DNA from: Paenibacillus aceti
GTDB lineage: Bacteria > Bacillota > Bacilli > Paenibacillales > Paenibacillaceae
Assembly: GCF_003614185.1 (NCBI RefSeq)
Contig: NZ_KZ987724.1
Span: forward strand, 1,108,159 to 1,172,158
DNA: 64,000 nt
Direction: 5' to 3'
In this document: positions 1 through 64,000 of the stretch, piece by piece
How positions within the stretch are numbered: position 1 is the first letter of the stretch
Layout of the letters: each line of letters starts with the position of its first letter
Notes under the pieces: model-generated
Database searches by the model: none
Seen by the model: only the letters and a program-made list of their open reading frames with translations
Told to the model about the DNA's origin: nothing
Position numbers and translations under genes: made by a program

Positions 1-1618
1 AGTTTAGACGACAGAAGTCCGGTAATGTCGATGACCACGGCATGAAGGGCTCTAATACCTGCGCCTCTTGCAGATTAACCTGTTGCGGCAATTGTTCAAA
101 CAGGTACGTGAGATAACGGAACGGATGCAGCCCATTTTCCTTGGCCGTCTCGATTACGCTGTAGATTGCTGCGCTAGCTGCAGCTCCCCTCGGTGTATAG
201 GCAAACAGCCAGTTTTTTCGTCCGATCACAAACGGCTTGATCGAACGCTCCCCGCGGTTATTGTCAATCTCCAGCCGACCATCTTTCAGGAAAGCCGTCA
301 GTTTGTCCCACTGGTTCAGACTGTAGGCAATCGCCTGACCCAGCAAGCTCTTCGGCATCGTCCGGGGTTTCTGCTGACGTAGCCAAGCATAATAACCATC
401 CAGCACCGGACGGCTTTGCTCCTCACGTGCCTTCCGTCGTTCCTCAGGCGTCGCTTCTTTGAGCTCCCGCTCAATGGCAAATAGCTGGTTGCACCAGGCA
501 AGCCCTTGCGCAGCCACACTGTGCGGATTGCTTCTGGCCTCCGGCGCCGCTTTCAGGGCTTCATCGTATTTGCGACGCGCATGCGCCCAGCATCCAACCA
601 GTGTCACATCCTTGACCTTGTGGTAGCCGGGGTACCCATCCACATGCAGATAGCCGTTGAACCCCGCCAGCATATCTCTCGGATGTTCGCCGCCTCGCGT
701 ACGCTGGTAGTCGTAGAGCACCACCGGACCCACTCCTTGACCTGTGCGGTACAGCCACATATACGACTCCGACTGCGCCGCTTTCCCAGGCTCCTTCAGC
801 ACCTGCAGCGTTGTCTCGTCCGCGTGCAGCACCTCTTGCTTCAGCAAATACCGTTTCATTTCCGCGACAACGGGTTTTAGCCACTGCTCCGCGCCGTAGA
901 TCATCCAGTTCGCCATCGTTTGCCTCGACAGCGGATACCCCAAACGGGCCCAATCCTGCTCTTGCCGGTACAGTGGCAGACTATTGACGTATTTTTGGCA
1001 CATGATATGCGCCATCGCCGATGGCGAGGCTAGACTGCCAGGATAGACGGGCCGAGGCATCGGGGCCGTGAGGATCGGCGTTTGCAGCTCGTGGCGCTCG
1101 CAATGACGGCAGGCATACACGTGACGCACATGCTCTACGAGCTTGACCTGTGGGGGCATCACTGCAATTTCACGGCGGGTCTCCGTGGTCATCTCATGCA
1201 GCGAGCCCCCGCAGCAGTCGCAGATTTGCTCGTGTTCCGCAAGGGTATACGTGACGGTTTCCACCGGCAGTTTGGATAGATCGGCTTCGCGTTTGCCGCT
1301 GGTTTTACGGCGCTCATACGTGATCGATTCTTTTTCCGGTTCTGGCAAAGCCGTTACTTCCGCTTCGTTAAACAGATTCAGCTCCAGTTGATCCGGATGC
1401 GTCTTCTCGCTGGAAGCGCCAAAGCGCTTCTGCTGCGCGAGCCGAAACTGTTCTTCATACCACTTCAGTTTCGCGGACAGCTCGGCAAGCTCCCGTTCCT
1501 GCTGGCGATTTTGTTGTTCCAACTGGGCATTTTGCTGTTGAAGTTGTTCAAGGGTGAGGGATTCCGGTTCATTTTTCATGAGGGTATGATTCGACAAGCG
1601 CAGCTCCAAATCCTGCAT
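1..1618 (-). CDS. tnpC: IS66 family transposase TnpC (3' end outside window)
   Basis: DDE transposase that cuts and joins the IS66 ends. About 539 residues are open from ATG at 1618 to the window edge. A TAG lies two codons upstream of this ATG, which limits how far the start can extend. The N-terminus is a glutamine-rich coiled coil (around residues 15-50). A zinc-finger-like region follows, with CDCCGG and CRHCERH. The catalytic core is recognisable from HADETTLQV, the VDGYPGYHKV block and the C-terminal EIDNNRGERSIKPF segment typical of the family. It starts 18 bp after tnpB stops, suggesting one transcript. No frameshift was found on translating the visible part. Confidence 0.93.
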   Translation of the reverse strand, partial: MQDLELRLSNHTLMKNEPESLTLEQLQQQNAQLEQQNRQQERELAELSAKLKWYEEQFRLAQQKRFGASSEKTHPDQLELNLFNEAEVTALPEPEKESITYERRKTSGKREADLSKLPVETVTYTLAEHEQICDCCGGSLHEMTTETRREIAVMPPQVKLVEHVRHVYACRHCERHELQTPILTAPMPRPVYPGSLASPSAMAHIMCQKYVNSLPLYRQEQDWARLGYPLSRQTMANWMIYGAEQWLKPVVAEMKRYLLKQEVLHADETTLQVLKEPGKAAQSESYMWLYRTGQGVGPVVLYDYQRTRGGEHPRDMLAGFNGYLHVDGYPGYHKVKDVTLVGCWAHARRKYDEALKAAPEARSNPHSVAAQGLAWCNQLFAIERELKEATPEERRKAREEQSRPVLDGYYAWLRQQKPRTMPKSLLGQAIAYSLNQWDKLTAFLKDGRLEIDNNRGERSIKPFVIGRKNWLFAYTPRGAAASAAIYSVIETAKENGLHPFRYLTYLFEQLPQQVNLQEAQVLEPFMPWSSTLPDFCRLN

Positions 1619-1636
1619 GCCCTAGTTTAGATCCTA

Positions 1637-1990
1637 TTAGATCGCTACTTCCGGCGAAACAGGGGCATGCGCCTGACGCTGGGTGAGCGAAAGGCCGTCC
1701 AGCAGCCAGCGCAGTTCACGCTGCGAAAGGCACAAAGGAGTCGTGCCGCCTGCGGGCCACTGAAACGAACCACGTTCCAGTCTGCGATAGTAGAGCCAGA
1801 AGCCGGCATGATCCCAGTGCAGGATTTTGAGCTTGTCCCGCCTGCGATTGCAGAACACAAACAGCGCCGGGGAAAACGGGTTAAGCGCGAATTGCTCCTG
1901 CACGATCGCCGCAAGTCCGTCAATGGATTTACGCATGTCGGTTGCGCCACAAGCCAGATATACCGGTGATGCTGAAGTGAAACTCAGCAT
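1637..1990 (-). CDS. tnpB: IS66 family accessory protein TnpB (Orf2)
   Basis: 117-residue IS66 Orf2 protein. The diagnostic family segment is present: ACGATDMRKSIDGLA near the N-terminus, then FVFCNRRRDKLKIL and the GFWLYYRRLERG block. The protein is needed for IS66 transposition in studied relatives, but its biochemical role is not settled. Its start overlaps the end of tnpA by 7 bp, so translation is probably coupled. The length fits the usual 115-120 residues, suggesting an intact copy. Confidence 0.93.
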   Translation of the reverse strand: MLSFTSASPVYLACGATDMRKSIDGLAAIVQEQFALNPFSPALFVFCNRRRDKLKILHWDHAGFWLYYRRLERGSFQWPAGGTTPLCLSQRELRWLLDGLSLTQRQAHAPVSPEVAI

Positions 1991-2292
1991 AACGGGGCAA
2001 GAGCCGCAACCACGTCGCGAAGCAGCCCCGGTTCAAAACCGGAACGAACATCGATCCGAGCGACCCCGACTTGGATTTGAAGCGATTCGGTTGCTGCAGC
2101 CTGATGGGTAACCGTAACCGGACGGAAGGTAGTGGCGGAAGCGGCCTGATCTTGTCTTTGGGCTTTGTAGAGCCAGTATTTTAATTGATGAACGGTCAGA
2201 TTCTGCTCCGCGCACCAAGCTTTCATCGTTTGCCCACTGGCCCGATAAGCCTGAATTCGTTCCGCCCATAACGCCTGTAAATTCATCTCCAT
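1984..2292 (-). CDS. tnpA: IS66 family protein TnpA (Orf1)
   Basis: 102-residue small protein at the head of the IS66 operon. The N-terminal half has the helix-turn-helix-like pattern WAERIQAYRASGQTMKAWC...QLKYWLYK seen in IS66 Orf1 proteins, and the C-terminal half is less conserved. It is probably a DNA-binding or regulatory helper for transposition. ATG at 2292 (second Met at 2286) is preceded on the minus strand by AAAGGATGG, a plausible ribosome binding site. It overlaps tnpB by 7 bp. Confidence 0.88.
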   Translation of the reverse strand: MEMNLQALWAERIQAYRASGQTMKAWCAEQNLTVHQLKYWLYKAQRQDQAASATTFRPVTVTHQAAATESLQIQVGVARIDVRSGFEPGLLRDVVAALAPLC

Positions 2293-2350
2293 TCACAATC
2301 CATCCTTTCGTATGTGTGATGGATTTATTGTGACTGATTCAAACCATTAT

Positions 2351-2378
2351 GGACAGGTGTGCTGGGTTTGACGCTTAC
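2351..2378. repeat. Terminal inverted repeat of the IS66 element
   Basis: Read on the minus strand this is GTAAGCGTCAAACCCAGCAC followed by ACCTGTCC, matching the conserved IS66 terminus. The outermost base is taken as 2378. The sequence just outside (2379-2386, TTACAATC) would be one copy of an 8-bp target duplication, but its partner is outside the window. Confidence 0.8.
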
Positions 2379-2495
2379 TTACAATCGAAAACGAATCCAT
2401 GGGGCCTTAGGCTATCTTTCCCCCGTTCGCTTTGCTGCACAGTTTAACAGAAAATCTGCTTCATAACTGTCCACTTTTTTGACAGAAGTCCAACC

Positions 2496-2620
2496 ATAAC
2501 GTTATTTGAGCCAAATTGAGGGTTTGAGCTGCTATTTGGGCGGAATAAGGTTACCCTGTTTCGTTAGAATCTCCAAAGGTGGTTTTTGGTGTGGATAGCG
2601 ATATCACGTTTCGTTAGAGT
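2496..2620. repeat. Dispersed intergenic repeat, family A (locus 1)
   Basis: Contains CTGTTTCGTTAGAAT (around 2557) and GATAGCGATATCACGTTTCG (around 2593), plus a weaker GCTATTTGG piece. The same word pair, GTTTCGTTAG with AATAGCG some 5-8 bases away, recurs at 6554, 21157, 33073 and 41783. It lies between the IS66 end and a non-coding tandem repeat. Confidence 0.65.
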
Positions 2621-2894
2621 TGGTGACAGTGCTTCCTGTGGTGAATATGACGAGTTTATAGAGAGTTTTTCTGTATTTTAGCGGAGAGGCTCTTTTTTAT
2701 TTAGACTAATGTCAAACTGCGCGGTAAGTGAAGGGTGGGGTGGAGCACGTCTCAACACATCTCAATAGGCCATCAGAAAGTCAATTAGTTCCTCACCCGT
2801 AGCACATCAATACGCAGCTGCAGCGTACCGTCCAGACTTGCCCCCACACGCCATCATGAGTCTGTCCCGAGAATACACACACCACCACAGCATG

Positions 2895-3134
2895 TCCAAG
2901 TGTACCTACAGCAACGTTCGTGGATCTTGCCACCCTGCGGAAGGCTCTTCAACCTTGAGCAGGTTCGGTCCCGGATCGGTCCAGCTGTGCCTCGCCACCA
3001 CGGCTCTGACCACCTCCAAGTGTACCTACAGCAACGTTCGTGGATCTTGCCACCCTGCGGAAGGCTCTTCAACCTTGAGCAGGTTCGGTCCCGGATCGGT
3101 CCAGCAGTGCTTCCCCACCACGGCTCTGACCACC
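2895..3134. repeat. Two direct copies of a 120-bp unit
   Basis: 2895-3014 and 3015-3134 are nearly identical. The visible differences are in CAGCTGTGCCTCGCC versus CAGCAGTGCTTCCCC. A third copy begins at 3135 (TCCAAG) and breaks off at once. Each unit carries TCCAAGTGTACCTACAGCAA at its start and a GC-rich end. On the minus strand each unit can form a short AACCT/AGGTT hairpin. The function is unknown. Confidence 0.85.
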
Positions 3135-3316
3135 TCCAAGCACGCTGTCCATCCCCGCTCCACATGCCCCTCAATCCCCTCCCTACCCTACCCCTCAACC
3201 ACCCGTCATAAAGTAAAATATATAAAACTAAATGACATATATATATTGCAAAATGTCCGGTATATCGTTATAATCAGAATCACAAAGAGGAAATAATTAT
3301 GAAGGTGGTATGGGAT

Positions 3317-3835
3317 ATGAGTTGGTTCAAGCGGAAGGCTGTGCAGGATGAGCGGATTGTGAATCTGAAGAATCAGATCGCGAAGGAAGCCTGGATACTG
3401 GTGTTGGTGATCTGCGGTATATCGGTGATTGTGAAGACGTTCTTCTTCGATGAGCAGCGACCATGGCTAGAGATTGGTATTCTTATCGTAACGAGCCTCT
3501 ATTCAGCAATTCGGAGTGTAAGCTTGGGAGTATATTCAGATGAGGTTGAGGTGCATGACCAGACGCATCGGTTCTCGATGACCAAGAAGCAGGTAATAAT
3601 AGGCCTTGCTTCGGGCATCCTTATAAGCTTGTTCTTTGGATTCCGTAGTGCGTATCTGTTCGCGGACGGAGTTAATGCGCTCCAAGTGAAATACTTCCTT
3701 GTTGTCTTTGCTGCGTGTCTAATCATGTATATTCCTTTCTTTATACTGCTAACAGCGGTTAGTCATCTTGTGATGAATCAGCTGAGCAAGCGCCGTTCAG
3801 CCAGCGATCTTGATGATAACGATCTTACCAGATAG
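3317..3835 (+). CDS. Small four-helix membrane protein (DUF6773-like)
   Basis: Integral membrane protein of unknown function, 172 residues from ATG 3317. A start at 3299 (178 residues) is also possible. The later start is preferred because AAGGTGG at 3303-3309 sits 7 bp upstream and the protein then begins MSWFKRK, a typical cytoplasmic lead. Four hydrophobic segments are visible: around AWILVLVICGISVIV, IGILIVTSLYSAI, VIIGLASGILISLFFGF and YFLVVFAACLIMYIPFFILL. The C-terminus is charged. It lies 20 bp upstream of a small Xre regulator. Membrane protein plus compact Xre repressor is a common two-gene pairing in Bacillales, often with self-regulation (inference). Confidence 0.75.
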   Translation: MSWFKRKAVQDERIVNLKNQIAKEAWILVLVICGISVIVKTFFFDEQRPWLEIGILIVTSLYSAIRSVSLGVYSDEVEVHDQTHRFSMTKKQVIIGLASGILISLFFGFRSAYLFADGVNALQVKYFLVVFAACLIMYIPFFILLTAVSHLVMNQLSKRRSASDLDDNDLTR

Positions 3836-3855
3836 GGGCGTGGAGGACAGACAAT

Positions 3856-4050
3856 ATGAAAAATTTAAAAATGAAAATGGCACGGGTCGAGAAGGATCTA
3901 TCCCAGGATGAGTTAGCGAGAATTGTTGGCGTGTCGCGACAGACGATTGGCTTGATCGAACTGGGGAAATATAATCCTTCGCTCAGTCTTTGTGTGGCGA
4001 TATGCAGAGCGCTGGGACGGACGTTGGATGATCTTTTTTGGGAAGGATAG
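3856..4050 (+). CDS. Xre-family helix-turn-helix regulator
   Basis: 64-residue single-domain DNA-binding protein of the YozG/YgzD-like type. The HTH spans nearly the whole protein: LSQDELARIVGVSRQTIGLIELGKYNPSLSL, followed by CRALGRTLDDLF. There is no sensor domain. TGGAGGA lies about 9 bp before the ATG. It is probably co-transcribed with the membrane protein ending at 3835 and likely controls this pair or nearby genes (inference). Confidence 0.9.
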   Translation: MKNLKMKMARVEKDLSQDELARIVGVSRQTIGLIELGKYNPSLSLCVAICRALGRTLDDLFWEG

Positions 4051-4121
4051 GGCTGTGTTAAGGAGAACAGAGGGACAGAGGTTCCTATAATTAGCTAGAT
4101 TAGCTAGGGGAGAGGATTCAC

Positions 4122-5558
4122 GTGATAAAGATAAATAATAGTAAGATTGCAGGTATAATCGTAGCGGCCTTATTAGGCGCTCAATTCATTACAGGCTCGG
4201 TTCCGGCATATGCGGAAGCACAAGCAACAAACCCACGCAGCGAGGCCGAATCACAGCTGGTAGCACGCACAACCAAGGAGACGCTGGCGGATTGGGAGGT
4301 CTGGACCCGGGATCATGCTTACCGCTTGGAGACGATCAAGCCCGTGGAAGGAAAGATCGAGCCAGGCAGCTTCAATGACCTTGAGATGCTGAAGCCGCTT
4401 CTGCATGACAAGCGCATCGTATTCCTCGGTGAGAGCTCGCATGGTGTAGCGGAGTTCAACCAGGCCAAGACCCGATTGATTCAATTTCTCCATGAAGAAA
4501 TGGACTACAATGTGCTTGCCTTCGAGAGTGGTATGAGCAATGCTTCTATCGCTTACGGAAACGCAGTCAGTAAGAGCGCAGAGCAGACGATGAAGGACTC
4601 GATCTTCGGCGTATGGTGGAGCAAGGAGATCCTTCCGTTGTTTAACTATCTAAAAGATACGCAGACGACTGAGAAGCCGCTTATGTTGACCGGCTTTGAT
4701 ATTCAGACGCAACCCCCGCTAATGGACGGCAAATGGCTTAAGGATGAGAAGCAGGCTGAACGCTTGAAGCAGACGGAGGAGAAGCTAGCCGACTATGCGG
4801 GAGGAACGGATCTGGAGGCGTATCAGAAGGACAAGAATCATTTGATGGGCGTCTACAATGAGGCCCTTCGTACCCTTAAAGCGAAGGGAACCGAAGAGCA
4901 TATCCAAGCCCTGTATCCATCTAATCCTATGCTTATGAAGCAGTTGGAGAGAAGCCTCCAGGATCGCGTTCGAGTAGCTGACGAGTATGTAGAGCTGTCC
5001 ATTAAAGCGAATCGCAGCTTGGAAGAGCAGGACTATGTCGCTTATAGTGAACATTTCCTGAAATCGATGGAATGGCGGGATCAAGCGATGCTCGATAACT
5101 TGATTTGGCTTGCGACTGAAGTGTACCCGACCGAGAAATTCATCGTATGGGCGCATAATGACCATATCCGGAAGACGCATAGTGAAGTGATGGGCACTTT
5201 CTATCCCGTAAAATTGATGGGGGAACGTCTGCCGGAAGAGTGGAAGAAATACAGCTATGTACTTGGTTTGTATCCAGCAAGTGGGCGAACATCAGATAAT
5301 TCAGGTGCGATTCATGAGGTGCTTCCATTGGAAGAGGGCTCGATCGAATCGATCGTATCCAAGGCCAGCAGATCCCCATATACATTTATTGATCTGAAAT
5401 ATCGCAACAATGAACGTGGAAATTCGTGGATGTTCGAGCCAAGATATACATACAGCTGGGGCATGTTTCCTGAGAGCCTGGTCGCTCGGGATCAATATGA
5501 TGGTCTGCTGTTGATTGATGATGTCCATCCTCCGCAATATATACGTAATAACAAATAG
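4122..5558 (+). CDS. Secreted erythromycin-esterase-like protein
   Basis: 478-residue exported protein of the erythromycin esterase (EreA/EreB-like) superfamily. It has a signal peptide: a basic start, a hydrophobic IIVAALLGAQFITG core and an AYAEA cleavage region. The family motif GESSHGVAEF is at about residues 103-112, with H107 in the place of the catalytic histidine. VLAFESGMS and TGFDIQTQP follow, and IVWAHNDHIRK lies near residue 345. The start is GTG 4122 behind TAGGGGAGAGG. Whether it hydrolyses macrolides is unknown. Many chromosomal members have no demonstrated resistance role, and secretion argues for another ester substrate or protective function. Confidence 0.85.
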   Translation: MIKINNSKIAGIIVAALLGAQFITGSVPAYAEAQATNPRSEAESQLVARTTKETLADWEVWTRDHAYRLETIKPVEGKIEPGSFNDLEMLKPLLHDKRIVFLGESSHGVAEFNQAKTRLIQFLHEEMDYNVLAFESGMSNASIAYGNAVSKSAEQTMKDSIFGVWWSKEILPLFNYLKDTQTTEKPLMLTGFDIQTQPPLMDGKWLKDEKQAERLKQTEEKLADYAGGTDLEAYQKDKNHLMGVYNEALRTLKAKGTEEHIQALYPSNPMLMKQLERSLQDRVRVADEYVELSIKANRSLEEQDYVAYSEHFLKSMEWRDQAMLDNLIWLATEVYPTEKFIVWAHNDHIRKTHSEVMGTFYPVKLMGERLPEEWKKYSYVLGLYPASGRTSDNSGAIHEVLPLEEGSIESIVSKASRSPYTFIDLKYRNNERGNSWMFEPRYTYSWGMFPESLVARDQYDGLLLIDDVHPPQYIRNNK

Positions 5559-5578
5559 TCTTATCAGCAGCTAATAGT

Positions 5579-5630
5579 GAAGTAGATCGCATACCTTTGA
5601 GCCCAGCAAGGAGGAGCGGTCTACTTTTTT
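5579..5630 (+). terminator. Rho-independent terminator after the esterase-like gene
   Basis: AAGTAGATCGC (5580-5590) pairs with GCGGTCTACTT (5616-5626) in an 11-bp stem with one G-T pair, followed by a run of T. It separates this gene from the convergent AraC regulator. Confidence 0.8.
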
Positions 5631-5634
5631 AGAT

Positions 5635-6468
5635 TCATAAGCTCTGATTCATCTTGCGATACTTCAACGGCGGAACACCGACAATTCCTTTGAAAATACG
5701 TCCAAAATGGGTCAGACTTTCGAAGCCAACGATCTCGGCGATTTCGGAGACGGTTAATTTGCTGTTTTTTAGCATCGTTGAAGCTTCCTTCACCCGGATG
5801 CTGTTGATGTATTCAATGAGAGTGAAGCCGGTAGATTCCTTGAAAATGCGGCTTAGATGAGACTGGCTCAAGTAGAAGCGGCGCGAAATATCGTCCAAGG
5901 TCAGGCGTCTATTGTAGTTCTCATGAATGTAATTAATAATTTGCGATACCTGCCCATGACTACGGTTCGATTCGATGAACGGCCCCTTGTCCCATTTTCG
6001 CTTAATGAAGATAAGCATTTCCATCAACAGCAGCTTCACGTATAGCTCGGATTGAGGAGAGGGGTCCGTATTTTCACGGATCATTCGATCACACAGATTT
6101 TCGATGAAATTCTGTTCCTGTCCCCGCAGCTTCACCGCGTTCGAGCCACTATGGAAACAGGCAAAGGGATCGATCTCCTTCATCGCGGTCGCAAAGGATT
6201 GCAGAAACTCTTTTTTGAACAGTAAAGTGACCCGCTCGTACATCGCCCCATTGGAATTGACCAGTCGGTGTACATCATTCATATCGATCAGCAACAGAAC
6301 CCCGCCCACCACTTGATAAGTGCGATCCCCGATAAAATAATAAAGCTCCCCGGAAACGACATACAGAATCTCATAAGCGTCATGGTAGTGATCGGAAGGA
6401 ATGCAGGAATGCGTTTTTCGTTCGCGGCTAATGTGAAACGGCTCTGACTCATAAAATTTCATGTCCAC
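5635..6468 (-). CDS. AraC-family regulator with cupin sensor domain
   Basis: 277-residue transcription factor. The N-terminal AraC-binding cupin (residues about 15-150) includes the metal/sugar-pocket-like HYHDAYEILYVVSGELYYFI. The C-terminal pair of helix-turn-helix motifs lies at about 175-275 (NYNRRLTLDDISRRFYLSQS; VSEIAEIVGFESLTHFGRIF). Such regulators usually activate sugar-use genes and bind the sugar in the cupin. It is divergent from the large GH8 surface protein 360 bp away, so that gene is a natural target (inference). A catabolite-response-like site lies in its upstream region at 6499-6512. Confidence 0.92.
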   Translation of the reverse strand: MDMKFYESEPFHISRERKTHSCIPSDHYHDAYEILYVVSGELYYFIGDRTYQVVGGVLLLIDMNDVHRLVNSNGAMYERVTLLFKKEFLQSFATAMKEIDPFACFHSGSNAVKLRGQEQNFIENLCDRMIRENTDPSPQSELYVKLLLMEMLIFIKRKWDKGPFIESNRSHGQVSQIINYIHENYNRRLTLDDISRRFYLSQSHLSRIFKESTGFTLIEYINSIRVKEASTMLKNSKLTVSEIAEIVGFESLTHFGRIFKGIVGVPPLKYRKMNQSL

Positions 6469-6498
6469 GTAAAAAACCCCTCCATGTATGTAATAGGA

Positions 6499-6512
6499 AG
6501 TATGCGCTTACA
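6499..6512 (-). promoter_or_regulatory. cre-like (CcpA) operator upstream of the AraC gene
   Basis: The minus strand reads TGTAAGCGCATACT, matching 12 of 14 positions of the usual Bacillus cre consensus TGWAANCGNTNWCA. It lies 30-45 bp upstream of the AraC start, where binding would block transcription. This suggests glucose repression of the regulator (inference). Confidence 0.45.
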
Positions 6513-6553
6513 GAGATCATACCACGTAATAGAGCAGATAGAATATATAATTT

Positions 6554-6583
6554 GCCGCAATAGCGCTATGTTGTTTCGTTAGG
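6554..6583. repeat. Dispersed intergenic repeat, family A (locus 2)
   Basis: CGCAATAGCGCTATGTTGTTTCG followed by TTAGGA: a single half-unit of the family A repeat in the divergent intergenic region. Confidence 0.6.
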
Positions 6584-6663
6584 ATAGGGAGCTGTGCAAT
6601 CATTATTTTGGTAGGAAACGTTGAAAAATTATGTTTTAGAGAGGATATGCAGAGAATCTTTGG

Positions 6664-6677
6664 TAGCGCTTACGCTA
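6664..6677. promoter_or_regulatory. Short inverted repeat, possible operator
   Basis: TAGCG-CTTA-CGCTA, five-base arms around four bases, within the 360-bp divergent intergenic region upstream of the GH8 surface protein. It could be a regulator site or chance. Confidence 0.3.
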
Positions 6678-6791
6678 TAGTAAGCTCAAGGAACAGGCTG
6701 AAGATCCAGGGCCAACTTATCATATTACACTTAGGGAGGCGATAAGCAGTTAGAGTGGTGGTGGGATGCATAAATTTTTTTGTTACAAAAG

Positions 6792-6805
6792 TTAAAGCGC
6801 TTTAA
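6792..6805. promoter_or_regulatory. Perfect palindrome, LacI/CcpA-type operator
   Basis: TTAAAGCGCTTTAA is a perfect 14-bp palindrome centred on CG, the hallmark of LacI-GalR family sites, with 12 of 14 matches to a cre consensus. It sits just before the ribosome binding site (AGGAGGGG at 6811) of the GH8 surface protein, placing it in the leader or core promoter of that gene. Carbon control is the likely meaning. Confidence 0.5.
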
Positions 6806-6829
6806 TTTACAGGAGGGGTGAGGTAATTC

Positions 6830-9800
6830 GTGCGGATCAAACGTATGGCAAAATCGAAATGGCAGCGCATCATTTCTCTACTATTAATCTTGTCGCTGCT
6901 GCCACTGCAAACCGCCGGGATCATATCAGCAGAAGAACTTGAAGATCAAACGGACATCATGCACATCACAGCGGCGGAATCCGGCTCGCAGGTCATCGCG
7001 GAGTGGGGATTCCAGGATGAAAGCGATGTGGGGGATGACGGAATTGGGCTCGTTCGGGATATTTCCAGGAGCTTTACGGTACAGGATTCTCCGGTAACTC
7101 CGAAACTGATCAATATGACTTTTAACGCAGACCCTAAGACGGGGATCGCCTTCGCTTGGTATACGGATGCCATGACAGACTCGATTGTACAAGTCGCAGA
7201 AGCCTCCAGTACGACAGGCGCGGCATTTCCTGAGGAGCAGGGGATGCTGGAATTCAGAGGAACTGGGGAAGAGATCGAGACATTCATGTCCAAGGCGGAT
7301 CGCTCTACCGGACAGAAGACGAAATTCATTAGCCATAAAGTGATTGCCGAGCAGTTAAAGCCGGGGACGGCCTATCGCTTCCGGGTCGGTAATGGTCAAG
7401 AGTGGAGCAAGGTTGGCTCCTTCACGACCGATGCTGCGCAGCTGCAGTCATACCGATTCATCGTCGGATCGGATTCGCAGGCATTGAGCAAGGAGGACTT
7501 CGAGCCTTGGGCGGATACGTTCAAGAAGGCACGCGCTCATATTGGCGATCCGAAGTTTCTGATCAATGCCGGGGATTTGGTGGATAACGGCGATCTCGAG
7601 GAGCAATGGCAATGGATGCTCGGCGTAGCGCAGGATGAACTGTTAAATGTACCTTTCGTTCCGGTTCTCGGCGGGCATGAAATTCAGGACTATGATGGGG
7701 ATGAGACGACTCCTAATAATAATTTCTATAATCATTTTAATTTGCCACGGAAGGTCGTGGAAGCGACGCATGATGGTTCGGTCTACTCCTTCGAATACGG
7801 CGATGCGCTCTACATGGTCTATAATTCACAGTTCGACGGCAAGCTTAATGCGGATGGCACAGTAAATTGGGATGATGACCAGCATGAGCAATTCTGGAAT
7901 CAAGTGGACTGGATGAGAAATACGGTCGCTAAGACGGATAAGAAGTGGAAGTTCGTGACTTTTCATAAATCCCCTTATGCGGCTGGTGATAATTCGGCTC
8001 AATGGGAAGGCGAGCGGATTGAATTTTATAAGAAAAATTTGATCCCAGTGTTCGACGAGCTTGGTATTGATATGGTGTTCGAGGCTCATGATCATATGTA
8101 CATGCGCTCCTTCCAGATGTATGGCGACAAGATGATCGATCCGGCCAGCCTGGATAAGGATGCGGAAGGCAATGTCATCGATCCGCAAGGGACAGTTTAC
8201 CTGATGTCCAATGCCTTGGGAAATAAATTCTACTATAAAAATAATCAATACGAGCTGGATGAGAATTGGGAGCCACAATTGATTTTAGATGAAAATGGGA
8301 ATCCGATTCCGTATGATGATTATTTCGCCGCTATGGATGAGCAGCCAGAGAAGAAGATGTTCACCGATGTGTCCATCTCCGATCAGGTAATGAAGTTTAC
8401 GGCTTATACGGCGGCGGTGGAGGATGAAGGAGAAGCAGGTACCGTCGGCAACGGATTATTCGATTATGACCGTTACGGCATCAAAAGAACGGATGTCAAG
8501 CCGGATCAAGTAGAACAGGCCAAGGTTCAGTTGAAAGGGGGCAAGGCTGTTCTCACCTGGAAAGCTCCGGCGAATAGCAAGGAGCCGGTGAGAGGCTTCC
8601 GCATCTATGAGAAGAGCGATAAAGTGAAAACATACTGGAGCGAGTATATCACGGTCCAAGAAGGGCTAACGGAATACAGCTACAGTGTGGAAGGCATCAA
8701 TCCGGCGCAAAATTATGATTTTATCATTAAAACAGTAGGGAGAAGGGACAACTCTGCACCGGTCGAAGTCAGCACAACGGGAGGCCCTGTGGAGAATGAG
8801 CCACCTTCCGCACCGACGAACCTGAAGGGAACAGGGGTAGCGCCTTTCCAGATTAACCTGAGCTGGAACGCTTCACCGGGTACGATCGTACCGGCCGGCT
8901 ATCATATCTATCGGGACGACAAAAAAATCGGAACGACGGAAGCAACCTTTTATGATGATAGGGGCCTTGTGCCGGATAGCTCTTATCGCTATGTGGTCAA
9001 GGCATACAGTGCCGGGGGGGCAGAGTCGCTGGCCAGCAATGAGGTGGTTGTGAAGACGAAGCAGGCTCCAGCGGGCGATGGCCCTTATAAGGCATTCCCG
9101 CAGCATAGCGCTTATGTTCAAGGCTCGATCAAGCCGAGCCATGTGACGCAGGAGCAGATGGATCAGACGGTAGCCCGTTTGTATGACGAATGGAAGGCTA
9201 AATATGTGAAGAAGCATCCTTATCTTCCGAAATCCGAGCCTGCCCAATATTATGTATGGTACGCTGACGGGGATTGGTTCGAAAAGGAACATGATGATGA
9301 GCTCGATGTGGATTACATGGCCACCACCGTGTCCGAAGCGCATGGCTACGGGATGCTGATCACCGCCTTGATGGCCGGGCATGATCCGGATGCACAGAAA
9401 TATTTTGACGGAATGCTCCGCTACTTCAGGGCGCATCCGAGCGAGATCAATCCGAATCTGATGGCCTGGAAGCAAGGGGATACGGGTACGGCCATTGTCG
9501 ATGTAGACGGGGTAGACTCAGCGACGGATGGCGATATGGATATCGCTTATGCCTTGCTGCTGGCTCATAGCCAGTGGGGCAGTAGTGGTGAGATCAATTA
9601 TCTGGCCGAGGCCAAAGAGGTTATTAACGCGATCATGGAGAGTGATGTGAATCAGAACGACTGGATGCTCCGCATCGCAGATTGGGCCTCAAGTGGAAAA
9701 TGGGCTAGTGCTACACGGCCTTCCGATTTCATGCTGCAGCATATGAAGGATTACCGCAATGTGACGGGGGACAGCAGATGGGATCGGGTCATCGATACGA

Positions 9801-11308
9801 CGTATGATATTATCAACGAGTTATATCATAATTCCAGTCCGAAGGCGGGCTTGCTTCCCGATTTCGTGTTGAAATCCGGTGGTAAATTCGTTCCGGCAGA
9901 GCCGAATTTCCTGGAGTCGGATTACGATGGCGACTATAGCTACAATTCTTCCCGCACACCTTGGCGGATTGGAACCGACTATTTGCTGACCGGGGATTCC
10001 CGAGCGAAGGAGCAGTTAAGTACACTTAATAGTTGGATTCGCGAGCAGACGAACGGCGACCCTGATCTGATCCGGGCCGGATATAAGCTGGACGGTTCAA
10101 AGCCCCTTGAGGACTATGGAGATATCACCTTCTCCGTTCCATTCATGGTTAGCGCGATGATCGATGCCTCTAGCCAAGAGTGGCTGAATAAGCTGTGGGA
10201 TTATAATGCGGCGGTACGGACAGAGGATGACGTGTATTTCGGTAATAACCTGCGCTTGCTTAGCATGATCGTTGTCTCTGGCAATTGGTGGACACCGTCG
10301 ATCGTGGATAGTGAGGCACCTACGGAGCCGACGATCGAGAGAGCGGAGGCCGTGTCTGGCACGACGATTGATTTGAAGTGGGTGCCAGCCAGTGATAATT
10401 TCGGTGTGGCGGGATATAAGGTATATCGGAATGATGAAGAGATTACTACAACTGCGAAAACCGAATACAGAGACACCAGTCTGTCCGCGAACACGACATA
10501 TAAATACTTCGTTGTCGCTTATGATGCAGCAGGGAATCTGTCGAAGATGAGTAATATCAGATTCGTAACGACTCTGTCGTCCTCAGATGGAGGTGGAAGC
10601 AACGGGGGAAGCCCTGGTGGAGGCTCAGGCGGAAATAGCAGTACCCCAACGCCAACACCTGGTGATCCCGGAAAGGGAACCGAGGGAACACCAGCCGATC
10701 CAGTAACACCAACGACCCCGGAACCAGGTACGAAGCCTGAGACAGAGACGCCATCGAAGCATAGCTTTAGCGATATCGGTGCTAAATATTCCTGGGCGAA
10801 GACAGCGATTGAGGAATTAGCCGCCGCTGGAATCGTCAAAGGGACATCCGAGACGACGTTTGAGCCTGGCAAACGGATCTCAAGAGCGGACTTCATCTTG
10901 CTGCTGGTCAGAGCTCTTGAATTAGAGGCCAAGTTCGATACGAACTTCGATGATATCGCAGCGAACGATTATTATGCCGAAGCGGTAGGGATAGCCAAGC
11001 AGCTTGGTCTTGCTACGGGAATCGGTGGCAATCGATTCGAGCCGAAGGCGGAAATCTCCAGGCAGGATATGATGGTGCTGACGGCAAGAGCTTTGAGGCA
11101 GCTTGGAAAGCTGAGTGAAAATAAAGCGACTCTAGATCCAGTCCATTTTGCGGACGCCGCCAAGGTAGCCAAATATGCTGAGAAGAGCGTTGCAGCGCTC
11201 GTTGAGGCAGGAATCATCGAGGGCGACGGCCGTGCTCTTCATCCGCAGGAAGCGGCGACGAGAGCGGAAGTAGCGGTTATGATTCACCGAATTAATATGA
11301 ATTATTGA
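6830..11308 (+). CDS. S-layer-anchored metallophosphatase / GH8 glycosidase fusion
   Basis: 1492-residue exported multidomain protein. In order: signal peptide (1-35); purple-acid-phosphatase-type N-domain (about 90-200); calcineurin-like phosphoesterase (about 205-430) with VGSDSQ, NAGDLVDNGD, GGHE, FHKSPY and EAHDHMYMRS; two FN3 domains (about 565-745); a GH8 glycosidase (about 753-1153) with proposed acid E836 in VSEAHGYGM and D900 in ATDGDMDIAYAL; a third FN3 (about 1161-1247); a G/S/P/T-rich linker; and three SLH domains (about 1312-1492) that bind cell-wall polymer. GH8 enzymes cleave beta-1,4 glucan, lichenan, xylan or chitosan. The phosphatase half is unusual company. The start is GTG 6830, 7 bp after AGGAGGGGTGAGG. 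A carbon-type operator lies directly upstream. Confidence 0.9.
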   Translation: MRIKRMAKSKWQRIISLLLILSLLPLQTAGIISAEELEDQTDIMHITAAESGSQVIAEWGFQDESDVGDDGIGLVRDISRSFTVQDSPVTPKLINMTFNADPKTGIAFAWYTDAMTDSIVQVAEASSTTGAAFPEEQGMLEFRGTGEEIETFMSKADRSTGQKTKFISHKVIAEQLKPGTAYRFRVGNGQEWSKVGSFTTDAAQLQSYRFIVGSDSQALSKEDFEPWADTFKKARAHIGDPKFLINAGDLVDNGDLEEQWQWMLGVAQDELLNVPFVPVLGGHEIQDYDGDETTPNNNFYNHFNLPRKVVEATHDGSVYSFEYGDALYMVYNSQFDGKLNADGTVNWDDDQHEQFWNQVDWMRNTVAKTDKKWKFVTFHKSPYAAGDNSAQWEGERIEFYKKNLIPVFDELGIDMVFEAHDHMYMRSFQMYGDKMIDPASLDKDAEGNVIDPQGTVYLMSNALGNKFYYKNNQYELDENWEPQLILDENGNPIPYDDYFAAMDEQPEKKMFTDVSISDQVMKFTAYTAAVEDEGEAGTVGNGLFDYDRYGIKRTDVKPDQVEQAKVQLKGGKAVLTWKAPANSKEPVRGFRIYEKSDKVKTYWSEYITVQEGLTEYSYSVEGINPAQNYDFIIKTVGRRDNSAPVEVSTTGGPVENEPPSAPTNLKGTGVAPFQINLSWNASPGTIVPAGYHIYRDDKKIGTTEATFYDDRGLVPDSSYRYVVKAYSAGGAESLASNEVVVKTKQAPAGDGPYKAFPQHSAYVQGSIKPSHVTQEQMDQTVARLYDEWKAKYVKKHPYLPKSEPAQYYVWYADGDWFEKEHDDELDVDYMATTVSEAHGYGMLITALMAGHDPDAQKYFDGMLRYFRAHPSEINPNLMAWKQGDTGTAIVDVDGVDSATDGDMDIAYALLLAHSQWGSSGEINYLAEAKEVINAIMESDVNQNDWMLRIADWASSGKWASATRPSDFMLQHMKDYRNVTGDSRWDRVIDTTYDIINELYHNSSPKAGLLPDFVLKSGGKFVPAEPNFLESDYDGDYSYNSSRTPWRIGTDYLLTGDSRAKEQLSTLNSWIREQTNGDPDLIRAGYKLDGSKPLEDYGDITFSVPFMVSAMIDASSQEWLNKLWDYNAAVRTEDDVYFGNNLRLLSMIVVSGNWWTPSIVDSEAPTEPTIERAEAVSGTTIDLKWVPASDNFGVAGYKVYRNDEEITTTAKTEYRDTSLSANTTYKYFVVAYDAAGNLSKMSNIRFVTTLSSSDGGGSNGGSPGGGSGGNSSTPTPTPGDPGKGTEGTPADPVTPTTPEPGTKPETETPSKHSFSDIGAKYSWAKTAIEELAAAGIVKGTSETTFEPGKRISRADFILLLVRALELEAKFDTNFDDIAANDYYAEAVGIAKQLGLATGIGGNRFEPKAEISRQDMMVLTARALRQLGKLSENKATLDPVHFADAAKVAKYAEKSVAALVEAGIIEGDGRALHPQEAATRAEVAVMIHRINMNY

Positions 11309-11314
11309 ATGCAT

Positions 11315-11357
11315 AAGGAAGCCCCCGAGATTAATATCTCGAGGGCTTCCTCTTTTT
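11315..11357. terminator. Bidirectional terminator between convergent genes
   Basis: GGAAGCCCCCGAGAT pairs with ATCTCGAGGGCTTCC around a TAAT loop, with CTCTTTTT on the plus side and A-rich sequence on the other. It serves the surface protein (+) and the CAP protein (-). Confidence 0.85.
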
Positions 11358-11368
11358 AGACGGATTTA

Positions 11369-12181
11369 TTAGTTCCCGATAAACTCTTGAACCCAGTAGC
11401 CATTGTCATAAGCAACACCGATCGCGGTGAAGTTTGCATTGAGAATATTTTTACGGTGACCGTCACTGTTCATCCAGGCATTCATTACCTCAACAGGAGT
11501 GCGTTGGCCTTTGGCGATATTCTCGCCGGCATAGCTATAGCTGACCCCGAATTGCTTCATCATATCGAATGGAGAGCCATAGGTTGGCGATTGATGATCA
11601 AAATAATTGTTCTGGCGCATATCCGCCGCTTTAGCTGCGGCCACTTTGGTCAGATTAGCTTGCGTAGTTAGCGGCTTAAGGCCGGCTTTGCTGCGTTCCT
11701 GGTTGACCAGATCCACGACTTGTGAAGCAAAAGAAGCTGCGTCGTTCTGCCCATTCGTGTTATTGTTATTATCGCTTGGAGCTGTCGGCTTGCTTGGTGT
11801 AGCAGGTGTGCCGTTGTTATTGTCAGACTCCGACCCGTTGGAAGGCTTCTCGCTCGGCGCAGTTGGTTTTTCACTTGGCTCGCTTGGAGTAGCAGGCTGT
11901 TCACTTGGCGGAGCAGGAGTTTCCTGTTCAGGCTGCTCTGGTGTCACCGGCTGCCAACCTGTCGTTGGAAGCTGATCCAGCAGCTTCTTCAAATCATCGA
12001 AGGAACCGTTCCAGTTCCATTTGACCGAGATCTTTTGCGTCTGTTGAACAGGTTGGTTACAATCTATGCTAGTTGACGGAGCCGCTTCTGCTTTTGCTCC
12101 CTGTGGCAAGACAAGTCCTGCAGCCAATACAGCCGCCGCCATGCCTCCAGATAGTAATGATCTCAGTTGCTTATTCTTCAT
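11369..12181 (-). CDS. Secreted CAP-domain (SCP/PR1, YkwD-like) protein
   Basis: 270-residue exported protein. It has a signal peptide ending near GAKAEAA, an unassigned segment (about 35-75), a P/S/T/E-rich linker (about 80-145) and a C-terminal CAP domain (about 150-270). The CAP domain has LVNQERSKAGLKPL, YFDHQSPTYGSPFDMM, YAGENIAKGQ and AWMNSDGHRKNILN, including the conserved His/Glu pocket residues. Bacillales relatives such as YkwD are spore- or cell-surface proteins without a firmly known activity. It converges with the GH8 surface protein and shares its terminator. Confidence 0.9.
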   Translation of the reverse strand: MKNKQLRSLLSGGMAAAVLAAGLVLPQGAKAEAAPSTSIDCNQPVQQTQKISVKWNWNGSFDDLKKLLDQLPTTGWQPVTPEQPEQETPAPPSEQPATPSEPSEKPTAPSEKPSNGSESDNNNGTPATPSKPTAPSDNNNNTNGQNDAASFASQVVDLVNQERSKAGLKPLTTQANLTKVAAAKAADMRQNNYFDHQSPTYGSPFDMMKQFGVSYSYAGENIAKGQRTPVEVMNAWMNSDGHRKNILNANFTAIGVAYDNGYWVQEFIGN

Positions 12182-12372
12182 AGATGAATTACCTCCAAAT
12201 TAGTTCTAATGGTTACAAACTTGTAATCTTTCACAAACCCATTCTAACATGTATGGTGGGAAAAGAGGGCAGGTAAGTTATGGATAGCTAGAAAATGCCC
12301 GTGGGGACGGATAATTTACAATTAACATAAATACCCGGTAAGTTATTAGATTAAAAAAATTACTAATGTGAA

Positions 12373-12388
12373 AGTGATAACATTCACA
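12373..12388 (+). promoter_or_regulatory. Fnr-type operator
   Basis: AGTGA-TAACAT-TCACA matches the Bacillus Fnr consensus TGTGA-N6-TCACA with one mismatch. A TATTAT -10 hexamer at 12410-12415 predicts a transcript start near 12422. The operator centre (12380.5) then lies at about -41.5, the position used by Fnr as an activator. The downstream gene, an anaerobic-type reductase, fits this control. Confidence 0.6.
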
Positions 12389-12400
12389 AACATTAGGTAA

Positions 12401-14278
<1,878 letters not shown>

Positions 14279-14303
14279 GATTCATATTTGAGCAGCTGTA
14301 TAA

Positions 14304-14349
14304 AAGGGGCTGTCCGAGCTATTGATCATAGCCGGGCAAGCCCCTTTTT
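14304..14349 (+). terminator. Terminator after the reductase-like gene
   Basis: AAGGGGCTGTCCGAGCTAT pairs imperfectly with ATAGCCGGGCAAGCCCCTT, followed by TTTTTGT. Confidence 0.8.
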
Positions 14350-14360
14350 GTATTTGTGCG

Positions 14361-14505
14361 TGCGTAATTGTATAAATACACTTATTCCGGGAAAATCAAC
14401 TCGAAATCGAGAATATAGATGCGTAAATACAACTATTTCCAGACTAAAGCTTAAATCGAAGGCGAAGTCATGCGAATAATTGTATAACTGCAGCTATATT
14501 TCCTG
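14361..14505. repeat. Dispersed intergenic repeat, family C (locus 1)
   Basis: Contains AATTGTATAAATACACTTAT, GCGTAAATACAACTATTTCC and AATTGTATAACTGCAGCTAT within 145 bp. The same words in both orientations fill 36136-36325 and 63256-63511. No gene is seen between the terminator at 14349 and the split DUF2798 gene. Confidence 0.6.
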
Positions 14506-14871
14506 TGTAGGCGATAAGGAGGACATAGCAATGTTAAACGTTATTGTTGGTATTTGATAATTACGAACTAACATTCTGTAATAAGGGTAATATCACTGTT
14601 TGGAGATGATAGGCAAATATCGTGGTATGACTATGTTTAATACTTATTAAAGATTAACAGCCTTTGCTTTACGTGCTTGTTTTGAATGTATTTTTTTCAT
14701 TGCAAATCTTGCAATGGGCTGTGCAATTAACAATTCAATCCAAAATGCTACACCAAAGTTCCTAAACCAACTGTAAAAAAAGTTCTGAAAAGGTTCAAGG
14801 CTTATTTGTTTCGTACCAACCCAAGTTCCGATAATTGTAAGAAGAATAGATAAGACTGTAACATTTAATAA

Positions 14872-14876
14872 AGTAT
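14872..14876. repeat. Target-site duplication (left)
   Basis: AGTAT directly outside the left inverted repeat, identical to 16334-16338. Confidence 0.75.
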
Positions 14877-16333
14877 TGAGTGTTTTGCATAATTCCGTTT
14901 CAGAGAAGAAGCGATAGCATATTCACTGTCGTTAAGGGGTAATTTTCGAAAATGGTATTATATGGGTGAAGAAAAGGGCAGACTTGCAGAATTTTAGAAC
15001 AGCTCGTTTTTTAAGCGGCAGCCCGTTTTGAATGATGAGAAACGGCGAGCGCAGATGCAAGCAGAACAATGGCATTCAAATACTGGTGAGTTGTGACTTT
15101 CTGAATGCCCCGGACATGTGCGGCGTCTGCCGTCAAATAGGTTTTCAATCGGGAGTTGCAGCGTTCTACGCTGGTTCGTTCATTGTAAAGTTCCTTCCAA
15201 CGCTTTGTATCCCGATGAGGGATGCTGTATCGCCGGAGATCATCCTTCGCATTTACTTTGACGACCATTCCATAGTTTGAAGACGAGCAGGCAGCCATGC
15301 CAAGCGGACAGTCGACTTTACCCGTGGCATGCGGGCAGCGAAATTTATGCATATCGCCGTCAACTCCCCAGTATGTCATCGCATAACCCATGGAACAGCA
15401 CGGTGTTCCGTTCGAGGTCATGCCAGCAGGCGGTTCCTTCTCCCCCCGCAGATTAAGGGGAATGATGGCTTGTGCCTTGACGTTGCGGGCGGCCTCATAA
15501 ACTTTCATTTGGTCGTAGCCCGCATCGAGTATGAAAAATCGTGTGCTCGTCCTGGACGCTGTTTTCTCGATCAGGCCCGGCGCCATTTCTCCATCATTGA
15601 CATGCGCCGGCGTTACTTCCAAGGCGATCGGCAATTCACTTTTCGTATCGACCGCCAGATGAATTTTGTAACCAAACCATGTGATTTTATTGCCGAAGGA
15701 ATCAATTTTTGCGCCCCAGTTCGCATTACCCGTTTGCTCGCTTTTGCGTTTGGGCTGCTTTTTCTCGTAAGCGCGGAGAGCGGCGCTGTCTATGGCGACG
15801 TTACTGCCTTCTATGATACCTTCCTGCTGACAGCGTGTGACCAAATCCTCAAAAAGCCGTTTTGCCAAGTCCTTTCTCGTCAGTTCTGAGAAAACTCGGC
15901 TTAATGTGGATATGGAAGGAGCTTCTCGATCCAGCGGAAGACCACACTGATAACGAAACCGGAGATCCGTATCCAAACGCTTATGCAACCCTGAAAAGGT
16001 ACTTATTCCTTCAAGCGGCGCAGCCAAGAGTGCTCGTAGAATACCTTGTCTGCAGTATCCCTCAGCGCCTCGGGGTGAACGGCTTCTCAGTTCCTTGGCA
16101 TACGGTCTCAGATCGAGAGAACTGAAGAAGATCGGCAATCTCTCCTTGGGTTGAATTTTTAAAAGTTCTTCGAAGGAAAACAGACATTCTTGGAGAATAT
16201 ACAAAGTGACTTCCTCCATCCTTGAGGTTTTTGGGTTTGGTCACTTGAAAACTTCTCCAAGTTGGGGTGAAGTCCCTTTTTTATGTCCGAAAATCCTTAC
16301 GGCTCAAGGCCTCAGATTACTGCAAAACGCTCA
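14877..16333 (-). mobile_element. Complete DDE-transposase insertion sequence, 1457 bp
   Basis: Bounded by 13-bp inverted repeats TGAGTGTTTTGCA (14877-14889) and TGCAAAACGCTCA (16321-16333), one mismatch apart. It is flanked by 5-bp direct repeats AGTAT and carries one transposase gene on the minus strand. Its insertion split a DUF2798 gene, and excision in silico restores that frame. The family is IS4/IS5/IS1182-like by transposase pattern. The exact group is not assigned here. Confidence 0.88.
15011..16219 (-). CDS. DDE transposase (IS4/IS5/IS1182-like)
   Basis: 402-residue transposase. Likely catalytic residues are D144 (AIDSAALRAY), D232 (ILDAGYDQ) and E352 (ERTSVERCNSRLK), in DDE order. 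Between the second D and the E lies a cysteine-containing insertion (about residues 272-312, with CC, CPH, CPLG and C) of the kind found in IS1182-related enzymes. The N-terminal part contains a helix-turn-helix region around residues 100-125. The reading frame is intact from ATG 16219 and the terminal repeats are present, so the element could still be active. Confidence 0.88.
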   Translation of the reverse strand: MEEVTLYILQECLFSFEELLKIQPKERLPIFFSSLDLRPYAKELRSRSPRGAEGYCRQGILRALLAAPLEGISTFSGLHKRLDTDLRFRYQCGLPLDREAPSISTLSRVFSELTRKDLAKRLFEDLVTRCQQEGIIEGSNVAIDSAALRAYEKKQPKRKSEQTGNANWGAKIDSFGNKITWFGYKIHLAVDTKSELPIALEVTPAHVNDGEMAPGLIEKTASRTSTRFFILDAGYDQMKVYEAARNVKAQAIIPLNLRGEKEPPAGMTSNGTPCCSMGYAMTYWGVDGDMHKFRCPHATGKVDCPLGMAACSSSNYGMVVKVNAKDDLRRYSIPHRDTKRWKELYNERTSVERCNSRLKTYLTADAAHVRGIQKVTTHQYLNAIVLLASALAVSHHSKRAAA

Positions 16334-16338
16334 AGTAT
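16334..16338. repeat. Target-site duplication (right)
   Basis: AGTAT directly outside the right inverted repeat, identical to 14872-14876. Confidence 0.75.
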
Positions 16339-16849
16339 TTAATAACACTCTGGCATTAAATCCATCTGTTTGTCCAACGAACTTTGGCATCACTCTACCA
16401 ACTAATGGTCCCGCAACAAATCTTACTAATATAATGACTATAATCCACATAATCGGAATAACCTTTAGGGTTTCTAAGTAATTTCCCTTACTAAACCCGA
16501 ATTGAAGCCCCATGATAATTGGGGCAATAGTGTTGACTGAAATAATTGATATAATCAACATAAATATTAAACCTTCTTTTGGACTTTGAGGCAGTCTGTC
16601 TTCCCTATACATATTTTTACACCCTCCGAAAAATTAAAATTTCAGATGGTAGACGTATCATGCGACATATATTTTTGGTAAGTTAAACTATACCAATATC
16701 TCTACATACTGATTTTTTAACTTTAACACGATTTTAAATCAATTCAAGTCTTGAAAAGATTGAACATATGTGAGCAAAATTTGATTGTGTCAGGTACGAT
16801 AGCTCAATAAACCGCCTTTTTACCAAGTTAGAATATAACATAGCCAAAA

Positions 16850-16884
16850 TAAAAAAACCGTCAGGGTGATCTTCCCTGACGGTT
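16850..16884 (-). terminator. Terminator of the DEAD-box helicase gene
   Basis: AACCGTCAGGG / CCCTGACGGTT stem with a TGATCTT loop. The A-run at 16850-16857 gives a U-tract on the minus strand. Confidence 0.85.
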
Positions 16885-16893
16885 TTATGCACT

Positions 16894-18411
16894 TTATCGT
16901 CTGCCGCTGCCACGTTTATTGCCCGGCTGGTTCTGGCGGCCGCTGCCTGGTCTGCCGCCTTGTCCGCTATTGCGTCCGTCACTGCCCCGGCGTCCTTGAC
17001 GCCCGGAGTCCAGACGTCCGCCGCGGCTTGTGCGTCCCCCCGCATCTCGGCCGCCTTGGCCGCCGCTGCGTCCACCGCGCGAATCCTCGCGCCCGCTGCT
17101 GCTGGTCCGTCCCGAGCGTCCGGCGGAGCCTCGCTCAGGACTGCTTTGTCCGCGCTGCGTATCCCGGCGCTTAGCACCGCCGCCGTATTCTCCCGTTCCG
17201 GCGCTTCTGCCAGCGCGTGTGCTTTCGGCACGAAGGTCTCTTTTGCGGGAGCCCTTATCGGCTGCCAAGCCTGTGCCACTGATGCGTCTCAAACCGTACT
17301 CGCTAAGCTCCCACTTCGGCAGCGTCATTTTAATGCCGCGTTCTATCGCTTCCAGAGCACCGCGGTCGTGGGCTGTGACGAAAGTGATGGCTACGCCTGT
17401 ATTCCCGGCCCGGCCAGTCCGTCCGATCCGGTGGATGTAATACTCAGCATCTGCAGGAATGTCATAATTGAAGACATGGGTCACGCCTTCAATATCAAGT
17501 CCCCGTGCGGCCATATCGGTGGCGACCAGAATTTGCAGCTTCGCTTCCCGGAATTTCTTCATGACCTGCTCCCGCTTCGCCTGGGATAGATCGCCATGCA
17601 GTTCATCTGAAGCTAAGCCTTGCTCCTGCAGCTCCTGATTCAACTTGCTGGCCCGCCGCTTGGTACGGCAGAAGACGACCGCAAGATAAGGGTGCTGCTG
17701 CTCGATCAGATTGCAGAGATCCTTGAACTTCGAGCGGTCTGTGACCTGGATCGCCATCTGTGTGATCTCGGTGAGCGTGATTTGCTGGGTCGGAATCTTC
17801 ACTTCCTCCGGCTTCTGCATATATGCCTGAGCGAGCTGCCGAACCTGGAGCGGCATCGTGGCCGAGAAGAGCAAGGTCTGACGGCGCAGCGGTGTTTGCT
17901 CCATAATATTCTGTACTTCCGGAAGGAAACCCATATGCAGCATTTGGTCGGCCTCGTCGAGGACGAGCATCTTCAACTTGCCGAAATGGATCGAGCCGCG
18001 CCGCAGATGATCCAGCAAGCGCCCTGGAGTGGCGACTACGATATGAATAGCCCCTTCCAGCTTACGCAGCTGACGTTCGACATCTTGACCGCCATAAGCG
18101 GCCAGGACGCGCGCGCCGACTACAGAAGCGAGCTTCTTCAGCTCGCTGGTAATTTGAATGGCTAGCTCCCGGGTCGGGGTGAGGATCAACCCCTGAACCT
18201 CAGGAGTATTTACATTGATGCGCTCAAGCATCGGCAGAATGAAGGCCAAGGTCTTGCCGGTTCCGGTCTGCGCTTCGCCGATAATATCATGCCCGGCTTG
18301 TATATAAGGGATCGCCTCCGTTTGGATCGGAGTGGGTGTGTTGATCCCTAATTCTTGCAATTGCTGTACCAGCTCGGTACGAATACCTAGCTTCTGGAAT
18401 GATTTCGTCAT
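16894..18411 (-). CDS. DEAD-box ATP-dependent RNA helicase
   Basis: 505-residue RNA helicase that unwinds structured RNA in translation, ribosome assembly or decay. Two RecA domains (about 1-370) carry the Q motif (FQKLGI...TPIQ), AQTGTGKT, PTRELA, TPGRLLDH, DEAD (in VLDEADQML), SAT, FCRTKR, ATDMAARGLDI and HRIGRTGRAG. After about residue 375 a long Arg/Gly/Ser-rich tail (RGG-like, to residue 505) should bind RNA without sequence preference. The tail is very GC-rich, producing open shadows in other frames. Which of the Bacillus Csh proteins it matches cannot be settled by eye. Confidence 0.95.
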   Translation of the reverse strand: MTKSFQKLGIRTELVQQLQELGINTPTPIQTEAIPYIQAGHDIIGEAQTGTGKTLAFILPMLERINVNTPEVQGLILTPTRELAIQITSELKKLASVVGARVLAAYGGQDVERQLRKLEGAIHIVVATPGRLLDHLRRGSIHFGKLKMLVLDEADQMLHMGFLPEVQNIMEQTPLRRQTLLFSATMPLQVRQLAQAYMQKPEEVKIPTQQITLTEITQMAIQVTDRSKFKDLCNLIEQQHPYLAVVFCRTKRRASKLNQELQEQGLASDELHGDLSQAKREQVMKKFREAKLQILVATDMAARGLDIEGVTHVFNYDIPADAEYYIHRIGRTGRAGNTGVAITFVTAHDRGALEAIERGIKMTLPKWELSEYGLRRISGTGLAADKGSRKRDLRAESTRAGRSAGTGEYGGGAKRRDTQRGQSSPERGSAGRSGRTSSSGREDSRGGRSGGQGGRDAGGRTSRGGRLDSGRQGRRGSDGRNSGQGGRPGSGRQNQPGNKRGSGRR

Positions 18412-18728
18412 GTAATTTGTTAAGCTCCTTATTATAGATTGCTACTCAATTCCTTAAGCTATTGTAACATGCGCGGCGGGGGATACAAGAGCGGCAGGCA
18501 GGGGGCTTTGAATATTGTGCGGCAAATCGGACCGGATTGTATTTTTACGGAAATGTATGCCGCTATTCGCCCTAAATCAGTCAGTTTAAGACAGTACGGA
18601 AATAGAGGCCCCTATTTTGTATTTTATCGTAGATATATGGCCCTCCTTGGGTAAATAAGATCTGTATCCTGGTTGAGGTTAATGCAGTGATCTGGGGAGT
18701 CCCATCAAGCCTCCATTACTTTCATACA
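18412..18728. other. Intergenic region with nothing recognised
   Basis: About 320 bp between the helicase start and the fabV stop. A 71-codon open frame exists (18439-18654), but its sequence is unlike a protein family and no ribosome binding site precedes it. Confidence 0.5.
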
Positions 18729-19919
18729 CTATTCGACATGAGGTACAGTCACTGCGGGATCAACATCTGCCTCGTAATCGATCCCGTCCACCTCGAAGCC
18801 GAATAAACGGAAAAATTCCTGGCGGTAGCTGGCAAGATCGGACAGCTCGTAAATGTTGTCTGTATCGATCTGTGCCCACAGCTTGGCCACCTCAGCCTGG
18901 ACCTCTCCACGCATTTCCCAATCATCGATGCGGATGCGTCCTTCCTCATCTACAGGGACGATTTCAGGACCATAGAGCCGTTCGGAGAATAAGCGGTACA
19001 TCTGCTCGATCGTTCCCTCATGGATGCCTTTGGTCTTCATCACCTTGTAGAGGATTGACATATAGAGGGGAACGACCGGGATCGCGGAGCTGGATTGAGT
19101 CACCAGTGCCTTGCCGACAGTGACATAGGCATGTCCGCCTGTAGCGGCGAGCCGTTGATCCAGTTCATGAGCGGTGCGTTCCAGATGGTCCTTCGCCTGA
19201 CCAATCGTACCGTCGCGGTAGATCGGCTGGGTGATCTTCGAGCCGATATAGGAGAAGGCGATCGTCACCGCATCATCAGCGAGGACACCGGCTTCAGCGA
19301 GTACGTCAATCCACTGCTTCCAGTCATCGCCGCCCATCACGGCAACCGTATCCGCGATCTCTTGATCCGTAGCGGGTTCCAGCGTTACCGAACTCACTTC
19401 ACCGGTGTGGAAGTTGACCGTTTTATTCGTGTACGGCTGCCCGATCGGTTTCAAGGTTGAATGATAGGTCTGATCGGTCTGCGGATCTGTCCGGCGTGCA
19501 GTCGCTACGCTATATACCACTAAATCCACCTTGCCCAGCTTGGCAGCGATCAATTCCGCCGTTTTGGATTTGATCTCGTGGGTGAAGGCATCGCCTGTCA
19601 CACTGTAGGACTGCAGGCCCGCTGATTCAGCGGCTTGCTCGAAGGCGGCGGAATTGTACCAGCCTGCGGAAGCGGTCCTTGTAGCTGTTGCCGTGCTTGG
19701 ACGGTACACGCCGATCGTATTCGCCTTGGCTCCGAAGGCGGCTACAATGCGAGAGGCCAGCCCATAGCCAGTTGAAGCTCCGATAATGAGTACATTCTTG
19801 GGTCCATGTATAGTCGGTCGTTGGGTGACATAGTCAATTTGCTTCTGTACTTGCTTGGCGCATCCGAGCGGATGAGCGGTTGTGCAGATGAAGCCGCGGG
19901 TTCTAGGTTTAATAATCAT
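18729..19919 (-). CDS. fabV: Enoyl-ACP / trans-2-enoyl-CoA reductase, FabV type
   Basis: NAD(P)H-dependent enoyl reductase, last step of the fatty-acid elongation cycle; 396 residues. The start is ATG 19919 (AAAGGAAA upstream), giving MIIKPRTRGFICTTAHPLGC, the standard FabV N-terminus. A longer frame to 19988 adds an unconserved lead. The cofactor loop is NVLIIGASTGYGLASR (about 42-57). The active-site pair Y234-X8-K243 (YRDGTIGQAK) is intact, as is SSSAIPVVPLYMSIL. FabV enzymes resist triclosan. In Gram-positives it usually accompanies FabI or FabL, so it may be a second isozyme. It stands alone, divergent from a Gfo/Idh gene. Confidence 0.95.
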   Translation of the reverse strand: MIIKPRTRGFICTTAHPLGCAKQVQKQIDYVTQRPTIHGPKNVLIIGASTGYGLASRIVAAFGAKANTIGVYRPSTATATRTASAGWYNSAAFEQAAESAGLQSYSVTGDAFTHEIKSKTAELIAAKLGKVDLVVYSVATARRTDPQTDQTYHSTLKPIGQPYTNKTVNFHTGEVSSVTLEPATDQEIADTVAVMGGDDWKQWIDVLAEAGVLADDAVTIAFSYIGSKITQPIYRDGTIGQAKDHLERTAHELDQRLAATGGHAYVTVGKALVTQSSSAIPVVPLYMSILYKVMKTKGIHEGTIEQMYRLFSERLYGPEIVPVDEEGRIRIDDWEMRGEVQAEVAKLWAQIDTDNIYELSDLASYRQEFFRLFGFEVDGIDYEADVDPAVTVPHVE

Positions 19920-20144
19920 AGAATAGAGTTTCCTTTCATAATAGAGAATTGCTGCAAATGCGTGATGAATGATTCGTATAAATGCCAATAGTTCAAAATT
20001 AATCTATTCCTTTCTATTGTACCCGTATAATCCAAAATGAAAAAGGGCTGCGCCGAAACATTGTCCGCAGGTGAAGGAGGAAACGGCAGCGAAAGCGAAA
20101 GAGTAATAGTCTGTCGTCTTACCCTATCGAGAAGGAGGAAATAA

Positions 20145-21095
20145 ATGATGCAAGCTATGCGAGTTGGAATGATTGGATTAGGCGATATTGCCACGAAGGC
20201 TTATTTGCCGGTAATGGCGGATCGAGAAGATATTGAGCTGGTGCTCTGTACGAGGAATGCAGTGACATTAGAGCAGCTGCAGTCGAAGTACCGGATCGCT
20301 AAGACAACGGAAAGTGTGGAACAATTAATAGCGACCGGAATCAAGGCTGCTTTTATACATTCGTCCACTGAATCGCATGCCCGAATTGCTGAGCAGTTGA
20401 TCACGAACGGGATTCATGTGTTCGTCGATAAACCGATCTCCTATCATTACGAGGAATGCGAGAGAATTGTCGAGTTGGCTAAGCAGAATCACGTGCTGCT
20501 GATGGTTGGCTTCAATCGCCGTTTTGCGCCGAGGATTTCATCTTTGAAGGCGCAAGCGGATGCAAGATTGGTGATTATGCAGAAGAATCGTATTGCTCTG
20601 CCTGATGTGGCGCGGCGCTTTATTTTTGATGATTTTATCCATGTGATTGATACATTACGTTATCTGGCTCCGGGGGAAGTGAAGCGGATTGGCGTGCAGC
20701 CGCATGTTCACGACGGACTGCTGTATCATATTACGCTGCAGCTGGAAGGCGATGGGTTCACCTGCTTCGGGATCATGAACCGGGATTCAGGTGCGAATGA
20801 AGAATTGCTTGAGCTTATGAATCCAGGCAATAAATGGACCGTCGATAGCCTGAATACAGCGATTCATTTGGCTAACGGGGAGGAGAAGCATCTGAAATAT
20901 GGCGATTGGGACCCGGTGCTGTATCGGAGAGGCTTTGCTGATATGACCGAACATTTCTTGAAATGTGTTCGAGGTGAAGAGCAGCCGCTGATTACGAATA
21001 CAGACGCGTTGGAGAGCCACCGGATTTGTGAGCTAGCCGTTCAGGAGGCCGAGAAGCTGGGAGCAGTTGCGCTGAAATCGCAGACGGAAATTTGA
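20145..21095 (+). CDS. Gfo/Idh/MocA-family oxidoreductase
   Basis: 316-residue NAD(P)-dependent oxidoreductase. The N-terminal Rossmann fold has VGMIGLGDIATKAYLPVM (about residues 5-22), and the family signature DKPISYHYEECERIVELA is near residue 92. The C-terminal substrate domain is of the MviM type. Substrates in the family are sugars, inositols or related polyols; none can be named here. Two adjacent ATGs (20145 and 20148) follow AAGGAGGAA. It appears monocistronic, followed by a 400-bp repeat-filled gap. Confidence 0.88.
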   Translation: MMQAMRVGMIGLGDIATKAYLPVMADREDIELVLCTRNAVTLEQLQSKYRIAKTTESVEQLIATGIKAAFIHSSTESHARIAEQLITNGIHVFVDKPISYHYEECERIVELAKQNHVLLMVGFNRRFAPRISSLKAQADARLVIMQKNRIALPDVARRFIFDDFIHVIDTLRYLAPGEVKRIGVQPHVHDGLLYHITLQLEGDGFTCFGIMNRDSGANEELLELMNPGNKWTVDSLNTAIHLANGEEKHLKYGDWDPVLYRRGFADMTEHFLKCVRGEEQPLITNTDALESHRICELAVQEAEKLGAVALKSQTEI

Positions 21096-21156
21096 CGCAT
21101 TTTACTACTTCCATGAAACGAATTAAGCTCCTATCCGTTAATACATGGTAAGACGT

Positions 21157-21342
21157 GTAACGAAACTACGGAGCGCTATTTGCTCCAAAACAAGACTAAT
21201 TCGAATCTAACGAAACACCATAGCGCTATTTGAGCTAAATCTACGTTTTAAGCGGTTATATGGACGCAATAGCGTTACCCAGTTTCGTTACCCTATTTGG
21301 AGCCCCATTTTGGCGCGAATAGCGTTACCACGTTTCGTTAGC
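21157..21342. repeat. Dispersed intergenic repeat, family A (locus 3, four half-units)
   Basis: Two plus-oriented half-units (TAACGAAACTACGGAGCGCT at 21158; TAACGAAACACCATAGCGCT at 21208) face two inverted ones (AATAGCGTTACCCAGTTTCG at 21268; AATAGCGTTACCACGTTTCG at 21318). The inverted arrangement could fold as nested hairpins. The rest of 21096-21513 holds no gene. Confidence 0.75.
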
Positions 21343-21588
21343 GCCCCGCAAGAGTCCATGACAGCTCGTTGCCCAGCTTGGGCTTAGCCAAAGCCTGCAG
21401 ATTTGCAGTTTTCGCAGTATGTGAGCTCAGGCCCACGGGGATTTTGCTATAAATAAATGGAGTACGATACAGGGGAGCGTCAGGCGGAAATCCGCTAATT
21501 TCGCCAGAAGCGTGTGAGGTTAGACGGTGCAGCTAGAAGGGGCACCAGAGTGAGCGAGGGTTCACTAATTAGAAGGGGGATGGATCGT

Positions 21589-22518
21589 ATGTTTGAGCGC
21601 TTGAATGAGCGGTTGACGGCGGTGAAAGAGCAAGGACGAAATATGAGGAAGTGGGAGTCTAGATTGGCCCAGCTGCAGGAAGAGTTGGGGGAGCTGAGGC
21701 ATACAAGGGATCAGGCGCGCAGGAGACTGGCTGCTGAAGAGAAGGATGTCGAACGGTTGAGCGGCGTATCTTTGTCCGGCTTCATATACTCGATCCTTGG
21801 CAAGAAGCTGGAGAAGCTCGACGAGGAGCAGCGCGAGGCCCTAGAGGCCAAGATCAGATACGATCATGCCGAACGGGCCGTGCAAAATGTGCAGGAGCAG
21901 ATCGATCAGTTGGAGTTCAAGCTGAATGAGGTTCGCCGGTGGGAGCTGGATTACAAGCAAATTTTTCAGGAGAAGGAACGTGTCATCCTTGATAGCAACA
22001 AGGAGCTGCGGGACCTCGCTGATCGGCTGGCTGATCTGTCAGTGCAGGGGAGAGAGCTGGAGGAAGCGCTGAACGCGGGAGGAAGGGTGCAGAAGGACTT
22101 AGGCAAGGCGGAAGAGAAGCTGAGCGCGGCCCGGGGCTGGGGGACCTATGATATGCTCGGCGGGGGAATGATATCTACTCATATTAAACATAACTACATC
22201 GACGACGCGATGGATCTGATCTATACCGCCGAGAACAGTATGCAGCGCTTTGAGAAGGAACTGCGTGATGTAGGGGATACCGTATCGACCGATCTGAATA
22301 TGGATGGACTGCTGGTGTTCACGGATTATTTTTTTGATAATTTTATTACCGATTGGTTCGTTCAGGGACGGATTAATGAGATGATGGAGCAAGTTTCCTC
22401 CAGGAGGGCCACAGTCGATCAAATCATAGATCGCCTGGCTGCTTCCAATCGTCAGGTGAAGCAAGAGTACGGCTCACTGCATCGGCAATATGTGCAGATG
22501 GTTGAGACCTATCGCTAG
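21589..22518 (+). CDS. Coiled-coil protein of unknown function
   Basis: 309 residues from ATG 21589, chosen because AGAAGGGGG lies 9 bp upstream; in-frame ATGs at 21580 and 21514 are less well placed. Not recognised as a named family. The sequence is dominated by charged heptad-like stretches (QLQEELGELRHTRDQARRRL; QLEFKLNEVRRW; LRDLADRLADL), with a less charged centre (WGTYDMLGGGMISTHIKHNY). No signal peptide or membrane segment, so cytoplasmic. The ends are helical. It is followed 170 bp later by a histidine kinase gene, without clear linkage. Confidence 0.75.
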   Translation: MFERLNERLTAVKEQGRNMRKWESRLAQLQEELGELRHTRDQARRRLAAEEKDVERLSGVSLSGFIYSILGKKLEKLDEEQREALEAKIRYDHAERAVQNVQEQIDQLEFKLNEVRRWELDYKQIFQEKERVILDSNKELRDLADRLADLSVQGRELEEALNAGGRVQKDLGKAEEKLSAARGWGTYDMLGGGMISTHIKHNYIDDAMDLIYTAENSMQRFEKELRDVGDTVSTDLNMDGLLVFTDYFFDNFITDWFVQGRINEMMEQVSSRRATVDQIIDRLAASNRQVKQEYGSLHRQYVQMVETYR

Positions 22519-22689
22519 ATCAGCATTCGTTTAATAGAAGGAGAGACTGTGGAACGTAGGATGGATACGTCAGCAGTCTCTTTTTGTCATGCGCAGAAAA
22601 GTTTTCACAAAAAATCAGTTTGCCCGATTTCAAAGACCAATGTTACACTGAAACGCGGACAGTATATCAATGAACAGGAGTGTTCTGTC

Positions 22690-24537
22690 GTGTCAAAGAT
22701 TCGCAGATTCTACCTCAATCATGTAAAGCGGAAAATGTTCAACAAGATTATCCTATTGTATTCAGCGGTCATGATGATGCTATTCGCGACAGCCGCGGTG
22801 ATGGTGTACCAGTATCAGGTGCAGCGGACGATCCGCGAGGAGACGGATGCTAATATGAAGACAGCCCAGGTGCTGAGCATATACCTCAATCGGCAGTATG
22901 AGAATATTCAGAATACGATTCAGCAGATTTACGGAGACGCTACATTGAGCGATGATCTGGTCTATTTTCTGAATAATCCCTATGAGAACTATCTGGGCCA
23001 TCGTCTCAATCAGTTTGCAGAGACCAATGAACAGAGACTGCGTTCCTACAGTACGTTGGTCAAGAATTATATGGAGCTGGAGCCGGGAGCGAAGCGAGTC
23101 TCTATCTACAGCTATCCGCGCAAATTCGGCATGAATTTCGAGAGAGAGCAGCAACAGCTTCAATATGAAAGCGGTTCCGGTGAGTCGTGGAATAATTGGC
23201 TTATGATGCGGCGCGCTTATACCTGGGATACGGTGAGTCATGGTCCGAACTCCAATATATCTACCAAAGGTGCCTCCACTTCGATGTATTCGTATTCTCG
23301 CGAGCTTCAGGACCCTTGGACCTTGGATCGAATCGGTATGCTAATCGTTGATTTTGACAGCAAGCAGCTTACGAACTGGTTGGATAGCCGGGTCCCTGCG
23401 ACCCATGGACAGATGCTGGTGATGACCTCTATGGGCAAGGTGCTGTATGATTCCACAGGGGAATATGTGGGCCAGATCTATCCGTATCGCTATGAGATCA
23501 ATTCGACCGACAAATGGGTCAGCCTGGATGAACCCTCCAAGATCAACATTCTGGATACCGGGAATGCGGGACTCTCGGTGGTTGGAATCGTTTCCAAATC
23601 GACGATAGAAGCGAGTACAGGCAGCTTGAAGACGACTTTAATTCTGGTTACTTTATTGTTCTTCATCGCCAGCTTCGTGTTGACTGCTACGGTGATGAGG
23701 AGGTACTCCAAGAAGATCCGCCGGATTATCGTGTCGATGAGCCGCATCGGTGAAGGGGATTTATCTACACGGATTCAGATGCCGGGAGAGGATGAACTGA
23801 AGCAGATTTCACAAAGATTCAATGATATGTGCGAACGGCTGGAGCAATATATTGATAAAATGTATACCTCTGAAATTAAACAGAAGCATGCTGAGCTGGT
23901 TGCGCTGCAATCTCAGATTAATCCGCATTTTCTATATAACACGCTGGAATCGATTCGTATGAAGGCCTATTCAGAGGGCGCGAGAGATGTAGGCAAGATG
24001 GTCTACAGCCTGTCTGTGATGTTCAAGAATATGGTGAAAAAAGATACGGTCGTCACGATCAAGGAAGAGATCGAGATGTGCTCTATTTATCTGGATCTGC
24101 TGCAAATCCGCTATGAGGGCCGGCTTGAGGTTGAGACTTATATAGAGCCATGTGTCAGTGGCTGCAGCATTATTAAATTGCTGATTCAGCCGATTGTAGA
24201 GAATTATATCGTGCACGGATTCCGTTCTCTTGATGATGATAATCGGGTGAGCATCCATGCGGTCCGGGATGGGGGTAGAGTCATCATTACCGTGAAAGAT
24301 AATGGAACAGGAATTGCGCCGGAGAGATTAAAGGAGATCCATCAAATGCTGTCCGGGTCTTCCCATCTATCCTCCAACTTGATGGAGAAGAGCACGCCAT
24401 CGATCGGACTGATAAATGTACATGATAGAATTCGGATGAACTATGGAGAGGACTACGGCATCGCCGTATTCAGTGAACCCGGGGAAGGTGCGGAGATTCG
24501 AGTAGAAATACCTATGCTGAAAGAGGGGATACTGTGA
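22690..24537 (+). CDS. Sensor histidine kinase, YesM type
   Basis: Membrane sensor kinase, 615 residues from GTG 22690. AGGAG lies 9 bp upstream, and an in-frame ATG at 22549 would add an unlikely lead. Order: TM1 (IILLYSAVMMMLFATAAVMV), a ~270-residue extracellular sensor, TM2 (TTLILVTLLFFIASFVLTAT), HAMP (RIGEGDLSTRI), His_kinase with QSQINPHFLYNTLESI carrying the phospho-acceptor His, and HATPase_c (QPIVENYIVHGF, VKDNGTGI, GIGLINV-like SIGLINVHDR). It overlaps the response-regulator start (TGATG), so the two are translationally coupled. The neighbouring ABC importer and GH85 enzyme suggest it senses a glycan-derived oligosaccharide. Confidence 0.93.
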   Translation: MSKIRRFYLNHVKRKMFNKIILLYSAVMMMLFATAAVMVYQYQVQRTIREETDANMKTAQVLSIYLNRQYENIQNTIQQIYGDATLSDDLVYFLNNPYENYLGHRLNQFAETNEQRLRSYSTLVKNYMELEPGAKRVSIYSYPRKFGMNFEREQQQLQYESGSGESWNNWLMMRRAYTWDTVSHGPNSNISTKGASTSMYSYSRELQDPWTLDRIGMLIVDFDSKQLTNWLDSRVPATHGQMLVMTSMGKVLYDSTGEYVGQIYPYRYEINSTDKWVSLDEPSKINILDTGNAGLSVVGIVSKSTIEASTGSLKTTLILVTLLFFIASFVLTATVMRRYSKKIRRIIVSMSRIGEGDLSTRIQMPGEDELKQISQRFNDMCERLEQYIDKMYTSEIKQKHAELVALQSQINPHFLYNTLESIRMKAYSEGARDVGKMVYSLSVMFKNMVKKDTVVTIKEEIEMCSIYLDLLQIRYEGRLEVETYIEPCVSGCSIIKLLIQPIVENYIVHGFRSLDDDNRVSIHAVRDGGRVIITVKDNGTGIAPERLKEIHQMLSGSSHLSSNLMEKSTPSIGLINVHDRIRMNYGEDYGIAVFSEPGEGAEIRVEIPMLKEGIL

Positions 24538-26087
24538 TGAAAAAGGTATTTTTTGTGGATGATGAACCGTTGATCGCTCAAGGCTTGAGCTCGATTACGG
24601 ATTGGCATAATTATGGCATTGAGATCGCTGGTTCTGCGAATGATGGAGAGACGGCGCTGCAGCGGATTAAGGAGGAGCCCGTCGATTTATTAATTACGGA
24701 TATCATGATGCCGCGCATGAATGGCTTGGAGCTGATCCGCAGAGTGAAGCAGATCCATCCGCGGACTCGCTTCATTGTACTAAGCGGCTACGAGGAATTT
24801 GAATATGTGAAGGTGGGCATCACGCTCGGAATTGAAAATTACATATTGAAGCCGATTAATATCGATGAATTGGAATCGACGATCAGGCATATCCGTGGCG
24901 ATTGGGAGCGCGAAGAGCTCAATATGTTCCGCTATGAGGAAGATTGGAGGGTGCTGCGCAGCAATATTCTGCAGCGCTGGGTGCTGGGCGAGATCGAGGG
25001 CCAGGAATTCAAGCATCGCGCCGAGCTGCTTGGCATTCCGCTTAACTATAAATATGTACAGGCGCTGGTGTACCGGATTATCTCCCAGGAGAAGCCGATC
25101 TCACGGCTGTACCGGCTGCATGGGCTGAGCGAGGAATGTGGCGTCATCGCGCGGGAGGCTATTAGTGCAGAGGATGAGGTGATCTGCTTCCCGGATGCGG
25201 ATGAAGATCTGGTGATGCTCTATGTATCGAATGATCCCGAGCATGAGCAGCATGTGCTGGAGAATGTACCGGCTACCGCCAAGCGAATCTCTGAGCTGAC
25301 GGGATTGTCGGTGTGGGCCGTCAGCAGCGCCTTAAGCAGTGATTTTCAGGGAGTTCAGGATAGCTATAAGCAAGCGAAACAGATGTTCCAGCGCTATCTC
25401 GTATCAGGAGAAGACAAGATTATCTATATGAGCCCCTCCTTCATAGAAGCGGAGGAACGGCGTCCGGTCGTCTGGGATCAAGAGGAATATATCAAGCTAT
25501 TAATTGAAGGTAAGCCGGAGCCGGTGGTGGAATTCATCGAGTCTGTATTGCCGGGCGCCTTCCAGAGCAGCGTCATCCAGCGAAGTGATTGCCTTAATAT
25601 GGCGATCCAGCTGATGTTAAGCGCCAAGGATATGGAGGATCGCCCCGATTACAGCGAGGTGTTCGCCGCGCTTGCCCGAATAAATACCTTGCATGGGTTA
25701 ATCCAGCATGTCATCTCGGTCGTTCAACGCAGTCTGGCGAATAGAGAGAACGTGCAGCAAGAGTATAGCGGGCATGTGGCTATTCTGATCGATCAGGTGA
25801 AGGAGCATTACGCGGAGGAATTATCGCTGAAGACCTTGAGCCAGAAGCTCGATATGCATCCGAACTATCTGGGCCAGCTATTCCAGCAGGAGGTTGGCTT
25901 AAGCTTCTCGGATTATGTGAACCAATACCGGATAGAGAAAGCGACGCAATTATTAATCCATACCGATCAGAAAACGGCAGAGATCGCCGCCAGTGTAGGC
26001 TATATCGACACTTCGTATTTCTATCGCCAGTTCAAGAAGTATGCAGGGGTGTCTCCCACAGAATTAAGGCATATGTATACGAAATAA
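24537..26087 (+). CDS. AraC-type response regulator, YesN type
   Basis: 516-residue DNA-binding response regulator. The N-terminal receiver (1-120) has FFVDDEPL acidic residues, phospho-acceptor Asp in LLITDIMMPRMNG, the conserved Ser in VLSGYEEFEY and Lys in YILKPI. The middle linker domain (about 130-400) is variable. The C-terminal AraC HTH pair is at about 415-515 (LSLKTLSQKLDMHPNYLGQL; TAEIAASVGYIDTSYFYRQF). ATG 24537 shares a base with the kinase stop. It most probably activates the downstream importer and GH85 genes. Confidence 0.93.
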   Translation: MKKVFFVDDEPLIAQGLSSITDWHNYGIEIAGSANDGETALQRIKEEPVDLLITDIMMPRMNGLELIRRVKQIHPRTRFIVLSGYEEFEYVKVGITLGIENYILKPINIDELESTIRHIRGDWEREELNMFRYEEDWRVLRSNILQRWVLGEIEGQEFKHRAELLGIPLNYKYVQALVYRIISQEKPISRLYRLHGLSEECGVIAREAISAEDEVICFPDADEDLVMLYVSNDPEHEQHVLENVPATAKRISELTGLSVWAVSSALSSDFQGVQDSYKQAKQMFQRYLVSGEDKIIYMSPSFIEAEERRPVVWDQEEYIKLLIEGKPEPVVEFIESVLPGAFQSSVIQRSDCLNMAIQLMLSAKDMEDRPDYSEVFAALARINTLHGLIQHVISVVQRSLANRENVQQEYSGHVAILIDQVKEHYAEELSLKTLSQKLDMHPNYLGQLFQQEVGLSFSDYVNQYRIEKATQLLIHTDQKTAEIAASVGYIDTSYFYRQFKKYAGVSPTELRHMYTK

Positions 26088-26092
26088 GCAAA

Positions 26093-26128
26093 TAAAGGCC
26101 GTCCGTATTAGCGGGTGGCCTTTCCTTT
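26093..26128 (+). terminator. Terminator after the two-component genes
   Basis: AAAGGCCGTCCG pairs with CGGGTGGCCTTT around a short loop, followed by CCTTTAT. It separates the regulator operon from the importer operon. Confidence 0.65.
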
Positions 26129-26130
26129 AT

Positions 26131-26304
26131 AGGTTATTCAAAAAACTTTTGATCACGAAGAAAACACAAGAAGCCGTCTCGACTTCGAATCTTGAATTCA
26201 CCCGGGTCTTCCGGTGCTAACGTACCCATTTTCGCTCCGCTCCTCCTACCCTAGCTTCATCCAAGCTTCCAGGTGCTGAAAACTGTACTTTTTGAACTCC
26301 TATC
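26131..26304. repeat. Candidate dispersed element between regulator and importer genes
   Basis: Begins GGTTATTCAAAAAACTTTTG and ends CTGTACTTTTTGAACTCC, so its ends are roughly complementary (TTCAAAAA / TTTTTGAA). The interior is C-rich (CACCCGGGTCTTCCGGTGC; CGCTCCGCTCCTCCTACCC). A related end piece, AGTTCAAAAGTGAACTTTTT, recurs at 28431. That such elements are common in Paenibacillus is recollection, not shown here. The rest of the 390-bp gap to 26480 presumably holds the importer promoter. Confidence 0.35.
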
Positions 26305-26479
26305 TTTAGTTTGTCTACATATCTTTAATTTGTACATAAGATTCGAGCATTTTTCAACTTGTGACAGATAACGCTTTCTTGGGAAAATAGAGATAGTTAA
26401 AGGGCAATATTCTATATTCCATCCAAATCGGGCTTTTCAGGCACCAAGAGGATGACAGCAGTAAAGGGGGGAGAGAATC

Positions 26480-27409
26480 ATGTCAGCATTTTTTAAGAAA
26501 GTAATTAGAAACCGGGCGTTGCTGGTCATGATTTTGCCAGGGACAATCTGGTTCTTAATTTTTGCCTACTTGCCGATGTTCGGGACCGTTCTAGCATTCA
26601 AGGACTTCCGCATCAGCCGCGACGGCTTCTTCGCCAGCGTGATCAATAGCGAGTGGGTCGGATTCAAAAACTTCGAGTATTTATTCTCAACGAATGACGC
26701 TTATATCATTACGAGGAACACGATTCTGTACAACCTGTTCTTCATATTCCTGGGGCTTATTATCGCTGTAACCTTCGCGATTATGCTAAGCGAGCTGGTG
26801 AACAAGAAGATGGCGAAGGTGTATCAGACAGGGATGTTCCTGCCGCACTTTCTTTCCTGGGTTATTATCAGTTATTTCGCCTTTACCTTCCTGAGCATGG
26901 ACAAGGGAACACTGAACCAAATTATTACCTTCTTCGGTGGAGACAAGATCAGCTGGTATTCCGAACCGAAATATTGGCCGTTCATTCTTGTACTTGTAGG
27001 GATCTGGAAAGGGGTTGGCTATAACAGCGTTGTCTATCTGGCTTCTCTGACCGGGATTGATAAATCCTACTATGAAGCCGCGGTAATTGATGGGGCGACG
27101 AAGTGGAAGCAAATTCGTTATATTACGATACCTCTGCTTAAACCGTTAATGATTATTTTGACGATCCTGGCAATCGGCGGTATTTTCCGTTCAGACTTCG
27201 GTCTATTCTATCAATTGCCTAAGGATTCGGGCGCACTGTATCCAGTGACCAACGTTATCGATACCTTCGTATATCGCGGATTGATCAATATGGGCGATAT
27301 CGGGATGAGTACAGCAGCTGGTCTGTATCAATCACTCGTTGGCTTAGTGCTGATCTTGCTCGCGAACTACATCGTCAGAAAAATCGAAAGAGATCATGCG
27401 ATCTTCTAA
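26480..27409 (+). CDS. Sugar ABC importer permease, LplB type
   Basis: 309-residue inner-membrane permease of a carbohydrate uptake (CUT1-like) ABC importer. Six hydrophobic segments are visible, beginning with LLVMILPGTIWFLIFAYLPM. The cytoplasmic EAA loop is YYEAAVIDGATKWKQIRYIT...LLKP. It forms a heterodimer with the next permease, and the ATPase is not encoded here. Such importers usually borrow a shared MsmX-type ATPase. ATG 26480 follows AAAGGGGGGAG. 18 bp separate it from the next gene. Confidence 0.93.
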   Translation: MSAFFKKVIRNRALLVMILPGTIWFLIFAYLPMFGTVLAFKDFRISRDGFFASVINSEWVGFKNFEYLFSTNDAYIITRNTILYNLFFIFLGLIIAVTFAIMLSELVNKKMAKVYQTGMFLPHFLSWVIISYFAFTFLSMDKGTLNQIITFFGGDKISWYSEPKYWPFILVLVGIWKGVGYNSVVYLASLTGIDKSYYEAAVIDGATKWKQIRYITIPLLKPLMIILTILAIGGIFRSDFGLFYQLPKDSGALYPVTNVIDTFVYRGLINMGDIGMSTAAGLYQSLVGLVLILLANYIVRKIERDHAIF

Positions 27410-27427
27410 TTTAACGGAGGTGCTATT

Positions 27428-28384
27428 ATGCCACAAGCTACGACTCAGCCCGCCGAACAATTAGGAGCGGGGAGAAAAAAGAAGAAGCGCGATTATAACG
27501 CCATATCGCCTTTCTGGAACGCAGTATTTAATGTCCTTATCGGTTTGTTTACATTCTCTTGCGTCTTTCCGTTCATCTTCGTTATCATCATATCGCTGAC
27601 GGATGAACAGACACTGGCGCTTAATGGATTTAGCATGTTTCCAAGTAAAATAAGCACACAGGCTTACGAGTATATTTTCAAATCAGGTGGCGAACTGCTT
27701 AGCTCCTTCGGGGTAACGCTGCTCGTCACGGTGCTGGGTACCGTGCTCAGCTTGACGCTCGTAACGACCTACGCTTATGCGCTATCGAGAAGAAGCTTTG
27801 AATTCCGTGGATTTTTCAGCTTCCTGGCCTTCTTCACGATGCTGTTCTCCGGTGGTATGGTTCCGGGTTACATCGTGATGACCCAGTTCCTGCACCTGCA
27901 GAACACCATCTGGTCGCTGATCTTCCCATTGTCGATGAATGCCTTCTTCATCATCGTGATGCGGACGTTCTTCCAGACGACCATTCCGGAGGAAATTATT
28001 GAATCCGCGAAAATCGACGGGGCCGGCGAGTTCCTGACCTTTGCCAGAATCGTATTACCGGTATCTCTGCCAGGGATCGCCACGATCGGGCTGTTCAGCT
28101 CGCTCGGCTATTGGAATGACTGGTTCAACGCGCTATTGTACTACAATAGTCCGAAGGTTACTCCGCCGATGCAATTCTTGTTGATGAAAATTGAGAAGAA
28201 CATGGACTTCTTGATTCAAAATGCACAAAACATCGGTTCTGCGGTTGATTTTGCCGCGACGATACCTCAAGAGACGGTACGGATGGCGATGGTTGTACTT
28301 GCAACCACTCCGATCGTTCTGGCTTATCCGTTCTTCCAACGGTATTTCGTCCAAGGCTTGACCGTAGGTTCTGTTAAAGGCTAA
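27428..28384 (+). CDS. Sugar ABC importer permease, YtcP type
   Basis: 318-residue partner permease. The N-terminus has a cytoplasmic KKKKRDYN stretch. The first segment is VFNVLIGLFTFSCVFPFIFV, five further segments follow, and the EAA loop is IIESAKIDGAGEFLTFARIVLP. The C-terminus is FFQRYFVQGLTVGSVKG, the typical ending of this family. GGAGG lies upstream of ATG 27428. Expected partner: the binding lipoprotein at 28591. Confidence 0.93.
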   Translation: MPQATTQPAEQLGAGRKKKKRDYNAISPFWNAVFNVLIGLFTFSCVFPFIFVIIISLTDEQTLALNGFSMFPSKISTQAYEYIFKSGGELLSSFGVTLLVTVLGTVLSLTLVTTYAYALSRRSFEFRGFFSFLAFFTMLFSGGMVPGYIVMTQFLHLQNTIWSLIFPLSMNAFFIIVMRTFFQTTIPEEIIESAKIDGAGEFLTFARIVLPVSLPGIATIGLFSSLGYWNDWFNALLYYNSPKVTPPMQFLLMKIEKNMDFLIQNAQNIGSAVDFAATIPQETVRMAMVVLATTPIVLAYPFFQRYFVQGLTVGSVKG

Positions 28385-28503
28385 GATGAGGATTTGTTTG
28401 CATGATCTGATGTTCTAACATCCATTACAATCAAGTTCAAAAGTGAACTTTTTGAACTACTTCTATGGTTGCTACCGCACTAACAAGATAGAAGGATTAA
28501 TCA

Positions 28504-28521
28504 GCCGGACATAAGTCCGGC
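28504..28521 (+). promoter_or_regulatory. Stable hairpin between permease and binding-protein genes
   Basis: GCCGGAC-ATAA-GTCCGGC with no U-run, so not a terminator. It may be an mRNA processing or 5' stabilising element that lets the binding protein be made in excess over the permeases, as in other importer operons (inference). A second hairpin, AGTTCAAAAGTGAACTTTTTG, lies at 28431. Confidence 0.45.
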
Positions 28522-28590
28522 CGGTTATCCCGCGAATTGTTAAGCGGTTTCAATAAATGCAACATAAAATTTAGATCAGGGGGAAAGAAA

Positions 28591-30108
28591 ATGACCAAGA
28601 AGAAGTTATCATTGTTGTCGCTTGCGCTGGTTATGATGCTGTCTGTAGTGCTTGCCGGTTGCGGAGACAAGAAGGAGAACAACGCATCATCCGGCAAAGA
28701 GCAGAATGCTGTCCAAAACGATGGCACGATCGATGTTTCCAAGCTGGACCCAGTAACCTTGAAACTGTATTTGATCGGACCGAACCAAAAGGATTTGCCT
28801 AAGGTGCAGGAAGAGATCAATAAATATGTAACTGAGAAAATCAACGCTAAAGACGATATTACAATGATCGACTGGGGCGATTATAGCCAGCGGATACAGG
28901 TCATCACCAGCTCCGGTGACGATTATGACATCGCATTTACAAGCTCCTGGGCTTTTGACTACCTGCCTAACGCAGCCAAAGGCGCATTCATGCCATTGAA
29001 TGATCTGCTTGATCAATATGGCAAAGGAATTAAAGAAGTCCTCGACCCTCGCTTCCTTGAAGGTACGAAGGTGAATGGCGTTAACTATGGTATTCCTGCC
29101 AACAAAGAATTGGCGCAACAATACGTATGGCGCTTCAACAAGAAATATGTTGATAAATACAATCTCGACATTTCGAACGTAACGACACTTAAGGATCTTG
29201 AGCCACTGCTGAAGACGATCAAGGAGAACGAGTCTTCTGACATCACTCCATTGGCTGTTCCTAAGAGCTTTAAGCCATATTTGCCAGTAGACTTCTTGCT
29301 CGGCGACGAAATTCCGATCGGTATGTATCTGGATACGGATGATTTCAAATTTATCAATCTGTTGGAAACACCAGAATTGAAAGATGCTTTGGGTACAATT
29401 CGCAGTTATTATAAAGCGGGTTATTTGCGTGAAGATGTTGCAACTCTCGATGGTATCGACAACATGAAGACCGGCAAATGGCTGGTTGACCGTGAAATTA
29501 CGCAACCATATGCAGAGCTTGGCTGGTCCAGAAGCGCAGGATACGACATCATTACTAGACCGATGCATGATCCAGTAATCTATACTAGCTCCGCTGCAGG
29601 CTCCATGCTCGCGATCTCTTCTTACTCGAAGAACCCTGAGCGTGCGATGATGTTCCTGAACCTGCTGAACACCGATGTTTATCTGCGTAACCTGATTCAA
29701 TATGGTATGGAAGACGTTCACTACAAGAAGTTGGAAGAGCCGTACATCGAAGACCTTCCAGCTATGCAAGATAGCTATGCAATGCCAGGCTTCGCCCTTG
29801 GTAATATGTTCCTGACTTATCTGCATGATGGCGAACCGAAGGATAAATGGGACGCATTCGAGAAGTTCAACTCCTCGGCGACTGTAGCTCCAACCTTCGG
29901 CTTCAACTTCGATACAGCGCCCGTTAAGACAGAAGTGGCTTCGGTAACGAACGTAGCTAAGGAATTTATTCCTTCGTTGTACACGGGTTCCGTGGATCCG
30001 GACGAGTACTTGCCTAAGGCGATCCAGAAGTTCAAGGATGCGGGGATCGACAAGGTTATCGCTGAAGCTCAAAAACAATTTGATGCTTGGAAAGCAGAGC
30101 AAAAATAA
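28591..30108 (+). CDS. Sugar-binding lipoprotein, LplA/YtcQ type
   Basis: 505-residue extracellular solute-binding protein delivering ligand to the two upstream permeases. Start ATG 28591 is set by AGGGGG 5-10 bp upstream and by the signal sequence MTKKKLSLLSLALVMM with lipobox LAGC. Mature body from CGDKKENN, with YLIGPNQKDLPKVQEEINKY characteristic of the YtcQ group. DUF3502-like C-terminal region. Large ligands (oligosaccharides) are usual for this group. With GH85 next door, N-glycan fragments are the best guess. Confidence 0.92.
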   Translation: MTKKKLSLLSLALVMMLSVVLAGCGDKKENNASSGKEQNAVQNDGTIDVSKLDPVTLKLYLIGPNQKDLPKVQEEINKYVTEKINAKDDITMIDWGDYSQRIQVITSSGDDYDIAFTSSWAFDYLPNAAKGAFMPLNDLLDQYGKGIKEVLDPRFLEGTKVNGVNYGIPANKELAQQYVWRFNKKYVDKYNLDISNVTTLKDLEPLLKTIKENESSDITPLAVPKSFKPYLPVDFLLGDEIPIGMYLDTDDFKFINLLETPELKDALGTIRSYYKAGYLREDVATLDGIDNMKTGKWLVDREITQPYAELGWSRSAGYDIITRPMHDPVIYTSSAAGSMLAISSYSKNPERAMMFLNLLNTDVYLRNLIQYGMEDVHYKKLEEPYIEDLPAMQDSYAMPGFALGNMFLTYLHDGEPKDKWDAFEKFNSSATVAPTFGFNFDTAPVKTEVASVTNVAKEFIPSLYTGSVDPDEYLPKAIQKFKDAGIDKVIAEAQKQFDAWKAEQK

Positions 30109-30121
30109 TCCATTCATTAAG

Positions 30122-30157
30122 GAGAAACGGTTAAACACTTGACCGTTTCTCTCTTTT
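30122..30157 (+). terminator. Terminator or attenuator between binding protein and GH85 genes
   Basis: GAGAAACGGT pairs with ACCGTTTCTC, followed by TCTTTTC. Only ~50 bp before the GH85 start, it probably allows partial readthrough, lowering enzyme relative to lipoprotein levels. Confidence 0.65.
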
Positions 30158-30210
30158 CTAAAATGCATGAGGTGAGAGGTTCTACTTACACAAACAGGGG
30201 AGGCAATTTA

Positions 30211-32991
30211 ATGAAACGAGCTAAAGATAATTACTTGATGAGATCCAAGAGGAAGCATCAGATTGCCATGATGGCGGGAAGCGCAGTGCTTGCTATGACC
30301 TTATTTGGCTTCAGCGGCGAGGCCAAGGCGGCTCAGCCTCATTCCTCTTATTGGTACCCGAATACCTTGCTGGAATGGTCTGCGGCGAAGGATAAGGATG
30401 CACCCTTCAACCGGGGCACGGTGGAACTGAAGGAAGGACGCTTCCAGGGTGCGAAGACCAATGTGACCTCTAAAATTCAGCCAAAAGTGATAGCGCTTTC
30501 CTCGATGTATCCAAGCACGAGCGGCGCTCCTTCTCAGGGCTCTGAGAACTTCCATTCTTATACGTTCAGCTTCTGGCAATACATCGATAAGCTCGTTATG
30601 TGGGGCGGGTCGGCCGGTGAAGGCCTGATCGTACCGCCTAGCGCGGATGTGATCGATGCTGCTCACAAGAATGGCGTACCGGTGCTGGGTACAGTATTCC
30701 TGCCACAGACTGAGCATGGCGGCAAAATCGAATGGATGAAGGATCTCTTGCAGCAGCGTCCGGACGGGACCTTCCCTGTGGCCGACAAGCTGATGGAAGT
30801 CGCTAATTACTATGGTTTTGACGGCTGGTTCATCAACCAGGAAACCCAGGGAGCCAGCAAGGAAGATGCGGCGAAGATGCAGCAATTCCTGAAATATATG
30901 CAGCAGATCAAAGGGCCTAAGATGGAAGTCGTCTGGTATGACTCCATGATCGATGAAGGCCAGATTAAATGGCAGGGATCGCTGACCGACAAGAACAAGA
31001 TGTTCTTCCAGGATGACAAGACGCGCGTGTCCGACCAGATGTTCCTCGATTTCCGCTGGCAGTACAAGGATGAAGTGAATGGCAAATACGATTATGTAAC
31101 ACCGTACCTGAACTCTCCGCAGCAAGCGAAGGAGCTTGGTCGCAGCCCGTACGATCTGTTCGCCGGCATCGATGTCGAAGCGAACGGTTACAATGGGGAG
31201 TACAACTGGCCTGTGCTGTTCCCGGATGGAAAAGAGGCTACAACCTCGGTAGGCATCTATCGTCCGGACTGGGCTTATAACAGCTCGAAGACGCATGAGG
31301 AGTATATGGAGAAGGAAGAGATTTTCTGGGTCGGCCCTCATAAAAATCCGCAAAACACCGGTTCGGCTGAGGCAGATAACCAATATGCTTGGCGAGGGAT
31401 CGCTCATGATATTGTAGATCGAAGCGTAGTAAGCGGCTCAGAATTTATTACCCATTTTAATACCGGCAACGGTCATATGTATGCGCTTAACGGCAAGGTG
31501 ATGCGGGAGAAGGATTGGAGCAACCGCAGCCTGCAGGATATCCTGCCAACCTGGCGCTGGATCACTGAGACGACGGAAGGGGCAACTCCACTCGCTCCGG
31601 GCTTTGACTTCAGCACAGCTTACAATGGTGGCAGTTCCTTGAAGCTGGAAGGCGAATTGTCCCCGGCGAATCCGACCCATGTGAAGCTGTATAAGGCGAA
31701 TATGCCAGTGGAAGCGACCACAGAATTGTCGGTTACCTATCAAGCGAATGTAGAGGCTGGCAAGGTGAAGATCGGTGTTGCCTTCTCCGACGCTCCAGAT
31801 CAGTATACCTTCTTCGAGCCGAAGAAATGGACATCAGTAGGCTACGGCAAGGATTGGCAGCAGGGCTCGGTACGCCTGAACCAATATAAAGGCCGCACCA
31901 TCGTCGGCTTGTCACTGAAATTCGAGAGTGATCAATTGATTAAAGATTATCAGGTGAATATCGGTCAGCTTGCAGTCATGCAGGTGAATGATCATGCCAA
32001 GACTCTGAAGGCGGTAACGGATCTCAAAGTAACGGAGAATGATTTCCGGGATGGCATCTATGGGGATGCGAGATTGTCATGGAGCGCTCCGCAGAATGAG
32101 AAGGATGTCCTGTACTACCAGATCTACCGCGTGAAGCCGGACGGCAAATATGAGCTGATGGGCTTAACCGGAAATACCGTATATTATGTGCCGGAAATGA
32201 GACGGCTTGAGAAGGAAGCGGAGACCAAGCTGGTTGTTATTCCACTGAATCGCCACTATGAAGCAGGTAAACCGGCTGGAGTGACCTTTGAATGGCCGGC
32301 CTATCCGAAGCCAACGGCTGCATTCGAGGCGGATCAGACGCTGATCGCCCCTGGAGACCAAGTGAAGTTTACGGATAAATCCTCTGAAGTTACAGAGAGC
32401 TGGAATTGGAGCTTCCCGGGTGGCGATCCATCCTCCAGTACCGAGCAGAATCCGGTAGTGACTTATAAAGAAGAAGGAACTTACGCGGTGACGCTGACGG
32501 CTAAAAATAGTGAAGGCGAGGATGTAGTTAGCCGGCAGATGATTACGGTAACTAAGGAAGCGGCAGGCGGGGTTGCGGACCTGGCTTTGAATCAGAAGGC
32601 GACCGCATCCAGCTTCGTAAACGAGAAGGAAGCGCCGCAGTTTGCGATCGATGGCGATGACAAGACGAAGTGGTGCGCAGTTGGTGATGCGCCGCATATC
32701 TTGACGATTGATCTTGGCGCAGAGCGTAAGGTTAGCGAATTCGTGATCAAGCATGCCGAAGCGGGCGATGAGCCAGCGGCATTCAACACCCGAGTCTTCA
32801 AGATCGAGCTTAGTCTGGATGGGGAGAATTGGACCGAGGCTGTCGCTGTGAATGACAACACGAAGGGAGTCAGCAAGCATGCCATCGCGCTAACCCAGGC
32901 TCGATATGCAAGACTGACCGTTGAGAAGCCGACCCAGGGCGGAGATACAGCAGCACGCATTTACGGATTTGAGGTTAAGGGTTTAAAGTAA
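30211..32991 (+). CDS. Secreted endo-beta-N-acetylglucosaminidase (GH85) with PKD and F5/8C domains
   Basis: 926-residue exported glycosidase that cuts the GlcNAc-GlcNAc core of N-glycans. The start is ATG 30211 with AGGGGAGG 7 bp upstream; longer in-frame leads would overlap the terminator. Signal peptide to about GEAKAAQ. GH85 catalytic region (about 45-500): VLGTVFLPQ, and FDGWFINQET carrying the N209/E211 pair (oxazoline-stabilising Asn and acid Glu). A carbohydrate-binding-like region follows, then a PKD-type domain at about 700-785 (FTDKSSEVTESWNWSFPGG, GTYAVTLTAKNSEG) and a C-terminal F5/8 type C (CBM32-like) domain at about 790-926. It fits the neighbouring importer and two-component system. 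Confidence 0.93.
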   Translation: MKRAKDNYLMRSKRKHQIAMMAGSAVLAMTLFGFSGEAKAAQPHSSYWYPNTLLEWSAAKDKDAPFNRGTVELKEGRFQGAKTNVTSKIQPKVIALSSMYPSTSGAPSQGSENFHSYTFSFWQYIDKLVMWGGSAGEGLIVPPSADVIDAAHKNGVPVLGTVFLPQTEHGGKIEWMKDLLQQRPDGTFPVADKLMEVANYYGFDGWFINQETQGASKEDAAKMQQFLKYMQQIKGPKMEVVWYDSMIDEGQIKWQGSLTDKNKMFFQDDKTRVSDQMFLDFRWQYKDEVNGKYDYVTPYLNSPQQAKELGRSPYDLFAGIDVEANGYNGEYNWPVLFPDGKEATTSVGIYRPDWAYNSSKTHEEYMEKEEIFWVGPHKNPQNTGSAEADNQYAWRGIAHDIVDRSVVSGSEFITHFNTGNGHMYALNGKVMREKDWSNRSLQDILPTWRWITETTEGATPLAPGFDFSTAYNGGSSLKLEGELSPANPTHVKLYKANMPVEATTELSVTYQANVEAGKVKIGVAFSDAPDQYTFFEPKKWTSVGYGKDWQQGSVRLNQYKGRTIVGLSLKFESDQLIKDYQVNIGQLAVMQVNDHAKTLKAVTDLKVTENDFRDGIYGDARLSWSAPQNEKDVLYYQIYRVKPDGKYELMGLTGNTVYYVPEMRRLEKEAETKLVVIPLNRHYEAGKPAGVTFEWPAYPKPTAAFEADQTLIAPGDQVKFTDKSSEVTESWNWSFPGGDPSSSTEQNPVVTYKEEGTYAVTLTAKNSEGEDVVSRQMITVTKEAAGGVADLALNQKATASSFVNEKEAPQFAIDGDDKTKWCAVGDAPHILTIDLGAERKVSEFVIKHAEAGDEPAAFNTRVFKIELSLDGENWTEAVAVNDNTKGVSKHAIALTQARYARLTVEKPTQGGDTAARIYGFEVKGLK

Positions 32992-32994
32992 TAT

Positions 32995-33060
32995 AAAAAA
33001 GACAGCATCTCCATTGCAGATGATCGCTTCCTGATCGCCTGCGGGAGATGCTGTTTTGTT
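32995..33060. terminator. Terminator after the GH85 gene
   Basis: AAAAAGACAGCATCTCC pairs with GGGAGATGCTGTTTTG across a longer loop. The T-run and A-run on opposite sides make it usable from both strands. Confidence 0.8.
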
Positions 33061-33072
33061 GCAGCGGAATGT

Positions 33073-33169
33073 CTGACGAAACTAGAGATCGCTATTTGGA
33101 GGAAGTAGCAATACCGAGTTTCATAGCGAGCCCTTTTGGGCCCGAATAGCGTTACGGTGTTTCGTTAGA
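33073..33169. repeat. Dispersed intergenic repeat, family A (locus 4)
   Basis: TGACGAAACTAGAGATCGCT faces GAATAGCGTTACGGTGTTTC + GTTAG. The right half-unit overlaps the last codons and the TAA (33152-33154) of the MFS gene, so the repeat supplies that protein's C-terminal residues SNETP. Confidence 0.7.
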
Positions 33170-34408
33170 GCTGAGTCTATTATTCTTTCTCTGTACGATG
33201 AGAAGGTAACAGATAACAGCGCCAATATCTGCCACCGTGATGACAATCCCCATCGGCAGGGCGTTCATATCGCCGCCAAGACCGACCAGCGGTGCAACGG
33301 CTGCGCCGAGTATATAAGGCAAGAGACCGAGCAGGGCCGAGGCACTGCCTGCGGATTCGCCTTGATCTTGCATCGCCAGGGTGAAGCTGGCTGTACCGAC
33401 GATCCCGACACAGGAGACGACGAAGAATAATGGAATCAGGATCGATACAAGTCCTCCGTGAAAAATAATGGCAATAAGCAGAGCGATAGAGGACAATGCA
33501 GCTAGAGACAAACCGAAGCGCATCAGTCTCGTTTCTTTGAACCGATTGGCCAGACGGCCGGTGAGCTGACTGGCAATAATGATTCCGGCACCGTTCATGG
33601 CGAAGATCAGACTATAAGCCTGCTCCGATACATGGTAAATGTTCTGCAGAACGAAGGAGGAGCCGGATATATAAGCGAACATCGCCGCGGTGATGAGGCC
33701 TTGAGATAGGCAATAGCCCATGAACAAGCGATCGACGAGCAGCTTCCGGAAGGTGTGTAGCGTCGTTCCCAATCCTCCCGACTGGCGCCGCTCCTTCGGC
33801 AAGGTTTCAGGCAGAGCGAGCAGCACCGACAGCATCATGATGACGCCGATGAGCGTCAGCACGACGAACACGCCGCGCCAGGAGACGAAGGTCAGCAGCT
33901 GACCGCCGAAGATCGGTGCCAGTATAGGCGCCGCCCCGTTAACGAGCATCAGCATCGAGAAGAACTTGGTAAGCTCGGTGCCGGAGTACATGTCGCGTAC
34001 GACTGCACGGGACAGCACGATGCCGGCGGAGCCGGACAGGCCTTGAATGAAACGCAGTACATTCAGGAGGCCAGCGGTCGGAGCGAATACGCAGAGCAAA
34101 GAGCTGATCGCGTACATGGCCAGCGATATGATCAGCGGCATACGCCTGCCGCGCATGTCACTCAAGGGGCCGACGATCAGCTGCCCGAGCGCTAGACCGA
34201 GCAGGCAGGAAGTCAGGCTCAGCTGCACCATCGATGCGCTGGTGTTCAGATCTTGCGCCAGCGAGGGCAGAGCTGGCAAATACATGTCCAGTGAGAATGG
34301 ACCGAAGGCCGACAAGCAGCCTAGAATCAACACCATTTGCAGACGGCGTGATCGAGTTTGAGGTTGAGGTTGTGTAGCGACAGATGGACCATCTGCTGTA
34401 AGACTCAT
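33152..34408 (-). CDS. MFS drug efflux transporter, Bcr/CflA type
   Basis: 418-residue 12-TM major facilitator, proton-coupled exporter of drugs or metabolites. The Bcr/CflA N-terminal pattern is LGCLSAFGPFSLDMYLPALP. Motif A-like loop GPLSDMRGRRMPL and RFIQGLSGSAGIVLSRAVVRD follow. A soluble loop near residues 195-215 separates the two halves. Nothing nearby shows its substrate. The end of the gene is formed by a family A repeat half-unit, so its natural C-terminus may have been slightly altered. Confidence 0.92.
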   Translation of the reverse strand: MSLTADGPSVATQPQPQTRSRRLQMVLILGCLSAFGPFSLDMYLPALPSLAQDLNTSASMVQLSLTSCLLGLALGQLIVGPLSDMRGRRMPLIISLAMYAISSLLCVFAPTAGLLNVLRFIQGLSGSAGIVLSRAVVRDMYSGTELTKFFSMLMLVNGAAPILAPIFGGQLLTFVSWRGVFVVLTLIGVIMMLSVLLALPETLPKERRQSGGLGTTLHTFRKLLVDRLFMGYCLSQGLITAAMFAYISGSSFVLQNIYHVSEQAYSLIFAMNGAGIIIASQLTGRLANRFKETRLMRFGLSLAALSSIALLIAIIFHGGLVSILIPLFFVVSCVGIVGTASFTLAMQDQGESAGSASALLGLLPYILGAAVAPLVGLGGDMNALPMGIVITVADIGAVICYLLIVQRKNNRLSSNETP

Positions 34409-34630
34409 TGTTTGTTCTTCCTTTCCATTTCAGGGTCCCGAAGTGATTGGACCGCGAGTATGATTTTTTCAGCATTTTTACATTATACTACAGGCGCGGC
34501 ATGTGAGAAGAGGTTTTATTATTCTTTTTCACCGAGTTGCAATGAATTTACAGAAAGCATGTTATACTTCATCGTAGAATGGTCCGTTGTGGTATAAAAT
34601 GTATAATATCAAAAAAGATGAGGTGAGCCC

Positions 34631-35560
34631 ATGAAGAGAATTCTGGATTGCCGCGCATCTGATTTCCGCAGGATGGAGCGAGAACAGTTGAAGGGGGCGA
34701 TACTCGCCGCCGAGGGAAGAACGGTTATTGCCGAGACGGTTGCCGTCACGCAGCCGTTGCTGCCGGAGATTAGCAATGCTGAGCTGGCCAAGGCTTTTGG
34801 TGCAGATATGATTCTGCTCAATGTGTTCGATGTGTTCAACCCTGTCGTTCGTGGACTAATTCCACTGGATGTATTCCATCCAACCGGAGGGGAGCAGGGA
34901 ATTGCCAATCCGATAGCTGAGGTGAAGCGCTTGACGGGCCTGCCCGTAGGCATTAATCTCGAACCAGTGGATGATTCTGCGCAAGCGGTTGAGCAATTAA
35001 GCAAGCTACCTGAGGGACGCCGAGCGACCGTAGACAGTCTGTGCAAAGCCAAGGAGCTAGGAGCCGATTTCGTGTGCCTGACCGGTAATCCCAAGACCGG
35101 GGTTACGAATCAGCAGATCGTGCATGCGATTAGACGGGCTAATGAGCATTTTGGCGGTCTGGTCATCGCCGGGAAGATGCATGGGGCAGGTACGCGCGGC
35201 AGAGTGATCGACCGGGAAGCTGCGCTGGCCTTTGCCGAGGCAGGTGCTGACATCGTGCTGCTGCCTGCACCGGGGACAGTCCCGGGGCTTCGTGAAGAGG
35301 AGCTGGCTGAGATCATCTTCGAAGTGAAGGGGCAGGGAGCTCTGGCTCTGGCGGCGATTGGGACGAGTCAGGAGGGAGCCGATGTGGATACGGTCAAAGC
35401 GATAGCACTTAGCGCAAAAAGGGCGGGAGCCGATGTATTCCACATTGGCGATGCGGGATACACTGGAATTGCGGTACCGGACAATATCATGGCTCTGTCC
35501 ATGGCGATACGCGGCCGCAGACATACCTATATCCGCATGGCGGCCTCGCCGCTGCGTTAA
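34631..35560 (+). CDS. TIM-barrel protein of unknown function (DUF7916-like)
   Basis: 309-residue cytoplasmic protein. The pattern of repeated strands ending in small/acidic residues (MILLNVFD; VGINLEPVD; FVCLTGNPKTGV; VIAGKMHG; DIVLLPAPG; VFHIGDAGYTG) indicates a (beta/alpha)8 barrel. It resembles PEP-mutase/aldolase-type barrels, and database labels of haloacid dehalogenase for such proteins are not supported by the sequence. GAGGTG precedes ATG 34631. It overlaps the YfcE-type gene by one base (TAATG), so the two are coupled and probably act on related substrates (inference). Confidence 0.75.
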   Translation: MKRILDCRASDFRRMEREQLKGAILAAEGRTVIAETVAVTQPLLPEISNAELAKAFGADMILLNVFDVFNPVVRGLIPLDVFHPTGGEQGIANPIAEVKRLTGLPVGINLEPVDDSAQAVEQLSKLPEGRRATVDSLCKAKELGADFVCLTGNPKTGVTNQQIVHAIRRANEHFGGLVIAGKMHGAGTRGRVIDREAALAFAEAGADIVLLPAPGTVPGLREEELAEIIFEVKGQGALALAAIGTSQEGADVDTVKAIALSAKRAGADVFHIGDAGYTGIAVPDNIMALSMAIRGRRHTYIRMAASPLR

Positions 35561-36069
35561 TGATGAGGATCGGAATCGTATCGGATACGCATATGCCGAA
35601 GGGAGCATCAGCGCTGCCGCCTGTGCTGGTCTCTCATTTTCGCGGCGTCGATCTGATCATTCATTTAGGGGACTGGACGGATATGGATGTCTATAGGCAG
35701 CTCTCTGCGCTGGCTCCGGTTGAAGGAGTGGCAGGTAATAATGATCCCCGGGAAATTGTCCAACAGTTCGGTTACCATAAAATAATCCAGCTCGGCTCCC
35801 ATCGGGTCGGGCTCACTCATGGATTTCTGCCCGCTGGGCGCGGTACTGCACAGGAGAAGGCGATGCGGATCTTCGAGGGTCGTTCATTAGACGCGATTCT
35901 ATTCGGTCATTCGCATAAGCCTCTGTTGAAGAAGGAGAAAGGCTTGCTGCTGTTCAATCCGGGATCACCGACAGACAAGCGGCGCGAGCCGAAATACTCC
36001 TTCGGCTTACTGCAAATCTCCGGCGAGACGCTGAAGGCGAAGCATATTTATATGGAGCGGAAGCTGTAA
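35560..36069 (+). CDS. yfcE: YfcE/MJ0936-type metallophosphodiesterase
   Basis: 169-residue single-domain calcineurin-like phosphoesterase. All metal ligands are visible: DTH (IVSDTHMPKG), GDW (HLGDWTD), GNND (VAGNNDPRE), H in LTHGF and GHSH (FGHSHKP), followed by FNPGSPTDKRR. Relatives hydrolyse phosphodiesters with Mn2+. The physiological substrate is unclear. Either ATG 35560 or 35563 can serve; the first overlaps the upstream stop. Confidence 0.92.
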   Translation: MMRIGIVSDTHMPKGASALPPVLVSHFRGVDLIIHLGDWTDMDVYRQLSALAPVEGVAGNNDPREIVQQFGYHKIIQLGSHRVGLTHGFLPAGRGTAQEKAMRIFEGRSLDAILFGHSHKPLLKKEKGLLLFNPGSPTDKRREPKYSFGLLQISGETLKAKHIYMERKL

Positions 36070-36084
36070 ATATGTAGTTTGATA

Positions 36085-36114
36085 GAGGCAGGTCAGATGT
36101 CTGGCCTGTCTTTT
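36085..36114 (+). terminator. Terminator after the YfcE-type gene
   Basis: GGCAGGTCAGA-TG-TCTGGCCTGTC stem with two mismatched or bulged positions, followed by TTTTA. Confidence 0.65.
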
Positions 36115-36135
36115 ACTCTGTGTGGCTTTGCAGCT

Positions 36136-36325
36136 TAATAACTGCATAAGTACACTTATTTTTAAATAATCTTCTGAAAATCAGAAAATAACTGCGAACC
36201 TACAACTATTTTCTCACTTTAGGCTCATTTATCTCATAATTCTTCCAAATAGTTGTACAAAAGCATCTATATCCGCAATGCAGCTCATAAAGCTCCCATA
36301 TAGTTGTACAAATACACTAATTAAT
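36136..36325. repeat. Dispersed intergenic repeat, family C (locus 2)
   Basis: Pieces TAACTGCATAAGTACACTTA, AACTGCGAACCTACAACTAT, AAATAGTTGTACAAAAGCAT and ATAGTTGTACAAATACACTA alternate in orientation, comparable with 14361-14505 and 63256-63511. No gene is seen in 36070-36527. Confidence 0.65.
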
Positions 36326-36481
36326 AATTTTCCATCTACATAATTGTGATTATGGATTGACTAAGAATTGACCGCCATTTAATATGAGAATAATAAAATC
36401 TTCCGGGAAAATGGGATAGATCGCCTTTTCGCGCTTTATCACTTTCACAGATAGAAGCGTTGACCGGAGTCCGCATTGAAG

Positions 36482-36500
36482 TTGCATACTATTAATGCAA
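36482..36500. promoter_or_regulatory. Inverted repeat upstream of the ABC operon
   Basis: TTGCAT-ACTATTA-ATGCAA, perfect six-base arms, 28 bp before the first gene. TTGACC lies about 22 bp upstream of it. The position suits an operator near the transcript start. Confidence 0.4.
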
Positions 36501-36527
36501 TGAATTAATTAAGGGGGTCTATGGGAA

Positions 36528-37523
36528 ATGAGGAAGAAAATCGGTCTATTATTGGTGATTTCGATGATGTTGTTTGCGGCAACGGGCTGTGGGAGCTCGG
36601 GCTCCGGGCAGCAGTACAAGATTGCTATATCGCAAATTGTAGAGCATCCATCCCTGGATGCGACTCGTGACGGTTTTCTGGCTGCACTTAAAGACGCAGG
36701 AATCGTAGAGGGAGAGAATCTGAAGCTGGATTACAACAATGCTCAAGGGGATGCGACCAACAACTTGACGATCGCCCAGAAAATTGCCGGGGAGAAGTAT
36801 GATCTGGTGCTCGGGATCGCTACAGGTCCGGCGCAGGCGCTGGCCAGTCAAGTGAAGAATTCACCGGTCATGTTCGCGGCTGTGACCGATCCGCTTGACG
36901 CTAAATTGGTAGATAATCTGGAGCATCCGGGTGGTAATGTATCCGGCGCATCTGATACGAATCCGGAGGCAATTAAGCAACTGATGGATTTCATCGCCGG
37001 GAACTTCACGAATGTGAAGACCGTTGGGGTCGTACTTAATCAAGGCGAGCCGAACGCGGTTGTGATGACGGATTTGGCGGCAAAGGCATTGGAGAAGCAC
37101 GGAATCAAGGTCGTCAAAGCTTCGGTGACGAATACTTCAGAAGTGAAGCAGGCGGCGGAATCCTTGGTAGGTCGGGCCGATGCGATCTATATTACGCTGG
37201 ATAATACGGTGGTAGAAGCGGTGAGCACGGTCATTCAAGTGGCTAATGAGAATGATATTCCCTTCTTCGCCAGCGACCGGGATTCGGTAGAGAAGGGGGC
37301 TTTTGCTACAGTCGGCTTCAAATACTATGACCATGGCTACCAAGCCGGGCAAATGGCGCTAGAGATCTTGAAGGAAGGCAAGAAGATTGGCGATCTGAAG
37401 GTGACTGTACCGGATAAGCTGGATTTGATCCTCAATTTGAAGGCCGCTGGTGAACAAGGGATTACTGTAACGGATGCAATGAAGGAACAGGTTCAGGATA
37501 AGGACAATAATATCCTCGAATAA
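36528..37523 (+). CDS. ABC transporter substrate-binding lipoprotein, TrpX-like
   Basis: 331-residue lipoprotein (MRKKIGLLLVISMMLF, lipobox ATGC) of the ABC_sub_bind family related to streptococcal TrpX. The two-lobed periplasmic-binding fold is indicated by YKIAISQIVEHPSLDATRDG, VLGIATGPAQAL, VMFAAVTDPL and ATVGFKYYDHGYQAGQMA. First gene of a complete three-gene transporter. Aromatic amino acids are known ligands of some relatives. The ligand here is not certain, and no T-box or trp attenuator is visible. Confidence 0.88.
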   Translation: MRKKIGLLLVISMMLFAATGCGSSGSGQQYKIAISQIVEHPSLDATRDGFLAALKDAGIVEGENLKLDYNNAQGDATNNLTIAQKIAGEKYDLVLGIATGPAQALASQVKNSPVMFAAVTDPLDAKLVDNLEHPGGNVSGASDTNPEAIKQLMDFIAGNFTNVKTVGVVLNQGEPNAVVMTDLAAKALEKHGIKVVKASVTNTSEVKQAAESLVGRADAIYITLDNTVVEAVSTVIQVANENDIPFFASDRDSVEKGAFATVGFKYYDHGYQAGQMALEILKEGKKIGDLKVTVPDKLDLILNLKAAGEQGITVTDAMKEQVQDKDNNILE

Positions 37524-37553
37524 GCGGTTCCACAATTAGGAGGTTGTGTCATC

Positions 37554-38468
37554 ATGATGAACTCATTACTGGGAGCCCTTGAATCCGGCATGCTTTATGC
37601 TTTGATGGCGTTAGGCGTATACATCACCTTTCGGATCCTGGACTTCCCGGATTTGACAGTAGACGGTAGCTTCACGACCGGCGGCGCCATCGCTGCTGTC
37701 ATGATTACCAGCGGTGCGCCCGCCTGGGTATCTACCCTCTGCGCTTTTGCTGGCGGCTTGCTCGCCGGTACACTGACCGGTCTTATTCATACGAAAGGGC
37801 GAATTAACGGTTTGCTGTCCGGCATTCTGATGATGATCGCGCTGTATTCGATTAATATGCGGATCATGGGCAAGCCGAATGTCGCCCTGATCGGCGAGAA
37901 GACGATCTTCAGCTCGGTCTCGCCGCTGCTGTTAATGCCATTTGTCGTCTTGGCGATTAAGCTGCTGCTCGATCTATTCTTCCGCACCGAGCTCGGCATG
38001 GCGCTGCGGGCAACAGGGGATAACCAGCGGATGATCCGCAGCTTCGGCGCTAATACCGATTATACGATTATTCTTGGCCTCAGCCTGTCGAATGGCCTCG
38101 TTGCTCTTTCGGGTGCATTAATTGCCCAGCAGTCCCAATTTGCCGATATCTCTTCGGGGATCGGGATGATCGTGATCGGACTTGCCTCGGTCATTATCGG
38201 AGAGGCGATCTTCGGGGCGCGCAATGTCTTCTTTGCTACTTTGGCGGTCGTGCTCGGCTCTATTGTATATCGGCTGGTCGTCGCGCTGGCGCTGCGGATC
38301 GAATGGCTGGAGCAGACGGATTTGAAGCTGATCACAGCGGTTATCGTAATTGTCGCTTTGGTGCTGCCGACGATGCGCCGATCCTGGAAGCAGAAGGCGG
38401 TCGCGCGCCGACGCTCGCTGGAGATTGGCTCCGAAGCTGAGCGCAACAGTGTGGGAGGTGGATTATAA
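37554..38468 (+). CDS. ABC transporter permease, TrpY-like
   Basis: 304-residue membrane permease of the BPD_transp_2 type, about eight hydrophobic segments. N-terminal LESGMLYALMALGVYITFRI, then DFPDLTVDGSFTTGGAIAAV, the hallmark of this subfamily, and LGMALRATGDNQRMIRSFG as the ATPase-coupling loop. ATGATG at 37554-37559 follows AGGAGGTTG. The stop overlaps the ATPase start by one base. Confidence 0.9.
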   Translation: MMNSLLGALESGMLYALMALGVYITFRILDFPDLTVDGSFTTGGAIAAVMITSGAPAWVSTLCAFAGGLLAGTLTGLIHTKGRINGLLSGILMMIALYSINMRIMGKPNVALIGEKTIFSSVSPLLLMPFVVLAIKLLLDLFFRTELGMALRATGDNQRMIRSFGANTDYTIILGLSLSNGLVALSGALIAQQSQFADISSGIGMIVIGLASVIIGEAIFGARNVFFATLAVVLGSIVYRLVVALALRIEWLEQTDLKLITAVIVIVALVLPTMRRSWKQKAVARRRSLEIGSEAERNSVGGGL

Positions 38469-39265
38469 TGCTGCAGATCTCACACTTATCCAAGCTGTTC
38501 CATCCGGGTTCTGTCGATGAGAAGATCGCTTTGGTGAACGTGAACTTACAGCTGAAGCCAGGGGATTTCGTAACTGTCATCGGCAGTAATGGAGCTGGAA
38601 AATCAACACTGATGAACATGATCTCGGGTACGCTGAGACCCGATTCGGGTACGATTCATATCGGTGGCAATGAGATAACGAATCTATCCGAGCACCGCCG
38701 TAGCCGCTGGATCGGCCGGGTCTTCCAGGATCCAATGGCCGGAACCGCGCCGCATATGACGATTGAGGAGAACCTGGCCATGGCCTATTCCCGCGGCAAA
38801 TCCCGCGGCCTGTCCATCGGTATCAATGCGAGACGGAGGGAGCTGTTCCAGGAGCAGCTTGGCAAGCTGGGCATCGGGCTGGAGGAACGGCTGCGGGCCA
38901 AGGTAGGGACACTGTCGGGTGGGGAGCGGCAGGCACTGAGCCTGCTCATGGCTACGTTCACCAAGCCGCAGATCCTGCTGCTGGATGAGCATACTGCTGC
39001 ATTGGACCCGGCGCGGGCCGAGCTCGTAACTCAGCTTACTCAGCGGATCGTCAGTGAGCTTAAGTTAACGACGCTGATGGTCACGCACAATATGGAGCAG
39101 GCCATCCGGCTTGGCAATCGGCTTATTATGATGGACGGCGGCCGCATCATTCTGGACATCCGTGAACAGGATAAGCAGCATCTATCCATCGCGGGCCTGC
39201 TTGGGGAATTTGAACAGATCAGCGGGCATAAGCTGAGCGATGATCGGGTTGTGCTTGGCACTTAA
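38468..39265 (+). CDS. ABC transporter ATP-binding protein, TrpZ-like
   Basis: 265-residue ATPase. Walker A GSNGAGKST, Q-loop FQDPMAG, signature LSGGERQALSL, Walker B ILLLDEHTAALDP, switch VTHNM. GGAGGTGG lies immediately upstream of ATG 38468. It completes the three-gene transporter. The stop codon lies inside the first of three 10-bp direct repeats. Confidence 0.93.
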   Translation: MLQISHLSKLFHPGSVDEKIALVNVNLQLKPGDFVTVIGSNGAGKSTLMNMISGTLRPDSGTIHIGGNEITNLSEHRRSRWIGRVFQDPMAGTAPHMTIEENLAMAYSRGKSRGLSIGINARRRELFQEQLGKLGIGLEERLRAKVGTLSGGERQALSLLMATFTKPQILLLDEHTAALDPARAELVTQLTQRIVSELKLTTLMVTHNMEQAIRLGNRLIMMDGGRIILDIREQDKQHLSIAGLLGEFEQISGHKLSDDRVVLGT

Positions 39266-39290
39266 GCTTACTTAAGCTTACTTAAGCATA
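39261..39290. repeat. Three direct 10-bp repeats over the ATPase stop codon
   Basis: CTTAAGCTTA, CTTAAGCTTA, CTTAAGCATA. The first carries the TAA stop of the ATPase gene. Probably slippage-prone. Confidence 0.8.
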
Positions 39291-39293
39291 TTG

Positions 39294-39345
39294 AAGGACT
39301 GGCATTTTCACTTTGCACGTGGATTTGTCAGTCTTTTTATTTTTC
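39294..39345 (+). terminator. Probable terminator of the ABC operon
   Basis: AAGGACTG pairs with CAGTCTTT across a loop that contains further short pairing, followed by TTATTTTT. Confidence 0.5.
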
Positions 39346-39452
39346 TAGTACCGTTAGTGGGTATGCCTGATTGTCTTGACATCGTTTAAAATAAATCGAT
39401 TCATAAAGGCTGGGCACCATGCTATAATCAGGAAAACGGAGGGGGTGTGACG

Positions 39453-39800
39453 ATGATACTTGAAGTTGCCCATTTGCAGGTCAAACCGGGCACGATTAAT
39501 GATTTTGAGAGTAGTTTCCGCCAGGCGTCGAAAATCATTTCGCAGATGCGCGGATATCTGGGCCATGAGCTACATAAATGCGTAGAAACCGAGAACAAAT
39601 ATATTCTACTCGTCAAATGGCATTCGATCACCGATCACGAGGTCGGATTTCGACAATCTCCCTGCTATGAGGAATGGAAGGCACTGCTGCACCATTATTA
39701 CGATCCTTTTCCATTAGTCGAACATTATGTTCAAATTAAATTGGAGACCGGAGTCGTAACAGGAGGTAATGAGAATGAGCATGGAGGAAACTCTGTTTGA
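39453..39800 (+). CDS. Antibiotic-biosynthesis-monooxygenase (ABM) domain protein
   Basis: 115-residue small cytoplasmic protein with one ABM/dimeric alpha-beta-barrel domain: [54 protein letters not shown] and [21 protein letters not shown]. Such proteins include monooxygenases and haem-degrading enzymes, but many have unknown roles. ATG 39453 has GGAGGGGG 7 bp upstream; an in-frame GTG at 39447 is too close to it. The 3' end overlaps a short leader-like frame at 39775. Confidence 0.85.
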
Positions 39801-39840
39801 GCAGAGCCCAATGGTCGAGAATGGAGAAGAAATCGCTTGA
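39775..39840 (+). CDS. 21-codon leader-like peptide coupled to the next gene
   Basis: [21 protein letters not shown]. It has the best ribosome binding site in the neighbourhood: AGGAGGT at 39761-39767, 7 bp before ATG 39775. Its TGA (39838-39840) overlaps the TTG start of the membrane-protein gene at 39837. Acidic, no family recognised. It may be a translational-coupling device rather than a functional peptide. Alternatively, the true start of the membrane protein is elsewhere. Confidence 0.4.
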
Positions 39841-40445
39841 ATGGATGGATAGAACAATGGACGAATTGGCTTATTGAAGCCACACAGCTGGGCGGTTTTT
39901 CAATTTTACTGATTACGATCCCGCTGGCGCTAATTCAAGGGACAATCGGGATCTTTCCGTTTGCGACCATCGTCTTGCTGCATATTTCTGTTCTTGGCAT
40001 CGCAGATGGTCTTGTGGCAAGCTGGATTGCCGGGACATCGGCAGGGATGATCGTCTATTTATTATGCGGCTACCTATTCTCCGACTGGTTCAACCGCAAA
40101 TGGATGAATAAGCTGCAAAAATATGAAAAATGGCAAAGAGGTCTGGAGCGATATGGTGTATGGGCGGTGATCTTTTTGCGTACGCTACCGATTATGCCCA
40201 ACAATCTGATCTCGTTCATGTCGGCTATATCTAATATGAAGCTGTCTTCCTATACCTGGTCGAATATGGTCGGTAATTTATCAGGCATCTGGTTGTATGG
40301 GATATTAAGCGCTTCGGTTATCTTCCCGGATACCGATCTTCGCAAGCTTATTATTAGCTATGTTGTGTTCCTCGTCGTACTGAGCATTATATTCTGGATC
40401 AGGAACCGGAATATGATCAAGCATGATCACAGCATGACGGTATAA
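39837..40445 (+). CDS. VTT (DedA/TVP38/SNARE-associated) membrane protein
   Basis: 202-residue polytopic membrane protein of the VTT superfamily, whose members handle lipid scrambling or carrier recycling in membranes. Signature region: ATIVLLHISVLGIADGLVAS...GTSAGMIVYLLCGY, then RYGVWAVIFLRTLPIMPNNLISFMSAISNM containing the conserved Arg and the Pro-Asn turn. Charged C-terminus. The only in-frame start near the N-terminus is TTG 39837, overlapping the stop of the 21-codon frame; a weak GGAGAA precedes it. Confidence 0.85.
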   Translation: MNGWIEQWTNWLIEATQLGGFSILLITIPLALIQGTIGIFPFATIVLLHISVLGIADGLVASWIAGTSAGMIVYLLCGYLFSDWFNRKWMNKLQKYEKWQRGLERYGVWAVIFLRTLPIMPNNLISFMSAISNMKLSSYTWSNMVGNLSGIWLYGILSASVIFPDTDLRKLIISYVVFLVVLSIIFWIRNRNMIKHDHSMTV

Positions 40446-40480
40446 GCGGATAGTAGAAAAAGAAATGTAGTGAGTGGAGA

Positions 40481-41713
40481 GTGGGCAACTTGAGTGCAAC
40501 GAATACTGTAGAGAAGGCGAAGACGCGGAAGCTGCTCTTTAGCGCCGGCTTCAGTTGGATGTTCGACGCCATGGATATTGGAATTATATCATTCATCGCC
40601 GCTGCCCTGGCGGCGGATTGGGGGCTGAATCCGCAGCAGACAGGCCTATTCACCAGCATTAACTCGATCGGGATGGTGTTCGGGGCTGCACTGGCTGGTC
40701 TTGCCGCTGATAGATTCGGCCGCAAGGCGGTTCTGCTCTGGACACTGGTGATCTTCGCTGTGGCGAGTGGCCTGTCCGCAGCAGCAACGGGATTTGCCAT
40801 TCTATGCGTGCTCCGGTTTATCGCCGGGATCGGGCTTGGCGGCGAGCTTCCCGTGGCCTCTACCCTGGTGTCGGAATCCGTACCGGCGAAGGATCGAGGG
40901 CGTGCGGTGGTCCTGCTTGAGAGCTTCTGGGCTATCGGCTGGATTCTGTCTGCGCTGATCGCTTATTTTGTAATCCCGCCTTATGGGTGGAGGACCGCCT
41001 TTGTGATTGGTGCCGTACCGGTGGTGTACGCGCTGTACCTGCGCAAATCGATCGAGGACCCGCCGCGATTCATCGCTCAGGCCGATACGATGAGACAGAG
41101 ATTCTCGATGGGCGAGAAGCTGCGTTCCGTATGGTCTTATCCGCATCGCCGTTCCACGATTATGCTGTGGATTCTATGGTTTACCGTCGTGTTCTCCTAT
41201 TATGGCATGTTCCTGTGGCTGCCCTCGGTCATGGTGCTGAAGGGCTTCAGTCTCGTCAAGAGCTTCGAATATGTGTTGATCATGACATTGGCTCAGCTGC
41301 CAGGGTATTTCACTGCGGCTTATTTCATTGAGAAATTTGGTCGCAAATTTGTGCTGGTGCTGTATCTCGTCTTGACCGCAGCGAGCGCGGCCTGGTTCGG
41401 GAGCGCAACGACGGAAGGGATGTTGATCGCTTCCGGCATCTGCCTATCCTTCTTCAACCTTGGCGCTTGGGGCGGCATGTATGCCTATACGCCTGAGCTG
41501 TACCCCACGAAGGTCCGCTCGACCGGTGTCGGCTTTGCCGCTTCCTTCGGACGGGTCGGCGGGGTAATCGCCCCATTCCTAGTCGGCTGGCTGGTGGCTC
41601 GTGATGTCCCGATCAGCTCGATCTTCTGGCTGTTCTTCGTCACGGTTCTGATCGGCGCGATCGCTGTGCTATGGCTGGGCACCGAGACGAAGGGCAAGGA
41701 ACTGGTGGATTAG
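40481..41713 (+). CDS. MFS transporter, sugar/aromatic-acid (NiaP-like) type
   Basis: 410-residue 12-TM major facilitator. N-terminal WMFDAMDIGIISFIAAAL is characteristic of the acid/nicotinate/sugar-porter branch. Motif A GLAADRFGRKAVL, then GIGLGGELPVASTLVSESVP and RGRAVVLLESFWAIGW. Second half YTPELYPTKVRSTGVGFA. The direction is probably uptake of an organic acid or aromatic compound (inference). GTG 40481 or TTG 40490 could be the start. Followed by a strong terminator. Confidence 0.88.
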   Translation: MGNLSATNTVEKAKTRKLLFSAGFSWMFDAMDIGIISFIAAALAADWGLNPQQTGLFTSINSIGMVFGAALAGLAADRFGRKAVLLWTLVIFAVASGLSAAATGFAILCVLRFIAGIGLGGELPVASTLVSESVPAKDRGRAVVLLESFWAIGWILSALIAYFVIPPYGWRTAFVIGAVPVVYALYLRKSIEDPPRFIAQADTMRQRFSMGEKLRSVWSYPHRRSTIMLWILWFTVVFSYYGMFLWLPSVMVLKGFSLVKSFEYVLIMTLAQLPGYFTAAYFIEKFGRKFVLVLYLVLTAASAAWFGSATTEGMLIASGICLSFFNLGAWGGMYAYTPELYPTKVRSTGVGFAASFGRVGGVIAPFLVGWLVARDVPISSIFWLFFVTVLIGAIAVLWLGTETKGKELVD

Positions 41714-41730
41714 CACTATAGAGTTTCATG

Positions 41731-41775
41731 AAATAGGTCCGGTAGCGCTGATGGCTGCGCATACCGGACCTATTT
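41731..41775. terminator. Strong terminator after the MFS gene
   Basis: AAATAGGTCCGGTAGCGC pairs with GCGCATACCGGACCTATTT, a nearly perfect 18-bp stem. Confidence 0.8.
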
Positions 41776-41782
41776 GTAACTT

Positions 41783-41968
41783 GTAACGAAACTGGGCATC
41801 GCTATTTGCGTCAAAAGAAGCGATTTAAATATCTAACGAAACTGGATATCGCTATTGGGGCAGGAAAGGGGTTAAATGGCCGTTTTTACCCCAATAGCGA
41901 TATGGTGTTTCTTTAGATTTCTGTGGGTGCTGATTTTGCGAAAATAACGATATGGAGTTTCGTTAGAG
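41783..41968. repeat. Dispersed intergenic repeat, family A (locus 5, four half-units)
   Basis: TAACGAAACTGGGCATCGCT (41783), TAACGAAACTGGATATCGCT (41835), CCAATAGCGATATGGTGTTT (41891) and AAATAACGATATGGAGTTTC (41942): two forward then two inverted, the same order as at 21157. Confidence 0.75.
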
Positions 41969-42003
41969 CTTCGAGAGAGACTGAGCAACGCTTTTTCTCG
42001 TTA

Positions 42004-42702
42004 TTATCGGGTTAGTTGGCTCTGCTCCAGGCTCTCACCGGGCTGTAAGGCGTGGCCGGATATGCCCTGCTTCTCCAATTGAGCGGTGAACAGAGGGCCA
42101 TCCTGCTTGATGATATCAAAGGTGTTGTAGTGGATGGGAACGACATGCTTGGCGCCGATCCATTCGGCAGCGAGCAGTGCGTCTTCCGGACCCATGGTGA
42201 AGAAATCCCCGATCGGCAGGAAGGCGAGGTCAATGTGATGCTTGCTTCCGATCAGCTTCATATCACTGAACAGGGCTGTATCGCCGCTATGATATAGGGT
42301 AAATCCGTCTATGTTAAGCACGATTCCTGCGGCGACACCAAGGTACAAATTAGTCCCGTTCACTTCGACGGAAGAGCTGTGCAGAGCAGGAGTGAAGGTC
42401 AGCTTGCCGAATGGGAAGTTGTACGAGCCTCCCAGATTCATGCCAGTTACTTGCAGACCTTTTTGTTGGAAGAAATCAGCAAGCTCTACAATGGCAATAA
42501 TCGGGGCTCCGGTTCTTCTGGCGATGGTCTCGGCGTCCCCGATATGGTCCGAATGTCCGTGAGTAAGCAGAATGTAGTCGGCCTCGATATCCTCGGCTTT
42601 AACGGCAGCCTTCGGGTTTCCTGTCAGGAAAGGATCGATGATCAGGCGGTAGTCGCCAGTATCCAAATATACACCTGAATGTCCCAGATACGTTAATTTC
42701 AT
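42004..42702 (-). CDS. UPF0173 metal-dependent hydrolase (metallo-beta-lactamase fold)
   Basis: 232-residue cytoplasmic hydrolase. The fold's ligands are visible: THGHSDHIGD (HxHxDH), H109 in PALHSSSVEV, D143 in YHSGDTAL and the C-terminal H191 in VPIHYNTF. N-terminal MKLTYLGHSGVYLDTGDYRLIIDPFLTGNP is typical. Related to YtkL of Bacillus. No physiological substrate is known. Monocistronic, with family A repeats beyond its stop. Confidence 0.92.
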   Translation of the reverse strand: MKLTYLGHSGVYLDTGDYRLIIDPFLTGNPKAAVKAEDIEADYILLTHGHSDHIGDAETIARRTGAPIIAIVELADFFQQKGLQVTGMNLGGSYNFPFGKLTFTPALHSSSVEVNGTNLYLGVAAGIVLNIDGFTLYHSGDTALFSDMKLIGSKHHIDLAFLPIGDFFTMGPEDALLAAEWIGAKHVVPIHYNTFDIIKQDGPLFTAQLEKQGISGHALQPGESLEQSQLTR

Positions 42703-42810
42703 AAATATCGCTCCTTATTGCTAAATTAAGATCTATATCTCTATTATAGCTATAGCGGATCGCTTTCCAAAGTCTGAAGCTAGATTAAAAAAATACTACA
42801 AAATGGAGTA

Positions 42811-42868
42811 TGCGCCCCGAAAAAATCTGTTGTATTGTCGGTACAACAGGTTTTTCGGGGCGCATTTT
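42811..42868. terminator. Long near-perfect hairpin, terminator-like
   Basis: TGCGCCCCGAAAAA...CTGTTGTA pairs with TACAACAG...TTTTTCGGGGCGCA: about 22 bp broken only by a small bulge, loop TTGTCGG, followed by TTTTT. No gene reads into it from the left on the plus strand within 1 kb, so its role is unclear. Confidence 0.6.
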
Positions 42869-42925
42869 TCACTATATTCTGTTGCACATATCGAACTCGG
42901 GCTAATGAAGAAGGGGGAAGAAGGC

Positions 42926-43063
42926 ATGGCGCAGATGGATGCAGATATATCGAGGCTGCAAGAACAGGAAGAAGACACGCTTCATGGCAAGTATGCAAAT
43001 TTCATGAGAGAAGCAGAGCATTTCAATAACAGTGTTTACGACAGAAGGGGAGTGTGGCTATGA
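42926..43063 (+). CDS. 45-residue protein of unknown function
   Basis: MAQMDADISRLQEQEEDTLH, then GKYANFMREAEHFNNSVYDR to the stop. AGGGGG lies 8 bp upstream of ATG 42926. Acidic, probably helical, no family recognised. Its TGA overlaps the ATG of the chemoreceptor remnant (ATGA at 43060), so the two are translationally coupled. It could itself be a leftover of a larger gene. Confidence 0.45.
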   Translation: MAQMDADISRLQEQEEDTLHGKYANFMREAEHFNNSVYDRRGVWL

Positions 43064-43440
43064 AAAAGCAGCTCAAAGACATCAACAATAAGAAAGTAAA
43101 TAGAGGGCTGATGAAGAATCTTACCATCAACATGAAGCTGATCGTGAGCTTCGGGATCGTATTGTTATTAATGCTGTCTACTGTGGGGGTTAGTATCGGT
43201 GCGGATCAAGTATCGAGCGGAGCTCAGGCTCTTGCTGTAGGCTCGACAGAGCAGGCCTCCGCTGTAGAGGAGTTGAATGCGTCCATCAGCAGAGTTGCGG
43301 AACAGGCGGTGGAGAATTCAGCAAGCGTGAGAATGGCGACGCAATATGTTGAGCAGACCAAGGCGGATATCAACGTATGTGCTCGCTCCATTTCTCCAAG
43401 GCATGTAATTATTCCGCGATCAAAAACTTTAAAAACGTGA
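43060..43440 (+). pseudogene. Remnant of a methyl-accepting chemotaxis protein
   Basis: 126 residues where intact receptors have 500-700. The first membrane segment (LTINMKLIVSFGIVLLLMLSTVGVSI) is joined directly to a piece of the cytoplasmic signalling helix (QVSSGAQALAVGSTEQASAV to VEQTKADI). The ligand-binding domain, second membrane segment and HAMP are missing. After VEQTKADINV the sequence no longer looks like a chemoreceptor, and the highly conserved hairpin tip is absent. This indicates an internal deletion plus loss of the 3' end. A signalling-competent product is unlikely. Confidence 0.75.
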
Positions 43441-43485
43441 AACAGCCTTTACTTTTTATACGAGATGGTCTAACATAATACACAA

Positions 43486-43501
43486 GTTTCTTTAAGGAAA
43501 C
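43486..43501. promoter_or_regulatory. MntR-like operator
   Basis: GTTTCTTTAAGGAAAC, an almost perfect palindrome close to the Bacillus MntR box (TTTGCCTTAAGGAAAC-like). It lies just after a possible promoter (TTTACT at 43448, TAACAT at 43471) and 40 bp before the metal-ABC operon. It would repress uptake when Mn2+ is plentiful. Confidence 0.6.
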
Positions 43502-43541
43502 ATTTTTTCTTAATAATAAAATAATTGGAGGAGGGAAAGAC

Positions 43542-44285
43542 ATGCCCCAAACTGTAGATGTTAGCAATCTGTACATATCGTACTACGGGAAAGAAGTCAT
43601 CAAGAATGTAAGCTTCTCGCTGCAAACCGGCAAGCTCGTTGGAATCCTCGGACCGAATGGGGCGGGTAAGTCGACTTTGATGAAGGCGATGCTTAATCTC
43701 ATCCCCCGTGATGGTGGAGAGGTTACGCTGGGAGGACAGCCGCTCACCTCGATGCGCAAGAAAATCGCCTATGTACCGCAGCGTTCGAATATCGATTGGG
43801 ACTTCCCGATTATCGTGAAGGATACGGTGCTGCTAGGGACATTTCCGACCCTGGGCTTACTGCGGTGGCCGAAGAAGAGGGATAGGGAATGGGCGTTGGA
43901 ATGTCTTCGCAAGGTGGGTATGGAGCAATTCATGCACAATCAGATCGGCGAGCTGTCCGGCGGTCAGCAGCAGCGGGTATTCCTGGCACGTGCGCTGGCC
44001 CAGAAGGCGGAATATTTCTTCCTTGACGAGCCCTTCGTCGGGATTGATGTTGCCAGTGAGACCGTCATTATCGATATTTTGAAGTCGCTACGGGATGAGG
44101 GGAAGACGGTATTCGTCGTGCATCATGACTTAAGCAAGGTGGAGAGTTATTTCGATGATCTGATCTTGATGGATAAAGAGCTGATCGGCTGTGGACCAGT
44201 GGATGACGTCTTCCGTCCGGAATTGATGCAGGAGGCATATCAGATACCGTTTCCGATGTTAGGGAAATTGGGGGTTGGCATGTAA
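43542..44285 (+). CDS. Manganese/zinc ABC transporter ATP-binding protein
   Basis: 247-residue ATPase of a cluster-9 metal importer. Walker A GPNGAGKST, Q-loop VPQRSNIDWDFPI (the family form), signature LSGGQQQRVFLARAL, Walker B YFFLDEPFVGID, switch VVHHDL. GGAGGAGGG precedes ATG 43542. The stop overlaps the permease start by one base. A MntR-like box upstream favours manganese. Confidence 0.93.
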   Translation: MPQTVDVSNLYISYYGKEVIKNVSFSLQTGKLVGILGPNGAGKSTLMKAMLNLIPRDGGEVTLGGQPLTSMRKKIAYVPQRSNIDWDFPIIVKDTVLLGTFPTLGLLRWPKKRDREWALECLRKVGMEQFMHNQIGELSGGQQQRVFLARALAQKAEYFFLDEPFVGIDVASETVIIDILKSLRDEGKTVFVVHHDLSKVESYFDDLILMDKELIGCGPVDDVFRPELMQEAYQIPFPMLGKLGVGM

Positions 44286-45145
44286 TGGAATTTATACATG
44301 ATTTAATAGCTTATGAATTTTTGCAACGAGCCTTTGTTACTTCGATTGTGGTTGGTATTATATGCGGCGTGATCGGGTGTTTTATCGTATTGCGCGGAAT
44401 GGCGCTGATGGGGGACGCTATCTCTCATGCTGTTCTGCCAGGCGTGGCCATCTCATATATGCTGGGAATCAATTATTTCTATGGGGCGATTGTCTCCGGA
44501 ATACTGACTGCGCTGGGGATCGGGGTCATTAATCAGAATAGCCGCGTCAAGAATGATTCTTCCATCGGGCTGGTGTTCTCCGCCGCCTTCGCTCTCGGTA
44601 TCATCCTGATTACGATCGCCAAGAGCGCGACGGACCTGACACAGATTCTGTTCGGAAATGTTCTGTCGGTTCGGGCGTCGGATATGTGGCTGACGGTTGC
44701 CGTGGGAGCCATCGTGCTGCTGGCGGTTCTACTCTTCTATAAAGAATTGCTAGTCTCCAGCTTCGATGAGACTATGGCTGCGGCCTATGGCTTGAAGACA
44801 CGTCTTATTCACTATTCGATTATGGTACTGCTGACCCTTGTCACAGTAGCATCCCTGCAGACGGTAGGCGTTATTTTGGTCGTCTCCATGCTGATTACGC
44901 CAGCGTCTACGGCATATCTGCTGACGAATAGACTATCCACGATGATCGGTCTCGCCATGTTCTTCGGGGCTCTATCTTCGATGATCGGCCTTTATGTCAG
45001 CTTTCTCTATAATCTGCCATCCGGACCAGTCATCGCATTGGCGACGACATCTATCTTCTTGCTCGCGTTCCTGTTCTCTCCGAGGCAGGGAGTCCTTGGG
45101 CGCAAGCTGAAGATCAATAAGCGGAGAATGGCTGTTGGTAAGTAA
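44285..45145 (+). CDS. Manganese/zinc ABC transporter permease
   Basis: 286-residue ABC-3 family permease with about eight hydrophobic segments: FVTSIVVGIICGVIGCFIVL, RGMALMGDAISHAVLPGVA (family signature), ILITIAKSATDLTQILFGNV, TVGVILVVSMLITPASTAYL. Short basic C-terminus. Overlaps the ATPase by one base, with the binding protein 64 bp further on. Confidence 0.93.
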   Translation: MEFIHDLIAYEFLQRAFVTSIVVGIICGVIGCFIVLRGMALMGDAISHAVLPGVAISYMLGINYFYGAIVSGILTALGIGVINQNSRVKNDSSIGLVFSAAFALGIILITIAKSATDLTQILFGNVLSVRASDMWLTVAVGAIVLLAVLLFYKELLVSSFDETMAAAYGLKTRLIHYSIMVLLTLVTVASLQTVGVILVVSMLITPASTAYLLTNRLSTMIGLAMFFGALSSMIGLYVSFLYNLPSGPVIALATTSIFLLAFLFSPRQGVLGRKLKINKRRMAVGK

Positions 45146-45209
45146 GGAAGTAATAACGGAATTGGGGAAATTGGAATAATTAAGATTATATTTTAAGGAG
45201 TATAGGATA

Positions 45210-46205
45210 ATGAAAATGTTTAAAAGATTGATGTTATTACCAGCGCTCGCGGCGCTGTTGGTGCTGGCCGCGTGCGGGCAAGCGAATTCAGGCAAGGACT
45301 CTGGGGCAACGCCTGCCTCTGCAAATGCAGGATCAGACTCAACCAACTCAAGCAAGGAAGCTCTACTTAAGGTGGTTACATCCTTCACGATTCTTGAAGA
45401 TTTCGCAAGAGAAATCGGCGGTGAGGATGTCGAGGTTCATAACCTGGTACCGACGGGCACAGACCCGCATGAGTATGAACCATTGCCTGAGGATATCAAG
45501 AAAGCAACGGACGCGGATGTCCTTTTCTATAATGGCTTGAATCTGGAAGGCGGGAAGAGCGGCTGGTTCTTCAAAATGATTGAGTCCGTCGGTCAAAAAG
45601 AGGAGAATGTATTCAACCTGACCGAGCGCGTTGAGCCGATGTATATCGGCGGCAAGGATGGTCATGAGGAAGAAATTAACCCGCACGCCTTCATCGACCC
45701 TGCGGTCGGTGTCAAGATGGCTGAGGATATGCGGGACGCTCTGATGAAGAAGGACCCGGCGCGCAAGGATAATTACCAGAAGCGGGCGGATGAGTATATC
45801 GGCAAGCTCAAAGATCTTGACAAGGAATATGAAGCTAAGATCAATTCCATTCCGGAAGAGAATCGCATCCTCGTGACTAGCGAACGCGCATTCCAATATA
45901 TGACGACCCACTATGGATTGAAGGAAGCGTATATTTGGGAGATTGATACGGAGGAGAACGGTTCGCCGACCCAGATCAAATCATTGGTTGAATTTATCAA
46001 GGAGCATAAAGTACCAGTTCTCTTTATTGAATCCAATGTGGACCCACGCCCGATGGAGACAGTCTCGAATGAAACTGGCGTACGCATCGCCGAGAAGCGG
46101 ATCTATTCCGATGAAATCGGACAGCCGGGAGAAGAAGTGGACACGTATATCAAATATTTGAATTATAATCTTGAACTCATGCATAGTGAATTAAGTAAAT
46201 CATAA
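45210..46205 (+). CDS. Manganese-type metal-binding lipoprotein (PsaA/MntC-like)
   Basis: 331-residue cluster A-I binding protein. Signal with lipobox LAAC. Metal ligands by position are His in GTDPHEYEP, His in NPHAFIDP, Glu in VTSERAFQYM and Asp in ESNVDPRPME. This His-His-Glu-Asp set matches the Mn-binding PsaA/MntC type rather than the three-His zinc type. The His-rich loop of zinc proteins is reduced to GGKDGHEE. Completes the importer. Confidence 0.92.
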   Translation: MKMFKRLMLLPALAALLVLAACGQANSGKDSGATPASANAGSDSTNSSKEALLKVVTSFTILEDFAREIGGEDVEVHNLVPTGTDPHEYEPLPEDIKKATDADVLFYNGLNLEGGKSGWFFKMIESVGQKEENVFNLTERVEPMYIGGKDGHEEEINPHAFIDPAVGVKMAEDMRDALMKKDPARKDNYQKRADEYIGKLKDLDKEYEAKINSIPEENRILVTSERAFQYMTTHYGLKEAYIWEIDTEENGSPTQIKSLVEFIKEHKVPVLFIESNVDPRPMETVSNETGVRIAEKRIYSDEIGQPGEEVDTYIKYLNYNLELMHSELSKS

Positions 46206-46218
46206 AAGGATGGATGGG

Positions 46219-46252
46219 GTGCGTTTTCGATCCACTCGCAAGTGGAACGCAC
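46219..46252 (+). other. Hairpin after the metal-ABC operon
   Basis: GTGCGTT-TTCGA-TCCACT-CGCA-AGTGGA-ACGCAC folds as a long stem with a side bulge. No T-run follows, so it may protect the mRNA 3' end rather than terminate. Confidence 0.45.
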
Positions 46253-46372
46253 TGGCTTGAAGCATCAACTGACGGTAGGCGGCGAGCCTGATCGCAATTC
46301 AGAAAAGGGGGGAGAGCATGCGAACCCCAGGTATGGAGGATCATCTCGAACAGTCCAATAAGCCTCCAAAAT

Positions 46373-46417
46373 AAAAAGTTGGGCGGAGAAACGTCATGTT
46401 TTCCGTCCAACTTTTTT
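46373..46417. terminator. Terminator downstream of the metal-ABC operon
   Basis: AAAAAGTTGGGCGGA pairs with TTCCGTCCAACTTTTTT. The T-run on both sides allows use from either strand. Confidence 0.8.
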
Positions 46418-46483
46418 GTGGGCCAAAGCCACAATCCCAAACTCAGTGTGAACCTCCTCTAGCCCCCGCAAGGAGATCCGGCG

Positions 46484-46781
46484 GAACGAGCCAGGACTTC
46501 CACTGACATGCGGTCAAAAATGCCCGTTAGAGCATGAAAACAACAACTACGCTTTTCTAACGGACACTTTTGACCCTTAGAAGCATAAAATGCAATTTCT
46601 CGCGACAAATCCCCTTGTAATGGACATTAATGTCTGTTACAAGGGCGGGATGCCCCAGAATCAACGCTAACGGACAATGATGTCCGTTAGCGTTAATCCG
46701 GCCAGAACAGGGAGATGTTCACATTTTTGAACACGCAAAAGGGGCGTTTCCAAGTCGGAAGCTCGACTTTTGAGACAGCCC
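46484..46781 (-). repeat. ~300-bp hairpin-rich repeat, family B (left copy, inverted)
   Basis: Nearly identical to the reverse complement of 55134-55432. It contains four imperfect palindromes built on TAACGGACA/TGTCCGTTA and ends in a hairpin including GACTTTTGAGACAGCCCC. It has no coding capacity. It lies upstream of the kdp leader, facing the right copy downstream of the kdp genes. Confidence 0.85.
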
Positions 46782-47140
46782 CTTAAGCTTGCGCGACGGA
46801 GAGTAACTTATTTACTGCTGCTACCTGCCTGATTACCTCGCAACTACCTAACTATTGTGCAAAGAGTTCCCTCACCCCCACCGAACTACTACTGAAGACG
46901 CGGGCGAAAACTGCAAAAATGCAGGTATTCTTCCCACAAGCCACCTGTTCTGAGTGAATTACTGCCTATTTGCAGGCTTTCTAGTGTATGTGTACGGCGT
47001 CCCTCTCATATTGCCAAGCCAGAATGATCAAAAGCCGAGCGAAAAAGAGATATATCGTGAATTAGCGAGATAGTGATGAATGTAAGCGATATATTTTCGA
47101 GTTGCATTTATTTAAGTCATTTTTTGGCAGGGAAGCTGAC
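46782..47140. other. Intergenic region upstream of the kdp promoter
   Basis: About 360 bp without a convincing gene. It holds short partial repeats (GCAAAAATGCAGG and TTTGCAGGC) and AT-rich sequence before the promoter at 47141. No further function is seen. Confidence 0.5.
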
Positions 47141-47169
47141 TTTACAGCTTATCACAGCAGCGTTATGAT
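47141..47169 (+). promoter_or_regulatory. SigA-type promoter of the kdp leader
   Basis: TTTACA (47141-47146), 17-bp spacer, TATGAT (47164-47169). The transcript would start near 47176 and enter the first riboswitch about 25 nt later. Confidence 0.6.
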
Positions 47170-47201
47170 TCAATCCAGAATATATCAAATTGAACCGATT
47201 T

Positions 47202-47445
47202 CTGATCGCTTAATCTCCGGATCACTCCGGAGAACGGGGGAACCAACCGGGCATGCCGTCATCTGATGATCATCGCGGCCTGCTCATTATCTGAATTGCC
47301 CAAGACGGTGTGAGAGCCATCGAACGGCAATTCGGATCGGGGTGAATCTTGAAGGGAGACCATGGACTCCCTTCAGGTAGGGCGACTCTCACCGCCCGAA
47401 TCCGTCAGCTAACCTCGTCAGCGTGGATATGGGAGAGGAAGGGTG
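47202..47445 (+). ncRNA. c-di-AMP (ydaO/yuaA) riboswitch, first copy
   Basis: All conserved blocks of the ydaO-yuaA aptamer are present in order: GATCGCTTAATC, CGGGGGAACCAA, GGGGTGAATCTT, GGTAGGGCGACT, CCGAATCCGTCAGCTAACCT, CGTCAGCG and GGGAGAGGAAGGG. The RNA binds c-di-AMP and, with the terminator just downstream, turns expression off when c-di-AMP (and hence K+) is high. Its position ahead of kdp fits the known regulon. Confidence 0.95.
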
Positions 47446-47467
47446 ACTGCGCGCCGCAATCGATTGG

Positions 47468-47501
47468 GCCACAGAGGACCGTTAGCCTCTGTGGCTTTTT
47501 A
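47468..47501 (+). terminator. Terminator of riboswitch 1
   Basis: GCCACAGAGG-ACCGTTAG-CCTCTGTGGC followed by TTTTTAT. Expression platform of the first c-di-AMP riboswitch. Confidence 0.88.
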
Positions 47502-47539
47502 TGCGTAAATTTGAAAAACAACTGAAAAAAATCCATAAA

Positions 47540-47745
47540 AACGAATCGCTGAATGCCGTCCTATGTGGCGGCAGCGGGGGAACCAACGAATGACGAAGCC
47601 AGCTTGTGCTCGGCCCGACCGAGCATACACACAGACGAGCTTCATGGGGTGAATCCTTGGAAGAATGATACTTCCCAAGGTAGGGCGACTTCCACGCCCG
47701 AATCCGACAGCTAACCTCGCAAGCGTTCAGGAAGAAGCAACCACC
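47540..47745 (+). ncRNA. c-di-AMP (ydaO/yuaA) riboswitch, second copy
   Basis: A second complete aptamer in the same leader: CGAATCGCTGAATGCC, GCGGGGGAACCAAC, ATGGGGTGAATCC, AAGGTAGGGCGACT, CCCGAATCCGACAGCTAACC and TCGCAAGCG. The variable stems differ from copy 1 (for example GTGCTCGGCCCGACCGAGCA here), so it is not a recent perfect duplication. Followed by its own terminator at 47785. Confidence 0.93.
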
Positions 47746-47784
47746 AAGAGCCAGTATTGTGGTCTAGGACTGACCATACTATGG

Positions 47785-47826
47785 AGCCGTGGGGAAGGTT
47801 ACTATCTTTCCTGCGGCTTCTTTTGT
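47785..47826 (+). terminator. Terminator of riboswitch 2
   Basis: AGCCGTGGGGAAGG pairs with CTTTCCTGCGGCT, then TCTTTTGT. It ends 35 bp before the first kdp-operon gene. Confidence 0.8.
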
Positions 47827-47860
47827 GTTGTCTGCTTCATATCCAAGGAGGCGTAATCAA

Positions 47861-48274
47861 ATGAAGGAAGGATATATTCTGGTGGCTGCGCCAAATTCGG
47901 TGGGCCTGAAGTTCATTCTGCTCTTAATCGCGAGGAAATACAATTTCATCGTCCTTGTCAATAACAAGAGGGAGGAGAGCCTTCTCCGTAAAATTGGCGT
48001 CCAGCATGTGCTGCGGATGAAGACGGGTGATGAAGAGAGCTGGATTGCTCCGCCTTTTCCGGTGGGCCGCTGTTATATTTTTGAACTAAGTCTGACACTG
48101 ACCTGCCGTTATTTGCAGATTTGCCGTCGCTGGAGCGCTGACCCGATCTTCATCATTACTCCTAACCGGAGTCCGCGCATGATCTACAAAGGGTTGGGTG
48201 CCAGCTATGTCATACATTCGGTAACTGGTGAGGTTGGATTTCTGCTTGGTGCAGGCCCAGAGCTTGAGCTCTGA
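47861..48274 (+). CDS. Unrecognised Kdp-associated 138-residue protein
   Basis: First gene behind the two riboswitches. ATG 47861 has AAGGAGG 12 bp upstream; an in-frame ATG at 47789 lies inside the terminator and is unlikely. No family was recognised. The alternating pattern of hydrophobic strands and helices (GYILVAAPNSVGLKFILLLI, FIVLVNNKREESLLRKIGVQ, FIITPNRSPRMIYKGLGASY, VIHSVTGEVGFLLG) suggests a small Rossmann-like alpha/beta fold. No membrane segment is sure. It lies 21 bp before kdpA, so it shares the operon and its c-di-AMP control. It may modulate the K+ pump or its synthesis (inference). Confidence 0.7.
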   Translation: MKEGYILVAAPNSVGLKFILLLIARKYNFIVLVNNKREESLLRKIGVQHVLRMKTGDEESWIAPPFPVGRCYIFELSLTLTCRYLQICRRWSADPIFIITPNRSPRMIYKGLGASYVIHSVTGEVGFLLGAGPELEL

Positions 48275-48304
48275 AGATCGTATAAGGATGATGGGGTGAG
48301 TTAT

Positions 48305-49984
48305 ATGGATTATTTAGAAATGCTAGTCGTGATCGGCGTGATTCTATTACTGGTGAAGCCGGTCGGAACTTATATATATCATGTGTTCTCGAATGTGCCG
48401 AATCGCAGTGATCGAATTTTTGGCGGGATGGAAAATCTCATATTCAAGCTAGCTGGCTACAGACAGCGTGAAGGGATGGACTGGAAGAAGTATATGGTCA
48501 GTCTCTTGGCCTCGAATACGGTGCTGATGACGATCTGCTTCATACTATTAAGCTTGCAGCAGTGGCTGCCTTGGAATCCGGATCGCATAGGGGGAATGGA
48601 GCCGAGCTTGGCATTCAATACGGTAATCAGCTTCATGACCAACACGAATCTGCAGCATTATAGTGGTGAGACGGGGCTAAGCTACCTCTCGCAAATGATG
48701 GTTATTACGATGATGATGTTCACCTCGGCTGCGACGGGGCTATGCATCGCGATTGCCTTTATCCGTGGGATCACGGGGACGGGCAAGCTACTGGGGAATT
48801 TCTTCGTGGACTTTGTCAAGGCAATCGTCCGCATCCTGCTGCCCGCAGCTCTGATCGTTACCTTGCTGCTGGTTGCGCTGCAGGTTCCACAGACGCTGGA
48901 GCCAGCCGCCGCTATTCACACCTTGGAAGGATCGGTACAGCGGATTGCGCTCGGTCCTGTTGCCTCGCTGGAATCGATCAAGCATCTGGGAACGAATGGG
49001 GGCGGATTCTTCGGCGCCAATTCATCCCATCCGTTCGAGAATCCGAGCGGATTGACGAATGCCATCGAGATTTGGTCGATGTGGGTGATCAGCGCTTCGC
49101 TGCCTTATACATTCGGCTTGTTCGCACGGAATAAGAAGCAGGGCTGGGTTATTTTTACGGCGATGTTCATTCTGTTTGTCGCTTTTCTGTCTCTGGTCTA
49201 TTTCAGTGAGCAAGCGGGGAATCCGCTGATCCATACCCTTGGCGTCGATGCGTCACAAGGAAATATGGAGGGCAAAGAGGTACGCTTCGGGGTTGCCGGC
49301 TCGGCGTTATTCACGGCAGTGACAACCGCTGCGACGACGGGCAGTGTTAACAATATGCATGATACGCTCACACCGCTGGGCGGCTTGGCCGCTCTGGTGC
49401 AGATGATGCTGAATGTAGTGTTCGGCGGCAAGGGCGTCGGTCTTATGAACATGATGATGTACGCCATACTGGGGGTGTTTATTTGCGGCTTGATGGTCGG
49501 CAGGACACCGGAATTTCTCGGCAAAAAAATCGAAGCCAAGGAGATGAAGCTGATCGCCATCGCGATCCTGATTCATCCGTTCATCGTGCTCGTACCTACC
49601 GCAATTAGCGCCATGACCGGACTTGGCTATGGGGCTGTGACAAATCCAGGCTATCATGGGTTAACCCAAATGCTGTATGAATATGCCTCTTCGGCGGCCA
49701 ATAACGGATCGGGCTTCGAGGGGCTGGCGGATAATACGCCTTACTGGAATATCATGACCGGGTTCGTGATGCTGCTGGGCCGGTATGTCTCTATGATAGC
49801 CTTGCTCGGGGTAGCCGGTTCCTTGATGGGCAAGGAGCCAGTTGCTGAGTCGATCGGCACACTGCGAACAGATAATAAGCTATTTACCGGAATTTTGATC
49901 GGAACGGTCTTACTGATCGGGGCATTAACGTTCCTGCCGGTCATTGCAGCCGGGCCTGTCGCCGAATTTCTAACTTTAAAATAA
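48305..49984 (+). CDS. kdpA: K+-transporting ATPase subunit KdpA
   Basis: Potassium-selective channel-like subunit of the KdpFABC pump, about 559 residues, ten hydrophobic segments. Selectivity-loop regions are visible: [30 protein letters not shown] and [11 protein letters not shown], then [18 protein letters not shown] and [12 protein letters not shown]. The start is either ATG 48305 (GGGGTGAG upstream) or GTG 48296. No kdpF-like small frame was seen between this gene and its upstream neighbour. Followed by kdpB after about 20 bp. Confidence 0.95.
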
Positions 49985-50006
49985 TGAACAAAGAGGTGTG
50001 CCAAAT

Positions 50007-52037
50007 ATGAGCACTCAGCGTAAATCGATACTAAGCGGAAGAATGGTGCAACGGGCCATTCTGGACAGCTTCAGGAAGCTGAATCCTGTCATGATGATCA
50101 AGAATCCGGTGATGTTCGTTGTAGAACTCGGCGCGATGCTCGTCCTGCTGCAGATGCTGCTGCCAGGGATACTTGGGAGGAGCAGTCATACGGGATTCAA
50201 TATTGCCGTTTTCGTGATTTTGCTAATCACGATCTTATTCGCGAATTTCGCCGAGGCTCTGGCCGAAGGAAGAGGGAAGGCTCAGGCGGACCATCTGAAG
50301 AAGACGAAGCAGCAGGTCATGGCTAATAAGCGGGTAGGCGGCGGCTTGCGTAGCGTTCCTTCTACGGAACTCCGTAAGGAGGATATCGTCGTTGTCTCCC
50401 AAGGTGAAATGATTCCCGGGGATGGTGAAATCATCGAAGGCTTGGCCTCGGTGGATGAATCGGCGATCACGGGGGAATCCGCTCCTGTAATAAAAGAAGC
50501 TGGCGGGGATTTTTGCTCGGTAACAGGGGGGACGCTGGTCGTCAGCGATAGCATCGTCGTTCGTATTACGAACGATCCGGGGGAATCCTTCATCGACCGG
50601 ATGATCTCATTGGTCAAAGGCGCGAAGCGGCAGAGGACGCCGAATGAAATTGCGCTGGGCACTCTGCTTGCCGTGTTAACGGTTATCTTCTTGATCGTCG
50701 TCTTCACATTGAAGCCGATCGCTGACTATTTAAATATTGAGCTGGAGACGGCGGTGCTTATCTCCCTTCTCGTCTGCCTGATTCCGACGACGATTGGCGG
50801 ACTGCTGTCGGCGATCGGGATCGCTGGCATGGACCGGGTTACCCAATACAATGTGCTGGCGATGTCGGGCAAAGCGGTCGAAGCGGCCGGGGATGTCAAT
50901 ACGATGATTCTCGATAAGACAGGAACTATAACGTACGGCAACCGGATGGCGGCTGAACTTCTGCCTGTCGGAGCTGGGACAGAGGCTGAGTTGGCCAATT
51001 GGGCCGCGATCTCTTCGCAATTTGATGAGACGCCGGAAGGGCGCTCGGTGCTCGCATTATTGCGGGAGCGGGGCCTAATCTATGATGAACTGTTAGCCCG
51101 TTCAGGAGATAGTATCGAATTCAAGGCGGAGACGCGGATGAGCGGCGTTGATCTGCCGGATGGCCGCAGGGTGCGTAAAGGAGCGGTCGATGCGATCCGT
51201 CGCTGGGTTGCGGAACAGAGCGGGCAGATTCCGGATGATCTGGAGGCTGTGACCCATCGAGTGGCGGTTGCGGGCGGAACCCCGCTGGCGGTCGCTGTTG
51301 ATGCAGTAATCTATGGAGTTATCTATTTAAAAGATACGGTTAAACCGGGGATGAAGGAGCGGTTCGAGCAATTACGAAAAATGGGCATCCGCACGATTAT
51401 GTGTACCGGCGATAATCCGCTGACAGCGGCGACCATCGCTCAGGAAGCGGGGGTCGATGATTATATTGCCGAATGCAAGCCTGAGGACAAAATCGATGTG
51501 ATCCGCCGGGAACAGGCCGCTGGGAAATTGGTGGCGATGACCGGAGATGGCACCAATGATGCTCCGGCATTAGCTCAAGCGGATGTGGGGCTGGCCATGA
51601 ACAGTGGAACGGTATCCGCGAAGGAGGCGGCCAATATGGTCGATCTCGATTCGGACCCTTCCAAGCTGATCGAGGTCGTAGGCATCGGCAAGCAGCTGCT
51701 TATGACCCGCGGGGCGCTGACTACGTTCAGTATCGCTAATGATATTGCTAAATATTTTGCCATTCTCCCGGCGATGTTCATGCTGGCGATCCCGCAGATG
51801 AGTGTGCTCAATGTGATGAAGCTCGGCTCTCCGCTCTCGGCGGTTCTCTCGGCCTTAATCTTCAATGCGGTGATTATTCCGCTGTTGATTCCGATTGCCA
51901 TGCGCGGGGTGAAGTACCGGCCGATGAGCTCGCAGCGTCTGCTTAGCAGAAATTTACTGATTTACGGCTTGGGCGGGGTTGTGGCTCCCTTTATCGGTAT
52001 TAAATTGATTGATCTGTTCGTGCATTTATGGATCTAA
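50007..52037 (+). CDS. kdpB: K+-transporting P-type ATPase subunit KdpB
   Basis: Catalytic P-type ATPase subunit, 676 residues. ATG 50007 has AAGAGGTG 8 bp upstream; GTG 49998 is the alternative. Actuator motif [11 protein letters not shown], phosphorylation motif [13 protein letters not shown] with D303, nucleotide-domain [10 protein letters not shown], hinge CTGDNPLTA and [18 protein letters not shown]. KdpB-type membrane segments ([40 protein letters not shown]) match. All catalytic residues appear intact. Confidence 0.96.
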
Positions 52038-52067
52038 ACTAAGTTACCTGGAAAGGAAGTTATCAAG

Positions 52068-52700
52068 ATGGATGTTAAATATACACATCAATCATTATCA
52101 TCATATACAGGCGCGGCATTATCGGCATTATGGGTTGGTCTGCGTTTTAGTCTTATTCTGATCGTCCTGTGCGGTATGATCTATCCGTTAGTAAGTACCG
52201 GACTGGCACAATTATTATTCCCTTGGCAGGCTGGGGGGAGCTTGATCAAGAATAGCTCGGGAACTGTAGTCGGTTCGGAGCTGATCGGTCAATCCTTTCA
52301 GGACCCGAAATTATTCCAGGGCCGAGTATCCAGCATCGAATATGACGGAGCAGGGTCAGGTTCTATGAACTATGCGCCTTCCAACCCGCAGCTTATGCTT
52401 CGTATGCAGGCATCGCTGGAGAAGTGGGAGATGAATAACCCGGAAGTGGCACTAAATCAGTTGCCTATCGACCTCATTAGCAATTCAGGCTCGGGGCTGG
52501 ACCCGCATATAACGCCGCAAGCCGCTGAAGTACAGATTCCCCGCATCAGCAGCTTGACAGGAATTTCGGTTCAGAAATTGAACTCATTAATAGACGATGC
52601 GACTACCGGACGGGACCTCGGCCTCTTCGGCGAGCCTAGAGTCAATGTATTGAAGCTGAATCTGGCGCTGCAGGAGCTAATAGCGGTAACGAAGCAATGA
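52068..52700 (+). CDS. kdpC: K+-transporting ATPase subunit KdpC
   Basis: 210-residue single-span subunit that stabilises the complex. One N-terminal membrane segment (FSLILIVLCGMIYPLVSTGL), then an extracytoplasmic domain with SELIGQSFQDPKLFQGRVSS, SNPQLMLRM, LISNSGSGLDPHITPQAAEV and the conserved end LFGEPRVNVLKLNLAL. GGAAAGGAAG precedes ATG 52068. Slightly longer than the E. coli form. Confidence 0.95.
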   Translation: MDVKYTHQSLSSYTGAALSALWVGLRFSLILIVLCGMIYPLVSTGLAQLLFPWQAGGSLIKNSSGTVVGSELIGQSFQDPKLFQGRVSSIEYDGAGSGSMNYAPSNPQLMLRMQASLEKWEMNNPEVALNQLPIDLISNSGSGLDPHITPQAAEVQIPRISSLTGISVQKLNSLIDDATTGRDLGLFGEPRVNVLKLNLALQELIAVTKQ

Positions 52701-52740
52701 TCAGATCCGATGAATAACAAGCGGAGGATGAGGAGCGACG

Positions 52741-55044
52741 ATGACTTACCGGAGGAGGACGCCTGAAGAAATTCTACATTATATAGAACAAATTCAGCGC
52801 GGCAAGCTGAAGGTGCTGATCGGTGCGGCTAGTGGCACCGGCAAAACATATCATATGCTCCGTGAGGGACAGCTTCTAAGATCACAAGGTATAGATGTGA
52901 TTGCCTGCGCGGTGACGACTTCACAGCGGGAAGCTACAATGGAACAGCTCGAAGGGCTGGAATGCTTGCCGAGCATTCATTGGATGAAGGAGGGCAGGGT
53001 ACGGGAGGATCTGCCGCTGGAACGCATTCTGCAGCGCAACCCTGAGGTCATGCTCGTGGATAACCTCGCTCATCGCAACCGGGAGGGGGCACAGAATGCG
53101 ACCCGACTGGAGGATATCCGCTTCCTGATGAATCACGGAATCAGCGTGATTACAACGATCAATGTATATGAGCTGGCCGGGGCGGATCGAATTGCTCAGG
53201 AGCATACCGGAATCCGGGCGGAGGACACGGTACCCCCGGATACGCTGGATATGGCCGATGAAGTCAGATTGATCGACGTATCGCCGGAGACTTTGTTGAA
53301 GCGGATTGAAGCTGGTCTGCTCGGCGAAGAGGTACACCCGGCAATATGCCATAGAGATAATGTGGCGGTTCTGCGCGAGCTATCGCTCCGGCTAATGGCC
53401 GATGGGGTAAGCGACATGCTAGATAAACACCGCATGCTGCAGGGGCTTAACGGTCCTTCCGGCGCAGCGGAGCGTATTCTGGTATCCGTGCAGTATCATT
53501 GGAACGGGTCGATCTATATTAGACGGGGGCAGCAAATTGCCAAGCGCTTGAACGGAGAGCTTATTGTAGTTGTCTATGTGAAGCCAGGTGTGAAATTGAC
53601 GCAGGAGCAAGCGGCCTTTAAACGTTCTATAGAGCAGTTATGCGATAAGATCGGAGCAGAGCTGCTTGAGCTGACCTCACTGGGCAGACGCAGGCTAGCG
53701 GGACAGCTGGCTGAGCTGGCCGTGGAGCGCAAGATTACAAGGATTGTCATGGGACATTCTAAAATGAGCGCATGGCAGGAGATGAGGAAGGGCTCCATCA
53801 TTAGAGGGCTGCTGTGTAAGCTGCGGAATACAGACTTATTCCTCGTCGCGGATAGTGCCGAGACGGAAGGGGAGCGTATTATGTCTATGCGCTCAGCGGG
53901 ATCGGATAGGGGCAGCTCCTTCCGCAGGCCGAGCAACGAGGAAGCGGTCAAACGGACGGAGCATTTACGCAGAGGCTCCTTCAAAATATACATCGGTGCC
54001 GCTCCGGGCGTAGGCAAGACTTATACGATGCTGCGGGAAGGCAATCAGCTAAGAGCGAAAGGGATCGATATCGTGGTCGGCTTGCTGGAGACCCACGGCA
54101 GGCAGGAGACCGAGGAGCAAATCGGCAGTCTGGAATTGATTCCACGAAGAAAGCTGCTGTATCGGCAAACGGAACTGGAGGAGATGGACACAAGAGCGAT
54201 AATAGAGAGAAATCCGGAGGTGGTGCTGATCGATGAATTAGCCCACACTAATATTCCGGGTAGTAGATACAAGAAGCGTTACGAAGATATGATGGAGATT
54301 CTCGAAGCTGGAATTTCCGTAATCACGACGGTCAATGTGCAGCATCTGGAGAGTCTGAATGATGCGATAGAGCAATTGACAGGAATCCGGGTTCGGGAGC
54401 GGGTTCCCGATGCCATTCTACAAATGGCCGATGAAATCGAGCTGATCGACGTAACGCCGCAGATGCTCCGCCAGCGACTGAAGGAAGGGAAAATCTATGC
54501 ACCAGCCAAGATTGAGCAATCCTTGAATTCGTTCTTCAAGATGGGGAATCTCATCGCGCTTAGAGAACTGGCGCTGCGGGAGCTGGCCGATGATGTTGAT
54601 GAACGGCTGGAATCCTGGGAGCATAGAACTTCCTTGCGTGGACCGTGGCGCAGGAAGGAGCTGATCTTCGTCTGCATCGATCATTATGCGGAGGCCGAGC
54701 GGATGATACGCCGCGGCTTCAGGCTTGCCTACCGCTTGAAAGCTGAATGGTATGTGGCCTGCACGGATTATTGCACTATGCGAGGAAGTTCTGCCGAGCT
54801 AGAGCAGATCCAGAGATTAACCGAGCAATTAGGCGGTCGGTTTGAATTGCTGGAGATAAGCCGGCGAACGGAGATCGCCCCGGCTTTTCTGGCAAGGGCT
54901 ACGGAGCTGGGTGCATCCCAAATGATCATTGGACAGTCCGGGGCTAAAAGGGCGTGCAGGCTGTCCAGAAGCTCAATGTCGATGCGTCTGCTGCGTGGTT
55001 CAGCCATGCGCGATGTGCTCATCGTCGCAAGGAGTGAGACTTGA
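52741..55044 (+). CDS. Tandem double KdpD-type sensor without kinase
   Basis: 767-residue soluble protein built of two copies of the KdpD N-terminal input region, each a KdpD domain followed by a Usp-like domain: copy 1 about 1-385, copy 2 about 395-767. Copy 1 has Walker A GAASGTGKT (28-36) but an altered Walker B, LVDNLAHRN (N108 where Glu is usual). Copy 2 is canonical: GAAPGVGKT (419-427) and LIDELAHTN (D498, E499). There is no membrane segment, HisKA or ATPase kinase domain, and no kdpE follows. The Usp domains lack an evident Ser-x-Ser pocket like that described for c-di-AMP binding in staphylococcal KdpD. Last gene of the operon, 40 bp after kdpC. Confidence 0.9.
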   Translation: MTYRRRTPEEILHYIEQIQRGKLKVLIGAASGTGKTYHMLREGQLLRSQGIDVIACAVTTSQREATMEQLEGLECLPSIHWMKEGRVREDLPLERILQRNPEVMLVDNLAHRNREGAQNATRLEDIRFLMNHGISVITTINVYELAGADRIAQEHTGIRAEDTVPPDTLDMADEVRLIDVSPETLLKRIEAGLLGEEVHPAICHRDNVAVLRELSLRLMADGVSDMLDKHRMLQGLNGPSGAAERILVSVQYHWNGSIYIRRGQQIAKRLNGELIVVVYVKPGVKLTQEQAAFKRSIEQLCDKIGAELLELTSLGRRRLAGQLAELAVERKITRIVMGHSKMSAWQEMRKGSIIRGLLCKLRNTDLFLVADSAETEGERIMSMRSAGSDRGSSFRRPSNEEAVKRTEHLRRGSFKIYIGAAPGVGKTYTMLREGNQLRAKGIDIVVGLLETHGRQETEEQIGSLELIPRRKLLYRQTELEEMDTRAIIERNPEVVLIDELAHTNIPGSRYKKRYEDMMEILEAGISVITTVNVQHLESLNDAIEQLTGIRVRERVPDAILQMADEIELIDVTPQMLRQRLKEGKIYAPAKIEQSLNSFFKMGNLIALRELALRELADDVDERLESWEHRTSLRGPWRRKELIFVCIDHYAEAERMIRRGFRLAYRLKAEWYVACTDYCTMRGSSAELEQIQRLTEQLGGRFELLEISRRTEIAPAFLARATELGASQMIIGQSGAKRACRLSRSSMSMRLLRGSAMRDVLIVARSET

Positions 55045-55133
55045 TCCGGGACTAGGTCAATGCCCATTCCTCAAAGAAAGCGAAGCCTGCAATTATGCAG
55101 GAATTTCTATGAACAGGGGAGGTTGGGAGCTAG

Positions 55134-55432
55134 GGGCTGTCTCAAAAGTCGATCTTCCGACTTGGAGACGCTCCTTTTGCGTGCCCTAAAATGTGAACAT
55201 CCCATGTTCTGGCAGGATCAACGCTAACGGACATCATTGTCCGTTAGCGTTGATCCTGTGGCATCCTGCTCTTGTAACGGACAATGATGTCCATTACAGG
55301 GGGATTTGTCGCGAGAAATTGCATTTTGTGCTTCTAAGGGTCAAAAGTGTCCGTTAGAAGAGCGAAGTTGTTGTTTTCATGCTCTAACGGTCATTTTTGA
55401 CCGCTTGTCAGCGGAAAGTCCTGGCTTCGTTC
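55134..55432 (+). repeat. ~300-bp hairpin-rich repeat, family B (right copy)
   Basis: Begins AGGGGCTGTCTCAAAAGTCG and contains palindromes AACGCTAACGGACATC/ATTGTCCGTTAGCGTT, TGTAACGGACAATGATGTCC, and CTTCTAAGGG...CCGTTAGAAG. It ends near GGCTTCGTTCC. Inverted copy of 46484-46781. The first hairpin may terminate the kdp operon. Confidence 0.85.
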
Positions 55433-55498
55433 CCTTGACCTGATTTGACCCATCTCGCCACGCAGACATCGAAGGCTGCTAGCAAAAAGATAAAGCAA

Positions 55499-55546
55499 AA
55501 ACAGGCCAAGCTGGGTTACCATGTAACCTCACTTGACCTGTTAAAA
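55499..55546. terminator. Hairpin with minus-strand U-tract
   Basis: AACAGGCCAAGCTGGGTTAC pairs imperfectly with GTAACCTCACTTGACCTGTT. CAAAAA on the left gives a U-tract only on the minus strand, where no gene reads into it. Role unclear. Confidence 0.4.
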
Positions 55547-55602
55547 TCTCATAGATAATATAAACTCTTAAAGGGGAACCATAATCTATTTCCGAATTAG
55601 AC

Positions 55603-55631
55603 TTGTAATTAATAAAGACTTATGTTAAAAT
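55603..55631 (+). promoter_or_regulatory. SigA-type promoter of the sigma-factor gene
   Basis: TTGTAA (55603-55608), 17-bp spacer, TAAAAT (55626-55631), giving a leader of about 140 nt. The gene therefore has its own promoter and is not part of a dnaG operon here. Confidence 0.55.
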
Positions 55632-55777
55632 GACGGATAGCCAAAACACAGGCGTTTCCAATGCAATATTAAAACCATATTAGCATAAACGCATTAAATT
55701 GTCAAATAGGCACACTACTGGCAGAAATATTGAAAGCGGAGTTATTTTGTTCTTATTTTAGGGTGGGGGTCTGACTG

Positions 55778-56671
55778 ATGGCAGAGGATTTGAAGCATAC
55801 TGAAGCTTACTTGACAGATGACCTTTCGTTACCTCCTGGAGTTAAAATCGATGATCCAGTCAGAATGTATCTCAAAGAAATAGGACGTGTCCCTTTGTTG
55901 TCAGCTGAGGAAGAGATCGAGCTGGCACAGAGAGTGGAACAAGGTGATGAGGAAGCTAAACGCCGTCTGGCGGAAGCAAACCTACGCCTTGTTGTCAGTA
56001 TCGCGCGTCGCTATGTCGGCCGGGGTATGGTATTTCTCGATTTGATCCAGGAAGGAAATATGGGTCTGATCAAGGCTGTTGAGAAATTTGATTATTCCAA
56101 AGGATTTAAATTTAGTACGTATGCGACTTGGTGGATACGTCAGGCCATTACGAGAGCGATTGCTGACCAAGCCCGGACGATTCGGATTCCGGTGCATATG
56201 GTTGAGACGATCAATAAGCTGATCCGTGTATCCAGACAATTGCTGCAAGAGATTGGGCGCGAGCCTACGCCGGAAGAAATCGCCGCCGAAATGGATATTT
56301 CACCGGAGAAGGTCCGTGAGATTATGAAAATCGCACAGGAGCCTGTATCGCTGGAGACGCCGATCGGTGAGGAGAATGACTCCAATCTGGGCGATTTTAT
56401 CGAGGATCACGACGCTCTTGCGCCAGCGGATGCCGCTGCGTTCGAGTTATTGCGGGAGCAATTGGAGGAAGTGCTGGATACACTCACTGAACGTGAAGAG
56501 AATGTGCTTCGTCTGCGCTTCGGTATGGATGATGGACGTTCGCGTACACTGGAGGAAGTCGGTAAGGAGTTCGGGGTTACGCGGGAGCGGATTCGTCAAA
56601 TCGAAGCCAAAGCGCTGCGTAAGCTGAGACATCCTAGCCGCAGCAAGCGTCTGAAGGATTTCATGGAATAA
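55778..56671 (+). CDS. RpoD/SigA-like primary-type sigma factor without region 1.1
   Basis: 297-residue sigma-70 factor. Region 1.2 from about residue 24 ([18 protein letters not shown]). Region 2 has [39 protein letters not shown] and [17 protein letters not shown], the -10 recognition helix. Region 3 contains [14 protein letters not shown]. Region 4 has [20 protein letters not shown] and ends [10 protein letters not shown]. Regions 1.2-4.2 look fully housekeeping, but the ~75-residue N-terminal region 1.1 of Bacillus SigA (371 residues) is missing. It stands alone without dnaG, so it is probably a paralogue (inference). Confidence 0.92.
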
Positions 56672-56698
56672 CCAATTATTTTATATTCATTTGCCATA

Positions 56699-56737
56699 GA
56701 ACAGGGCCTGACCTTCTTTGTCAGGTCCTGTTCTATG
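56699..56737 (+). terminator. Terminator of the sigma-factor gene
   Basis: GAACAGGGCCTGAC-CTTCTTT-GTCAGGTCCTGTTC followed by TATGTTC. Strong stem, weak U-tract. Confidence 0.7.
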
Positions 56738-56855
56738 TTCACGTAGATTAAGCGAAGTGGTCGTTAGACCGCCATCATAGAGCGCAGCGATTTGCCCTGT
56801 CTGATCAAGGCATAAGCAAGGTAATGCAATTCACTTTTGAACAAAGGTGTTTTGG

Positions 56856-57989
56856 TTACTTTGATTTGACGGATCTAGCAGACTTCGCAGGTTTGGTGGA
56901 TTTGTTGGCGGATTTACATTTGCATTTGCGGCAGGAAATCGTCTTCAGGGCTGCAGCTGACAGGGGATGGGTGTACACATATTGCTTCTGCTTCCCGCGA
57001 TCTGGCTTCGACAGGCCGTGCTTCCCGCTATCGGCCACTTGGGCGCCGAACACCTTCATGAACCAATCGACGGGGTAAGAGATGGAACGATAACCGTTGT
57101 CAGATCCGGCAAAATTGACGGCCGCGGCTTTATTTCCTTTCTTCGTCAGCCAGACAGAGCCTGAATCTCCCGGTAAGGAGACAGGTTTTTTTCCGCGAAT
57201 GACACTCTGATTCTTGAAAGTGATGGCTCCCAAATTGCCATAATCCCCGTAATTGACCTGAATATCCGTATGAATGGATTCAACGGTGCCTGTCACGATG
57301 CCGCTCGTTCGGCCTACCTTCTTGAAGCGATCGCCCACCTTGTATTGCGTAACGTACCCGGGTACTTTGCCGAATACAGCATATGTCGGCTTGACGAGAT
57401 TCCTTCGCAGCGGACGGGAGATGGCCGCATCTATATAATTCGCCTTTTTCTTTTGAAGCTTGACGTATTTGCTCAAGTATCCGACCAGATCTTGCTTGAC
57501 GGTTCCTCCATCGGCTCCGCCGGGTTGAATGGTTGCCGAGGGCCGACTCGTATTGCCGTCCACAAGCACATGATTATTGCTAAAGATATAACGGTTATGC
57601 CCCCGGGCATCCGTGCTGACGATCAGTCCGGCCGTCCCTGATTCATCCGGTTGTCCAATGCTATAGCCGGCGATGACAGGGCGGATGCGCTTCATAAATT
57701 TTCCGCTGTCTACGCCGTTCTTCTTGAAGCCCTTGGAACGTACCACCCGGACAGGGACGCCGGAGATTTTCTTGGCGATTACGGGGGGCGTTTGCCGGGA
57801 ATGTGTATTTTTACGCTTACGGCCTGCTGCGGTGGCTTTCGCCGGGGTAGCGTAGACGATGACAGCTGCTCCTTTTCCCGGTTTGCCGGGCTCCTTCAGA
57901 CCGACGCCAATTCCGTGAATTCCCTGCTGCTTCAGCATATGGTTAGCGATACGTTGCTTCAATAAATAGGCTTTGCGAAAACTGGTCAA
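56856..57989 (-). CDS. Trypsin-fold serine protease-like protein
   Basis: 377-residue protein of the chymotrypsin/trypsin fold. The likely triad is H140 (FSNNHVLVDGN), D187 (YIDAAIS) and S276 (LPGDSGSVW). The N-terminal ~100 residues are basic and lysine-rich (AAGRKRKNTHSRQ), with HGIGVGLKEPGKPGKGAAVIVY, a segment seen in bacterial proteases of this group. No signal peptide, so export, if any, is non-classical or linked to the spore. The C-terminal tail is CRKCKCKSANKSTKPAKSAR. The substrate is unknown. Confidence 0.78.
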   Translation of the reverse strand: MTSFRKAYLLKQRIANHMLKQQGIHGIGVGLKEPGKPGKGAAVIVYATPAKATAAGRKRKNTHSRQTPPVIAKKISGVPVRVVRSKGFKKNGVDSGKFMKRIRPVIAGYSIGQPDESGTAGLIVSTDARGHNRYIFSNNHVLVDGNTSRPSATIQPGGADGGTVKQDLVGYLSKYVKLQKKKANYIDAAISRPLRRNLVKPTYAVFGKVPGYVTQYKVGDRFKKVGRTSGIVTGTVESIHTDIQVNYGDYGNLGAITFKNQSVIRGKKPVSLPGDSGSVWLTKKGNKAAAVNFAGSDNGYRSISYPVDWFMKVFGAQVADSGKHGLSKPDRGKQKQYVYTHPLSAAALKTISCRKCKCKSANKSTKPAKSARSVKSK

Positions 57990-58091
57990 TAGTAGTCACC
58001 TTTCTCTCTCGCTTTTTGTTTTATTGTATGCAGGGGGCAAGGCATCTGCCTGCCCAAGCTTGAGCAGCTTGACTCTACATTGAGGTACCGA

Positions 58092-58120
58092 TTGACGCTA
58101 TAACGTGAATGTAATATAAT
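58092..58120 (+). promoter_or_regulatory. SigA-type promoter of the fluoride-riboswitch leader
   Basis: TTGACG (58092-58097), 17-bp spacer, TATAAT (58115-58120). The start near 58127 puts the aptamer about 20 nt into the RNA. Confidence 0.8.
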
Positions 58121-58145
58121 TTGGTAGTAAATTGAGTGAAACGAA

Positions 58146-58228
58146 TAGGCGATGGAGTTCGCCATAACCGCCATGAAGGCTAATGACTCCTACCAGGAAT
58201 GGGTATCCTGGTAGGAGTCTGTTTTTTT
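58146..58228 (+). ncRNA. Fluoride riboswitch (crcB motif) with terminator platform
   Basis: TAGGCGATGGAGTTCGCCAT, an AACCGCC stem and GGCTAATGACTCCTAC carry the conserved fluoride-aptamer pattern (GGCGAUGGNGUUCGCC ... GCUAAUGACNCCUAC). GACTCCTACCAGGA (58185-58198) can instead pair with TCCTGGTAGGAGTC (58206-58219) before TGTTTTTTT, an intrinsic terminator. Fluoride binding holds the ACTCC segment in the pseudoknot and lets transcription proceed to the exporter gene. Confidence 0.93.
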
Positions 58229-58269
58229 GAGCTATGGCGGCAGATTATTTAGAGAAGAGGAACTATGCT

Positions 58270-59604
58270 ATGAAAGAACTAAATGGGGAGAGATGGGGAA
58301 GTCTGCTGTACAGATACCCGCATATTGCTTATCTGGGGTCTTTTATCAAATGGATTGTACTCGGGGGGATCATTGGCATTCTTGCCGGAAGCGCCTCGGC
58401 CTTCTTCCTGCACAGTCTCGATTATGTGACACAGCAGCGTCTATCGCATCCGTGGCTATTATTCCTATTACCTGTGGGCGGGGTGCTAGTCAGCTATTTA
58501 TATATGAAATTTGGTGGTAACAGCTCTAAGGGGAATAATCTGATCTTGGAAAATATTCAGAACAGTAATGAGACGATCCCGCTGCGAATGGCTCCGCTCG
58601 TATTGTTCGGGACGCTGCTCACTCATTTGTTTGGCGGTTCGGCTGGGCGTGAAGGCACAGCGGTACAAATGGGCGGAAGTCTGGCGGAATGGTTCGGTAA
58701 AATCATCAAGATCAACCCGATGGACCGGCGTATTCTGCTGATGTGCGGCATTAGCGGCGGCTTCGGCTCGGTGTTCGGAACTCCGTTAGCCGGCGCGGTC
58801 TTCGGCCTTGAAGTAATAGCCATCGGGATGATCAGCTATCGGGCGCTCATCCCTTGTTTTGCTGCCAGCTTCGTCGGTGATATTGTGGCGACTCATGTAT
58901 GGGCTGTCCATCATACGGGCTATTCTGTAGATCTGTTCCCAAGCTTATCCGCGATGGTGCTGCTTAAGGTGCTGATCGCGTCTGCCATCTTCGGTCTGGT
59001 GGGGCTCTGCTTCAGTGAATTAACTCATTTCCTGAAAAAAACCTTTACCCGCCTGTTTAAGAACCCGATGCTTAAATCGGCTGTCGGCGGCCTGATCATT
59101 ATCGCCCTCGTCTATCTTGTCGGAAGTCGCGACTATTTGGGTTTGGGCATACCGTTAATTACTAGCTCACTCTCGGAGGGAGTATCGCCATTTGCTTTTC
59201 TGTGGAAGCTACTGTTTACTTCCCTTACGCTCGGCACCGGATTCCAGGGCGGAGAGGTCACGCCACTATTCGTGATCGGGTCAACTCTGGGGCATACGCT
59301 TGGTGACTTGCTTCATATATATGCACCTTTTCTGGCTGCGCTTGGCTTTATTGCGGTCTTCTGTGGGGCGACAAGCACGCCGATCGCGTGCTTCATTATG
59401 GGGATCGAGATATTCGGCTCTGAGGGAGCGCTGTATATGTTCATCGCTTGTATCGTAAGCTATGTATTCTCCGGCCACACAGGGATCTATACTTCCCAGC
59501 AAATCGGCGTTTCGAAGAGCTCTCTGCTGCAGATTGATACGGACACTTCCCTGAATGATTGGAGGAAGATCAAGAGGCAGCCTCGGGATTCTAGTAAAGA
59601 ATAG
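58270..59604 (+). CDS. CLC-F type fluoride/proton antiporter
   Basis: About 444 residues from ATG 58270 (AGAGGAA upstream; ATG 58234 would add 12 residues but lies very close to the terminator). CLC-fold exporter that removes cytoplasmic fluoride. The selectivity segment is GGSAGREGTAVQMGGSLAEW: GREGT rather than the GREGP of chloride CLCs. GGNSSKGNNLILENIQ replaces the GSGIP anion loop. Later blocks are GISGGFGSVFGTPLAGAVFGLE and GTGFQGGEVTPLFVIGSTLG. The fluoride riboswitch directly upstream makes the ion assignment firm. The gene is monocistronic. Confidence 0.95.
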   Translation: MKELNGERWGSLLYRYPHIAYLGSFIKWIVLGGIIGILAGSASAFFLHSLDYVTQQRLSHPWLLFLLPVGGVLVSYLYMKFGGNSSKGNNLILENIQNSNETIPLRMAPLVLFGTLLTHLFGGSAGREGTAVQMGGSLAEWFGKIIKINPMDRRILLMCGISGGFGSVFGTPLAGAVFGLEVIAIGMISYRALIPCFAASFVGDIVATHVWAVHHTGYSVDLFPSLSAMVLLKVLIASAIFGLVGLCFSELTHFLKKTFTRLFKNPMLKSAVGGLIIIALVYLVGSRDYLGLGIPLITSSLSEGVSPFAFLWKLLFTSLTLGTGFQGGEVTPLFVIGSTLGHTLGDLLHIYAPFLAALGFIAVFCGATSTPIACFIMGIEIFGSEGALYMFIACIVSYVFSGHTGIYTSQQIGVSKSSLLQIDTDTSLNDWRKIKRQPRDSSKE

Positions 59605-59613
59605 CTTGTTTAA

Positions 59614-59650
59614 AGAATGAGCCGCAGTTGGGCTGCGGCTCATTCGGTTT
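59614..59650 (+). terminator. Terminator of the fluoride exporter gene
   Basis: GAATGAGCCGCAG-TTGGG-CTGCGGCTCATTC followed by GGTTT. It also faces the convergent DUF4183 gene. Confidence 0.75.
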
Positions 59651-59667
59651 CGGGGCATAGGTTACTT

Positions 59668-60087
59668 TTAGGAGGTTATAGTGATGATTGGTGCTGAAAT
59701 ATCCGGCGGTGTCGAGAGAGTCGAAGTTACGTTGGCGAAGCTGACGACCTCTAATTGAATAGGCGTGCCCGCGGAAAGATCCGGAGTCGTTGCGTTTAAC
59801 ACAAGACTGCCCGTAGACAATGTTGACAGAGATTGCTGCTGGAGGACGCCGTTGATATACACATTATAATAATCATTAGCGGTTAGCGTCGGCAGTGTCG
59901 TAATCGCAGTATCCGAATCATCGACGAAGCTTGCTGCCGGAATCGTCGTGTCAGTAGCTCCCAGCATCGGTGCGGTTAAGGTTGCAAAATAACGGGTCGT
60001 GTCCGGGTTCAGGTTTGTCGTAACGCCACCACCACTGGCGATAGGCGCGCTGGCTGTAGCCGTAAATACAGGTTTAATAACTCCCAT
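59668..60087 (-). CDS. DUF4183-domain protein
   Basis: 139-residue Thr/Ala-rich protein without signal peptide or membrane segment. The DUF4183 region (about 25-120) includes RYFATLTAPML, IPAASFVDDSDTAITTLPTL, YYNVYINGVLQQQSLSTLST and LVLNATTPDLSAGTPIQLEV. In Bacillales such domains occur in spore-surface and collagen-like proteins, probably as a trimerising head (inference). It is divergent from a collagen-like gene whose C-terminus has the same NVYINGxLQ / AGTPI pattern. GAAGGAGTGAG precedes the ATG. Confidence 0.85.
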   Translation of the reverse strand: MGVIKPVFTATASAPIASGGGVTTNLNPDTTRYFATLTAPMLGATDTTIPAASFVDDSDTAITTLPTLTANDYYNVYINGVLQQQSLSTLSTGSLVLNATTPDLSAGTPIQLEVVSFANVTSTLSTPPDISAPIITITS

Positions 60088-60267
60088 TTGTGCTCACTCC
60101 TTCTTAATCTATGATGAAATCGAGAGATTCTCGATTCATAACATATAATGATTTTTTTGTAGAATGGAGACGGCCTTTCGCCGTCCAGATTAATTTCAAA
60201 CATTTGACCAGGTCTAGGTAAAATGTCCATTTCCCCGCTACGTATTCTACATAAGATAACATAGTCA

Positions 60268-61143
60268 TTGATCATGGATGAGGGGGTGGAGCTATTGTAT
60301 TTACGCATCGTGAACAGGCGGGGAGCCAGGAAAGCGCGGGGGGCGAAACGACACCAAAAGTATACAGTGAAGCGAGCTTTGAAGGCTCATTATGTAAGAT
60401 CGGCTAGACAACATAGCAAGAAATTTGCTGCTTGCAAGAGAGGGCACAGAAAACGGTCTTTGAGACCTCATAGAGAAGTGTTAAAATGTCATATTCCTCA
60501 TGTTATCTCGAAGGATAAGGTGGATGAGTTACCGATCCAACACTCGGAAACCCGGGGTGGGACGGATCAGCATCAAATGATGAGGATACCAGGCCCGAAG
60601 GGGCCAGCAGGACCGGTAGGACCACCCGGGCCGGAAGGTCCGAAGGGTTCAGCAGGCCCGCCCGGGCCTCCAGGACCCCAGGGACCTCCGGGAATTCCAG
60701 GTCCGGTTGGCCTTCAGGGATCGGCAGGCGAACCTGGTCCGTCAGGTCCTCCGGGGCAACAGGGGCTGCGAGGATTTACCGGTGATCCGGGTCCTCCAGG
60801 ACCTCAGGGTCCGCCGGGACCACCCGGGCCCCCTGGGCCGACAAATTTAAGCGTCATCGTGCTCACATTCCGGTATTTTTATTTTCCAGAGACCGATCTG
60901 CAATCCACTGTTGTCATCCCCGTAGATCAGTTCCAGAATGATGATGGAGATCTCGCAGTTCAGTTCCTGGAGCCTCAACCTAACCATTCCTCGAATCTGT
61001 ATATTAACGGAATCCTGCAGGAAGGGAGGCTATACGAAGTTACCGCGGATTCCTTGATCCTTGAATTAGGCGATGATACGGTATCTGCGGGTACGCCGAT
61101 TATTATCGAGCAGGTGAGAATCAACTTGCGCATTACCGAATAA
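60268..61143 (+). CDS. Collagen-like protein with DUF4183-type C-terminal head
   Basis: About 282-291 residues. The N-terminal ~95 residues are strongly basic ([44 protein letters not shown]) and of no known family. A collagen region of about 28 uninterrupted Gly-X-Y triplets follows (residues about 108-191; [19 protein letters not shown], then [12 protein letters not shown]). The C-terminal ~95 residues resemble DUF4183 ([40 protein letters not shown]). The start may be TTG 60268, ATG 60274 or TTG 60295; the last has AGGGGGTGGAG just upstream. Likely a filament of the spore surface. Confidence 0.85.
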
Positions 61144-61389
61144 CTGGATCGGGTGGGCTGTCGTGCTGGAATCAGCTGGATTCATGCGGAGGGCGTGGAT
61201 TCAGTATGATGCGGTGCGGCAGTCCCATCTGCGTAGCCAAGGTTTTATATTGCGTTGCGCCATCTTTTATAATGGAATAGCCGTGACTTTTGTTGCCGAT
61301 CAGATAGAATAGAATTAGAGTTGGAGTTGGAGATGGCAGGTTTGCTTAACCTACCGAGTAGAGCTTGAGAATGGAGAAGATAGAACTGT

Positions 61390-62268
61390 ATGAAGAAATT
61401 CAAGAAATTTTATATTGAGACGACGAGTGTTTGCAATTTAGCTTGCAGCTTCTGTCCACCGACCCAAAGACAAGCCCGCTTCATTAAGGTGGAGGATTTC
61501 TGTAAAATATTAGACGATATTAAGCCGTATACGGATTACATATATTTTCATGTCAAGGGTGAACCGTTGCTTCATCCCAAAATCGATCACTTGCTTGATC
61601 TAAGTCACGAAAAGGGCTTCAAAGTGAATATTACGACGAACGGAACGCTGCTTCACAAAGCCGCTCCCAAGCTTCTCGGCAAGCCAGCGCTGCGGCAAAT
61701 GAACTTCTCCCTGCACAGCTTCGACGGTCATGCGGGGTCAGAGAACCGCGAGGGGTATTTGCGGGAAATTTTCAACTTCGTTCGCAAAGCGACGGCAGCA
61801 TCGGATTTAATTGTGTCCTTCCGGCTCTGGAATCTGACGAGGGATAATGTGGAGAACAGCATCCGTCACCGCAATCGGGCGACGCTCGCCTTGATTGAAG
61901 AGGAATTCGGTCTTGATTACCGGATTGAGGAGAGGGTTATGCCAGGCAGTGGCATGAAGATCGCGGAGCGAATTTATCTGAACCAGGATATTGAATTCGA
62001 TTGGCCGGATCTGAAGGCCGAGGAGGATGACGGCCGTGGATTCTGCCATGGGCTGCGCAATCAGGCGGGGATTCTCGTAGATGGGACGGTCATTCCTTGT
62101 TGTCTCGATGGAGAGGGAGTCATTAATCTCGGTAATGTGTATGAATCGCCCTTCGCTGAGATTATCGAGGGGGAGCGGGCTACCCGGCTGTATGAAGGTT
62201 TCTCCCGCAGGGAAGCGGTGGAAGAGCTATGCCGCAAATGCGGCTACCGGCGCAGATTCGGAAGTTAA
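61390..62268 (+). CDS. Radical SAM-SPASM protein
   Basis: 292-residue radical S-adenosylmethionine enzyme. The 4Fe-4S cluster motif is CNLACSFC near residues 15-22. GEPLLHP and NITTNGTLL are core-barrel segments. The C-terminal SPASM-like part has GILVDGTVIPCCLDGEGVIN, LGNVYESPFAEI and a closing CRKCGYR. The family modifies peptides, proteins or small molecules. No precursor peptide or modification partner is seen next to it, so no substrate is offered. It is followed 43 bp later by a WYL regulator, possibly co-transcribed. ATG 61390 has only a weak AGATAGAA ribosome binding site. Confidence 0.87.
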   Translation: MKKFKKFYIETTSVCNLACSFCPPTQRQARFIKVEDFCKILDDIKPYTDYIYFHVKGEPLLHPKIDHLLDLSHEKGFKVNITTNGTLLHKAAPKLLGKPALRQMNFSLHSFDGHAGSENREGYLREIFNFVRKATAASDLIVSFRLWNLTRDNVENSIRHRNRATLALIEEEFGLDYRIEERVMPGSGMKIAERIYLNQDIEFDWPDLKAEEDDGRGFCHGLRNQAGILVDGTVIPCCLDGEGVINLGNVYESPFAEIIEGERATRLYEGFSRREAVEELCRKCGYRRRFGS

Positions 62269-62311
62269 ACAGCGAACACATCAGTTAACAGACTGTGATG
62301 CAGGAGGGGCC

Positions 62312-63226
62312 ATGTCTAAAATTACACGTTTGTTTGAAATCGTCTATATTTTGCTGGATCGGCGGAATGTGACTGCGAAGGAACTGGCTGATTATTTCGA
62401 GGTGTCTCCGCGAACGATCTATCGCGATCTCGACATTCTTAGCGAAGCTAACATACCGATCTACACGAATAAAGGCAAAGGCGGCGGAATCTGTCTATTA
62501 GAGAATTATGTCCTCAATAAATCACTGCTGTCCGAGCAGGAACAGCGGGATATTCTGTCGGCGCTGCAGGGCATGAAGGCTACTCACTATCCTGAGCTAA
62601 ACCAGATTCTCGATAAAATGAGCGGCATATTCGGACTTCAGCAAGCAAGCTGGGTTGAGGTGGATTTTACAGACTGGAGTGATCAGAAGCAGGGGCAGTT
62701 CCAGCTGATTAAGACGGCCATTCTGGAACGGAGAAGATTGTCCTTCGATTATTACGGATCGAGCAACTGCGCGAGAACTTCGCGAATCGTAGAGCCACAG
62801 CAGCTATGGTTCAAGGCCAAAACCTGGTATTTGAAGGCATATTGCCTGGAGAAGCAGGGGATGAGGGTGTTCAAGCTATCCCGGATGAAGCGATTGCAGC
62901 TTCACGACGAGACTTTCCATAGAAGTAACTATGAGCTTGCTAATGATGAACAGGCACCTATAGACTGCACTGCCCAGCTGCCTATTGTTACCGTCAAACT
63001 GAAATTAGATCAGGCTCTATCCTACCGAGTCTATGACGAATTTGAAGAAGAGCAAGTCGAGCGCAGCGCGGAGGGAGACTTCATAGTGACGGTCAGCTAT
63101 CCGGAGAATGAATGGGTGTATGGTTATATTCTGTCTTTCGGGACCATGGCAGAGGTATTGGAGCCGCCTCGTTTGCGGGAGATTATCAAGGATAAGTTGC
63201 AGGGGATGCTAGAGAACTATAGTTGA
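62312..63226 (+). CDS. WYL-domain (YafY-type) transcriptional regulator
   Basis: 304 residues. ATG 62312 is preceded by AGGAGGGG; an in-frame lead to 62081 overlaps the upstream gene and is not used. N-terminal HTH_11/DeoR-like winged helix (VTAKELADYFEVSPRTIYRD). The central WYL domain (about 135-215) has IVEPQQLWFKAKTWYLKAYC, the R-x-FKLSRM segment and the ligand-facing aromatic residues. A C-terminal WCX extension ends PPRLREIIKDKLQGMLENYS. Ligands of WYL regulators are often nucleotides or nucleic acid. The target is unknown. Confidence 0.92.
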   Translation: MSKITRLFEIVYILLDRRNVTAKELADYFEVSPRTIYRDLDILSEANIPIYTNKGKGGGICLLENYVLNKSLLSEQEQRDILSALQGMKATHYPELNQILDKMSGIFGLQQASWVEVDFTDWSDQKQGQFQLIKTAILERRRLSFDYYGSSNCARTSRIVEPQQLWFKAKTWYLKAYCLEKQGMRVFKLSRMKRLQLHDETFHRSNYELANDEQAPIDCTAQLPIVTVKLKLDQALSYRVYDEFEEEQVERSAEGDFIVTVSYPENEWVYGYILSFGTMAEVLEPPRLREIIKDKLQGMLENYS

Positions 63227-63255
63227 TTTGGGGGATGCCTAGGGGCATCTTCTTT

Positions 63256-63511
63256 TAGTTGCATTTTATACAGTTAAAATCCCTATTTTCTCAGGAATCC
63301 AGGGAAAGTATTCTTCTAGCTGTACTTTATGCAATTAAAGGGAGGACGGAGTTGATTAGTGGTGTTTTAACTGTACTTTATGCAATTAGAACCATCAGCG
63401 GTGGATTCTCCTCAGATCGGGGCTTGGGCAAGGGAATAGTTGTATTTTCGCAGTTATATTCTAGTCTGAGGCCTATTACACGGGAGATAAGTGTATTTTT
63501 ACAACTATTTG
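63256..63511. repeat. Dispersed intergenic repeat, family C (locus 3)
   Basis: TGCATTTTATACAGTTAAAA, AGCTGTACTTTATGCAATTA, AACTGTACTTTATGCAATTA, AATAGTTGTATTTTCGCAGT and GATAAGTGTATTTTTACAAC follow each other with alternating orientation over 255 bp. No gene is seen between 63227 and 63753. Confidence 0.65.
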
Positions 63512-63560
63512 TACTTACTGCAATACGAGTTAGCAAGGGCGTGTGCGAGCGTCTACTTTT

Positions 63561-63591
63561 TTGACATGAAAAAGAGTTAATATGACATAAT
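63561..63591 (+). promoter_or_regulatory. Possible promoter of the DinB-like gene
   Basis: TTGACA at 63561-63566 and CATAAT at 63586-63591 with a 19-bp spacer. The long spacer lowers confidence. A separate TATAAT lies at 63611. Confidence 0.35.
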
Positions 63592-63753
63592 GCTGTCAGT
63601 TGATCGCTTCTATAATGTAGATAAGTTGAACTAAAGAAGGACTGGAACATTTCACCCGGCGGCAAGTGGCATCTGTGCAAGCATTAGTTCAACAGCTGAG
63701 CTGTATGGGGAATGGGGATTTATTTTCATAGGGGAGGAAGGAGGGGGATACAC

Positions 63754-64000
63754 ATGGCCAAGACGAATGCTGAACTGGTTCAGGAGTATGATGGCTTTAT
63801 CGGATTTATCGATTCGTTGGAGGATGTGCTTGAGGACGGGAAGTGGGGTCTTCCAATTGCGGAGGGGAAGTGGACCGTGAAGGATATCGTCTGCCATTTG
63901 ATGAAATGGGACAAGTATTTCTATGAGGAAGCGATTCATAAGATTGAGTTGAATGAGCCAGTGACGGTCAAGCATCTGGACTTTAATGAGTTCAATGCGC
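63754..64000 (+). CDS. DinB/ClbS-like protein (cut by window edge)
   Basis: The first 82 residues of an open frame: MAKTNAELVQEYDGFIGFID, IAEGKWTVKDIVCHLMKWDK, and HKIELNEPV. The WTVKDIVCHLMKWD segment, with a His in the metal-site position of the first long helix pair, is the DinB-superfamily pattern. Those four-helix proteins include thiol S-transferases and ClbS-like self-protection proteins. AGGAAGGAGGGGG lies 6-10 bp upstream. The 3' end is outside the window, so the exact subgroup cannot be settled. Confidence 0.75.
   Translation, partial: MAKTNAELVQEYDGFIGFIDSLEDVLEDGKWGLPIAEGKWTVKDIVCHLMKWDKYFYEEAIHKIELNEPVTVKHLDFNEFNA

Follow-up and report, generated by a model that had tools for sequence, protein, structure and literature searches.

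Two unlike c-di-AMP riboswitches, probably acting in series, in the leader of a kdp operon of Paenibacillus aceti

The question raised by this locus is what two c-di-AMP riboswitches, placed one after the other ahead of genes for a K+ pump, would do that one would not, and whether the two are the same device at all. The locus lies in a window of 64,000 nucleotides, the whole stretch of DNA that was analysed, where the first-pass annotation had described two complete riboswitches of this class in series. Comparison of the whole window with Rfam 15 (cmscan) revealed two RF00379 matches in the leader, both on the + strand, both full length and both above the gathering score of 38 (Table 1), which bears out that description. 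The upstream match is named A1 and the downstream one A2, and their ligand would be c-di-AMP, as judged from family membership. Each is followed by its own predicted terminator hairpin (T1 3' of A1, T2 3' of A2), as had also been claimed, and the predicted organisation is that of the tandem class, with two complete aptamers, each with its terminator hairpin, ahead of one gene set. The same search returned a fluoride riboswitch (RF01734, 63.5 bits) at 58139-58199 of the window.

Table 1. Features of the leader, the genes that follow it and the second kdp operon of the genome (window coordinates unless a contig is given).
Feature	Position	Strand	Evidence or remark
Promoter-like TTTACA-17-TATGAT	47141..47169	+	sigma-70-like match
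Leader	~47177-47860	+	start inferred from promoter match
c-di-AMP aptamer A1 (upstream, loop-complement subtype)	47197..47440	+	RF00379, 79.8 bits, E 6.4e-17, 1-134/134
A1 P3 apical-loop heptamer GUGAGAG, complement of own L5	47310..47316	+	sequence; same heptamer in 46/47 upstream aptamers
A1 L5 loop heptamer CUCUCAC	47386..47392	+	sequence
A1 3' tail GGGAGAG, which could also pair with A1 L5	47431..47437	+	sequence
Intrinsic terminator T1 (predicted), 12 pairs + U run	47466..47500	+	hairpin 47466-47497; similar hairpin in relatives
c-di-AMP aptamer A2 (downstream, tail-pseudoknot subtype)	47537..47739	+	RF00379, 91.1 bits, E 4.5e-20, 1-134/134
A2 L5 CUUCC	47689..47693	+	sequence
A2 3' tail GGAAG, complement of A2 L5	47730..47734	+	sequence
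Intrinsic terminator T2 (predicted), 17 pairs then TTTTGTG	47783..47826	+	hairpin 47783-47820
orfX, 137 aa, divergent TrkA_N (RCK-N) like	47861..48274	+	first gene 3' of leader
kdpA	48305..49984	+	PF03814 1.3e-233, TIGR00680
kdpB	49998..52037	+	TIGR01497 1055.6 bits
kdpC	52068..52700	+	PF02669 4.7e-68
Doubled KdpD-like non-kinase protein, 767 aa	52741..55044	+	PF02702 in two stretches; NF038185 two stretches
Second kdp operon (L071)	G000:C1 ~32-39 kb; locus G000:C1:30379-44406	-	read as locus L071

Family models identified kdpA, kdpB and kdpC downstream on the same strand, with no KdpDE adjoining, and the leader thus stands ahead of a kdp operon as proposed, except that its first gene is orfX and not kdpA. 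Among the matches listed, the closest named KdpA comes from Paenibacillus sp. GM2 (87%). TrkA_N (RCK-N) domains gate K+ uptake of the KtrA/TrkA type. The orfX product itself had no Pfam or NCBIfam match; 12 of 42 aligned homologues match PF02254 (best 6.4e-6), and the best PDB match of the orfX profile was KtrA (5but, E 0.0049). An orfX homologue is present in 69 of the 99 kdp operons compared below, including some that are linked to KdpDE. The 767-aa protein after kdpC carries the NCBIfam label "KdpD-like non-kinase potassium sensor" (NF038185), and matches to it of more than 500 aa occur in 86 of the 99 related operons. The set orfX-kdpABC-kdpD' is presumed, from its sequence, to form one transcript.

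The distribution of such leaders was examined in 99 distinct kdp operons, made up of 24 from the genus and 80 named loci minus five proven duplicates; the named loci were the top-scoring matches to a single KdpA profile and so form a non-random sample. In the genus, 23 of 41 genomes carry KdpB at E 1e-80 or better, and their 24 kdp operons (window included) have two sense aptamers in eight cases, one in seven and none in nine according to Rfam. Over all 99, mostly a Paenibacillaceae set, the corrected tally was 48 operons with at least two sense aptamers (47 doublets and one triple), 34 with a single one and 17 with none. An aptamer regex agreed with Rfam at 39 of 41 loci checked; at the other two, L150 and L169, it failed to detect the single aptamer, and the tally on the KdpA tree still scores both loci as "none". 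The counts are regex-only for 28 named tandem loci and for 29 further named loci where at most one aptamer was seen, and a few of the 29 may hide a second aptamer. Tandem operons occur in Paenibacillus, Cohnella and Brevibacillus. Three further tandem records bear the label Bacillus, and in the KdpA tree two of these group among Paenibacillus. The triple belongs to Paenibacillus radicibacter (L123, 5422-6668), where three c-di-AMP aptamers precede kdpA and orfX lies between the first and the second. In addition, 24 of the 99 operons have, by regex, a further c-di-AMP aptamer core that lies upstream of kdpA and points the other way (among them L080, L081, L098-L101 and L110-L113), confirmed by Rfam at L080, L081, L124, L134 and L153; c-di-AMP may therefore control a divergent gene as well.

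The earlier reading also assumed one promoter and transcriptional control at both aptamers. The promoter-like site in Table 1 is the sole sigma-70-like match on the + strand in 46440-48400, so that no such match falls between A1 and A2. Shuffled sequence would give 2.3 promoter-like sites, however, and the scan gave 2, which is not above chance; one promoter for the leader is plausible on this sequence. The predicted fold of T1 (47460-47512) has -21.4 kcal/mol and a z of -3.66, which weakens to only -1.27 when more 5' flank is included (47429-47512). Among the 47 doublets, a terminator-like hairpin was found between A1 and A2 in 40 (0/47 in one mononucleotide shuffle per spacer) and within 300 nt 3' of A2 in 28 (1/47 shuffled), leaving seven A1 and 19 A2 without one under the criteria used. 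Since the hairpin after A2 is found in 28 of 47, a transcriptional second switch is less certain in the other doublets than in the window. Three tests for an antiterminator, pairing the aptamer 3' strand or the linker with the terminator 5' arm, gave complementarity no better than that of shuffled arms. Candidates seen by eye, namely AAGCUUGUGAUCG, shared by many A1 linkers and facing CGACCACAGGGCUU of T1, and in the window GGGUGACUGCGCGCC facing GGCCACAGAGGACC, are not claimed. From what is described for this class of riboswitch, we infer that A1 and A2 would be OFF switches acting by termination at T1 and T2.

Comparison of the two aptamers within doublets revealed that they differ in a constant way. 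The P3 insert contains the heptamer GUGAGAG in 46 of 47 A1, with 0.36 of 47 expected from shuffled P3, and in none of 47 A2. The sole A1 exception (L168) has a P3 of 11 nt, and in the triple, which was excluded from the doublet counts, the first two aptamers bear the heptamer and the third is without it. The window A1 falls within this proposed loop-complement subtype, defined by a 7-nt complement of the aptamer's own L5 in the P3 insert. When 46 A1 and eight single aptamers were folded, 53 of the 54 predicted structures placed the heptamer in the apical loop of a hairpin. The closing stem, compared over 22 distinct rows, has 78 of 88 cells paired, with several pair types, whereas shuffles gave a mean of 63.5 cells and reached 78 in 0 of 1000. 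A U immediately precedes the heptamer in 45 of 46, and the 3' side of the P3 arm measures 15-24 nt in all 54; mean identity in the remainder of the arm is 54%.

The L5 side differs in parallel. Its sequence is CUCUCAC in 45 of 46 motif-bearing A1 (in the 46th, L119, L5 was left unparsed by the script) compared with 20 of 47 A2 (Fisher 1.4e-9, a value that ignores kinship), and the 8-nt form of the L5 loop occurs in 45 of 47 A1 and 0 of 47 A2. As the loci are related, p-values across them overstate the evidence. Both strands of the putative P3-L5 pairing are nearly invariant, and covariation across it is consequently almost absent: a single G-U variant, GUGGGAG, was seen, in the single aptamer of L077, the P3 loop being present in 9 of 32 single aptamers, one of them with that variant. 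The pattern GTGAGAG-N4-34-GGGGTGAAT had ten matches in the 41 genus genomes, all ten inside kdp-leader aptamers, and these genomes hold 261 RF00379 matches in all. Across the order, 126 of 393 genomes match the pattern. Among 30 of the order loci (L186-L215), 29 have an aptamer core and the L5 CTCTCAC (L200 is without them), and of these 29 a kdpA or orfX match accompanies 28 and a further aptamer core lies downstream in 26; this set overlaps the named loci in part and is not independent of them (the leader letters of L198 equal those of L123). Judged from their sequences, A1 and A2 are different subtypes and not two copies of one device.

Both aptamers also carry complementary strands in L5 and the 3' tail, predicted to pair as CUCUCA/UGGGAG in A1 and CUUCC/GGAAG in A2, which we take to be the pseudoknot of the c-di-AMP riboswitch family. 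An exact complement of the aptamer's own L5 pentamer was found within 130 nt in 41 of 47 A1 (46 with G-U pairs allowed; 6.5 expected from shuffles) and in 46 of 47 A2 (3.7 expected), and no tail was found within that distance for A1 of L124. An apparent loss of the A1 tail in about a third of doublets, obtained with a 40-nt window, was ruled out, as the tail lies further downstream; the count of four changes of tail presence on the tree was dropped with it. The tail lies at least 30 nt beyond the core in 16 A1, and every time reads GAGAGGATGAT or GAGAGAGGATGAT. At L121, L128, L130, L133, L135, L141, L160, L161, L167 and L175, extra sequence between the A1 core and its tail, by eye a hairpin, displaces a conserved GGAGAGAGGAUGAU block downstream. 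In most other A2 the pair is CUCUC/GAGAG, so that the window A2 has changed on both sides. Because this divergence preserves the pairing, and because two aptamers are retained in many relatives, both window aptamers look selected, in line with the earlier view that they have diverged and are both kept.

The P3 loop and the tail overlap on L5 of A1 and therefore could not both pair with it fully, and it is from this overlap that we derive an exchange model. The reading we consider probable is that two non-equivalent c-di-AMP OFF riboswitches stand in series in the 5' leader of orfX-kdpABC-kdpD'. When c-di-AMP is high (K+ replete), it would bind A1 and favour T1, and transcripts that escape T1 would meet A2 and T2; readthrough would approximate the product of the two escapes, which would give a tighter shut-off of kdp, within a narrower range, than one switch. 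In A1, a 7-bp pairing of the P3 apical loop (U-GUGAGAG) with L5 (A-CUCUCAC) would compete with the pseudoknot between L5 and the 3' tail, while A2 would rely on the tail pairing alone. As a guess, the P3-L5 contact may hold L5 until the ligand-bound aptamer passes it to the tail. We give about an even chance to the stronger proposal that A1 is an architecture dedicated to kdp, with a 7-bp loop-loop kiss of L5 and the 8-nt apical loop of an extended P3 arm, both loops being 8 nt long, that exchanges with the tail as a three-strand switch, and that with the tail-only A2, always in second place, it forms a two-stage device of unlike parts and no mere duplication.

A first alternative is that one aptamer does all the switching, its partner being either a duplicate in decay or no more than a structural spacer. 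A single switch does suffice in Bacillus thuringiensis, according to the part of PMC6488665 drawn on here, and the second kdp operon of this genome (L071), like other kdp operons, carries one aptamer. Against this, A1 and A2 both keep the Rfam core, the tail complement of L5 is kept in relatives in both positions, at least two aptamers occur in nearly half of the operons compared (48/99), and the L5-tail pair of the window A2 has changed on both sides; we regard a lone working switch as highly improbable. A graded response, in which A1 and A2 answer different c-di-AMP ranges or times and the P3 loop tunes the affinity or folding rate of A1, is a real but lesser possibility: it is favoured by the unlike subtypes in a fixed order (46/47 doublets), for which identical duplicates would have no need, although both aptamers match the same core model.

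The near invariance of the A1 loop, with almost no covariation with L5, would also suit a site for a protein or another RNA, conserved for reasons other than L5. This is unlikely in view of L5 positions 6-7, which can be paired by the P3 loop only and are fixed in A1 but variable in A2, and of the bias of both CUCUCAC and the 8-nt L5 loop towards A1. Two unlike switches in series remain the preferred reading.

The first-pass annotation had stated that no kdpDE pair is present, which is true beside the window operon. It is too strong for the whole genome, since the second kdp operon adjoins a KdpE-like regulator and a DUF4118 kinase, and at the window operon it needs the addition that a KdpD-like protein, doubled and non-kinase, is encoded there. 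The genome has ten RF00379 matches and two kdpB genes; a genome-wide PF02702 search gave four matches, two in each of two frames, both encoding doubled proteins, and returned no full KdpD kinase. Two neighbouring genes near 4.378 Mb of G000:C1 (L009 and L010), by eye NlpC/P60 peptidases, each have their own c-di-AMP aptamer. L071 has one sense aptamer and another in the opposite direction (Rfam), and adjoins a divergent pair of a DUF4118-GAF-HisKA-HATPase kinase, without a KdpD domain, and a response regulator 46-48% identical to KdpE of a relative. Together with the window it offers a natural comparison of a single aptamer with a doublet in one genome.

Among the 99 operons, adjacent KdpDE-type pairs were scored by tblastn at more than 40% identity to one KdpE in the fetched flanks (~4-7 kb upstream of kdpA). 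No such pair was found at a tandem operon (0/48), against 26 of the remaining 51 (11 KdpDE, 15 with a divergent KdpE-like regulator). Phylogeny-aware independent pairs gave a median p of 0.25 for this association, a weak test on which no causal claim is made. Four operons (L089, L090, L103 and L142) lack an aptamer as well as such a pair. The part of PMC6488665 drawn on here describes the c-di-AMP riboswitch and a working KdpDE as mutually exclusive at kdp. Control of kdp mainly by the leader RNA, as the earlier reading proposed, is plausible from the sequence.

Much of this arrangement has precedents. The portion of PMC9481103 drawn on here reports 77 doublets of tandem c-di-AMP riboswitches, termed "pseudo-cooperative", with a steeper response predicted; as in the window leader, each doublet consists of two complete aptamers in tandem, and in most of them an intrinsic terminator separates the two. 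The steeper response of two OFF switches is thus a reading already printed for the class. Section 27 of that source names no genes and no subtype difference, and the window locus may be among the 77. Tandem TPP riboswitches, mentioned there too, likewise place two complete switches with a common ligand one after the other, though ligand and class are different. For kdp, the extract of PMC6488665 describes a c-di-AMP OFF riboswitch with a terminator ahead of kdpFABC in B. thuringiensis BMB171, which resembles the window in having no working KdpDE and a truncated KdpD N-terminal protein downstream; one aptamer is described there, whereas the window has two, orfX before kdpA and a doubled KdpD-like protein. 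Both the tandem c-di-AMP pair and the c-di-AMP riboswitch on kdp are therefore known already, as far as these parts of PMC9481103 and PMC6488665 go.

The crystallised ydaO-type aptamer (PDB 4QLM/4QLN) shares the core sequence with the window aptamers. The part of PMC5393176 that prints its sequence mentions the pseudoknot and leaves the strands unnamed; L5 and the 3' tail are complementary there too, by our own strand assignment. That sequence has almost no P3 arm, perhaps trimmed for crystals, whereas the P3 apical loop of A1 is a second complement of L5. A search made mostly at abstract level gave no sign of a P3-L5 contact in the literature on ydaO/c-di-AMP riboswitch kissing or loop-loop contacts, nor of a doublet at kdp in that on c-di-AMP riboswitches at kdp or in Paenibacillus. 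What is added here, at the level of predicted structure, is that the two are unlike subtypes and that the A1 one, with its extra L5-matching loop, recurs at kdp in many relatives.

If this reading is true, many Paenibacillaceae would control the Kdp K+ pump, at operons without KdpDE, by a pair of dissimilar c-di-AMP switches whose order is fixed, and one of the pair would use a competing loop-loop contact. For the question of why two switches are kept, close relatives provide a natural set: some kdp operons have tandem aptamers, others a lone A1-type or a lone plain aptamer, and others a link to KdpDE, while one genome has a doublet at one operon and a single aptamer at the other.
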